A stretch of 28,479 bases of DNA, taken from IMG/VR virus record IMGVR_UViG_3300010316_000033, positions 1-28,479 of that record; one strand, 5' to 3'. Of the stretch, positions 1 to 28,479 are shown piece by piece (position 1 is the first letter of the stretch; each line of letters starts with the position of its first letter). Source of the DNA: a virus. The notes below the pieces were generated by a model. The model ran no database searches, was not told the origin of the DNA, and saw only the letters and a list, made by a program, of their open reading frames with translations. The position numbers and the translations under genes are program-made.

Positions 1-69
1 AGATTGTAGTAAAAACTTATCCACGTTCCAAGTTTCAACGGACCAATTTTGTGCATTTTCTTGTGTCAT
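1..69 (-). CDS. Unknown protein, N-terminal part only (cut by left edge)
   Basis: An ATG at 69-67 opens a frame that runs to the window edge (23 codons), beginning MTQENAQNW and continuing SVETWNV. No strong ribosome binding site is visible; only a weak TAGG lies some 12 bases upstream. A sigma70-like promoter at 141-169 points at it. The W-x-x-E-T-W-N-V stretch reminds me of small phage proteins that carry a WNVALW-type motif, but 23 residues are too few for assignment. The first gene downstream of the modification cassette, it is possibly transcribed separately from it. Confidence 0.5.
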   Translation of the reverse strand, partial: MTQENAQNWSVETWNVDKFLLQS

Positions 70-79
70 AGCAATATAC

Positions 80-169
80 CTATTTTGCTGTTTGCTTAAT
101 GATGCGCTCTGGCTTCATGCTCTGGCGTATCATGTTTAGTAACATAGTTGGTTTTTGGTGATTCGTCAA
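80..169 (-). promoter_or_regulatory. Sigma70-like promoter and leader for the left-edge gene
   Basis: On the minus strand TTGACG (169-164), a 17-base spacer and TATGTT (146-141) form a plausible early promoter just beyond the stop codon of the CmoA-like gene. The leader contains the direct repeat GCCAGAGC twice, five bases apart, and an imperfect inverted repeat, ATGATACGC with GCGCATCAT. It also holds a 17-codon frame at 133-80 that I do not count as a gene. The spacer length equals that of the other promoters in this half of the window. Confidence 0.5.
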
Positions 170-172
170 GGG

Positions 173-868
173 TTATTTTACCGCAATCGCCCCAACAAAC
201 ATGAAGTTCTGCCAGAACGGTTGTACGCTCTTGAAGCCCGCATCATAGATCATCTGTTCAAGTTCTTCCCAGGTGTTAGGTTTGAGCATGTTACGAAGTG
301 TAACCTCTTTGCCCATAATGTCAGCCTCAGAGAAAGACTTGCGTTTATAGTCATAGTACGTGAATGTCATCATGTCTTGAATACGTGCGTCTGTGGCCAC
401 AGTCTTCTCACCGAAGATGAATGCGCCGCCTTCGTTTAGACCTTCATAGATACGGTCAATCACTTCAGCACGGGCGTTACGTGGCATGAACTGTAGAGTG
501 AACAGAGATGTGACAAGACTTGCGTTTTGAATAATAGTGTCACGAATGTCTTCTTTCAGATATCTCACTGAAGTGCCAGGAAACTTATTCTCAACCTCCA
601 AAACTCTATTATTCATCGCATCTTCAAAGCCGTCTGCGATTTCAACGCCAATGTAGTTGCAGTATGGCGCAAACGAATAGTTTTGTTCAGCCATTGCTAG
701 AATGGTCTTGCCAGTGCTAGAGCCAATGTCATAGACAGAACTTTCATTGTCTACGAAGTATCTAGACAGTGATACTACATCATCATGTAGATTACTGTAC
801 CCTCGGATACTCATTTCAATGTGATTGTCAAAACCTTCTTCACGGTGTGCAAATGTAAAATCGTTCAT
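173..868 (-). CDS. cmoA: CmoA-like class I SAM-dependent enzyme (carboxy-SAM synthase family)
   Basis: 231 aa, against 247 for E. coli CmoA, which turns SAM and prephenate into carboxy-SAM for tRNA wobble modification. Resemblance runs end to end: GYSN (res. 23-26), the SAM-binding VYDIGSSTG (45-53), EDIRD (106-110), NASLV (115-119), FTLQF (123-127), YEGLNEGGA (141-149) and a C-terminal FW-x-N-F-M-F-x-G segment. These blocks separate CmoA from generic methyltransferases. In my recalled alignment the E. coli Arg199 that binds the carboxylate corresponds to Glu188 here, with Lys187 kept and Arg192 one helical turn on, so substrate use may be altered. The ATG overlaps the stop of the methyltransferase gene (ATGA), suggesting translational coupling. 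A consensus promoter lies 150 bases upstream. No cmoB is visible, so I infer a role with the adjacent DNA methyltransferase. Family call firm, reaction uncertain. Confidence 0.82.
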   Translation of the reverse strand: MNDFTFAHREEGFDNHIEMSIRGYSNLHDDVVSLSRYFVDNESSVYDIGSSTGKTILAMAEQNYSFAPYCNYIGVEIADGFEDAMNNRVLEVENKFPGTSVRYLKEDIRDTIIQNASLVTSLFTLQFMPRNARAEVIDRIYEGLNEGGAFIFGEKTVATDARIQDMMTFTYYDYKRKSFSEADIMGKEVTLRNMLKPNTWEELEQMIYDAGFKSVQPFWQNFMFVGAIAVK

Positions 869-2088
869 TGTGTAGCCTCATTGTATGGTTTCAATACGTT
901 TTCATAGATTGATGTGGCTAATGCAGCCATCATCTTAGGCGCAACTGCCCTACCGATTCTTTCGACTTGCTGATCAAATGTGCCAGTGAGTTGGTAATCT
1001 TCTGGTAGCGACATTATACGCTTTAGTTCTTTGATTGTCAACTTACGATTTTCAGCATAGTGAAAAACGCCAGACAACCCACGCTTCTGACCTTGCTGTG
1101 TGAGTGTTGGGCAAGGAAGATGTGGCGCAGGTCTGATCATGTTGAAACAAGATGCTTTCGGGTTCCAATCGCGGAACTCTTTGTCACTCGGTTTCATGTG
1201 TCGCTTTGGACGAAATGGAATGGGATCAAGAAACTTTTTCTGAAAAGAACCTTCATAGTAGTCTCTCAACATCTGTACTTCTTCTGGATCGTTTTCAATG
1301 TCTTCTATGGCCGACTCAAGACTAATGTGTGGGCCTAATCTATCTGGAAAAATAGAGTTCAAGTTTAAAAAATTCAGATTGATCTTTTCGCATACATCAT
1401 CACGAATACAGATGAAGATTGTTCGTTCTCGCGTTTGCGCAACACCATGATCCGCCGCGCTCATTACTTTGTATGTGACCTGATAACCAATCGCTTCAAA
1501 CGACTTGATAAACTCAAATAGCTTTGTTTTAGCTTCGCCAAATGTGATACCTTTCACATTCTCAGCAACAATAACTTTGGGCTTGATACCCTTTGCAATA
1601 CGAATAAACTCAAGAAATAAGTCTTCAATTGCTTCAACTTCTTTACCATCAGAGTAGGTCTTGATACCCCCTTTAGTCTTCAGTTCGCCCTCTTGAATGA
1701 AGTTACCTTCATCATCAATGTAGGACTTTCGCGTATCTTCTACGTATCCAGCCCAACCTTTTTCGCGCTTACCAGCAACAGAGAAAGCGGAACACGGAGG
1801 CGACCCGTCTAGTATGTCAAGTTCACCTTCTTTGATACCAGCCATCTTCAGAAAGTCTTCGCTCTTGTACTTTTTGATGTCGTCTACTAGAACTGGTGTG
1901 TCTGGGTAGTTCTGTTTATAAGACGCGATTGCTTCTTCAACAAACTCGTTGACCAACAGAATGTTACCACCAGCAAGACGGTAGCCTGTTGAACTACCAC
2001 CTCCGCCAGCAAAGCAACTGATCACATTAAACTTTTTTTGTGCAGAAGCCTTCTTCACGTCTTCTACTGTATACGGTTCGTATTTCAT
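865..2088 (-). CDS. C5 cytosine DNA methyltransferase with Arg in motif X; candidate carboxymethyltransferase
   Basis: 407 aa with C5-methyltransferase motifs in order: motif I FAGGGGSS (res. 26-33), motif IV GSPPCS with catalytic Cys99 (PCS where PCQ is usual), motif VI ENV (176-178), motif VIII QTRER (218-222), a target-recognition region at about 230-340, motif IX-like LTIKELKRIMSLPEDY and motif X IGRAVAP (378-384). The usual motif X is GNAVPP or GNSV; here Arg380 replaces the Asn. In M.MpeI an engineered Asn-to-Lys change at this position is known to allow carboxy-SAM as donor. Together with the CmoA-like neighbour this makes a cytosine carboxymethyltransferase the best hypothesis, though ordinary methylation is not excluded. 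The start has GAGGTG upstream, overlapping the stop of the preceding gene; the end overlaps the CmoA-like start. No restriction endonuclease is nearby, so this is not an obvious restriction-modification pair. Confidence 0.93.
   Translation of the reverse strand: MKYEPYTVEDVKKASAQKKFNVISCFAGGGGSSTGYRLAGGNILLVNEFVEEAIASYKQNYPDTPVLVDDIKKYKSEDFLKMAGIKEGELDILDGSPPCSAFSVAGKREKGWAGYVEDTRKSYIDDEGNFIQEGELKTKGGIKTYSDGKEVEAIEDLFLEFIRIAKGIKPKVIVAENVKGITFGEAKTKLFEFIKSFEAIGYQVTYKVMSAADHGVAQTRERTIFICIRDDVCEKINLNFLNLNSIFPDRLGPHISLESAIEDIENDPEEVQMLRDYYEGSFQKKFLDPIPFRPKRHMKPSDKEFRDWNPKASCFNMIRPAPHLPCPTLTQQGQKRGLSGVFHYAENRKLTIKELKRIMSLPEDYQLTGTFDQQVERIGRAVAPKMMAALATSIYENVLKPYNEATQ
1013..1041 (-). promoter_or_regulatory. 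Full-consensus sigma70 promoter before the CmoA-like gene
   Basis: TTGACA (1041-1036), exactly 17 bases, then TATAAT (1018-1013), read on the minus strand. It lies inside the 3' part of the methyltransferase gene, over codons of the conserved LTIKELKRIMSLP segment, about 145 bases before the CmoA-like start. All 12 hexamer positions match the bacterial housekeeping consensus. Likely an early promoter read by host RNA polymerase. Confidence 0.7.
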
Positions 2089-2096
2089 TTAGCACC

Positions 2097-2903
2097 TCAA
2101 AATAGCTTTGGACCAACGTTCTGCCAGTCTCTTACAAGATCCATGACTCTTTCCCTATTATACGGGTTTATTTCACGATTGTCAAGTAGTTTTTCAAAAT
2201 AATCTGGTATACCTGCGATCAACTGCAAGTTCTCATGATTTCTTCTCTTCAATGCTCGTATCTCAGGAAATGCGTCATGTATGCAAGATTTTTGGTATGG
2301 TTTATTGAAGAAGTCCCAATCGTGTTGCATCATCCACTCAGCAACGCTTTTCTCAAGATAAGGTGCGACTAATCTCATACCATTTTCTTTCGCAAGCTGT
2401 TCTTGTTGTCTGACGCCAGCAGGATTAGGTGCACCAAAGTAATCGTTACGAAACTGATCAAATAGTTCTTTCGTATGCTTGAAGTGAATGTTGGCACGTT
2501 TAGACACACCATACCAACCATCAGCAGCAACCCCCGATAAGACTACCTTCTCTTTTATTTTAGGATAAACGTACATGAATGGCCATGTACACTCAACTTG
2601 AGTTTTTTTCTTGCACTTGTAATGATTGATTAGCGTAAAAAAATCCTCTTCAATGTTGTCTACAGGAACATCAACTCCAACGAAGTCCCAACCAAAATGA
2701 TCGGCAGCGTCCTTTGCACCCAAACTATCACTAGTCTGTTGACCATTAATGTACATGCTGTAACCAGTAACTTTTTTACCGAGTCGCATAGCAGCGATGC
2801 CACATGTGATGCTGTCTGTTCCAGCAGACAAAAGAACAGCCACTTCATTCTCAGTGGCTTGCTCCTCTACAATGTCTACAATGATTTCATCAATGTTTTT
2901 CAT
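2097..2903 (-). CDS. Asparagine-synthetase-like ATP pyrophosphatase (PP-loop), no glutaminase domain
   Basis: 268 aa. A PP-loop at residues 26-31 (SAGTDS, usually SGGxDS) binds ATP so that a carboxylate can be activated as an acyl-adenylate. VVLSGVAADGWYG (120-132) corresponds to the LSGDGADELFGG region of AsnB, and LVAPYLEKSVAEW (178-190) to its RVPFLDHRLVE region. The N-terminal glutamine amidotransferase domain of AsnB is absent, so the nitrogen donor would be ammonia or another amine. The ATG lies inside the end of the DUF465-like gene (14-base overlap), and the stop is followed after eight bases by the methyltransferase start. In this operon I infer that it amidates a carboxylate on modified DNA, or on a precursor. 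Alternative: free asparagine or other amide synthesis in the infected cell. Fold call good, substrate unknown. Confidence 0.75.
   Translation of the reverse strand: MKNIDEIIVDIVEEQATENEVAVLLSAGTDSITCGIAAMRLGKKVTGYSMYINGQQTSDSLGAKDAADHFGWDFVGVDVPVDNIEEDFFTLINHYKCKKKTQVECTWPFMYVYPKIKEKVVLSGVAADGWYGVSKRANIHFKHTKELFDQFRNDYFGAPNPAGVRQQEQLAKENGMRLVAPYLEKSVAEWMMQHDWDFFNKPYQKSCIHDAFPEIRALKRRNHENLQLIAGIPDYFEKLLDNREINPYNRERVMDLVRDWQNVGPKLF
2157..2185 (-). promoter_or_regulatory. Full-consensus sigma70 promoter before the cytosine methyltransferase
   Basis: Minus strand TTGACA (2185-2180), 17-base spacer, TATAAT (2162-2157). It sits inside the 3' end of the AsnB-like gene, about 70 bases before the methyltransferase ATG. 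It is identical in both hexamers and in spacing to the promoter at 1013-1041, which suggests selection for strong early expression of both genes. Confidence 0.7.
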
Positions 2904-3063
2904 TTAGCGCTTTTATTCTTTCAATCTCATCTTTACAAACCAACTTCTCTTTCTTCAGATTGGTGATGTATTTATCTGGAGCCCTTTCACCCTGGAGTGC
3001 CTCTATTCTCTTGTGCAAGTCATTATGCTTTCTTTCCAGAGAAGCAAGCCTATTCGCTTTCAT
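2890..3063 (-). CDS. Small DUF465/YdcH-like helical protein
   Basis: 57 aa, starting MKANRLASLERKH. The ATG (3063-3061) has a good AGGAG six bases upstream, which overlaps the gp46 stop codon. The pattern L-x-x-x-H-x-x-L-x-x-x-I near the N-terminus, followed by a proline-containing turn and then LKKEKLVCKDEI, matches the two-helix hairpin of the DUF465 (YdcH) family of small bacterial proteins, often found in alphaproteobacteria and their phages; its function is unknown. The stop lies 14 bases inside the AsnB-like gene, so the two are probably translationally coupled. Strongly charged, no membrane segment. It could be an accessory factor of either the gp46/47 complex or the modification cassette. 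Confidence 0.8.
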   Translation of the reverse strand: MKANRLASLERKHNDLHKRIEALQGERAPDKYITNLKKEKLVCKDEIERIKALNEKH

Positions 3064-3072
3064 GTCGATCTC

Positions 3073-4782
3073 CTATGTTTCCATTGAACTGAAGTTTTTC
3101 ACCTTTTTGAATCTAATAGTTCTGTCAAACTTATCTTGAATCTGATCACCTTTATGACTAATAATAAACACATTGGCGTCACCTGTCAAGTCTTTAATGA
3201 TTTTTAGAAACTCATCTGTTCCGTTGTTGTCCAGAGAAGAGTCCATGATCTCATCCATGATCAACAGGTTGGTTGATACTGAGTTACGCAACTTTGATAC
3301 AGTCCGCCATGTAAAGAGAAGGCTCAAATCTATCCTCAACTTTTCACCTTCAGAAAAGGAACTGTATGAGAATGCGTCACGAAAACGACTTTTGATGGTT
3401 TCGTTGAACGACTCATCCAACTCAAACTGCACAAAAAAGTCCATCGCAGCCAAATACTTGTTGATAAGTTTATTCATGATCGGCACATACTGTTTGATGA
3501 TTCTCGTTTTGATACCACCATCTTTCAGCATAGCACCAACAGTTGCCAGAACTTCTCTTTCTTCTGTTAGTTGCTTTTGCTGTTCCATTGACTTCTTTAA
3601 GTCATTTTCAAAAGTCTTGATTGTCTCATCATCAACAGTTTCAATGTCACGCTCTGCTTCCACCAACTCTTTTTGTAATGATTTACATGCGTTCATGGCC
3701 ATCTTCTTATTAGCACGATGTTCGCTTATCTTCATGCTAATAGTAGAAATAGAGGATTCAATACCGCTTATTTCTGATAATCTAGCTTCTACACCCTCAG
3801 ACTTATTTGACAACTGATTCTTAGCGGCTTCAATCTTTACGATTTTGTCATTAGAATCTGTCAGAACAGAACTCTTGAAATCGTGTTCAATACCCTGTTT
3901 ACATGTAGGGCAGTTATCGTGATTGTTATAGAAAGTTAGATTCTTCGTTAGAGTTCTTTTCTTGTTCTCAAGATCACGCATCAAATCATTGATTTCAGAA
4001 AACTTTTTCTCCATCTTTTCTTTGTCTGTGATCTTAGATAGAAGATCGTCAACCTCATCAGAAAGTTTGTTTATTTCAGTCTCTTCTTTTTCAACGTATC
4101 CTATCTGTTCTTTTAGCTTACTCTTGATCTTTTTTATTTGACTTTCCTTCAACTCACGAATAGATTCTGTATGAGTCTTAGCGGAATCAATCTTATTTTT
4201 GGTTAGATCAATAGTGTATTTTATTTCTGTCAAGTTTTCCTTGTTGGTTGACACACGATCTTTCAAGAGTGTGTTCATTGTCGTAAAAATCTGAATGTCT
4301 AGCAGGTCTTCAATCACATCACGCCTAGACTTAGCAGGCAACTGCATAAAAGGAACAAACGTGGATGAGCCAAGAACTACGACTTGACCAAACGACTTAT
4401 AGTTCAGCTTCAGAATGTTGTCTTCAAGAAATGCTTGGTAATCACGCGCGGCTGCGTCTTGATTCAAGAGCTTGTTGTTTGACCAAATCTCAAAGATGCT
4501 GGGCTTGATACCTCTTTTCACTAGATAGTTCTTACCACCAACTGCAAACTCAACTTCAACCACTAAGTCTTTTTGGTTGATGCTGTTCAGGAGTTGGTTT
4601 TTATTGATTTTGCGAAATGGCTTGCCATAAAGAACAAAGGACAACGCATCTAGCATTGTACTCTTGCCAGCACCATTTTCACCCACAATAAGTGTGGTGT
4701 CATGCGAGTCGAGTTGAAGTTCTGTCCAAGCATCACCTGTGGACAGAATGTTCTTGTATTTGAGTTTCTTGAAATGAATCAA
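3073..4782 (-). CDS. gp46: gp46, SbcC/Rad50-like recombination ATPase subunit
   Basis: 569 aa (T4 gp46: 560). Forms the gp46/47 nuclease that resects DNA ends for recombination-dependent replication and degrades host DNA. Walker A at residues 34-42 (GENGAGKST), YKNI near the N-terminus as in T4, long charged coiled-coil arms at about 170-430, a zinc hook CPTC at 291-294, the ABC signature in YSSFSEGEKLRID, and Walker B LLIMDE followed by SLDNNG. The start is TTG, chosen because AAGGAG lies eight bases upstream and MIHFKKLKYKNI aligns with the T4 N-terminus; no ATG fits. Separated from gp47 by 12 bases. The 3' end covers a likely promoter at 3161-3189. Confidence 0.95.
   Translation of the reverse strand: MIHFKKLKYKNILSTGDAWTELQLDSHDTTLIVGENGAGKSTMLDALSFVLYGKPFRKINKNQLLNSINQKDLVVEVEFAVGGKNYLVKRGIKPSIFEIWSNNKLLNQDAAARDYQAFLEDNILKLNYKSFGQVVVLGSSTFVPFMQLPAKSRRDVIEDLLDIQIFTTMNTLLKDRVSTNKENLTEIKYTIDLTKNKIDSAKTHTESIRELKESQIKKIKSKLKEQIGYVEKEETEINKLSDEVDDLLSKITDKEKMEKKFSEINDLMRDLENKKRTLTKNLTFYNNHDNCPTCKQGIEHDFKSSVLTDSNDKIVKIEAAKNQLSNKSEGVEARLSEISGIESSISTISMKISEHRANKKMAMNACKSLQKELVEAERDIETVDDETIKTFENDLKKSMEQQKQLTEEREVLATVGAMLKDGGIKTRIIKQYVPIMNKLINKYLAAMDFFVQFELDESFNETIKSRFRDAFSYSSFSEGEKLRIDLSLLFTWRTVSKLRNSVSTNLLIMDEIMDSSLDNNGTDEFLKIIKDLTGDANVFIISHKGDQIQDKFDRTIRFKKVKNFSSMET
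3161..3189 (-). promoter_or_regulatory. Sigma70-like promoter inside the 3' end of gp46
   Basis: Minus strand TTGACA (3189-3184), 17-base spacer, TATTAT (3166-3161). About 100 bases before the DUF465-like gene and so placed to drive the modification cassette from its first gene. It overlaps conserved codons (DANVFIISH), which could give a chance match, but spacing and position agree with the other promoters in this half of the window. Confidence 0.45.
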
Positions 4783-4794
4783 CTGAACGTCTCC

Positions 4795-5859
4795 TTATAA
4801 ACTAAGGGCTTCATTGTATAGACTTTGAAGGCATTTGTCAACCTCTTTTTTGTCAACCTTGACTTCCATAGATTCTACGTATTTTTTCAGAATGGTTAGT
4901 GTATCTTGTGCTTCGTCAACGATCTCTGAATCTTCAATCGCATCCATGTCAAGATGATCTTCAACAACCCTGATGTCAGCCGCATTACATGAATCTAGAC
5001 GATCCATAAAGATGTCAAACAGATAGGGGTTTGTTTTGTTTTTTACGATAACCTTGACATACGTACCCTCAAGACCCTCTAGATTTAGATTGGCGATTTC
5101 ATCAATAGTTAGATCGCTGTCTTCGTAATCAATCTTGTGGAACATGCGATACGGGTTTTCAATGAACTCCATCTTTCTTGTATTTGTGTCAAAGATGTGA
5201 AAACCTCTCTTACCTCCATGATCAGACCAGGTCATCTCATAAGGTGCACCCAGATACGTGATGTTAGAATGCGAAGACGGATGATGGAAGTGACCAGAAT
5301 AAACAGCGTCAAACTTGTTGAAAGACGATCTGTCTAACCCATGATCACACAGTTGACCTTTCATCATTTCATAACCAGAAATCTCAAAGTGACCCATCAA
5401 AATCTGTGCTTTTGTGTTATCAAACGCCTTCATTGTCACGTCATGATTAGCCTGACAAATCCAAGGTGAAAGCATAACTTTACACCCATCAAAGTCCAAC
5501 TCAACAGGCTCATGCTCATAAATGTGAATGTTATCATAACTCTTTCCATAAAGTTCTTTTACACCATTCACTTCGTTAGTGTTTTTATAGTAAGAATCGT
5601 GATTGCCTACAATCAAATGTAAATTCATGTCATTATCTTTTATCACACGCATGAAATGCTCTTCTAGTTTAGAAGAGGTGTGAAAGTTGACATACTTTCT
5701 TCTATCCAAGAGGTCTCCCAAATGAATAATAGTGTCAATGTCTCTATCTTTTAGAGTTGGAAAAAACACATTCTCATGAAAGTCAATAGCATTCTGTAAG
5801 AACGCTTTACTGTCCCCTCTCACACCCCAATGCGTGTCGGTGATAACTGCGATTTTCAT
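4795..5859 (-). CDS. gp47: gp47, SbcD/Mre11-like recombination nuclease subunit
   Basis: 354 aa (T4 gp47: 339). Calcineurin-like metallophosphoesterase partner of gp46. Metal-binding motifs in order: D-T-H at residues 8-10, GDLLDRR with Asp49, GNHD at 85-88, and the late GHF-x-HPS histidine cluster. The remainder forms the capping and DNA-binding part, with a C-terminal helical tail expected to contact gp46. The ATG overlaps the stop of the preceding 55-aa gene (ATGA). Its last codons contain a likely promoter for gp46. Confidence 0.95.
   Translation of the reverse strand: MKIAVITDTHWGVRGDSKAFLQNAIDFHENVFFPTLKDRDIDTIIHLGDLLDRRKYVNFHTSSKLEEHFMRVIKDNDMNLHLIVGNHDSYYKNTNEVNGVKELYGKSYDNIHIYEHEPVELDFDGCKVMLSPWICQANHDVTMKAFDNTKAQILMGHFEISGYEMMKGQLCDHGLDRSSFNKFDAVYSGHFHHPSSHSNITYLGAPYEMTWSDHGGKRGFHIFDTNTRKMEFIENPYRMFHKIDYEDSDLTIDEIANLNLEGLEGTYVKVIVKNKTNPYLFDIFMDRLDSCNAADIRVVEDHLDMDAIEDSEIVDEAQDTLTILKKYVESMEVKVDKKEVDKCLQSLYNEALSL
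4813..4841 (-). promoter_or_regulatory. Sigma70-like promoter for gp46
   Basis: Minus strand TTGACA (4841-4836), 17-base spacer, TACAAT (4818-4813), within the last codons of gp47. Transcription would begin near 4806, giving gp46 a short leader of about 25 bases that includes its AAGGAG ribosome binding site. Confidence 0.6.
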
Positions 5860-6023
5860 CTATTACCTTTTCTATGCGATTCGTAGATTTTCAAAGCATT
5901 GTTAGATGCTTCTACAATGTCTTTCAGCGTTTTTACATAATGCTGTCTTTGTTCATAATGTTTCTTGGGATCAGTTACATTTTTTATTAGATCCTCTATT
6001 ATTACTGGTAGTATCAGTTTCAT
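5856..6023 (-). CDS. Small protein between gp55 and gp47
   Basis: 55 aa, beginning MKLILPVIIEDLIKNV. The ATG (6023-6021) starts two bases after the gp55 stop. An AGAGGA about nine bases upstream lies inside the end of gp55 and is the probable ribosome binding site. The stop overlaps the gp47 start as ATGA, typical of translational coupling. Predicted helical and basic at the C-terminus (SHRKGNR), with no membrane segment or known motif. I do not recognise the family. The tight fit between two essential genes argues that it is real; its position suggests a role near the recombination nuclease or the late sigma factor, but this is only inference. Confidence 0.72.
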   Translation of the reverse strand: MKLILPVIIEDLIKNVTDPKKHYEQRQHYVKTLKDIVEASNNALKIYESHRKGNR

Positions 6024-6025
6024 TT

Positions 6026-6568
6026 TTAGCTATCCTCTATAAAGTTCTCAACACCCTTTTTCTTAGCTGCGGTTCTCTTTTTAGTCTCTAATCGTTTCTC
6101 GTATGTTGAAACAAATGTATTCATGTAGTCGTTATCCAAATCTACATACGATGCTTCACCACTTTCTCCAGACTTTTTATCCATTATTGTATCATGAATC
6201 ATCGCATTTTCAGTCACTTTGTGTTTGATGTATACCTGTTTCTTTTCTTTTTCAATACGTCTAAGAAATGCGTACCAAATAATCTGTGTGAAGTATGCGA
6301 ATGGATTGCTTGATTTATCTGGGTCAAAGTTATTAATAGCTTGAATAGCATTTTCTAATCCATCACTAATCATCTCATCTTTATAAGAATAGCCTGAGAA
6401 GTTTGGTTTAGTTGCTAGTCTGTTTGCTATCTGATAGATACTTTTACCTATGTAATCTGGTATCATCGGTGGCTCTTCGCCATTCTCTTCGTGTTTCTTT
6501 CTGTCGTCTCTGTACTCAACAAGAGCGTCTAGAAAGTCTTTGTTGTTGATGTAGTTTTTTCTTCCCAT
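6026..6568 (-). CDS. gp55: gp55, late-transcription sigma factor
   Basis: 180 aa (T4 gp55: 185). Binds host RNA polymerase core and recognises the TATAAATA late promoters, which are plentiful in this window. Matches to T4 gp55 include an N-terminal YINNKDFLDAL segment, NFSGYSYKDEMISDGLE (a sigma region 2-like core), INNFDPDKSSNPFAYFTQ and RIEKEKKQV. The C-terminus VENFIED resembles the hydrophobic-acidic tail by which T4 gp55 binds the sliding clamp gp45, so clamp-dependent activation is probably kept. An AAGGA nine bases before the ATG is the ribosome binding site. Its own promoter is at 6590-6618. Confidence 0.93.
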   Translation of the reverse strand: MGRKNYINNKDFLDALVEYRDDRKKHEENGEEPPMIPDYIGKSIYQIANRLATKPNFSGYSYKDEMISDGLENAIQAINNFDPDKSSNPFAYFTQIIWYAFLRRIEKEKKQVYIKHKVTENAMIHDTIMDKKSGESGEASYVDLDNDYMNTFVSTYEKRLETKKRTAAKKKGVENFIEDS

Positions 6569-6589
6569 ACTGTATAGTCCTTTTTATTC

Positions 6590-6618
6590 AATGTATCACA
6601 GAAAAAATGTGTTGTCAA
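6590..6618 (-). promoter_or_regulatory. Extended -10 sigma70-type promoter for gp55
   Basis: Minus strand TTGACA (6618-6613), 17-base spacer, TACATT (6595-6590), preceded by TGA, which makes an extended -10 (TGn). Start expected near 6582, giving gp55 a leader of about 15 bases. The -10 region carries CTGTGATA, also present in the uvsY promoter. Confidence 0.68.
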
Positions 6619-6644
6619 GCATATTTTTGTTTTATCTGTGATAC
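6593..6644. repeat. Inverted repeat GTATCACAGA over the gp55 promoter (possible operator)
   Basis: GTATCACAG at 6593-6601 and its exact reverse complement CTGTGATAC at 6636-6644 flank the -35 box of the gp55 promoter; one further base and a short A-run beyond also match. The left arm covers the -10 box. Such spacing suits a dimeric regulator or DNA looping, but no regulator is identified here. Confidence 0.45.
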
Positions 6645-6652
6645 CCGCTGCC

Positions 6653-6680
6653 TTGACACATTGTATTTTCTTGCTATACT
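6653..6680 (+). promoter_or_regulatory. Plus-strand sigma70-like promoter, divergent from gp55
   Basis: TTGACA (6653-6658), 16-base spacer, TATACT (6675-6680) preceded by TGC (extended -10). It points rightward, against every gene in the window, and would make RNA antisense to the small GIY-YIG gene. No plus-strand gene is visible downstream. Confidence 0.4.
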
Positions 6681-6688
6681 GGATTGCG

Positions 6689-7042
6689 TCAGTTTATTTT
6701 CTCGTAGATCGCCCAATATTTTTTACCTAGTTCTGTGGTGGGCTCAGAACACCCATTTTCGTTGATATGATTTAGTTGTATATTATACAAATTATGATCA
6801 TATCTGTGTAGATTTATAATTTCATTTTCTTTTTCTATAGATTCATCTACACTATATGGACCATAAACGTCCACATATTCTACAGAAAATTTTTCATCTG
6901 TTCTAACACTGTGTGCTTCTGTGTTGAAAATCAAACATCCTGCTCTACTGAGTGCACCTCTACCTACATAAATTGGCTCATCCTTATGGTTATATCCGAC
7001 ATACACAACCTTCGTTTTGTCTTTATACAATCTCATTTTCAC
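6689..7042 (-). CDS. Divergent GIY-YIG endonuclease-like protein
   Basis: 117 aa. VVYVG (res. 12-16) and IYVGRG (24-29), a following Arg33, a Glu-rich helix with SIEKENEII (68-76) and HNLYN (83-87) reproduce the core of GIY-YIG nucleases, including the conserved Arg, Glu and Asn, though the first motif is degenerate. There is no separate DNA-binding domain, unlike typical homing endonucleases. It sits alone between uvsW and 55, a place where marine T4-like phages often have small insertions, and is flanked on both sides by promoter-like sequence. The frame starts with GTG (7042) or ATG (7036); neither has a ribosome binding site, and TATAAT abuts the start, so translation could be weak or leaderless. 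A free-standing homing endonuclease or its remnant is most likely. Confidence 0.6.
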   Translation of the reverse strand: MKMRLYKDKTKVVYVGYNHKDEPIYVGRGALSRAGCLIFNTEAHSVRTDEKFSVEYVDVYGPYSVDESIEKENEIINLHRYDHNLYNIQLNHINENGCSEPTTELGKKYWAIYEKIN

Positions 7043-7061
7043 ATTATAAAAATGAGAACTC

Positions 7062-7081
7062 TGTCAAGTTTTCCCTTGACA
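7062..7081. repeat. Inverted repeat TGTCAAG-CTTGACA carrying two opposed -35 boxes
   Basis: TGTCAAG (7062-7068), a six-base loop and CTTGACA (7075-7081). Each arm includes a perfect TTGACA, one on each strand pointing away from the other. The plus one has TATAAT 16 bases on; the minus one has TATAAT only 13 bases on (7048-7043). No U-tract follows on either side, so I do not call a terminator. Confidence 0.45.
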
Positions 7082-7103
7082 TGTCCCACAGGTCGTGTAT
7101 AAT
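7076..7103 (+). promoter_or_regulatory. Plus-strand consensus promoter facing the 3' end of the Sm-like gene
   Basis: TTGACA (7076-7081), 16-base spacer, TATAAT (7098-7103). Both hexamers are perfect. RNA would start near 7110 and run antisense into the gene at 7136-7507 and then uvsW. A plus-strand frame of 40 codons follows but is mostly antisense to that gene and low in complexity, so I do not call it. The rest of the 93-base gap (7043-7135) holds only the inverted repeat and an AAT run. Confidence 0.45.
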
Positions 7104-7135
7104 GCTTATAACGCCTATGAATAATAATAATGATT

Positions 7136-7507
7136 CTAATGCTTTATGCTGTTCTTTGACTCTAAGAGTGTTTCAAACATACTCTGAAGATCGTCTTCAT
7201 CATCAGGCAGATCGTCGTAAGAGAATTCTGACTGCTTAGACTCACCTCTTATTCTATAAATGAACTCTTCGTAGTATTGAACAGCTTTCTCATTAGCCTC
7301 ATCCAATAAAATAATGTCTTCTCTTGAGATTGCTGCTATGCTACCAACAGTGAGTAAAAGCCAAGATTTAGCATAGAAGCCGTGAACAGGATCAATCTTG
7401 ATTTCAACTGGATTCTCTATTCTGATGAACTCTTCAGCTTCATAGTTCAGAACTCCAACTAAGTCTGATCCATTTTTCATTTTGATTGCAATGTAGTCAG
7501 GCATCAT
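7136..7507 (-). CDS. Sm-like (LSm/Hfq-type fold) small protein downstream of uvsW
   Basis: 123 aa, starting MMPDYIAIKMKNG. The opening pattern, a strand ending K-N-G, then D-L-V-G-V-L, a second strand with FIRIENPVEI, and later FYAKSWLLL and ISREDIILL, is the five-strand layout of Sm-like proteins, and I know similar proteins from the uvsW region of marine myoviruses, where they are usually left hypothetical. The C-terminus is acidic (DDLPDDEDD). The AAGGAG of its ribosome binding site overlaps the uvsW stop, two bases before the start, so the two are co-transcribed. An RNA-binding role is possible but unproven; the fold call rests on pattern alone. Confidence 0.7.
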   Translation of the reverse strand: MMPDYIAIKMKNGSDLVGVLNYEAEEFIRIENPVEIKIDPVHGFYAKSWLLLTVGSIAAISREDIILLDEANEKAVQYYEEFIYRIRGESKQSEFSYDDLPDDEDDLQSMFETLLESKNSIKH

Positions 7508-7509
7508 CT

Positions 7510-8964
7510 TTACTCCTTGATGTCTACGGTATATAGTCTAAACTCAAACCCCTCCTCAGAATAAATCTTCACACGTTCTTTGAAATGTTTTAGTGCAAAG
7601 TTTTCTTTAGACTTCCATTGTAAGTCGTCAACAATGTCATAGAGTGTTGCTTTTTCTTTACCATTACCTTTTCTCAGAACTCTACCGATTGATTGTAAGT
7701 TTCTAATCTTTGATTTGGACGGTGATGCAAAAATAACATTATCTAGTTTCTTGATTGACACACCTGTGGAAAACGTCCCGTATGAGGCCAGAATAATGTT
7801 ATTGTCACTCATCTCAGTTTGTCGTCTAACATTTTCTCTTGCTTCTGCGTCAACCCCACCATGAACAAAGTGAATAGTCTTATCATCTTTTTCTAACATT
7901 GGCTGTAGAAGTTTTCCATGTTTATCTACATACTGAAACAGAATGAGTGTGTTACCAGGAAGATTCCATGCTAGATTTCTTATGTATTTATTACGCGCTT
8001 CATTCGTTACAATCCAGTCAATCTCTTCTTGGTATGTCTTACCATTGTTTGCTTTTTTGATGTTATCGGAGTATCTAAGAATGATTGATTTGATGTCAAA
8101 GTCTGCTAGTGTTTTATCGTCAATAAGTTTCTTTGTTTCTGTAACACGATAAACAGCACCAAATAAACCTTCCAATACTAGCTTATGTGTTTTAGAATCA
8201 TCAAGTGTACCTGTGAATCCATACCTGTATTGTATGTGCGGCGTTTTCTCCATAATCTTAGTAAGAGATTTAGCTTTGAAAAGATGTGCTTCATCTCCTA
8301 TAACTACATCAAACTTTTCAAACCAAGACTTTGGCTGCTTGAAAATACTCTGCCATGTCGTGATTGTATAGTCAGCATCGATGTCTTTATTCACACCAGA
8401 CATAATCTTATGAATATCAAGAGGCTTATCTTTATTGTATTCAAGAAAATCAGAACTCATTTGAGAAACAAGTGATGTTGTTGGAACGACGATTAGAACT
8501 TTTCTTGAATGAGCATCAACGTGATACCGTGATAGAAGATAGATAATAAAAGATTTACCAGACGCTGTAGGGGAAAGTAGTAACCCACGATCTTTTTTCA
8601 GAGCATGTACAACAGCTTCGTTCTGATAATCTCTTGGTGGAAACGGTGTGTCAAACTCTTTAGCTAAGTCATACCCTGCGTTTTCATCATAACCATTTTC
8701 AGGTTGTAAATCAGCATCAACAGAAACTTCATAATCTCTTGTTTCGCAAAACTTTATAACGTATGACAAGAGGCCAGCGTAAATGAGACCAGTCATTGAA
8801 TTGAGTAAGCGGATATCTCCGTTCCACATTTTGTTTTTATAAGCTGGTGTGAATTGATAACCAGGAACCTTGAATGCAAAGTAATCACTCATTTCCATCT
8901 TGATAGACGGTTCCGCATTTATTCTTATGTAAATATTATCAACTTTTTCAATGCTTACGCTCAT
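7510..8964 (-). CDS. uvsW: UvsW, SF2 recombination helicase
   Basis: 484 aa (T4 UvsW: about 500). RecG-like helicase that unwinds R-loops, branched DNA and stalled forks, switching the phage from origin-dependent to recombination-dependent replication. An N-terminal DNA-binding domain (1-100) precedes the Q-motif-like FPPRDYQ (108-114), Walker A SPTASGKS (131-138), PTTSLVSQM, DEAH (224-227), FTGTLDD, the second RecA-like domain with VHGGVD and SYGTFSTGVS, and motif VI QSIGRVLRKG. All align with T4 UvsW. The ATG at 8964 has AGGAT upstream. A TATAAAAT at 8993-8986 might serve as a weak late promoter but does not match the consensus. Confidence 0.95.
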   Translation of the reverse strand: MSVSIEKVDNIYIRINAEPSIKMEMSDYFAFKVPGYQFTPAYKNKMWNGDIRLLNSMTGLIYAGLLSYVIKFCETRDYEVSVDADLQPENGYDENAGYDLAKEFDTPFPPRDYQNEAVVHALKKDRGLLLSPTASGKSFIIYLLSRYHVDAHSRKVLIVVPTTSLVSQMSSDFLEYNKDKPLDIHKIMSGVNKDIDADYTITTWQSIFKQPKSWFEKFDVVIGDEAHLFKAKSLTKIMEKTPHIQYRYGFTGTLDDSKTHKLVLEGLFGAVYRVTETKKLIDDKTLADFDIKSIILRYSDNIKKANNGKTYQEEIDWIVTNEARNKYIRNLAWNLPGNTLILFQYVDKHGKLLQPMLEKDDKTIHFVHGGVDAEARENVRRQTEMSDNNIILASYGTFSTGVSIKKLDNVIFASPSKSKIRNLQSIGRVLRKGNGKEKATLYDIVDDLQWKSKENFALKHFKERVKIYSEEGFEFRLYTVDIKE

Positions 8965-9003
8965 AACGATCCTGTACCAAATTTTATTTTATAAGAAATA
9001 GAT

Positions 9004-9441
9004 TTACATAGCACCACTTTGAAACCTGATCCAATCCAATGCTGTCTTTAGCTGGAAGCCTCTGTTATTTATCATCTTTATAATAGCTTCCAAGTAAGAC
9101 ACCTTTTCTTCTTGTGCGCCTATTTTCAACGAAAGATCAACAATGTCATTATCCGCTTCAATGTAAGTCAGTATGTCATTTTTTAAAATCTTCAATGGCT
9201 GTGGTTTCCACCCATGCTCTTTCAGTTCATCAATGTCAAGTTCGCCTTTGTAGTATTGCTCTTTCAAAAGTTTTAGCTGCTTGTACTGCGCTCTCATTTT
9301 TCTGAGACGCATACCTTCTTCCATGTAAATCATGAAATACTTGTTGTGTAGCTTTGGTATCTTTACACTTTCATTTGATAACTCTGTCGTGTCAATCTCA
9401 GAGTCCTTTGTCCACATCGTATAGATTTCTTCCAACTTCAT
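9004..9441 (-). CDS. uvsY: UvsY, recombination mediator
   Basis: 145 aa (T4 UvsY: 137). Loads the UvsX recombinase on gp32-coated single-stranded DNA. The N-terminus MKLEEI matches MRLEDL of T4, the middle is rich in basic helices (MRLRKMRAQYKQLKLLKEQYYKGE), and the C-terminus INNRGFQLKTALDW aligns with IKSRGFAIKHIQDM of T4. Mostly helical, as expected for a protein that forms a hexamer or heptamer. It lies between gp3 and uvsW, its usual place in marine T4-like phages, and has its own promoter upstream. A GGAGAAG lies about six bases before the ATG. Confidence 0.9.
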   Translation of the reverse strand: MKLEEIYTMWTKDSEIDTTELSNESVKIPKLHNKYFMIYMEEGMRLRKMRAQYKQLKLLKEQYYKGELDIDELKEHGWKPQPLKILKNDILTYIEADNDIVDLSLKIGAQEEKVSYLEAIIKMINNRGFQLKTALDWIRFQSGAM

Positions 9442-9473
9442 AACACTTCTCCATAAACATAACCATTTTCAAA

Positions 9474-9502
9474 ATCTTATCACAGTTTATGGATAAAGTC
9501 AA
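9474..9502 (-). promoter_or_regulatory. Extended -10 sigma70-type promoter for uvsY
   Basis: Minus strand TTGACT (9502-9497), 17-base spacer, TAAGAT (9479-9474) preceded by TGA. The -35 overlaps the stop of the gp3-like gene. The CTGTGATA at the -10 region is shared with the gp55 promoter, which may mark a common class. Confidence 0.55.
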
Positions 9503-9987
9503 ATAAGTTTTACTACATATTTCGTGTATTTGAAAGTGATTGTTGTAGTTGGTGGGTTCACATCTGTCGCTTTTGTGTCAAGTGAAATGTCGCCAATACT
9601 TATCGGAAAGATGTCTTCAAACTGTATTTCAATGTTAGGATTTTTGTTGCTATTCATGATTGTGAGCGTAGCATCTGAGTACAGACCATCTTGACTTTTA
9701 CTCAGAGATTTGTATTCATCAAACCCATCTGGGCTAGTCAAACCTAGAAGCCAATGCCAAGTCTCTGTGTATGCTCTCATCTCTTCGTCAATGATCACTT
9801 CCAAAGAAAGATCGCCGTATTCAACTTTATCGCCGTGTCTAGGAATGTTTCTAAACGGAGCAGGTTGATTTGTTATACCAGAAGTGATGCCAGGAATGTT
9901 TAGTGATTGAATGTTATAGCTTACGTTCGGCAATCTCTTAACGGAGAATCGAAACTCTATAGGGGAAAGAAAGTTTAGATTTGACAT
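9499..9987 (-). CDS. gp3: gp3-like tail-tube terminator / tail completion protein
   Basis: 162 aa (T4 gp3: about 176). Expected to cap the head-proximal end of the tail tube. The layout is that of the gp19-fold tube proteins: an N-terminal strand pair, LNIPGIT, a region ending in VEYGDLSLEVIIDEEM, AYTETWHWLLGL, then SDATLTIM and IEIQFEDIFPISIGDISL with a final TTTITFKYTKY. Its place directly after gene 23 and before uvsY is where gene 3 lies in cyanophages. It could instead be another gp19 paralogue, such as a tube initiator. It has its own late promoter at 10020-10027, beyond the capsid-gene terminator. Confidence 0.68.
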   Translation of the reverse strand: MSNLNFLSPIEFRFSVKRLPNVSYNIQSLNIPGITSGITNQPAPFRNIPRHGDKVEYGDLSLEVIIDEEMRAYTETWHWLLGLTSPDGFDEYKSLSKSQDGLYSDATLTIMNSNKNPNIEIQFEDIFPISIGDISLDTKATDVNPPTTTITFKYTKYVVKLI

Positions 9988-10019
9988 TATTACCTCTTCA
10001 CATTATGTTATTCGTACTG

Positions 10020-10027
10020 TATTTATA
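10020..10027 (-). promoter_or_regulatory. Late promoter TATAAATA for the gp3-like gene
   Basis: Perfect T4 late consensus on the minus strand, 32 bases before the gp3-like ATG and four bases beyond the T-tract of the capsid terminator. Confidence 0.8.
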
Positions 10028-10031
10028 AGAC

Positions 10032-10058
10032 AAAAAAAGGGGCGCTCATGAGCGCCCC
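10032..10058 (-). terminator. Strong intrinsic terminator after gene 23
   Basis: Minus strand: the perfect palindrome GGGGCGCTCATGAGCGCCCC (10058-10039) followed at once by seven T (10038-10032). Lies 27 bases beyond the gene 23 stop. Probably limits the very abundant capsid transcript. Confidence 0.92.
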
Positions 10059-10085
10059 AATTTGTTCGGTTTTGCCGACTTCTTA

Positions 10086-11393
10086 TTAGAGTAAATTCGA
10101 AACGTATGATCTGCGGTAATACACGTTCGTATTAGCTGTGATAGCACCTGACGCTGCGCCAGATAGCTTACCACGAGCAAATGGGTTCGCGACCATGCCG
10201 TAGCGAGTCTTGAAGCCCAACTTGGACTGGAAGCTGTTCTCGCCAACTGCACGAACCATCTGTAGTGGTACGTATGGGCAGTAGAAGAGACCTGCGTCAA
10301 ATGCGTTGGAACCCTTATAACCAACAACCATGTAGTTGCCTGTTGAATACGGGTCAATGTAAACACGGAAGCGACCGTTAAGAACACCAACGAAAGTGTT
10401 ACCTGTGTCGTCTGGGTTCAAGTTGTTGCTGTTTAGAGCAGGTGTGTAATCAAGAACACCAGCCATCTGAAGAGCGGATGCTACGTCAGAGGAACAGATG
10501 ATGATGTTACCCTTACCGCGGCGAGTTGCCTTTGCGATAGAGTTTGCTTCTTTTTCAATCTGGAACATAAGACCTTTGAACTTCTCAACACTCCAGCGGC
10601 CGTTTGCGTCAACGTCTAGGTTGAATACGCCAGCGGATGCTGTGTCAGGAGAGCCAGCAACAGCAGAGGTGTAAACTGTACGAACAACTTCACGGTTGAT
10701 CTCTGCAAGGAGTTCAGCGGAAAGCATGTTTGCAAGTTCTGTCTCTGCGTCAAGACCGTGGATTGCCTTTAGGTCTTGTGCAAGTTCTGTTGTGTACTCA
10801 GCTTTTAGCGCGCGGCTTTGTGCTGTAACAGAAACTTTGTCGATCTGGAAGGACATTTCGTTGAAGTCGCCACCACCTCCAGAACCAAGTTCTTCAGCAG
10901 AATTAGTCGCAAGACCTGTGCCTGTATTGAACTCAGAAGTGTTTGCAACGTCAAGAGAACTGTCACCAACGCCACCTGTCTGTGTGCCTGTACCACCGAA
11001 GTCTGTATCAGCTTCATCAAAGAATGCTTCTGTCTTGACTTCGTTGTTTGCTGCGCTAACGTAGTTAGAACGCATTGCGAAGATAAGACCAGTTGGGCCT
11101 GTCATTGGCTGAACACCAGCAATGTCATAAGCAACAAGGTTAGGCATTGCGCGACGAACAAGTGAGATAAGCACTGGATCGTAGCTGTCAACCTGACCAA
11201 CGTTGTTTACTGGGCCAACTTCAGCTTCGGAAAGAAGTGATGATGGGGAATAAGACTGACCTTCACGAAGGGCTGTCTCTGTGTTTTCTAGAAGTGTTGC
11301 TGTAACAGCGGCACGCTGTTTATCGCCAATCGCAGGAAGAGCGTTATGCTCTAGGACTGGTGCCCACTTCTTCATTAGTTCTTCGTTTCTCAT
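10086..11393 (-). CDS. gp23: gp23, major capsid protein
   Basis: 435 aa precursor (T4: 521; marine relatives are usually shorter). HK97-fold shell subunit. The N-terminus MRNEELMKKWAPVLEH and the segment LLSEAEVGPVNNVGQVDSYDP are typical; gp21 protease probably cuts after Glu56 in LLSE-AEVG, as at the equivalent T4 site. GLIFAMRSNY, QDLKAIHGLDAETELAN, RGKGNIIICSSDVASAL, GNTFVGVLNGRFRVY and a C-terminal KLGFKTRYGMVANPF are the conserved gp23 blocks. A perfect late promoter is upstream (11428-11435), AAGGAGAAA is the ribosome binding site, and a strong terminator follows. Confidence 0.97.
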   Translation of the reverse strand: MRNEELMKKWAPVLEHNALPAIGDKQRAAVTATLLENTETALREGQSYSPSSLLSEAEVGPVNNVGQVDSYDPVLISLVRRAMPNLVAYDIAGVQPMTGPTGLIFAMRSNYVSAANNEVKTEAFFDEADTDFGGTGTQTGGVGDSSLDVANTSEFNTGTGLATNSAEELGSGGGGDFNEMSFQIDKVSVTAQSRALKAEYTTELAQDLKAIHGLDAETELANMLSAELLAEINREVVRTVYTSAVAGSPDTASAGVFNLDVDANGRWSVEKFKGLMFQIEKEANSIAKATRRGKGNIIICSSDVASALQMAGVLDYTPALNSNNLNPDDTGNTFVGVLNGRFRVYIDPYSTGNYMVVGYKGSNAFDAGLFYCPYVPLQMVRAVGENSFQSKLGFKTRYGMVANPFARGKLSGAASGAITANTNVYYRRSYVSNLL

Positions 11394-11427
11394 TTGACTT
11401 TCTCCTTGTTTGAGATTTATCTAATGT

Positions 11428-11435
11428 TATTTATA
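11428..11435 (-). promoter_or_regulatory. Late promoter TATAAATA for gene 23
   Basis: Perfect match on the minus strand, 34 bases before the gene 23 ATG and eight bases before the gene 22 stop region in genome order. Confidence 0.85.
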
Positions 11436-11442
11436 AAAATCG

Positions 11443-12354
11443 TTATTTCACTAGACGACTAAGCGATTCAGCATAACGGGCTACTGTTGGGTCTTGAGCA
11501 ACTGGTGCGTTGTTCTCTTCGACCTGCTCCTCAAGAAACTCTGTTTCATCTGCGATAGATGTAACGGATTCTTTGAAGTAGTTTTCTTTGATAGTAGAAA
11601 GTTTTTCTTTATACTCATCAATAGAATCAAACGAAACACCTTCAGCTAGTACACTCAATCTGTCAGTCTGAGTGTCTGTAAGACCTTCAGATACTTCAGC
11701 AAAGGTGATTTCGCGCTCAAGTGCTTCTTTTTCTTCGCGAATAGCCATCAACTGCTCTACAACAGTGTTATACTTGTCGTCGGACGCCTGAAGTCTATCT
11801 TCCATTTCGGAGATAGCGTCAAGAGTGTCTTCGTCCACGTCCAAGTTGTGCTCTGTCATAAGTGTTGCGATTCCGCTCATTAGAGATTCAGCGACCTCTA
11901 CTTTGAACGCGGACTCGATGGCCACTTCGCTTTCTTTCATCCACTGTTCTGCTACGTAGTCAAGATAGGAATCTAGTTTTGCTTCCATGTCTTCCATAAC
12001 AGCTTCAACTTGCTCTTGTAGATCAGCTTCAAACTTCTCTTCAAGTGCTTGCTTTTCTTCTACTAGCTTTTCATGAACAGCCGCTTCAAAAATAGCAAAA
12101 GTCTTATTTTTGAAATCTTCAGAAAGATCAGCGCCTTCGAAGAGACCTTCAAACGCTTCTTTTAGACCTTCGTTGTTTGAACCCTGAGGCGTCTTGACTG
12201 TATCTTCAATCTCGTCAGCATTAGGGTCAACAGACTTGTCCACGTCTGCTTTTCGATTTTTAGCTTTTGGATCACCGCCAGCAGGTGTTACAGGCTCCAT
12301 GTTTTTGGAGTCTTCACCAGTAGCTTTCATTTCATCTAGCTCTTTATCACTCAT
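11443..12354 (-). CDS. gp22: gp22, major prohead scaffold core protein
   Basis: 303 aa (T4 gp22: 269). Builds the internal core of the prohead and is later degraded by gp21. Position between 21 and 23, very high Glu/Lys/Asp content and long predicted coiled coils (about residues 85-250) identify it. A disordered acidic N-terminus (MSDKELDEMKATGEDS) precedes EGLKEAFEGLFEG-like amphipathic helices. Its short conserved C-terminus ARYAESLSRLVK resembles the gp22 end found in related phages. Own late promoter at 12390-12397; ribosome binding site AAAGGAG. Confidence 0.88.
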   Translation of the reverse strand: MSDKELDEMKATGEDSKNMEPVTPAGGDPKAKNRKADVDKSVDPNADEIEDTVKTPQGSNNEGLKEAFEGLFEGADLSEDFKNKTFAIFEAAVHEKLVEEKQALEEKFEADLQEQVEAVMEDMEAKLDSYLDYVAEQWMKESEVAIESAFKVEVAESLMSGIATLMTEHNLDVDEDTLDAISEMEDRLQASDDKYNTVVEQLMAIREEKEALEREITFAEVSEGLTDTQTDRLSVLAEGVSFDSIDEYKEKLSTIKENYFKESVTSIADETEFLEEQVEENNAPVAQDPTVARYAESLSRLVK

Positions 12355-12389
12355 TTTTGTTCTCCTTTGAAATGTATTTCAATCTGATT

Positions 12390-12397
12390 TATTTATA
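12390..12397 (-). promoter_or_regulatory. Late promoter TATAAATA for gene 22
   Basis: Perfect match on the minus strand, 35 bases before the gene 22 ATG, just beyond the end of gene 21. Confidence 0.83.
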
Positions 12398-12401
12398 ATA
12401 A

Positions 12402-13079
12402 TCAAGATTTAGATAGTGAATTGATAAACTTTGTAAAGAAGATAGCTGCCTGTTCTTCCAACTTTTTTCTGGAAACTTTAGCAGTTTCTTTGATCTCTTC
12501 TTCAATCTGGTCAAAATCATTGGCCATTTCCCAAGAAGAAGATGCTACATTATACACCCATTCTGCGCCTTCCATAACACCGCGCACAAATGCGTTTGGC
12601 GCTGAAGGATCAGCCACAATGTCTCCGGCTGTAGCTAACATGAAATCATTCTGCACTTCCATGATGCCTTGCTTATTCTTCTTCAAAGAACCCATACCAC
12701 GAGAGGAGATGCCTAGATTAGCACCTTCATCAATAAGACTTTTCACAATCTTACCCATTGGTGTGTCCATGACTTTAGCGCGTCCAACTACGTTAGAGTT
12801 TTCTTCTTTTAGTTCTATGAACATGTGTGAAACGCGATCAAGGTTTATCGTTGGTCCAGCAGGGTGACCTAGTTCGCCGTATGCACGTTTCTTTGATACA
12901 TACTGTTCGTTGTATCTTTTTGTTTCGCGCATTAGCGTTTCTCTTGGGTAAACTCGTCCGTTTCTATTTTTGATATCACCCTGCATGATGATACCTTCAA
13001 TGAAATAAGACTTCGGTTCATGTTCGTTCGTTTCTGTGATTACTTGAACTTCATCAACCATTTCTGTAATGAGTTTCAT
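12402..13079 (-). CDS. gp21: gp21, prohead core scaffold and maturation protease
   Basis: 225 aa (T4 gp21: 212). Serine protease of the herpesvirus-assemblin type that cleaves scaffold and capsid proteins after (L/I)xE. Conserved blocks: YFIEGIIMQGDIKNRNGRVYP (res. 25-45), YGELGHP with His72, the predicted catalytic serine in GISSRGMG (123-130), and the following DIVADPSAPNAFV (153-165). The C-terminal 50 residues are charged and helical and may hold self-cleavage sites. GAGGAC lies before the ATG. Follows the 82-aa gene after 10 bases without a separate promoter, so it depends on transcripts begun upstream. Confidence 0.95.
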   Translation of the reverse strand: MKLITEMVDEVQVITETNEHEPKSYFIEGIIMQGDIKNRNGRVYPRETLMRETKRYNEQYVSKKRAYGELGHPAGPTINLDRVSHMFIELKEENSNVVGRAKVMDTPMGKIVKSLIDEGANLGISSRGMGSLKKNKQGIMEVQNDFMLATAGDIVADPSAPNAFVRGVMEGAEWVYNVASSSWEMANDFDQIEEEIKETAKVSRKKLEEQAAIFFTKFINSLSKS

Positions 13080-13089
13080 TTGATTGTCC

Positions 13090-13338
13090 TCATGTGTTGT
13101 AGCTTACTGGAACGCATAACACTGCGTTATTTGAAGCAATAGTGTCTGTTGTCGCTTTTTCCATATACTCAACACGACCCGCTGGAATAGTTAGTGTTCC
13201 AACTGTATTAGCTTCCGAATCAGTAATAGTTAGAATAGAATTTGCGGTAGCATAGACTCTAACTAACTTAGAATCGTATACTGTATTAGCTGTACTAACT
13301 GAAATTTCTGAGTTCAAAACTTTTGTAATACTTGGCAT
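13090..13338 (-). CDS. Small beta-rich virion-associated protein of unknown role
   Basis: 82 aa, beginning MPSITKVLNSEISVS. Contains short alternating Thr/Val/Ile strands (ILTITDSE, VGTLTIPAGRVEYMEK, NAVLCVPVSY) that suggest an all-beta sandwich, with no charged tail or membrane segment. Proteins with the same look are common beside the prohead genes of marine T4-like phages. Placed between the core proteins and gp21 and probably made late. A decoration or capsid-accessory role is conceivable but unproven. Ribosome binding site AAGGAA. Confidence 0.75.
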   Translation of the reverse strand: MPSITKVLNSEISVSTANTVYDSKLVRVYATANSILTITDSEANTVGTLTIPAGRVEYMEKATTDTIASNNAVLCVPVSYNT

Positions 13339-13349
13339 TATTGCATTCC

Positions 13350-14189
13350 TTATTGAGCAGCCTTAGCAAACTTTAAGATTTCGTCAAAACCTTTTTTGTC
13401 AGCCATCATACGACTTTTCATAACTTTCTGATTTGAACTATTTAGTTCTTTCATCATGTCGTTCAAATCGGATGCGTCTTCTTTATTGATAGTTACTGTA
13501 GAGCCGTCGTTTAGTTTCATTTCGCCAGCAGAAACTGCTTCTGAAAGGTCAACGGATTCGCCCATCATCTTGGTCATGCGTACACGTTTGTCGCCTTCAA
13601 TGTATGCATGTAAAGTTCTGATCTGATCATGTGCTGTTGCGAGTTTGTTCTGGAACCACTCTTCTGGATCAATACCCATGTCAAGATACTCCATGATTTC
13701 TTCAGCAGCGTAAGCAATGAACTCTAGCTGTCTTTCCATCATTGGGATTTCTTCCCACGGGTCTTCAGATAGCGTCTCTTCTTCAACTTTGTAAGGTGCA
13801 CCTTTTTTCTCTTTAGTGAAGTCTTCCAAGTCTTTTTCGCTCATCTTGAACATTTCTTTAGATGCGCCTTGAAGTTTAGATTTAGAAAGTTTACCACGCT
13901 TTACTGCTAGTGCAATTCTAGCTGAAATGGCTTGTGCTTTAGATTCAGCCTTTTCTTCTAGACCAAAAGACTCTTCTGTATAAGCCTGATCATAGACTTC
14001 TTCATCATCTTCTCTATCTGCGATACGAGTTTTATCTTTTTTCATCTTTTTGATAAGATCATCACTCTCTGGTGCACCGTAGTCTTTTACATTCACATTA
14101 TCGGTGTGCTGATCAAGAAATGCTTGTTCGTCTGGAGACTTAGGTCTTTGGACGGTCTCTTTTACCATTTGTTTGAATGACTTAACCAT
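13350..14189 (-). CDS. Prohead core protein in the gp68 position, with DUF3008-like segment
   Basis: 279 aa, twice the length of T4 gp68 (141 aa), and clear homology to it is not visible. The N-terminal part is charged and probably disordered. Residues about 85-135 contain ISARIALAVKRGKLSKSKL followed by GASKEMFKMSEKDLEDFTK, the pattern of the small bacterial DUF3008 proteins (K-x-L-x-G-A-S-K-x-M, then M-S-x-x-x-L-x-x-F). Residues about 150-205 (MERQLEFIAYAAEEIMEYL, then DPEEWFQNKLATAHDQI) form helices known to me from other marine phage prohead proteins. The start overlaps the gp67 stop (TAATG), so it is coupled to gp67. A scaffold-core role is inferred from position and composition. Confidence 0.72.
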   Translation of the reverse strand: MVKSFKQMVKETVQRPKSPDEQAFLDQHTDNVNVKDYGAPESDDLIKKMKKDKTRIADREDDEEVYDQAYTEESFGLEEKAESKAQAISARIALAVKRGKLSKSKLQGASKEMFKMSEKDLEDFTKEKKGAPYKVEEETLSEDPWEEIPMMERQLEFIAYAAEEIMEYLDMGIDPEEWFQNKLATAHDQIRTLHAYIEGDKRVRMTKMMGESVDLSEAVSAGEMKLNDGSTVTINKEDASDLNDMMKELNSSNQKVMKSRMMADKKGFDEILKFAKAAQ

Positions 14190-14410
14190 TAGTCTTCGTC
14201 CTCATCTTCTTCGTCTTCGTCTTCCATTTCTTCATCTTCATCATCTTCCATTTCTTCATCTTCGTCTTCTTCGTCTGCACTTTCGTACATTTCGGAAAAC
14301 TTTCTTTCAATGGCGAACTCAGTTTTTTCACCCATTAGATTATTGAAGACTTCTTCAAAAGACGAAGCATCGCCTTCAATTGCGCTTTTTACTAGATCGG
14401 AAATGCTCAT
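14189..14410 (-). CDS. gp67: gp67, prohead core protein
   Basis: 73 aa (T4 gp67: 80). Minor core protein involved in head-length control. The N-terminal MSISDLVKSAIEGDASSFEEVFNNL resembles gp67 of T4-like phages, and the last 30 residues are almost entirely Glu and Asp, as in the T4 protein. The acidic tract is coded by near-repetitive GAA/GAT codons. Led by its own TATAAATA and followed directly by the gp68-position gene. Confidence 0.85.
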   Translation of the reverse strand: MSISDLVKSAIEGDASSFEEVFNNLMGEKTEFAIERKFSEMYESADEEDEDEEMEDDEDEEMEDEDEEDEDED

Positions 14411-14439
14411 TGTTTTCTCCTCGATTTATCTCTATAATC

Positions 14440-14447
14440 TATTTATA
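14440..14447 (-). promoter_or_regulatory. Late promoter TATAAATA for gene 67 and the core-protein genes
   Basis: Perfect match on the minus strand, 29 bases before the gene 67 ATG and just beyond the end of gene 20. Probably serves 67, the gp68-position gene, the 82-aa gene and 21. Confidence 0.83.
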
Positions 14448-14458
14448 GATGTTTGACA

Positions 14459-16003
14459 TTAGACGCCAAAATTGCTGTCTTGTTCTTCTTCAGGCTCTTC
14501 GTCTTTTTCTTTTTCAATCTGATCTTTCATCTCATCAATTTCAGAGTCATTCATCTGTAGAATTTTATTTTGGACCCATTGTTTTGAGAAATAGCGACCA
14601 GTATACTCATCAATGTCACGAAGTACCTGAAGTCTGTTTTGCGTAATTTCAGACTCTTTTAGTTCTTCAAAATAGCTGTCACTGTTAAAGTCGTATCTGA
14701 TGTTTTGCTGAATAGCTTTCCATTCTTCTGGTGCAATAACACCTTTTAGAATAAGTTGCTTTTCTAATACCTTATCAAAAAGAATGGAGAATCTAACTCT
14801 CAGTCTTCTCACAAACTTACTAAACTTTACTTCATCACGACTGATTTCTGAAGCACGACCTAATGAGAATCCCGTTTCTGATTCCATTCTAGAAATAGGA
14901 ACATTCAAAGACTTGTAAAGACGTTTCTGAAAGTAGTTTACATCTTCCATTTCGCCTAGATTCTGTCCACCAGGTAGAGTTGTGATTTCTGTACCGCGTC
15001 CGCCTTCACGTCTTGGTAACCAAAAATCGTCTGTCATAGACATGTGGCGTCTGTCGTCTCTCACTTCACCAGTATTCATGTCATAAACAAGACGGTTCTT
15101 ATGCTTGGCCATCATGTCACGTAGATACTGTTCGGCCTTCATCTTAGGTAAGTTACCAACGTCAATGTAAAAAATACGTCTTTCTGGTGCTCTTGAGATT
15201 CTGTAAATCACAACAGCATCTTCCATCATGCGAAGTTGGTTTAGTGGCTTGTATGCTTTATGTAAATGTGATAAAACTAGAGTGTTGTTTTCATTCAAAA
15301 CACCAGAGTTACAATGTACAATAGAATCTTTTGCGATTCTTAATGTAGTGGAGTCATTGTCCCCATAAGTGTCCATGATGTTAGATCCATTCTTTATGTA
15401 AGAGTTGAATCCTTTATCACTGTAAATAAAGTACTCGTTTTTGATTTTCTTCGTGAACCCTGTGTTACCTTTATTATTAGAAATGCGTTCTTTTTCGTAT
15501 TCTCTTACTTTACGAAGTTTTCTCGGATCAATGTATCTAAGTTCTTGAATGCCTTTTTTAGGCTTACTTTCATCAATCATCACGTGGTAGTTTAGTCTTC
15601 CATCAACATACCATCTATGAAATGTTTCATAACCTTGATTTGAAAAGTCTAGTAGTGTTAGTACGTTATTAAACTCTTCTTGAATTTTTTTCTTTACCGA
15701 ATCCGATAGTTCTAGATCATCAGTAACACATTTTACTGGAACTTCGTTTTCAGAGATGTTTACCGCTTCGTTTACAATGTCGTCTGCGGCCATTTGAACT
15801 TCAGGATGCTGAATCATACTTCTGTATCTTTGAATGAGTTCAGCTTCAGATTTGGCTGTTCCTTCCAAATCAATAATACTACTTACTGCACCACCAGCAG
15901 CAGCAACGGAAAGAGAACCGTCTTCGTTTTCGGGTTCAGCGAAAGATCGAATCTCTTTATTTTCTTCTGTTTTTCTTTTGATGCTAAAACCAAATAGTTC
16001 CAA
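14459..16003 (-). CDS. gp20: gp20, portal protein
   Basis: 514 aa (T4 gp20: 524). Dodecameric portal at the head vertex; initiates prohead assembly and is the DNA channel. Typical blocks are ELIQRYRSM, HPEVQMAADDIVNEAV, VPVKCVTDD, FHRWYVDGRLNYHV, ELRYIDPRKLRKVREYE, YRISRAPERRIFYIDVGNLP, MSMTDDFWLPRREGGRGTEI and VKFSKFVRRLRVRF. The start is TTG (16003): AAAGGA lies seven bases upstream and MELFGFSIKRK matches the usual start of marine portals; no in-frame ATG fits. The C-terminus is acidic. Preceded by a hairpin that separates it from gene 19. Confidence 0.96.
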   Translation of the reverse strand: MELFGFSIKRKTEENKEIRSFAEPENEDGSLSVAAAGGAVSSIIDLEGTAKSEAELIQRYRSMIQHPEVQMAADDIVNEAVNISENEVPVKCVTDDLELSDSVKKKIQEEFNNVLTLLDFSNQGYETFHRWYVDGRLNYHVMIDESKPKKGIQELRYIDPRKLRKVREYEKERISNNKGNTGFTKKIKNEYFIYSDKGFNSYIKNGSNIMDTYGDNDSTTLRIAKDSIVHCNSGVLNENNTLVLSHLHKAYKPLNQLRMMEDAVVIYRISRAPERRIFYIDVGNLPKMKAEQYLRDMMAKHKNRLVYDMNTGEVRDDRRHMSMTDDFWLPRREGGRGTEITTLPGGQNLGEMEDVNYFQKRLYKSLNVPISRMESETGFSLGRASEISRDEVKFSKFVRRLRVRFSILFDKVLEKQLILKGVIAPEEWKAIQQNIRYDFNSDSYFEELKESEITQNRLQVLRDIDEYTGRYFSKQWVQNKILQMNDSEIDEMKDQIEKEKDEEPEEEQDSNFGV

Positions 16004-16022
16004 GTTATCATCCTTTATTTGA

Positions 16023-16047
16023 ATTGAAGGGGAGAACCCCCTTCAAT
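16023..16047. terminator. Hairpin between genes 19 and 20 (possible weak terminator)
   Basis: TTGAAGGGG at 16024-16032 pairs with CCCCTTCAA at 16038-16046, plus one outer A-T pair, around a five-base loop. Ten base pairs are stable, but the tail on the minus strand is TTCAAATAAAG, a poor U-tract, and so is that on the plus strand. It may attenuate gene 19 transcripts or mark a processing site ahead of the portal gene. Confidence 0.5.
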
Positions 16048-16074
16048 CTATTTAGCTACTTTAATATAGACTGA

Positions 16075-16638
16075 TTAGCCCATGTTGTTAGCAGCACCAT
16101 TCAGGCCTGCTACGGTCCAGTAGTCGTACTGCCATGTAACGTCAAAACGTTCAATGTCGTCAGTAGTATCCCAATCCATCGCAATTTCAGCAACGTTAGA
16201 AGGATACAATCCGATAAATGTGTAGACCTTTAGCGCTCTACCATCTTTACCGTACTGAGTGATGTTCGCCTGTGACTTATATGTGGCTGGGCTTTGACCC
16301 GTTTCTCTCAAGTTAGCCTCGTGAGAATTGATTCTAGCCATCCAGTTTTCTACGTTATCACGAATAAGGAAGTCCTCATCGTTCATAACTGTTACAGACC
16401 ACTCACCGAACGTTCTGTCTCCAGCAAGTTTGATCTTTCTTCCGAAATAAGGAACTTCAATAGTTCCCATTTCAGAAGGTGGAAGTGTGGAAGCCTGAAT
16501 CAAAAACTGACCCTTGTTGCCTGCACCACCTACATCGCCTACACCTGTAGGCCATACAAGATCAACCTTGAATAGTGAGGCTTTCGCCCCACCAAACTGT
16601 AGACCTTCTGATTTGAATTCGTTGATGTTGAAAGTCAT
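16075..16638 (-). CDS. gp19: gp19, tail tube protein
   Basis: 187 aa (T4 gp19: 163). Forms stacked hexameric rings of the inner tail tube. The gp19 pattern is present: FLIQASTLPPSEMGTIEVPYFGRKIKLAGDRTF, then the hallmark WSVTVMNDEDF-x-I-R, NVENWMARINSH, and near the end IGLYPSNVAEIAMDWDTTD followed by FDVTWQYDYW. Follows the sheath gene after 26 bases that include AATAAATA (16666-16659), one base off the late consensus. Ribosome binding site AGGAG. Confidence 0.95.
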   Translation of the reverse strand: MTFNINEFKSEGLQFGGAKASLFKVDLVWPTGVGDVGGAGNKGQFLIQASTLPPSEMGTIEVPYFGRKIKLAGDRTFGEWSVTVMNDEDFLIRDNVENWMARINSHEANLRETGQSPATYKSQANITQYGKDGRALKVYTFIGLYPSNVAEIAMDWDTTDDIERFDVTWQYDYWTVAGLNGAANNMG

Positions 16639-16658
16639 TTTTTATCTCCTCTTTATTC

Positions 16659-16666
16659 TATTTATT
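16659..16666 (-). promoter_or_regulatory. Late-promoter-like AATAAATA before gene 19
   Basis: One mismatch (first T) to the TATAAATA consensus, 20 bases before the gene 19 ATG. Could raise tube protein levels over the sheath transcript; weaker evidence than the perfect sites. Confidence 0.4.
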
Positions 16667-18428
16667 ATGTTGCTTGACCAACAATTTCAGAGAACTCAAC
16701 ACCTGTACGAACAGCAACGAAGTTCAACTGGATGAAGTTGATAGAACGTGCTGGTTTGATGTAAATGTCACCAATGAAATCATTTCTGTCAATGACTTCA
16801 GGAGTGTTATTAGTACCATCACATACAACGCGGAAGTCTGTGATACCACGGCGACCCTGCACATCTCTTAGGAAAGGTTCTACTAGATTGCGGAACTGCG
16901 CTCTTGTAAAGTCGTCGTTGAACTCGAAGAGTGAACGGCGGGCAGAGATAGCAATAGCTTTTTCAAGAACAATAAACAAGCGACGGACATTGATACGATC
17001 AAACGCACTTGGTTGGTTCAAGAATGTCTTGTCACCAAATAGAAGTGCACCTTGACCAGCTTGTGAAATAACTGGGTTGATACCATTCTTGTAGATCAAG
17101 TCTCTCTCAGCTTTTGTTGGGTTTAGAGAAAGTTTCACAACGTTCTTGATGAAACCTCTGTTGTAGCCAGCAGGGGAATACCAAGGATCGCGGTTGTCGT
17201 CTGTTCTTGCACAAAGACCAGCAACGTCACCATTTAGCGGTACCCAACGATAAACGTCATTGTATTTGTCGTACTGATACTTGAAACCAGAGTCAACGAC
17301 TGCGTAAGAAGACGTTGAAAGACCAGAAACAGCAGTCACAAGATTCTGTGCTGTGTAGCTTCCTGGCGTTACGTTTGGCGTGATGAACACAACACAATCG
17401 CGGCGCTTTTCAGCAATGTTGTCAATCAGATAGTTAGCAAACGCATCCGCTCTAGGAGGCCCTTGTAGAATCAGAGAAACGTCAACTTCTTCAGCAGTCT
17501 GATAAAGATCGTAACCAGCAGCAAGAGTACCAACAGGGATTGTTGATTCTGTTGCACCGTCGTCACCGCCAGTAAAACTTTCATACCCTTTTGTAGCTAG
17601 GGCAGCAACTGTTCTGCGGATGTAAGACGATCTCTGTTCAAGAGCATCGTTTACGTATGCTGTAGTACCGTCAAAGAATTTTGTCCCAGCAACTGTAGAT
17701 AGATTTGAGTATGTCTCAAGAATCGTACCAGCTTCGCCTGTGAACTCACCGCCTTCGTCGTAAACAACAATGTGTAGTTCGTTTGTACCTGGTGCTGTCT
17801 CAAAGAAGCTAGACCAACCCCACTTAACATCAAATGATGTGTTTGCGGCGTTTTCAACAGCAATGTACTTTGTGTTGAATGCGACTGTTGCGCTGTATGT
17901 ACCAGCATTGTTTGCGATGGAACCGATAGATGCGATTCTTAGTTCTTGATTGTTTACAACTAGAACGTCACCGACTTCAATCTCGTTTAGATCGTCATCG
18001 GAACCGCTAACTGTGCCGCTTGCACTTGACGCATTGATGTCAATAGTGTATGTAGAAGCTGCACCATTGAACTCGGAAGCAGATGTTACATAAGCAACAG
18101 CAAGCGAGTTACCTAGTTCACCTTCGTAAGCAGCTTCAAATGCGCCGTTTGCATCAGCAACAGCAGCATTAGCAGTTACTCGTGTAACGTATAACGCATC
18201 ACTGTAGCCTAGAAAGTTTGCGGCTGTGAAGAATGTTTCATAGTTGTCGTTTGTTGGTTTACCGAATGTGTTAGCAAGCTCTACTTCATTGCTTACTAAG
18301 ATGCGCTCATTAGTGGGACCCCATCTAAATACACCAGCAATCGCACCTTCTGTAGTCGCGACACCTGGAACCACTGTAGTCAGATCAATCTCACTTACAT
18401 TAACGCCTGGGCTAATTGAAAAAGGCAT
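16665..18428 (-). CDS. gp18: gp18, contractile tail sheath protein
   Basis: 587 aa (T4 gp18: 659). Sheath subunit that contracts to drive the tube through the host envelope. N-terminal SPGVNVSEIDLTTVVPGVATTEGAIAG and GPTNERILVSNEVELANTFGKP are typical, as are the C-terminal YKNGINPVISQAGQGALLFGDKTF, RRLFIVLEKAIAISARR, FEFNDDFTRAQFRNLVEPFL and the final INFIQLNFVAVRTGVEFSEIVG. The middle (about 110-290) is the variable, exposed domain. Own late promoter upstream; AAGGAG before the ATG. Confidence 0.96.
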   Translation of the reverse strand: MPFSISPGVNVSEIDLTTVVPGVATTEGAIAGVFRWGPTNERILVSNEVELANTFGKPTNDNYETFFTAANFLGYSDALYVTRVTANAAVADANGAFEAAYEGELGNSLAVAYVTSASEFNGAASTYTIDINASSASGTVSGSDDDLNEIEVGDVLVVNNQELRIASIGSIANNAGTYSATVAFNTKYIAVENAANTSFDVKWGWSSFFETAPGTNELHIVVYDEGGEFTGEAGTILETYSNLSTVAGTKFFDGTTAYVNDALEQRSSYIRRTVAALATKGYESFTGGDDGATESTIPVGTLAAGYDLYQTAEEVDVSLILQGPPRADAFANYLIDNIAEKRRDCVVFITPNVTPGSYTAQNLVTAVSGLSTSSYAVVDSGFKYQYDKYNDVYRWVPLNGDVAGLCARTDDNRDPWYSPAGYNRGFIKNVVKLSLNPTKAERDLIYKNGINPVISQAGQGALLFGDKTFLNQPSAFDRINVRRLFIVLEKAIAISARRSLFEFNDDFTRAQFRNLVEPFLRDVQGRRGITDFRVVCDGTNNTPEVIDRNDFIGDIYIKPARSINFIQLNFVAVRTGVEFSEIVGQAT

Positions 18429-18472
18429 TTTTTAATACTCCTTATGGTTAGGTTGGATTTTCAACTCTAACT

Positions 18473-18480
18473 TATTTATA
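18473..18480 (-). promoter_or_regulatory. Late promoter TATAAATA for gene 18
   Basis: Perfect match on the minus strand, 44 bases before the gene 18 ATG and beyond the gene 17 stop. Confidence 0.83.
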
Positions 18481-18495
18481 AAAATAAGCATCTTA

Positions 18496-20124
18496 TTAGA
18501 ACATCCAATTATTACCTGAATCGTCTCTGTTAAATGATGTGTCTTCGTCTAGATCGTAATCATTGAATCCGACAGGCAACATTTCTTCATACAATTCTTC
18601 TTCTGATCTTTGCTTCAATCTGCTTAGCGTATTTATGTCGGTGAGTTCTTTGAAGAACCCCTGATCTGTTAACCATCCGAACAAAACGAGACACATAACT
18701 AAATCATCATTACAACCAGACTCTGCTTCGTAAGAAATGCCTTTTCTAGAGAATGTAGAAAGTTCTTGAATCGTTTGAAAGTCATTGACGATCATCTGAT
18801 CTTGTTCAATCAACATTTTCAGCATGTTACATCCAACAGCCTTGACAGATTTTGTTGTTCTGATACCTTTATCAGAGTTGCGTCCAAACCCAGATGAAAT
18901 TCTTTTTCCAGCACGGCCAGCGGATTCTGTGTAAAGTAATGCTTCAACTTCAAACTCATAGTGAAGTGTCTCAGAGACTTGTTCGCCAATGTCATTCACT
19001 TCAACAAGAATGTAAGCATCATTGTATAGCTTGTGACACATGTGTATTATTTGCGCATAGTCAATAGGTGTTACCATGTTGTCTCTAAATGTACACACTT
19101 GACGATAAGGCATTTTTGTTATGTCAATGATTTGAAATGCCGAATAGTCTAGACCTTTGCCGCGAGAAACGTCAACAACACAAACGTAGATGCGATCTTT
19201 TTCTGGCTTTTCGTATTGTCTTATCTTATCTCTTTCAAAGATAGGCTCTCTGATAACAAGTTGTTTTAGCTTAGAACCATCAATAAGTGTGCCAGAACTA
19301 CCTAAGAACGCACATGCAAATTCTTGGGTGAACTTTTCCATGTCAAAGTCCATACCCTCAAGCGTCTCGCGCTTCCACTCTTCATCTCGTCCTGGAACTT
19401 TCCACCAAGGAACTTCAATGTATTTATAACCATTTTTCTCTTCTTTAGCACCTTCACAAGTCTTATAGAAATGATTTAACCCATTTGGCGTTGATGTAAA
19501 TAAAATCTTTGTAGTCTTACCAGATGAAATGGTTGGGAAAACAGAAGCAAAGAACTCGTCCCAGTTTTCAACGAATGCAGTTTCGTCAATGTATAGAAAT
19601 GAAATAGATTTACCACGAATAGCACTTGATGAAGTTGCACCCGCAATAATCTTACAACCGTTTTCAAACTCAACAGAGCCTTTATTCCATTCAACTACAC
19701 CCTGTTGAATCCACTTGGGTAATGCTTCGTATGCGATTTTGATTCTGTCTAGAATCTCTCTTGCGGCATCACCCTTGTTTGCAAGTAGTGCCACTGTCTT
19801 GTGATCATTGAATAGAACATAGTGAAGAATGATGGCCATGGCCGTTGTTGTTTTGCCAGCCTGTCTGGATGTGTTTACTGAAACTCTACGATTGTTAGTA
19901 ATCTTCTCGGCAATTTCTTTTTGATAGTCGTACATTTTGATAGGGATAAGACCGTGATCAACATGTACGATCTTGATGTACTTCTCAGCAAAGTAAATGG
20001 GGTCGTTTGAACACTTTATAAACTCCTTGACCATTTCAGGAGTGTACTGTATTTCTGCCCCCTTGCCCTTGATGTTGGTATTACCGAGATACCCCTTTAT
20101 CTTATTCGTCGTCTGATCCATCAT
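18496..20124 (-). CDS. gp17: gp17, large terminase (packaging ATPase and nuclease)
   Basis: 542 aa (T4 gp17: 610). Motor that cuts concatemers and pumps DNA into the prohead. Walker A SRQAGKT (res. 86-92), Walker B FLYIDE with Asp180 and Glu181, and the coupling motif FTSTPNGLNHFY. The C-terminal RNase H-like nuclease shows VCVVDVSRGKGLDYSAF (first metal-binding Asp), LVEVNDIGEQV and GCNDDLVMCLVL (last Asp pair). Starts at one of two tandem ATGs inside the end of gene 16, overlapping by 23 bases. If the DNA is hypermodified as proposed for the left cassette, this motor would handle modified substrate. Confidence 0.97.
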   Translation of the reverse strand: MMDQTTNKIKGYLGNTNIKGKGAEIQYTPEMVKEFIKCSNDPIYFAEKYIKIVHVDHGLIPIKMYDYQKEIAEKITNNRRVSVNTSRQAGKTTTAMAIILHYVLFNDHKTVALLANKGDAAREILDRIKIAYEALPKWIQQGVVEWNKGSVEFENGCKIIAGATSSSAIRGKSISFLYIDETAFVENWDEFFASVFPTISSGKTTKILFTSTPNGLNHFYKTCEGAKEEKNGYKYIEVPWWKVPGRDEEWKRETLEGMDFDMEKFTQEFACAFLGSSGTLIDGSKLKQLVIREPIFERDKIRQYEKPEKDRIYVCVVDVSRGKGLDYSAFQIIDITKMPYRQVCTFRDNMVTPIDYAQIIHMCHKLYNDAYILVEVNDIGEQVSETLHYEFEVEALLYTESAGRAGKRISSGFGRNSDKGIRTTKSVKAVGCNMLKMLIEQDQMIVNDFQTIQELSTFSRKGISYEAESGCNDDLVMCLVLFGWLTDQGFFKELTDINTLSRLKQRSEEELYEEMLPVGFNDYDLDEDTSFNRDDSGNNWMF

Positions 20125-20524
20125 CTTGTGATCTCATTTCTTTTAGCATTTTTTGAAGTTCGCTTGTACTACCAACGAAAAGATTATTATTAGTGACCTG
20201 TTGCTTTTCTTCTGGTGCTTGTTCAGACTTTCTGTCTTTATTCATAGCAACCAAATCTTTGTTAGCGTCAACAAGTGTTTTCATAAGAGTGGAAACGACT
20301 TCATACGCGCGTGGATGTTCGCTCGCGCGGGCCAGGTCCATCATTTCTTCAAGAGCCTTTGATCCGTGTTCAATAACTGAATAGAAGTTTTCTCTTGCGT
20401 ATTGATAATCATTATCACTGTTTTCGTCTATTAATGATCTTTTAGCAGGTGTTTCTGATACTATTTCACCTTCTATAGGAGCTGGCGCGATGCCTAGCGA
20501 ATCTTCAATCTTTTTATCACTCAT
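20102..20524 (-). CDS. gp16: gp16, small terminase
   Basis: 140 aa (T4 gp16: 164). Ring-forming regulator that helps gp17 recognise and cut DNA. Matches T4 in DYQYARENFYSVIEHG-like helix 1, ASEHPRAYEVVSTLMKTLVDANKDL (the central coiled coil, compare DSPRHMEVFATLM in T4) and NLFVGSTSELQKML (compare VFMGSPTELMDEI). I start at ATG 20524 rather than an upstream TTG at 20530, because AAGGA lies six bases before it; the ATGAGTGA overlap with gene 15 also fits coupling. Acidic C-terminus. Confidence 0.92.
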   Translation of the reverse strand: MSDKKIEDSLGIAPAPIEGEIVSETPAKRSLIDENSDNDYQYARENFYSVIEHGSKALEEMMDLARASEHPRAYEVVSTLMKTLVDANKDLVAMNKDRKSEQAPEEKQQVTNNNLFVGSTSELQKMLKEMRSQDDGSDDE

Positions 20525-21317
20525 CAACAATCCTTACAATGTAAGCCCAGTCATCATCAACATCAATGTCTAGGTATGGTATAGTCTCATTTATGTCTGT
20601 CGTCGGTTCACCATTAGCAGTCAGACCAGGCTGAATGTTTATAGATTCCACTATGTCAGCATCATCTTCTATTCTGTCATAGAAGTTTACATCAACAAAC
20701 TTGATAATCTTCTTGGTTGAACTTGGACCGAAATAGTAACCCTTCAGTGTAAAGTTGAGTGTCCAAATGATCACTCTTCTAGTCTGAAAGTCATTCTCGT
20801 ATGTGTCTTCCATTGACACGTCATTCAGAACAATCGGTATGTCAAAGTACGTATCAATGTCATCAACTAACTTTGCTGATACCGTTACGTCAGGCTTGAA
20901 ATACGGTATGATTTGTTCTATAATCTTTAGACCGTCTTCATTATACTTCGCCATAATGTTCAACTGAAAGTTTAGATCATAAGGCGAAGGGTTGTATCTG
21001 TATGTTAATGCGTCATTATTACCTGGAGTAGACTTGGAGATTCTATGAAGTGATGACAACTTTCTTTCTGGATTGTATGAAACGTCTGTAATCTCAAATG
21101 ACATTCTAGGCAGTGTCATAGCAGGTGCAGAAAGATTGGGGTCACCATCAAGTCTTGCTAGAATCTTTTGGTAAGGTGCATAGTGAATAGGCACCTTCAT
21201 TCTCTGAATCTCTGTTCCAGAGTTATCATCTCTTGTTATGATAATGTTATTGAAGAGTGTGCCAAAAGTGGCCACTAGTCTTCGTGTGGTTTGATTGTAA
21301 AACTGTGTACCGTACAT
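20517..21317 (-). CDS. gp15: gp15, tail terminator / sheath stabiliser
   Basis: 266 aa (T4 gp15: 272). Caps the finished tail and joins it to the head. The N-terminus MYGTQFYNQTTRRLVATFGTLF, followed by the conserved VPIHYAPYQKILARLD, LPRMSFEITDVSYNPERKL and the C-terminal RRVIIWTLNFTLKGYYFGP, is diagnostic. It starts on the stop of gene 14 (TAATG) and ends eight bases inside gene 16. Confidence 0.95.
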   Translation of the reverse strand: MYGTQFYNQTTRRLVATFGTLFNNIIITRDDNSGTEIQRMKVPIHYAPYQKILARLDGDPNLSAPAMTLPRMSFEITDVSYNPERKLSSLHRISKSTPGNNDALTYRYNPSPYDLNFQLNIMAKYNEDGLKIIEQIIPYFKPDVTVSAKLVDDIDTYFDIPIVLNDVSMEDTYENDFQTRRVIIWTLNFTLKGYYFGPSSTKKIIKFVDVNFYDRIEDDADIVESINIQPGLTANGEPTTDINETIPYLDIDVDDDWAYIVRIVDE

Positions 21318-21970
21318 TATAATTCTCCAAACGGATTAGCTTCAGACCAATCAACGATTCCATCAGCCTCTTGCTCAATTGTGAAGTTATCCGCAAATAG
21401 ATCAATTTCTTCAAGACTATATGCTTCTGTGTTGCTTGTCGTAACATAATCAGCAAGAATCTCATCAATCTCTTCAACACCAGTCTGGAATCTTTCGTTA
21501 CTGTACTCAAACAACTCACATTTGAGATCATAAGTTTGAAGACTGCCCATCTGATAGAAGATTGCCTCGTGTTCAACGTGCATAATCTTGAACAGCTTAT
21601 TGTTCAGAGGTAGATAGATTAGATCGCCTTCAAATGGTCTTACATCTTCGTTGTAGTAACCGACTTCTTTGTTGAAAGTTCTCATAGCAATCGTGAGTGT
21701 AACCGAGTCGCGAATCTGTAGACCGAACTTAGATAAGAAGTCGCCTTCTCCACCAAATCCATCAATCTCTTTGATGTACAGTTCTACCATGTTAGCAGAA
21801 CTATAAACTGGTAGATCGTCTTCGTTTAGCAACTCATCCCTTGCGCCAATCGTGCGTTTGATGTACCATGTATCTATACCATAAATGCGGATAGACTCTA
21901 TGATCAGATCCTCTATGAGTTCTTGTTCTGAAGAGTTGGTGAAGTTGTTGAAATAAAAATTTACCGCCAT
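21317..21970 (-). CDS. gp14: gp14, neck protein
   Basis: 217 aa (T4 gp14: 256). Connects the head completion complex to the tail. Conserved parts: LIIESIRIYGIDTWYIKRTIGARDELLNED (compare [20 protein letters not shown] in T4), FLSKFGLQIRDSVTLTI, PFEGDLIYLPLNNKLFKIMHVE and IFYQMGSLQTYDLKCELFEYS. The C-terminus ends in SEANPFGEL, reminiscent of the short Phe-containing end of T4 gp14. A perfect late promoter 28 bases upstream overlaps the stop codon of the GIY-YIG gene. Confidence 0.94.
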   Translation of the reverse strand: MAVNFYFNNFTNSSEQELIEDLIIESIRIYGIDTWYIKRTIGARDELLNEDDLPVYSSANMVELYIKEIDGFGGEGDFLSKFGLQIRDSVTLTIAMRTFNKEVGYYNEDVRPFEGDLIYLPLNNKLFKIMHVEHEAIFYQMGSLQTYDLKCELFEYSNERFQTGVEEIDEILADYVTTSNTEAYSLEEIDLFADNFTIEQEADGIVDWSEANPFGEL

Positions 21971-21997
21971 GATGCATACGCCTCTTGATTATAAAGG

Positions 21998-22005
21998 TAT
22001 TTATA
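21998..22005 (-). promoter_or_regulatory. Late promoter TATAAATA for gene 14
   Basis: Perfect match on the minus strand. The stop codon TAA of the GIY-YIG gene (22003-22001) lies inside the promoter, so the homing gene ends exactly where the expression signal for 14-15-16-17 begins. Confidence 0.82.
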
Positions 22006-22714
22006 CCGTTTTTAGTTTACAATTATCAAAGTGCCAACGTGGCATTACTATGGCGTTACCTGTTTTGTTGCAATGTGGACAGGTTACATCTTCTCTTTTA
22101 TTTCTTTTATTTGCTTCTGATATTTTTCTACTAATTTCACGCTTCTGTTCATCAGTTCTATTAGCGTGCATTTTCTTTGCTTTATCCGAATAGTACTGTT
22201 TACGTTCTTCTTCAGTAAGTTTTTTCCATCTATCTTCTACAGGGAACTTTTTAGTCATAGTTTCCTTCATAGACTTTCTTCGCTTTTCAATAACTTCAGG
22301 ATCAGAGCTTTTATTATCTCTATTCTTCAATCCTTCTTCGTATTTTTTACGAACACCTGGGCGCTGCATAGCTTCTTTAGTTTTATGGCTAATTTTTTCA
22401 CGTATCGTTCTTACATTTTCAGGATAAGCTGACCAATGTTGTGTTGTGAATAATATATTGTAATATCTATCTTTATTTTTTTCTGCTAATTTTAACCATT
22501 CATTTTCAGACTCATATAGCTTAACTCTATCTTCATATACTACATCAACAATTCTTCTTTTAAAATCTTGTGGTCTTCTACGATAGGCATCTCGCATTCT
22601 GTTAGAAGAGCAAATATATCCATCATCTTCGGTACCCCAATGTGAACCGATATAATATAACTTTCTTCTTCTATCGTACCAGATATACACAAATCCATAT
22701 TTTTCTTGTTTCAT
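22001..22714 (-). CDS. GIY-YIG homing endonuclease with C-terminal zinc finger
   Basis: 237 aa. The GIY-YIG domain is at residues 1-95: GFVYIW (7-12), YYIGS (20-24), an Arg-rich helix and the catalytic Glu in YESENEW (68-73). A basic linker follows, with repeated ERRK/KEKIS-type segments like NUMOD3 DNA-binding modules. The C-terminus forms a zinc finger with C212, C215, H228 and C232. A free-standing homing endonuclease inserted between 13 and 14; the target is expected in the homologous 13-14 junction of phages that lack it. Its leader has a hairpin that hides the ribosome binding site in read-through RNA but not in RNA from its late promoter. Confidence 0.9.
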   Translation of the reverse strand: MKQEKYGFVYIWYDRRRKLYYIGSHWGTEDDGYICSSNRMRDAYRRRPQDFKRRIVDVVYEDRVKLYESENEWLKLAEKNKDRYYNILFTTQHWSAYPENVRTIREKISHKTKEAMQRPGVRKKYEEGLKNRDNKSSDPEVIEKRRKSMKETMTKKFPVEDRWKKLTEEERKQYYSDKAKKMHANRTDEQKREISRKISEANKRNKREDVTCPHCNKTGNAIVMPRWHFDNCKLKTV

Positions 22715-22719
22715 ATTAC

Positions 22720-22745
22720 ACTTCTGTTGTTGGACTTACAGAAGT
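22720..22745 (-). promoter_or_regulatory. Hairpin sequestering the ribosome binding site of the GIY-YIG gene
   Basis: Minus strand: ACTTCTG (22745-22739), a 12-base loop, CAGAAGT (22726-22720). The AGAAG of the right arm is the only Shine-Dalgarno candidate and lies six bases before the ATG. The left arm begins at the last base of the TATAAATA box and ends about at the expected late start site, so late transcripts lack it. Confidence 0.65.
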
Positions 22746-22752
22746 ATTTATA
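22745..22752 (-). promoter_or_regulatory. Late promoter TATAAATA for the GIY-YIG gene
   Basis: Perfect match on the minus strand, 30 bases before the ATG, in the gap after gene 13. Expected start near 22739. Confidence 0.8.
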
Positions 22753-22764
22753 TAAACCGAGTGT

Positions 22765-23508
22765 CTAGCCGATCATGTCGTGGACGGGAAGACTGTAGCT
22801 AGAAATCATGTCTTCTTCTAACTGTCTAATCTCTTCCCTTGCGTCTTGCAAAATCTGCTCTCCGTTGAATGTGACACCACCAGGTAACTGCATACCATTG
22901 AACTTCGTTAGGTTTGTCCCCCACTGATACTTGATCTTAGCTGTCGCATAGTTCTGTAACCAACGATCTTTCCAAACATCAGTATAAGTCGTGGGATCAA
23001 CAATAGAATAACACTCTGCTACAATGTAGCCACCTGTGTTTAGATTACCCCATTCTGTATCAATGTGCAGCTTGTTCACATGGCGATTGTATCTAATAGG
23101 CTGCATACCTGTTAGAATCTCTTCCATAAACTGAAGATGCTGCATTGACATGTAGAAGTGAATCAGATTATAATCCGACAACTCATGAACATGATTTAGA
23201 ATAAACTGGTACTGTGCGCCGAACATGTTATTAGAAAATGCAGCGGAAGATGATAGATTGAAAATGTTCACAACACCAATAATGTTTTCTGGTATTGTGA
23301 TGTAACCATTTTCTTTATCTGTGTCTGTAATCTGATGCTTCAGAAAGATTTTCTCGGTACCGTCAAAATGATAATCGTGCCAATAAAGTAATGCCTCATC
23401 AATTCTGTCTTCTATTTGATCAATATCGACATTGATTTCAATGACTGGTTTACCAAGTTTTCTAAGACACCATTCCCTGAACTGTTCGCGATTTGTCGGT
23501 AATGCCAT
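22765..23508 (-). CDS. gp13: gp13, neck / head completion protein
   Basis: 247 aa (T4 gp13: 309). Binds the portal after packaging and provides the tail attachment site with gp14. LRKLGKPVIEINVDIDQIEDRIDEAL (res. 15-40) matches LRRLGAPIINVELTPDQI of T4, YHFDGTEKIF is shared, and the C-terminal DRWLQNYATAKIKYQWG followed by MQLPGGVTFNGEQIL aligns with VKDYATALAKELNG and MMLPGGVTIDGQRL. The ATG overlaps the HNH stop (TAATG). A GGAAG lies before the start. Confidence 0.95.
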   Translation of the reverse strand: MALPTNREQFREWCLRKLGKPVIEINVDIDQIEDRIDEALLYWHDYHFDGTEKIFLKHQITDTDKENGYITIPENIIGVVNIFNLSSSAAFSNNMFGAQYQFILNHVHELSDYNLIHFYMSMQHLQFMEEILTGMQPIRYNRHVNKLHIDTEWGNLNTGGYIVAECYSIVDPTTYTDVWKDRWLQNYATAKIKYQWGTNLTKFNGMQLPGGVTFNGEQILQDAREEIRQLEEDMISSYSLPVHDMIG

Positions 23509-24179
23509 TACTGCTTCCTTTTTAGTCTACCAAAAGAAAATTCCTCTGGCTTGTTTTTGGGTAGATCAAATGTTTCTATGGATCCATTGTTGAACCATTT
23601 TTTACCACTCGGCCCCTTTGGTCTATTTTTAGACATTCTAAGTCTAGCTTCATCCGATTGACTTCTTCCTCGTATTTTGCTTAGACGCTTTTCTTTATGT
23701 TCTTCAGTCTGAGTTTTTCCAAAATGAGGAGAAAGCTCCCCCCTTTTACCCCACATCCCATTTCTTTTTCCGGCATGTGTTTTATTCTCTAATCTAGTCT
23801 TTGACATCTTTAGCTTTGAGTCTGCGGAATGCTTCAAATACTTTTTAACAGATTCGTATAGTTTTGAGTTACAGTATCTTTCATTTTTACCTTTCATACA
23901 CATTACAGCCCAAATCATTTTAGATTTTTTTTCTCCAGTTAGCATTTTTGTTAGCAGGATATGACAAACGAAATGTTCTCTGGCAGTCAGAAAAACTGTG
24001 TCGCTATCGTTTCCACCAAGAGATTTGGGGATATAGTGATGATTCTCAACATAAAAGTCAGCTGTTTTTTTACACCAATCTCTTTCAATAGCATTGTCAA
24101 CTATCTCAAAATACCATTTAGAGTATTTATTGTCTAGACACCATTCTGTAAACTCTTTTCTTGTAGTAGGCTGAGCCAT
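23508..24179 (-). CDS. HNH homing endonuclease whose N-terminus copies that of gp13
   Basis: 223 aa. HNH core: HHYIPKSLGG (res. 47-56), then LTAREHFVCH with His69 and His73; the middle Asn/Asp lies in GNDSD. The C-terminal half has NUMOD3-like DNA-binding repeats (GMWGKRGELSPHFGK, TEEHKEKRLSK, SDEARLRMSK). The first 15 residues, MAQPTTRKEFTEWCL, closely follow gp13's MALPTNREQFREWCL, and 11 consecutive bases (GAATGGTGTCT) are identical at the same codons. It takes the place directly behind the late promoter that would otherwise serve gene 13 and ends in a TAATG overlap with it. This suggests invasion of the start of gene 13 with duplication of its first codons. GAGGGGAAG is the ribosome binding site. 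Confidence 0.88.
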   Translation of the reverse strand: MAQPTTRKEFTEWCLDNKYSKWYFEIVDNAIERDWCKKTADFYVENHHYIPKSLGGNDSDTVFLTAREHFVCHILLTKMLTGEKKSKMIWAVMCMKGKNERYCNSKLYESVKKYLKHSADSKLKMSKTRLENKTHAGKRNGMWGKRGELSPHFGKTQTEEHKEKRLSKIRGRSQSDEARLRMSKNRPKGPSGKKWFNNGSIETFDLPKNKPEEFSFGRLKRKQ

Positions 24180-24209
24180 GACTTCCCCTCAATAAAAGCT
24201 TGTTTACTC

Positions 24210-24217
24210 TATTTATA
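24210..24217 (-). promoter_or_regulatory. Late promoter TATAAATA for the HNH gene and gene 13
   Basis: Perfect match on the minus strand, 31 bases before the HNH ATG. Originally probably the gene 13 promoter. Confidence 0.82.
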
Positions 24218-24223
24218 CATTTT

Positions 24224-24328
24224 TTATTTGAATTTGAAAATGGCAACAGCTAAAGTCATTACAAAACGAGTTATGTAAGGAACGCCTTCAGATTTCAGTC
24301 CATGATTAAAAGCACCAGCGGCTGACAC
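24224..24328 (-). other. Short open frame, tiny gene or remnant of a lost 3' end
   Basis: A GTG at 24328, one base beyond the stop of the 104-aa gene, opens 34 codons that end in TAA at 24224, just before the gene 13 late promoter. The peptide includes GAFNHGLKSEGVPYITRF and a hydrophobic MTLAVAIF end. No good ribosome binding site is present. It looks more like the C-terminal end of a longer protein than a complete gene, so a remnant is likely. Nothing else is seen in the gap 24180-24329 apart from the late promoter. Confidence 0.3.
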
Positions 24329-24329
24329 T

Positions 24330-24644
24330 CTATTCTCTTATAGATGTATTAGCTGAGAACTCTTCCCACTCTTGATTTAAACTCCAGCTAACTCCGTCAT
24401 ACAAAAACTTTGAATGCTCAAAAGTCTCTTGAACTGTTATCGCATTATTAGATTCATCTAAGACTTCTTTCGCAAAAAGAATTTCTGGATTTTCTACATT
24501 CTCATAAAGTGAGACGGTTTGAGAAGATAGCCCAAATATTCTAGAGTCATCCACAACAACGTGGTTTGGTTTAACTTCTAAAACTCCATCATCTTCACTC
24601 ATATAAAGAACATGATTATCTGAGTTTAATACTATAATTTTCAT
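24330..24644 (-). CDS. Hypothetical small protein of the tail-fibre region
   Basis: 104 aa, beginning MKIIVLNSDNHVLYMSED. Strands alternate with short loops (NHVVVDDSRIFG, TVSLYENVENPEILFAKEVL), and the end is YDGVSWSLNQEWEEF. No motif, signal or membrane segment. It follows the propeller protein after 13 bases with a good GGAG ribosome binding site, so it is probably co-expressed with it. A small fibre-associated or assembly protein would fit; I do not recognise a family. Confidence 0.65.
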   Translation of the reverse strand: MKIIVLNSDNHVLYMSEDDGVLEVKPNHVVVDDSRIFGLSSQTVSLYENVENPEILFAKEVLDESNNAITVQETFEHSKFLYDGVSWSLNQEWEEFSANTSIRE

Positions 24645-24657
24645 CTCTTTCTCCTAC

Positions 24658-26913
24658 TTAATATGTCTCGTATGTTAGACTTACTTGAATATCACCAATT
24701 CCACCAGGCTCTATGCTTAATACATCACCAGCAGTTAGAGATAAACCTGGTGTAATTCCTAAAACAGAATCTCCAACTTCAACCTGCTTAGAAGAGACAA
24801 TAGGAGTATCATTTAAATAAGTAGTAAACGTTGCTGTTGATGCTCCATCAAAATTAGTTACCTGACATCCATAGATTCTAACATTACTTGTAGCCTCAAG
24901 AATAGTTTGTTTTAATGTTCCAAAAGTTAAAGATTTATTTTCTACTGAGAATCCTGAGGCAATATCACCAGAGAGTTCTTGGGTGGTGATTGAGTAGGAA
25001 ATGTCTTCTGTAGAGGATGCCCTAATATCAGTATTTGCGTCCATAACTAGCGCGCCTATATTGATCTTACTTGTCTGATTTGGAAACACAGTCGAACTTT
25101 TTCGTAAACTATGTATACCGGCCGGTGCGGTTCCTACACCAGCATCTGAAGTCAAGTTAAAGGTGAGTATGTCGTCGTCTCTGAAGTCCAGGCAGGCAAT
25201 CTGCGATTTTGATTGTATGAGTTTGAAATTAAAAATAAAGTCTACATCACCTGCGACAGTATCTTGAAGATTTAGGTCATAGGAAGAATCAAACGTAGCA
25301 GTGTCAATTTCCCAAGCAGTGGAAAGATTCCACTTTTGTAAAATATTTGGCGGGCGCATTAAAAACATTACTAGACCATTATCTGCAAATCCAATACTAA
25401 AATTGGCGGTGAAAGCGCCGCTTATAACAACACTTGCAGATGCCGTAGATAAATCCCATGGCGAAGACAGATTGTATTGCTGCACGTAAGGTGCGTTTCC
25501 ATCACTAGTAACATATAAACGAGTTCCGTCGGGGTTTATGCGAAATGACAATTGGCCGTTGTTGCCAAACACCGTCTGCGTATCAAGTTGATTTACCATC
25601 GAAGAAAGTGTTGATAAATCCCAGGGGGTGCTTAGATTATACTGATCTATATACCGTTGTCCGCTGTTAACAAAAACCGCTGTACCATCTGCTTTAAACT
25701 GTAAGTCATATCCTTGCGGCGCATTGCCTGGAGTGGATATGCCGTCGTATATAGCAGTGGACACATCAAACGGCTCTGACAGAGAATATTGAAGAATGCC
25801 ACTTTGCGTAATGCCCACGACATATAGTTTAGTACCGTCACTTTTAAAATCCAATCCGTAAGGTTGCCCTGCTTGAGCGCTCAGTACAGGTGATTTATGT
25901 GCAAAAGAGACGTCAGACAGATCCCACGGCGTTATATAAAGATCACCAAAGAAACTCAAATTGTATTTTAAAACGGAGTCAGTTGTAAAATCTACCAAAA
26001 ACACATCAGAGTCCGAATTTGACAGCGCAATTCCTCGCGGGCTAATGGTCTGAGAAGACACGTTGAAATTTCTAATATTGTCTGTAGCTGTGGTCAAATC
26101 CCAAGCAGTTGCAAGTTCAATTTCACGTATAGCATCATTGGTGTCGTCTACATAGTAAAAACGCTTTCCGTCTGAAGAAGGAACTGCGTTACTAGTCCCA
26201 CTACCTGTTAATGGTAATTTAAAACGTGTTGCAAAGTTAACACTTGGTATACTCCAAGGTGTTGAAAGTGTAAACTGGTTCAAGCTGTTGACACTATAAC
26301 TACTTCTGACGTAAAGTTTTGTCCCGTCGTCGTTAAATGAAAAACCCCCTACCATATAGAAGTCAGTATTACCACCAAAGGTGGTATAACTAAGTGTTGA
26401 TGCCAGCGTTGCAGTTGTAATGTCATATGCAACACTCAGATTAAATTCTTTGCCCTGGCCGAAGGTGTTGGACCACCCAACATACATTTTAAGACCGTTA
26501 TTCCCAAATGATATATCAGAAGGGTTACTAACACCAGTGGCTATATTTGCACCGCTATAAGAAACCGTGGAAATATCATACGCTGTACTGAGATTATACT
26601 CAAATATTTTATCTGTTGTCTGGCCTACCACATACATTTTTGTCCCTGTATCATTAAATGCAACTCCGTGAGGTGTAGCCTCTTGAATAGTTACAGAGAA
26701 ACTATTACCAGAATAACTAGCGCCCAAGCTAGTATAAGTTTCAAAATTATCTACGCTGCTATCCACCGAATCTATGTTAATAACAGCGTTATTTGCACTG
26801 TTGTTTGTAACTGTAAAATTTACAAGTTTAGACGCGCCCGAAGAAGATGCCGTGTATAAAATACTTGTGTTGCTTGTTATTGTTCCTGTAACAACATTAG
26901 AGGTCACTGCCAT
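24658..26913 (-). CDS. Large repeat protein, probable beta-propeller tail adhesin
   Basis: 751 aa. After an N-terminal beta domain (1-90) come about nine repeats of 45-60 residues (about 75-600) with the pattern G-x-x-F-x-x-D-G-T-K-x-Y-V ... Y-N-L-S-T-P-W-D-L-S-T, for example GLDFKSDGTKLYVVG followed by LQYSLSEPFDVST. Each unit has the strand layout and DG turn of a beta-propeller blade. Residues about 620-751 form a separate C-terminal beta domain. No signal peptide. Position among fibre genes suggests a receptor-binding or fibre-tip protein; no enzymatic motif is seen. The gene is preceded by a duplicated ribosome-binding-site segment. Confidence 0.72.
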   Translation of the reverse strand: MAVTSNVVTGTITSNTSILYTASSSGASKLVNFTVTNNSANNAVINIDSVDSSVDNFETYTSLGASYSGNSFSVTIQEATPHGVAFNDTGTKMYVVGQTTDKIFEYNLSTAYDISTVSYSGANIATGVSNPSDISFGNNGLKMYVGWSNTFGQGKEFNLSVAYDITTATLASTLSYTTFGGNTDFYMVGGFSFNDDGTKLYVRSSYSVNSLNQFTLSTPWSIPSVNFATRFKLPLTGSGTSNAVPSSDGKRFYYVDDTNDAIREIELATAWDLTTATDNIRNFNVSSQTISPRGIALSNSDSDVFLVDFTTDSVLKYNLSFFGDLYITPWDLSDVSFAHKSPVLSAQAGQPYGLDFKSDGTKLYVVGITQSGILQYSLSEPFDVSTAIYDGISTPGNAPQGYDLQFKADGTAVFVNSGQRYIDQYNLSTPWDLSTLSSMVNQLDTQTVFGNNGQLSFRINPDGTRLYVTSDGNAPYVQQYNLSSPWDLSTASASVVISGAFTANFSIGFADNGLVMFLMRPPNILQKWNLSTAWEIDTATFDSSYDLNLQDTVAGDVDFIFNFKLIQSKSQIACLDFRDDDILTFNLTSDAGVGTAPAGIHSLRKSSTVFPNQTSKINIGALVMDANTDIRASSTEDISYSITTQELSGDIASGFSVENKSLTFGTLKQTILEATSNVRIYGCQVTNFDGASTATFTTYLNDTPIVSSKQVEVGDSVLGITPGLSLTAGDVLSIEPGGIGDIQVSLTYETY

Positions 26914-26920
26914 TCTATTC

Positions 26921-26943
26921 TCCTATTATATCCTATTATATCC
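26921..26943 (-). repeat. Ten-base tandem duplication at the propeller-gene ribosome binding site
   Basis: On the minus strand GGATATAATA occurs twice in tandem and is followed by GGAG, seven bases before the ATG. The gene therefore has GGA three times in register. The unit includes TATAAT, but no -35 box stands at a suitable distance, so I read it as a slippage product near the start site. It overlaps the end of the 109-aa gene. Confidence 0.6.
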
Positions 26944-27265
26944 AGTATTTATTGTCATAATAATCTGTTGGAATTGGATTTTGTATTTCTAATTCATTTG
27001 ATCGTGTTCTAATTGTTTTAATTTGATCCCAGATTGCTTCCATTTGTGTGACTTCTGTTTGTTGTTCTGTGGTCCAGTTTGCTTCACCGATGCGCAATAA
27101 TTCTGCTGACCGTGCCAACATATTTCTTTGTTTGTATTCTGGTGCAATAGCAAGAATGCGACGAGATGCTTCTTGCTTGACCATATCCGCTGTGGGTGGA
27201 GACGGAGGGGGAAAGTCGCTGTCAGGTACTTCAATAATTTCACCGTTTTTTAATACTTTTGCCAT
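26936..27265 (-). CDS. Small fibre-associated protein, possible tail-fibre chaperone
   Basis: 109 aa, starting MAKVLKNGEIIEVPDSDFPPPSPP. A Pro-rich linker precedes a helical segment with EASRRILAIAPEYKQRNMLARSAELL, GEANWT and AIWDQIKTIRTRSNELE, then PIPTDYYD. I know this architecture (RRI..I.PEWKQRN, E.nWt..E, ..IW..I..IR) from many small proteins encoded directly after phage tail-fibre genes, often thought to assist fibre assembly, without proof. The start overlaps the fibre-gene stop (TAATG) with AAGGAG upstream, so it is coupled to that gene. Confidence 0.7.
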   Translation of the reverse strand: MAKVLKNGEIIEVPDSDFPPPSPPTADMVKQEASRRILAIAPEYKQRNMLARSAELLRIGEANWTTEQQTEVTQMEAIWDQIKTIRTRSNELEIQNPIPTDYYDNKYWI

Positions 27266-28479
27266 TAGAGGGTCTCCTTGTAGCCGTAGAGTGCGAATGT
27301 GCCACCTGTGATGTTGTTGGAAAAGTCCTTTAAGCGCAAAACGTCAGCCTTCGACGAATTTTGTCTCCACCCCATACACTTTTGGCGAAATGCGTAAGCC
27401 GTTGCTGTTGGTTTTATCATCATTGAATTTGCGTTGAGTGCGAATTGATCCGCAGTGTTCACAATGTCCATGATTGAATGCGTAGGGTTTGTGTCTAAGT
27501 CGTTTCCACAAATCACGAGACCATTTGATGGATAACCTTGCTGTGAGCTTAATCCCGTTGTCGAAAACCATTTATCTAGCCGATATGCGTAATTTGTGCT
27601 TTGGAAAGTCGAACCCCCGTCTAGCGAGATTGTCCCGAAAAGATATGATCCGCTTGATGCGTAGGTTAAATCTTGAACAATCAACCTGAACCGAGAATAG
27701 CCTGCGGGTAAGTCTATATCCACCGCGTTCACCGAAGTAGTGACAGTTTCCACTGACAACAACTCAAGACCGCTAGTTTTTTCTTCAATCTCTTCTAATT
27801 TTGTGTAAAAGTATGCACTATCACTAGAGTTTAGCTGTCCTCTGTCATGTATTTCATCAATACTATAAGTATTAATGGTACCGACGTTAACATCTCCAGC
27901 CACTGTTATATCACCAGACGCGTCTAGGCTCAGTACAGAAATGTTATTTGCTACAGAAATATTATTGGATACGGTTAAGTCGCCAAGTAATGAAATGTTA
28001 TTTGCAGAAAGTGTTTCAGAAGTAGTATTATAAGTTAAAGACGAGTATCCCCCAAAGATTCCACCATCGTTTATTTGAATTGAAGAGTTTGGTCCTTTTG
28101 GGCTGCTTAAATCATAAAGATCGCCTATAGAAGTATAAAAGTATGCGCTGTCGTCTTGTAATATCTCTAAGGTGTCTAATTGTTCTTGAGTAAGTCCACC
28201 TCCACCTGCACTTTGATCTACCCAATCATAATCAGATCCTGTCCAAGATAATACTTGATTATTAGTAGCGGTTGAAGTGTTTAAATGAGCATCTACATCA
28301 CTATTTGAATAAGACCCTCCGCCTGCGGTATCTGTGAATGAAAGTGTACCAGAACCGTCCGTCGTCAAAACTTGACCATTAGAGCCATCTACAGTCGGAA
28401 GTGTAAATGTAGAGACAAAAGATGATAGGTTTGCGTCAAAATCTGCTAATGTAATTTCTCGCGTAGACAATGCCGTTAC
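27265..28479 (-). CDS. Tail-fibre-like protein, N-terminus beyond right edge
   Basis: At least 404 aa. The frame is open to the window edge (codons GTA-ACG-GCA before a TTG at 28470), so that TTG is not a convincing start and the gene is cut here. The N-terminal part has motifs typical of phage fibres: GSNGQVLTTDGSGTLSF and NNQVLSWTGSDYDWV, then Gly-rich hinges and short repeats (DLTVSNNISVANNISVLSLD, ITVAGDVNVGTI). A heptad-like helix ending KLEEIEEKTSGLE precedes a C-terminal beta domain (about the last 180 residues) that closes with TGGTFALYGYKE, a common end of marine phage fibres. Probably a trimeric, host-contacting protein. Confidence 0.75.
   Translation of the reverse strand, partial: VTALSTREITLADFDANLSSFVSTFTLPTVDGSNGQVLTTDGSGTLSFTDTAGGGSYSNSDVDAHLNTSTATNNQVLSWTGSDYDWVDQSAGGGGLTQEQLDTLEILQDDSAYFYTSIGDLYDLSSPKGPNSSIQINDGGIFGGYSSLTYNTTSETLSANNISLLGDLTVSNNISVANNISVLSLDASGDITVAGDVNVGTINTYSIDEIHDRGQLNSSDSAYFYTKLEEIEEKTSGLELLSVETVTTSVNAVDIDLPAGYSRFRLIVQDLTYASSGSYLFGTISLDGGSTFQSTNYAYRLDKWFSTTGLSSQQGYPSNGLVICGNDLDTNPTHSIMDIVNTADQFALNANSMMIKPTATAYAFRQKCMGWRQNSSKADVLRLKDFSNNITGGTFALYGYKETL

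Follow-up and report, generated by a model that had tools for sequence, protein, structure and literature searches.

A CmoA-like protein encoded by a viral DNA carries a glutamate, Glu188, at the place of the arginine that holds the carboxylate of carboxy-SAM (Cx-SAM) in E. coli CmoA. This glutamate is a fixed feature of a cyanophage-type clade of CmoA proteins. By analogy with the homologous proteins of Synechococcus phage S-B43, the gene very probably encodes a phage Cx-SAM synthase that feeds a CmoX-CmoY pathway of DNA carboxymethylation.

The DNA analysed, hereafter the window, is a 28,479-base IMG/VR virus record with T4-type genes (large terminase, portal, tail sheath, major head protein); it also encodes a late sigma factor and a UvsY-like protein. 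Its first three minus-strand genes encode the CmoA-like protein, a cytosine C5-methyltransferase (C5-MTase) and an asparagine-synthase-like protein (Table 1). Elsewhere in the window, the tail tube family PHROG 45 is matched by two different proteins (9499-9987 and 16075-16638), and the head-tail adaptor gene (22765-23508) is flanked by homing-endonuclease-like genes (22001-22714 and 23508-24179).

Table 1. Positions of the predicted carboxymethylation genes and of two codons of the CmoA-like gene in the window
Feature	Position	Strand	Residues	Evidence or equivalence
CmoA-like protein, predicted Cx-SAM synthase, 231 aa	173..868	-	His16, Arg22, Tyr24, Leu122, Lys155, Lys187, Glu188, Arg192	TIGR00740 E 2.3e-37; phmmer to 4gek E 3.2e-30
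Glu188 codon	305..307	-		Place of E. coli CmoA Arg199
Arg192 codon	293..295	-		Place of E. coli CmoA Glu203
CmoX-like DNA cytosine C5-carboxymethyltransferase (predicted), 407 aa	865..2088	-	Cys99 of SPPC; Arg380, equivalent to S-B43 CmoX Arg350	PF00145 E 2.1e-51; best PDB match 8yf3
CmoY-like ATP-dependent amide ligase (predicted), asparagine-synthase family, 268 aa	2097..2903	-		PF00733 E 2e-11

Glutamate 188 and the fold of the CmoA-like protein

In the structure described by Byrne et al. (2013, PMC3663124), Arg199 of E. coli CmoA, a dimer, forms a 2.7 Å salt bridge with the carboxylate. Its conservation was used there to separate Cx-SAM enzymes from ordinary methyltransferases, and Asn132 and Tyr39 were named as methionine contacts. 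Arg199 is also the only carboxylate contact given in the account of Kim et al. (2015, PMC4482062).

The sequence-only reading had set Glu188 opposite Arg199, noted Arg192 one helical turn later and proposed an alignment against CmoA as a check. With phmmer, the Glu188 helix stretch of the window protein was matched to the Arg199 stretch of E. coli CmoA (4gek) without a gap. The register was identical in an L-INS-i alignment and in a 74-sequence profile alignment, and Arg192 fell opposite E. coli Glu203. The replacement of the canonical carboxylate-binding arginine is thus borne out, as is the position of Arg192. The register can be regarded as fixed because the adjoining Lys187 (E. coli Lys198) is invariant, both in the nearest viral relatives (80/80, best 80 of 227 confirmed) and in the 121 thinned rows of the tree described below (121/121). 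A shift of the alignment by one turn or by a single residue was rejected: the sole nearby gap lies in the loop preceding the helix, and Lys187 sets the register. A random, private substitution or a sequencing slip was likewise rejected, since position 199 (E. coli numbering) is Glu in each of the same 80 relatives.

The AlphaFold2 model (monomer, ligand-free; mean pLDDT 92.9, pTM 0.90) has the CmoA fold, with a VIA-align Z of 30.4 to both 1im8 and 4gek (rmsd of 1.9 for 222 aligned in the case of 4gek). Tyr24, Asp47, Lys155, Lys187 and Arg133 are kept. E. coli Asn132 is replaced by Leu122, as it is by a leucine in S-B43 CmoA. The protein scores 129 bits with TIGR00740, below the equivalog cut-off of 193.3 bits. 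If CmoA is defined as in E. coli, by the salt-bridge residue Arg199, the window protein with its Glu188 falls outside the definition, and so does the proven S-B43 synthase. CysG, an O-methyltransferase, was found among the structural neighbours of the model; docking and a mutant are reported to show that an arginine in its first-helix region serves the substrate carboxylate (PMC11408123). We gave no weight to the parallel with His16 of the window protein because the equivalence is uncertain by one residue between the structural range and the HMM alignment.

Distribution of the pocket residues among CmoA proteins

Three viral scans were examined through their best hits: the best 80 of 227, which supplied the nearest viral relatives, the best 80 of 468 and the best 80 of 192. 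Among the best 80 of 227, Arg22 (Pro37 in E. coli) was found in 80/80, while position 203 was Arg in 58, Lys in 13 and Gln in 9. Arg22 and His16 (Met31 in E. coli) are invariant in this type of CmoA, and Arg192 is not.

For a wider comparison, 273 of 274 hits were kept, one spanning no more than 170 positions being dropped. The resulting set of 209 rows consists of 203 distinct fetched proteins and 6 reference copies. Four class labels, defined after the columns had been seen, describe it: class I has Arg199 (95/209 rows); class II has Arg203 and no Arg199 (28/209); class III combines Arg37 with Glu199 (71/209); class IV has neither Arg199, Arg203 nor the Arg37/Glu199 pair (15/209). Glu199 is present in 71/71 of the Arg37 rows and in 0/137 of the Pro37 rows. 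All 99 rows of classes II and III have His31, and 109 of the 110 rows of classes I and IV have Met31, the remaining one having a gap.

A tree was built from 121 rows thinned at 80% identity, the four trait columns being excluded. Class III (SH-aLRT 93) and His31 each require one change on it, whereas class IV requires 13, of which 5 are forced by starred branches. As class III has a single origin, its rows are not independent evidence. If Arg199 is ancestral, the tree suggests one loss at the His31 split or close to it, and several further losses in other places. Within the Met31 branch, Arg199 is retained in 68/80 thinned rows and Asp62, Gly64, Phe137, Lys165 and Lys198 are each found in 80/80. 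Asn132 is rare, with 2/80 thinned rows on the Met31 branch, one of them E. coli, and 0/41 on the His31 branch. Position 203 is Arg in 37/41 and Lys in 2 thinned rows of the His31 branch, and Glu in 79/80 of the Met31 branch. The cellular control, a 96-genome draw from one bacterial phylum, gave eight proteins over the TIGR00740 cut-off, all eight with Met31, Pro37, Asn132, Arg199 and Glu203; CmoB was present in 6 of these 8 stretches. A CmoA 55% identical to that of the window was also seen in a 28-kb contig of a Chloroflexi MAG, perhaps a phage contig binned along.

Partners of the CmoA proteins were counted over the 203 distinct proteins, according to the C5-MTase in the fetched stretch; an earlier count was of 273 loci and was not deduplicated. 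The arginine that contacts Cx-SAM in CmoX is present in 54/54 partner C5-MTases of class III (15 of the 69 class III proteins had no C5-MTase fetched), 12/12 of class IV (3 without), 45/45 of class I (48 without) and 5/9 of class II (17 without), the other four having Gly. In Staphylococcus phage F1 (6461-7468 of its locus) and three viral contigs (L112, L113 and L114), the C5-MTase next to a class II CmoA has this glycine. Three phages, Alcaligenes phage Afa-NA1, Erwinia phage Yoloswag and Yersinia phage fHe-Yen9-02, have a CmoA with no annotated cytosine C5-methyltransferase in 5 kb flanks; a DNA (adenine) methyltransferase lies a few kb downstream and is a possible non-C5 user of Cx-SAM. 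Yang et al. (PMC12783734) report that their preliminary search gave no candidates for adenine N6 or cytosine N4.

Residues that may meet the carboxylate, and the DNA mark

Unlike that of the tRNA-type enzyme, the rebuilt product pocket would lack Arg199 and Asn132 and contain instead His16, Arg22 and usually Arg192; from the alignments, we infer that these three residues are the candidates for meeting the carboxylate. One possibility, doubtful but somewhat ahead of the next, is that Arg22, in the loop of residues 20-24 close to Tyr24 (E. coli Tyr39), enters the pocket, is held there by Glu188 and binds the carboxylate of the product or of prephenate. The two residues have opposite charges, Arg22 lies two positions away from a residue known to contact the cofactor, and the pair is complete in the best 80 of 227 viral relatives, while in the 209-row set Glu199 goes with every Arg37 and with no Pro37. 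Against this, class III arose once, as a single clade, so that the association counts as one event, and roughly twelve further columns are fixed in that clade as well. Moreover, a Paenibacillus plasmid CmoA, outside the row count, pairs Glu199 with Pro37.

The sequence-only reading had instead suggested that Arg192 could take over. The carboxylate-binding arginine would have hopped along the helix, with the Arg199/Glu203 pair of E. coli reversed. We consider this unlikely, slightly more so than a role of Arg22. It is in line with the prevalence of Arg203 on the His31 branch against Glu on the Met31 branch, and every class II row has Arg203 without Arg199, though Arg203 is part of the definition of that class. 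On the other side, the helix that carries Arg192 ends with this residue in the AlphaFold2 model, and 22 of the best 80 of 227 relatives have Lys or Gln; the 9 distinct Gln203 proteins all adjoin a CmoX with the Cx-SAM-selecting arginine (9/9). The presence of an arginine one turn later therefore stands, but its role as sole replacement is doubtful, and as a universal replacement it was rejected, given the variation at position 203.

An alternative also raised from the sequence is that another SAM derivative is made or used and that the DNA mark is something other than carboxymethyl. The loss of both Arg199 and Asn132 and the score under the equivalog cut-off are compatible with it, but S-B43 CmoA, a proven Cx-SAM synthase, has the same residues, the reading has already been refuted for that homologue, and the partner CmoX has Arg380, as do all class III partners at the equivalent position; we regard it as very improbable. 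It is equally improbable that the window CmoA is degenerate or non-catalytic and that Cx-SAM comes from the host or another enzyme: host CmoA can indeed feed S-B43 CmoX in E. coli (PMC12783734), but the window gene has an open reading frame, the retained Tyr24, Asp47, Lys155, Lys187 and Arg133, a fold predicted with high confidence and the same substitutions as the active S-B43 enzyme.

In the S-B43-type pathway that we favour, the window CmoA would use prephenate as the source of CO2 to carboxylate the methyl group of SAM, CmoX would transfer the carboxymethyl group to C5 of cytosine in DNA, and the CmoY-like ligase would most likely cap it with an amine, by homology glycine. Because the relatives share the glutamate and one of them is proven to make Cx-SAM, carboxymethylcytosine most probably remains the DNA mark.

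The distribution of Arg199 bears on the rule derived from it. The residue is often absent in phage enzymes, mostly together with Asn132, and is replaced by Glu in the cyanophage clade, by Ala, Ser, Gln and others in the Gram-positive branch, and repeatedly by Ala, Lys or Ser in the other branch. Since many phage CmoAs fail the Arg199 rule and yet adjoin Cx-SAM-selective partners, the rule would misannotate them. We tentatively propose, with rather less than even confidence, that Arg199 is dispensable for Cx-SAM synthesis and acts as a clamp on the product that suits tRNA modification, abandoned several times by phage CmoAs, which would hence release Cx-SAM faster; these enzymes would have to supply a DNA carboxymethyltransferase working genome-wide. 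According to Kim et al. (2015, PMC4482062), the low activity that E. coli CmoA shows in vitro is probably due to inhibition by its product, Cx-SAM, which is tightly bound. The tenfold higher kcat of S-B43 CmoA (below) may be a first sign of faster release, but because only two enzymes have been compared kinetically, and these differ at most positions, the loosened clamp is a hypothesis and not a result. The question raised is whether an enzyme that is slow and inhibited by its product becomes a fast supplier of donor once the carboxylate clamp is removed.

Comparison with known systems

With E. coli CmoA (4gek, 4iwn) and H. influenzae YecO (1im8), the window protein shares the fold, the SAM motif and invariant Lys and Tyr residues. 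It differs from E. coli CmoA by R199E, E203R, P37R, M31H, N132L and the deletion of one residue before the helix. Its neighbour is a C5-MTase and not CmoB. MccS and TglE are other known Cx-SAM synthases (PMC10491745).

CmoAs of phages and plasmids of Gram-positive bacteria (Staphylococcus phage F1, Paenibacillus pSC2 and others) resemble the window protein in having His31 and Arg203, in lacking Arg199 and in lying near C5-MTases, but unlike it they keep Pro37. Eight of the 56 plasmid records found had their CmoA proteins compared. Large plasmids of Brevibacillus, Paenibacillus, Aneurinibacillus and Jeotgalibacillus (L278, L280-L282) encode CmoAs with Gln, Glu or Asp at position 199 and Arg203, near C5-methyltransferases. 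In Paenibacillus pSC2, an IS200/IS605 tnpB lies between two pieces of the annotated C5-methyltransferase. A Burkholderia stagnalis plasmid encodes a CmoA-like protein (4983-5693 of locus L284) with Thr199 and Lys203 beside DUF692 and radical SAM proteins, perhaps a peptide natural-product cluster.

The closest known system is that of Synechococcus phage S-B43, for which CmoA, CmoX and CmoY were described by Yang et al. (Nat Commun, December 2025, PMC12783734); the CmoY-CmoX-CmoA system is thus already known. According to the main text of that paper, S-B43 CmoA makes Cx-SAM from SAM and prephenate with a kcat of 2.33 s-1, as compared to 0.23 s-1 for E. coli CmoA. CmoX produces 5-carboxymethylcytosine at GC motifs, its Arg350 contacting the Cx-SAM carboxylate (8YF3), and the mutation of Arg350 to Asn abolished activity. 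CmoY ligates glycine, and 5gcxmC is present in the phage DNA. A term search of this main text found R199 nowhere in it.

In the L-INS-i alignment, S-B43 CmoA (MN018232) shares with the window protein the Glu, the Arg at i+4 and the SIRGYSN loop, and the four pocket residues of the S-B43 type (His31, Arg37, Glu199 and Arg203, E. coli numbering) are all present in the window protein. S-B43 CmoA is thus a proven Cx-SAM synthase that lacks Arg199 in the same way. As in S-B43, the three gene families are clustered in the window. Its CmoX-like protein has 8yf3, S-B43 CmoX, as best PDB match (E 1.2e-110) and carries both the SPPC motif, its Cys99 matching Cys98 of S-B43 CmoX, and the equivalent of Arg350; its CmoY-like protein is an asparagine-synthase-like, AMP-forming type of ligase beside CmoA and CmoX. 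We infer from this analogy that the window proteins act as their S-B43 homologues do. Points against are the TIGR00740 score below the cut-off, the replacement of Asn132 by Leu122 and an identity of about 55% to S-B43 CmoA; for CmoX and CmoY, the identities are 50% over 396 columns and 45% over 266 columns. The transcribed gene order also differs, being CmoY-CmoX-CmoA in the window and CmoA-CmoY-CmoX in S-B43.

Follow-up and report, generated by a model that had tools for sequence, protein, structure and literature searches.

We conclude that three adjoining genes in the viral sequence analyzed here (IMG/VR record IMGVR_UViG_3300010316_000033, positions 1 to 28,479; hereafter the window) very probably constitute, in a T4-like phage, a CmoA-CmoX-CmoY cassette for DNA hypermodification, one that carboxymethylates cytosine. 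The idea of carboxymethylation is not new, having been published in December 2025 for Synechococcus phage S-B43. In that phage CmoX, a homolog of the C5 cytosine methyltransferases (C5-MTases), transfers a carboxymethyl group from carboxy-SAM (Cx-SAM) to DNA cytosine, the phage's CmoA supplies the carboxy-SAM, and CmoY, a homolog of asparagine synthetase, then ligates glycine (Yang et al., Nat Commun, December 2025; PMC12783734). The window locus is a further example of this described system. Every enzymatic step, along with protection against HhaI, has been demonstrated by others for S-B43 (PMC12783734); for the window itself, we report genes, residue matches and a comparative correlation. 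We infer that these particular proteins act as those of S-B43 do, and the same holds for which amine is attached and which sequence is targeted. What the published account lacks, and the present comparison provides, is the observation that changes of the motif X residue and changes in the presence of cmoA have repeatedly coincided on the tree of these enzymes.

The cmoX gene and its motif X arginine

A sequence-only reading had drawn attention to an Arg codon in motif X of a C5-MTase, at a position where Asn is usual, and the codon is indeed real: CCT on the plus strand and AGG on the minus strand, it specifies Arg380 of an intact ORF, in the context E-R-I-G-R-A-V-A-P, with motif X reading G-R-A-V (Table 1). 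The other C5-MTase motifs are intact as well (FAGGGGSSTGY for motif I; SPPC for motif IV, with Cys99 lying within GSPPCSAF; ENV for motif VI; QTRER for motif VIII), and the protein matches PF00145 (E = 2e-51). Its best sequence match in the PDB (E = 1e-110) is 8YF3, the crystal structure of SpCmoX with Cx-SAM, in which the place of HhaI Asn304 is taken by Arg350, a contact of the carboxymethyl group (PMC12783734). The same structure is the top Foldseek match of an AlphaFold2 model of the window enzyme (mean pLDDT 88.8), with a TM-score of 0.94 by target length and E = 2e-39, the second match standing at 1e-18. Identity to S-B43 CmoX is 54% over 363 aligned residues. All of the named Cx-SAM contacts are identical, F25, E47, F48, D69, C98 and R350 of SpCmoX corresponding to F26, E48, F49, D70, C99 and R380 in the window, and Arg380 is invariant in 20 diverse homologs.

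The earlier reading had taken Arg beside a cmoA-like gene as a sign of carboxy-SAM use and had cited a precedent in M.MpeI. Both points are upheld: the alignment of Arg380 with Arg350, the carboxymethyl contact in 8YF3, argues for Cx-SAM as the donor, and the precedent is the engineered N374K variant, in which a basic side chain at the equivalent place in motif X permits the use of Cx-SAM (PMC12783734). The two cases differ in that M.MpeI N374K is an engineered Lys in a CG methyltransferase, whereas the window has a natural Arg and its own Cx-SAM synthase gene. Wild-type SpCmoX accepts Cx-SAM only, and its R350N variant accepts neither donor (PMC12783734); there is therefore no reason to expect that an R380N swap would bring methylation back.

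The window enzyme departs from S-B43 CmoX in a 27-residue insertion in the catalytic loop, which is also present relative to S-CRM01 and other named phages, and which is modeled poorly (block pLDDT about 47-77, residues 101-140). Together with the target recognition region, this insertion could alter the specificity of CmoX. Depletion of the GC dinucleotide, the S-B43 target, was sought in the window as a hint of the target sequence, and none was found (observed/expected 1.0).

Table 1. Features of the predicted carboxymethylation locus in the window.
Feature	Position	Strand	Basis
cmoA, carboxy-SAM synthase (predicted), 231 aa	173..868	-	E. coli CmoA, E = 3e-30; 55% identity to CmoA of S-B43 and S-CRM01
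cmoX, DNA cytosine C5-carboxymethyltransferase (predicted), 407 aa	865..2088	-	8YF3 match; 54% identity to S-B43 CmoX
Arg380 codon AGG, predicted carboxy-SAM carboxylate binder	949..951	-	aligns with SpCmoX Arg350 (8YF3, PMC12783734)
27-residue catalytic-loop insertion, residues about 113-139	1672..1752	-	alignment against S-B43 CmoX
Catalytic Cys99 codon (SPPC, motif IV)	1792..1794	-	aligns with SpCmoX Cys98
Glu48 codon, cofactor ribose contact	1945..1947	-	aligns with SpCmoX Glu47
Shine-Dalgarno-like GAGGTG	2093..2098	-	sequence reading; 4 nt 5' of cmoX ATG, overlaps cmoY stop codon
cmoY-like amide ligase, 268 aa	2097..2903	-	45% identity to S-B43 CmoY; PF00733; fold matches 1MC1, 1CT9

The neighboring genes and the proposed pathway

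The CmoA-like gene that had been noted beside the MTase is likewise present, overlapping cmoX by 4 bp, and residues 2-231 of its product match E. coli CmoA (4GEK), the best characterized match. Against NCBIfam TIGR00740 the protein scores 129 bits (E = 2e-37), under the curated cutoff of 193 bits. The cutoff appears to have been set for the bacterial enzyme of the tRNA pathway, since all seven of the phage or prophage CmoA-like proteins scanned against the model score below it (46-175 bits). In E. coli CmoA, Arg199 is a contact for the carboxylate of Cx-SAM (PMC4482062). The corresponding position is Glu in window CmoA and also in the CmoA of S-B43, a proven Cx-SAM synthase, and both proteins have an Arg four residues after this Glu, a feature shared by 101 of the 140 sequences in the alignment. 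Because the proven enzyme has Glu too, Arg199 is, as judged from these alignments, no defining feature of phage CmoA, and our claim here is one of relationship to the S-B43 protein.

A third gene, absent from the earlier finding, encodes a CmoY-like ligase with the synthetase domain of asparagine synthetase (PF00733) and no glutaminase domain. A sequence search found no relative of it in the PDB, but a fold search with its model (pLDDT 92.5) matched beta-lactam synthetase (1MC1) and asparagine synthetase B (AsnB, 1CT9) over the synthetase domain. The ligase keeps all columns that are at least 90% conserved among 83 related ligases; its ATP loop reads SAGTDS versus the commoner SGGxDS, a variant found in six of the 83 aligned sequences, the window's included. 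With such a ligase beside cmoX, the carboxymethyl group would be a handle, not an end product.

All three ORFs are open and tightly packed in the order cmoY-cmoX-cmoA, with cmoY ending 8 bp before cmoX. The locus resembles that of S-B43 in the clustering of the three genes, in a cofactor pocket that includes the motif X Arg, and in protein identity (CmoX 54%, CmoA 55%, CmoY 45%). It differs in gene order (cmoA-cmoY-cmoX in S-B43), in the catalytic-loop insertion of CmoX and the SAGTDS loop of CmoY, and in the phage that carries it, which belongs to a different T4-like lineage. The window encodes a portal, tail sheath, terminase, late sigma factor, gp46-like nuclease subunit and major head protein of T4-like type, and its capsid protein is nearest to that of Sinorhizobium phage phiN3 (68%). 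Synechococcus phage S-CRM01 also has cmoA adjoining an Arg-type cmoX (CmoX 51% and CmoA 55% identical to those of the window), but no CmoY relative was found within 11 kb around its cmoX.

In the pathway that we propose, CmoA would convert SAM and prephenate into carboxy-SAM. CmoX would then flip the cytosine out, Cys99 would attack C6, and the carboxymethyl group would pass to C5, with Arg380, in place of the usual motif X Asn, pairing with the carboxylate and so fixing the donor. The modified product would shield the phage DNA against host nucleases.

Motif X residue and cmoA across C5-MTases

The sequence-only reading had treated motif X Asn as nearly universal and had suggested a test of correlation between Arg and cmoA. 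Asn is the usual residue, but not every MTase outside the carboxymethylating set has it: G-M-S-V characterizes a large clade of mostly bacterial enzymes, Leu occurs in single members, and Gly and Asp are also found. The correlation itself is strong. Viral contigs were searched with queries of differing breadth, phage records were added, and dereplication at 80% identity left 138 C5-MTases, mostly viral; CmoA genes were identified by means of a profile made from the CmoA sequences of seven phages' loci and counted as nearby when within 6.5 kb. CmoA lies near 72 of the 81 Arg enzymes and near none of the 57 others (54 Asn, two Met and one Leu), an association with a Fisher p of about 1e-29, uncorrected for relatedness. 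On bacterial genome contigs, the corresponding figures are 25 of 28 for Arg and 0 of 52 for the remainder (Asn 13, Met 38, Leu 1; p about 9e-18, in a set that was not dereplicated). Among the bacterial CmoA matches, the weakest, at about 70 bits, are divergent; one of these, L239, matches the CmoA model in its N-terminal part only. These bacterial loci are likely prophages rather than a cellular system, the neighboring ORFs being phage-like, by ORF reading, in some of the loci inspected.

Nine of the 81 Arg enzymes have no cmoA nearby; two of these belong to complete genomes that carry cmoA at another place, and the rest to incomplete fragments, those searched containing no cmoA. Moraxella phage Mcat8 was considered as a case of Arg without cmoA and rejected, the next gene being a divergent CmoA. 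Two long ORFs are consistent with gene fusions, one of 775 aa with CmoA and CmoX matches (L275:5059-7383) and one of 713 aa with CmoY and CmoX matches (L240:5002-7140). We also note a tandem pair of Arg-type C5-MTases adjoining cmoA (L080:13-2371) and, at the SPPC catalytic Cys in the CmoX of Erwinia and Yersinia jumbo phages (L047:3001-5130 and L048:3001-5079), an intein-like insertion, about 330 aa long, which matches Intein_splicing and Hint_2, both under Pfam cutoffs.

Joint changes of residue and cmoA on the tree

In a phylogeny of 103 MTases, six changes of the Arg label are required, at least five of which are forced by well-supported branches. Five independent pairs of enzymes differ in Arg, and cmoA differs in the same way in 4.7 of them on average and in the opposite way in none; the sign test on these independent pairs is borderline (median p about 0.06). 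Two Arg MTases with adjacent CmoA (L191:2547-4411 and L204:5397-7168) are nested in an ordinary Asn clade and apparently reflect an independent gain. Two enzymes inside an Arg clade, L255 and L156, have Asn and lack a CmoA gene, an absence that is weak evidence given the shortness of the contigs (4-5 kb). The MTase of Melnitz-type Methylophilales phages also falls inside the Arg clade, with 43% identity to the window enzyme. Its motif X residue is Leu, however, the 141-kb genome has no cmoA, and the neighboring gene encodes a TET/JBP oxygenase; these phages probably methylate their cytosines and then oxidize them. In the Melnitz phage locus (L004:4010-6194) the TET/JBP-domain oxygenase gene follows the MTase, and three genes upstream there is one for a RimK-like ATP-grasp protein.

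A class of enzymes with Gly at motif X was found in Staphylococcus phages, SscSF1 and SPbeta-like, and in contigs L219-L222; their C5-MTase is about 20% identical to that of the window and has G-G-V-I. A CmoA gene is adjacent or nearby at all six Gly-type loci (L050:7461-8468, L051:6648-7646 and L219-L222), which represent few independent lineages, L051 and L220-L222 being very similar; in L051 and L222 the gene is firmly assigned as CmoA (TIGR00740, E = 2e-45). The closest cmoA-less relative found, ORF138 of Psychrobacillus phage Perkons, is 49% identical to the Gly-type MTase and has G-N-S-I, and no CmoA was found in the 137-kb Perkons genome. We regard the Gly-type MTases, from these sequence comparisons, as candidate Arg-free carboxymethyltransferases. 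Such a class, if real, would escape the published filter of SPPC plus Arg, which yielded 5,615 candidate CmoX sequences (PMC12783734). The Arg gain in L191 and L204 and the Arg-free Gly class of the Staphylococcus phages raise the proposal that C5-MTases have come to use carboxy-SAM on more than one occasion, cmoA and the motif X residue being gained or lost jointly, and we judge the chances of its being right to be about even. Alcaligenes phage Afa-NA1 presents another context for cmoA: its complete 78-kb genome has the gene, with a D12-class adenine methyltransferase 2.5 kb away (region L052:5917-10461) and no PF00145 C5-MTase, and a non-cytosine use of Cx-SAM is possible there.

Alternative interpretations

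Motif X varies in some C5-MTases (Met, Leu, Gly, Asp), and the window enzyme might be an ordinary 5-methylcytosine MTase that tolerates Arg, with the adjacent cmoA serving tRNA modification or some other purpose. The nine Arg enzymes without nearby cmoA could be read in this way, as could a related group (L026, L030 and L031) whose fragments, of 26-77 kb, contain cmoY but lack cmoA. However, two of the nine have cmoA elsewhere in complete genomes and the other fragments are incomplete, cmoA was found near none of the 54 Asn enzymes, and SpCmoX, whose pocket is the same, takes no donor but Cx-SAM (PMC12783734); we consider an ordinary methyltransferase very improbable. Still less credible, to the point of being nearly negligible, is the view that Arg380 has cost the enzyme its function and that the locus is degenerate or non-functional. 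An ordinary MTase would be expected to suffer from an Arg at this catalytic-site position, which is normally conserved, but here every other motif is intact, the three closely spaced genes have open reading frames, and the Arg does not vary across 20 diverse homologs.

The last step of the pathway invites a further alternative, compatible with carboxymethylation itself, in which the CmoY-like ligase adds something other than glycine, be it another amino acid, an amine or ammonia. The ligase is just 45% identical to S-B43 CmoY and has the variant ATP loop, and other ligase clusters with different predicted amines have been described (PMC12783734). Set against this are the retention of every position that is at least 90% conserved across the 83 related ligases and the absence of a glutaminase domain, which makes glutamine-derived ammonia unlikely. 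A non-glycine product is hence a real but rather unlikely outcome.

Implications

The interpretation that we favor is a cassette that carboxymethylates cytosine in the manner of S-B43. The raw sequence confirms a one-residue signature that separates carboxymethylating from ordinary methylating cytosine enzymes, and the window extends the known cases by a compact cassette of three genes in a further T4-like lineage. Cassettes of this kind place a carboxyl handle on DNA for amide coupling, and are of interest both for the evasion of host defenses by phages and for DNA labeling, while the wider comparison suggests that the choice of donor by cytosine-modifying enzymes can evolve repeatedly.

Follow-up and report, generated by a model that had tools for sequence, protein, structure and literature searches.

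The 751-residue protein encoded near a fibre-like gene in the DNA analysed here (hereafter the window, a virus record of 28,479 bases) contains ten repeats that are predicted to form two successive five-bladed beta-propellers. It is best explained as a structural tail-tip or fibre protein in which one variable face of these propellers would bind the host surface, a reading to which we give a probability of about 0.72.

Results

Gene order around the propeller gene

The minus strand of the window bears T4-like neck and tail genes, and the nearest relatives of its gp23-like protein were those of the Sinorhizobium phages phiN3 and phiM12, with 68% identity. In 5' to 3' direction, the fibre-like gene, which runs off the window end, comes first; it is followed by the 109-aa gene, the propeller gene, the 104-aa gene, an HNH endonuclease, a gp13-like gene, a GIY-YIG endonuclease and a gp14-like gene (Table 1), gp13 and gp14 being what we take to be the names of the PHROG connector families found here. 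The first 15 codons of the HNH endonuclease ORF correspond to the native gp13 start (44 of 45 bases as in locus L005), and in the gp13 of the window itself the start is recoded (29 of 45 bases); the HNH element seems to have been inserted in gp13 near codon 15, bringing a substitute 5' end.

Table 1. Features of the propeller locus, with their positions in the window.
Feature	Position	Strand	Basis or remark
Propeller gene (751-aa protein, predicted twin propeller)	24658..26913	-	ORF and AlphaFold model
Residues 1-64, N-terminal region	26722..26913	-	low-confidence model, some strands; presumed attachment part
Residues 65-320, predicted propeller 1, five blades	25954..26721	-	model: closing strand 65-73, then 4+4+4+4+3 strands
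Residues 321-335, linker	25909..25953	-	pLDDT <50 at 322-327; similarity to L002 falls here
Residues 336-596, predicted propeller 2, five blades	25126..25908	-	model: closing strand 336-340, then 4+4+4+4+3 strands
Residues 597-751 and stop, C-terminal region	24658..25125	-	beta-rich from about 641; conserved in L002-L004; L004 similarity rises at its start
104-aa gene	24330..24644	-	homologue 3' of the propeller gene in L002, L003 and L004; without family match
109-aa gene between fibre-like and propeller genes	26936..27265	-	without clear family match
Fibre-like gene, 5' end beyond the window	27265..28479	-	N-terminal part like phage tail fibre and gp9-like genes
HNH endonuclease ORF and the window's own gp13	23508-24179 and 22765-23508	-	
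GIY-YIG homing endonuclease between gp13-like and gp14-like genes	22001-22714	-	

Ten repeats in the protein

The best ungapped 25-residue self-match of the protein reached 79, while 200 shuffles gave at most 48, so that the nine-fold repeat described in the initial annotation is real, with the correction that the number is ten. A blade profile placed nine repeats at residues 80-557 (it was built from these same nine hand-cut repeats and is circular for them), and nine is an undercount because a degenerate tenth repeat without the motif follows at residues 558-596, where the model has three strands (560-566, 571-576 and 581-586). The variation in loop length that had been pointed out between the DGTK and YNLS strands was also found, with 3-6 residues, but the loops between successive blades show the widest range, with 6-13 residues. 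The turns are nearly constant, with 4-5 residues in the DGTK turn and always 8 in the LSTPWDLST turn. At the DNA level, the longest exact repeat inside the gene is 11 bases, and the longest inexact repeat families are 32-35 bases long and 65-75% alike.

Predicted fold

An AlphaFold model of the window protein was obtained from 34 sequences, with a mean pLDDT of 78 and a whole-model pTM of only 0.47, and a relative with five repeats (L109) was modelled with 54 sequences. The structure prediction proposed earlier as a way to count the blades supported a propeller in both models, and it replaced the single nine-fold ring by two rings of five. In the window model each propeller is closed by its N-terminal strand, and the blades run to residue 319 in propeller 1 and to 586 in propeller 2; the weak point of propeller 1 is the first strand of blade 4, around 243-246 (244-245 by DSSP, 243-246 in our computations). 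The L109 model had a pLDDT of about 98 from residue 71 on and 1+4x4+3 strands, that is, a five-bladed ring closed by one strand. Its best structure matches with VIA-align were 3qqz (Z 23.0, rmsd 2.7, 228 aligned), 3mbr (22.0, 2.6, 213), 2iwa (21.2, 2.8, 216) and 3nol (21.1, 2.7, 214), a group of glutaminyl cyclases that we take to be five-bladed. For the window protein, 6qsd matched propeller 1 over residues 65-318 (Z 17.1, rmsd 3.6, 205 aligned) and 7byx matched propeller 2 over 338-597 (Z 16.6, rmsd 3.9, 237 aligned). Single-domain matches stop at 318-320 or begin at 338, and those spanning both propellers, mostly multi-propeller proteins such as LRP6, had rmsd values of at least 18. A split beta-sandwich, with residues 1-64 and 597-662 as halves of a domain like 663-751, was rejected, the pairwise scores falling below the shuffled mean.

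Repeat number across the family

The comparison of repeat number in relatives that the initial annotation had suggested gave a quantal pattern. The iterated blade profile was run over ORFs of at least 60 residues in 208 loci, which came from a gp13 search (80 loci), protein relatives, three phage records, the window and a DNA pattern for DGTKMYV-like codons (at least 120 stretches). Only matches holding the DGTK core were counted, those more than 45 residues apart were taken as separate arrays, and arrays were dereplicated and those cut by contig ends removed before counting. Of the 141 complete arrays that remained from these public viral and phage loci, 87 had 5 repeats, 29 had 10 and 4 had 15, in such a way that these classes hold 120 arrays and none had 6, 7 or 11-14. 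The other 21 counted 0 (2 arrays), 1 (6), 3 (2), 4 (7), 8 (2) and 9 (2); the window is one of the two at 9, and its place outside the classes comes only from the tenth repeat, which is so degenerate that the profile misses it. Some arrays sit within long ORFs. Locus L007 holds, at 3-581 (+), a propeller ORF with three repeats followed by a stop and its 5' end outside the contig.

In the 29 ten-repeat arrays, blades 5 and 10 scored lowest (49.5 and 30.1 bits, the others 74-86), and the last blade was likewise the lowest in the 87 five-repeat arrays. Blade 5 was below the mean of blades 1-4 and 6-9 in 28 of the 29 and blade 10 in all of them, and the spacing from blade 5 to 6 exceeded the median of the other spacings in 22 (p = 0.014). 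The four 15-repeat arrays count against the simplest form of this low-last-blade argument, as blade 10 scores 72.4 bits in them, which is not low. We do not claim that a unit of five blades was duplicated in tandem: offset 5 was slightly above the other offsets on average (0.527 versus 0.416-0.520), and it was the best in just 9 of the 29 arrays.

Variation on one face of the propeller

In propeller 1, the window and its relative L002 differ by 18 nonsynonymous and 2 synonymous changes among 213 codons within residues 106-319. With strands taken from the model, 13 of the nonsynonymous changes fell in the 49 codons of the beta2-beta3 and beta4-beta1 loops (the variable face), none in the 51 codons of the opposite-face loops and five in strands, these at or within 3 residues of the strand ends bordering the variable face. 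The hypergeometric p for this clustering was 4.4e-6 over all codons and 3.7e-5 over loops alone, values to be read knowing that adjacent changes may not be independent. An excess of dN over dS on the variable face was not significant for this pair (p = 0.24).

In the family, 93 ORF pairs shared a block of at least 400 bases at 80% or more, 62 of them with at least six changes, and from these 18 non-overlapping pairs were picked greedily and pooled. Their pN/pS was 0.97 on the variable face, 0.41 on the other face and 0.27 in strands, with nonsynonymous to synonymous changes of 196:61 and 64:50 on the two faces (p = 1.3e-4). Single pairs differ: the variable-face ratio was clearly above 1 in one pair, L160/L183, with 4.6 (p = 0.0017 in the overlapping pair L091/L160), and 0.12 in L159/L197, indicating strong purifying selection. 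As the pooled ratio is 0.97 and the pairs differ, the variable face appears relaxed or diversifying overall, with diversification clear in some pairs only.

Tracts of different similarity in close relatives

Three relatives, L002 (76%), L003 (66%) and L004 (79%), align lengthwise with the window protein; all are without the N-terminal region, and L004 is a C-terminal fragment. Each repeat was most like its own counterpart in 10 of 10 cases against L002 and in 9 of 9 comparable cases against L003, whose contig is without repeat 1. This one-to-one pairing, together with the short exact DNA repeats, speaks against the change by repeat recombination that had been proposed for this protein. Unlike in the window, DNA-level exchange between blades might occur in L096, L113, L108 and L128, because their blades match one long DNA pattern; several blades in these loci recur at 153-base steps or near multiples.

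Between the window and L002, pS rose from 0.02 in propeller 1 to 0.41 in the linker and 0.43 in propeller 2, and it reached 0.70-0.73 in the C-terminal region; against L004 it was 0.69 in the covered part of propeller 2 and 0.07-0.08 in the C-terminal region. The similarity thus breaks near residue 321, in the linker between the propellers, and near residue 600, where propeller 2 joins the C-terminal region. These tracts, seen in two metagenome contigs, suggest that whole domains have been swapped between related phages, although the breaks may instead be assembly chimeras in those contigs. A filter that asked for one repeat above 0.93 together with another below 0.80 was applied to 34 long-array pairs, and L096/L113 was the one further pair to pass; it was set aside because of a truncated ORF, in which the repeat numbering may be shifted, and ring exchange as a general feature was not based on it.

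Wider gene context

As to the view that this design is unusual for a T4-like tail tip, blade matches were found upstream of gp13 in 11 of the 42 related T4-like gp13 loci with at least 2 kb of upstream sequence; in all gp13 loci the figure was 16 of 80, some with just one to three repeats. Downstream of the family arrays, 138 ORFs were found and 72 were taken; these were short ones, with some near-duplicates dropped, to which those of L007, L008 and the window were added. Of these, 37 matched the tail assembly chaperone family PF16778 (cut-off 0.001) and 37 a tail fibre assembly PHROG.

Profile searches with the 104-aa gene of the window gave neither a PF16778 nor a tail fibre assembly PHROG match, and its reading as a diverged PF16778 chaperone was rejected (0.2% probability in profile comparison). 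In L002, L003 and L004 a homologue of it comes after the propeller gene, and the 104-aa protein could possibly be a partner or chaperone of the propeller protein. No match was found by tblastn against the phage collection for the C-terminal region of the propeller protein or for the two small neighbours. In L002, the propeller and 104-aa genes are followed not by gp13 but by a 1304-residue frame at 2417-6331 (+), which by eye resembles a glycosyltransferase-methyltransferase fusion.

Discussion

The gene context and the one-faced variation agree with the receptor-binding head put forward in the initial annotation and make it plausible. The closest analogy is given by the receptor-binding proteins (RBPs) of Staphylococcus phages phi11 (gp45) and 80alpha (gp61), which are five-bladed with an N-terminal strand closing the last blade (PMC4901313, PMC7048315); for the phi11 propeller, the proposed ligand is GlcNAc of wall teichoic acid (PMC4901313). 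The best DALI match of phi11 gp45 was 3NOL (PMC4901313), which comes fourth for L109. Both proteins differ from ours in that each chain carries a single propeller together with helical stem and tower domains (PMC4901313, PMC7048315). The arrangement of five four-stranded blades plus an N-terminal closing strand is predicted twice in the window protein and once in L109, and no helix is predicted in its residues 1-64, where pLDDT is low, as a counterpart of the triple-helical N-terminal stem of the phi11 type. Further marks of a phi11-type RBP are a trimeric state on the baseplate and binding to a host glycan. The window protein had no profile match to PF21311 (Phage_RBD_prop, the phi11-type RBP) up to E = 1, and 2 of 54 five-repeat relatives matched it weakly (best 0.0047). 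The phi11 RBP structure was absent among the best 50 matches listed for L109, which does not imply unlikeness.

The same repeat family is present in gene 51 of Lentibacter phage vB_LenP_ICBM2 and in gp42 of Roseobacter phage CRP-9, both annotated as hypothetical. Gene 51 lies between annotated tail assembly chaperone genes and, unlike the window protein, has a single five-repeat array; CRP-9 gp42 has three separate arrays of five. Outside phages, the profile of 54 five-repeat arrays matched the surface layer protein 1l0q at 4.7e-19, and 50 of the 54 matched Pfam SGL. Such YVTN/SMP-30-like propellers are presumably larger rings of seven or six blades; in contrast to the seven-bladed lactonase/YVTN propellers, the window model has two units of five and the family follows 5, 10 and 15. 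Other phage propellers proposed as receptor-binding heads are PRD1 P2 and phiKZ gp131C (PMC4901313), which are distorted five-bladed and seven-bladed, respectively, unlike the rings considered here.

Among the alternatives, a structural spacer or connector of the neck, whisker or baseplate without receptor role is unlikely: the gene is only a few genes away from the gp13/gp14 neck genes, and arrays also occur inside long ORFs, but neither one-faced variation nor fast propeller turnover would be expected of it. Slightly less likely still is a surface-polysaccharide enzyme, in which a GH43 galactanase-like propeller 2, which would need catalytic carboxylates in its central cavity, could cut capsule or LPS. 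Residues 338-597 do match 7byx, 7bys and 7byv (Z 16.4-16.6, rmsd 3.8-3.9), but this likeness is a fold match at just 7% identity, the fold is common to many non-enzymes, and Pfam and NCBIfam searches gave no glycosidase match for the window protein. A single ring of ten equal blades, for which an almost continuous array and a spacing of about 51 residues in ten-repeat relatives would speak, is very improbable given the division of the structure matches at 318-320/338, the low score of blade 5, like that of a last blade, and the closed five-bladed ring modelled for the one-array relative L109.

The best reading is thus that of receptor-binding units that would work in the way of phi11 gp45 but are arranged in tandem. 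The protein, probably located in the virion at the tail tip or fibre, would display two five-bladed propellers in tandem, with the beta2-beta3 and beta4-beta1 loops turned to the host and binding its surface, most likely a glycan, and with the DGTK and LSTPWDLST turns making an opposite, rigid face. Specificity would shift through substitutions on the variable face and when related phages trade whole propellers or the domains beside them. Single blades would not be gained or lost, since a closed ring of five has room only for complete units.

On this reading the protein follows a known working principle in a tandem variant. In the open-licence literature searched, no title dealt with phage-tail propellers of five blades in tandem or with a rule of five; within that scope, the novelty lies in this rule, seen throughout a large family that is uncharacterised, and in the variation on one face. 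More tentatively, and at somewhat below even odds, the arrays may represent a widespread phage adhesin family of interchangeable five-blade cassettes (5, 10, 15), in which the ring is the swappable unit, with a hypervariable and an invariant face, and host range evolves by changing or trading whole rings, never single blades. RBPs of uncultured T4-like phages often go unnoticed for lack of a match to any named family, and the simple rule of DGTK/LSTAWDIST blades grouped by five would find candidates from sequence and predict their host-contacting loops. With rings that would change by face substitutions or whole-ring exchange while the blade count stays the same, the rule of five offers a clean natural experiment on the limits that a closed ring of repeats sets to evolution.
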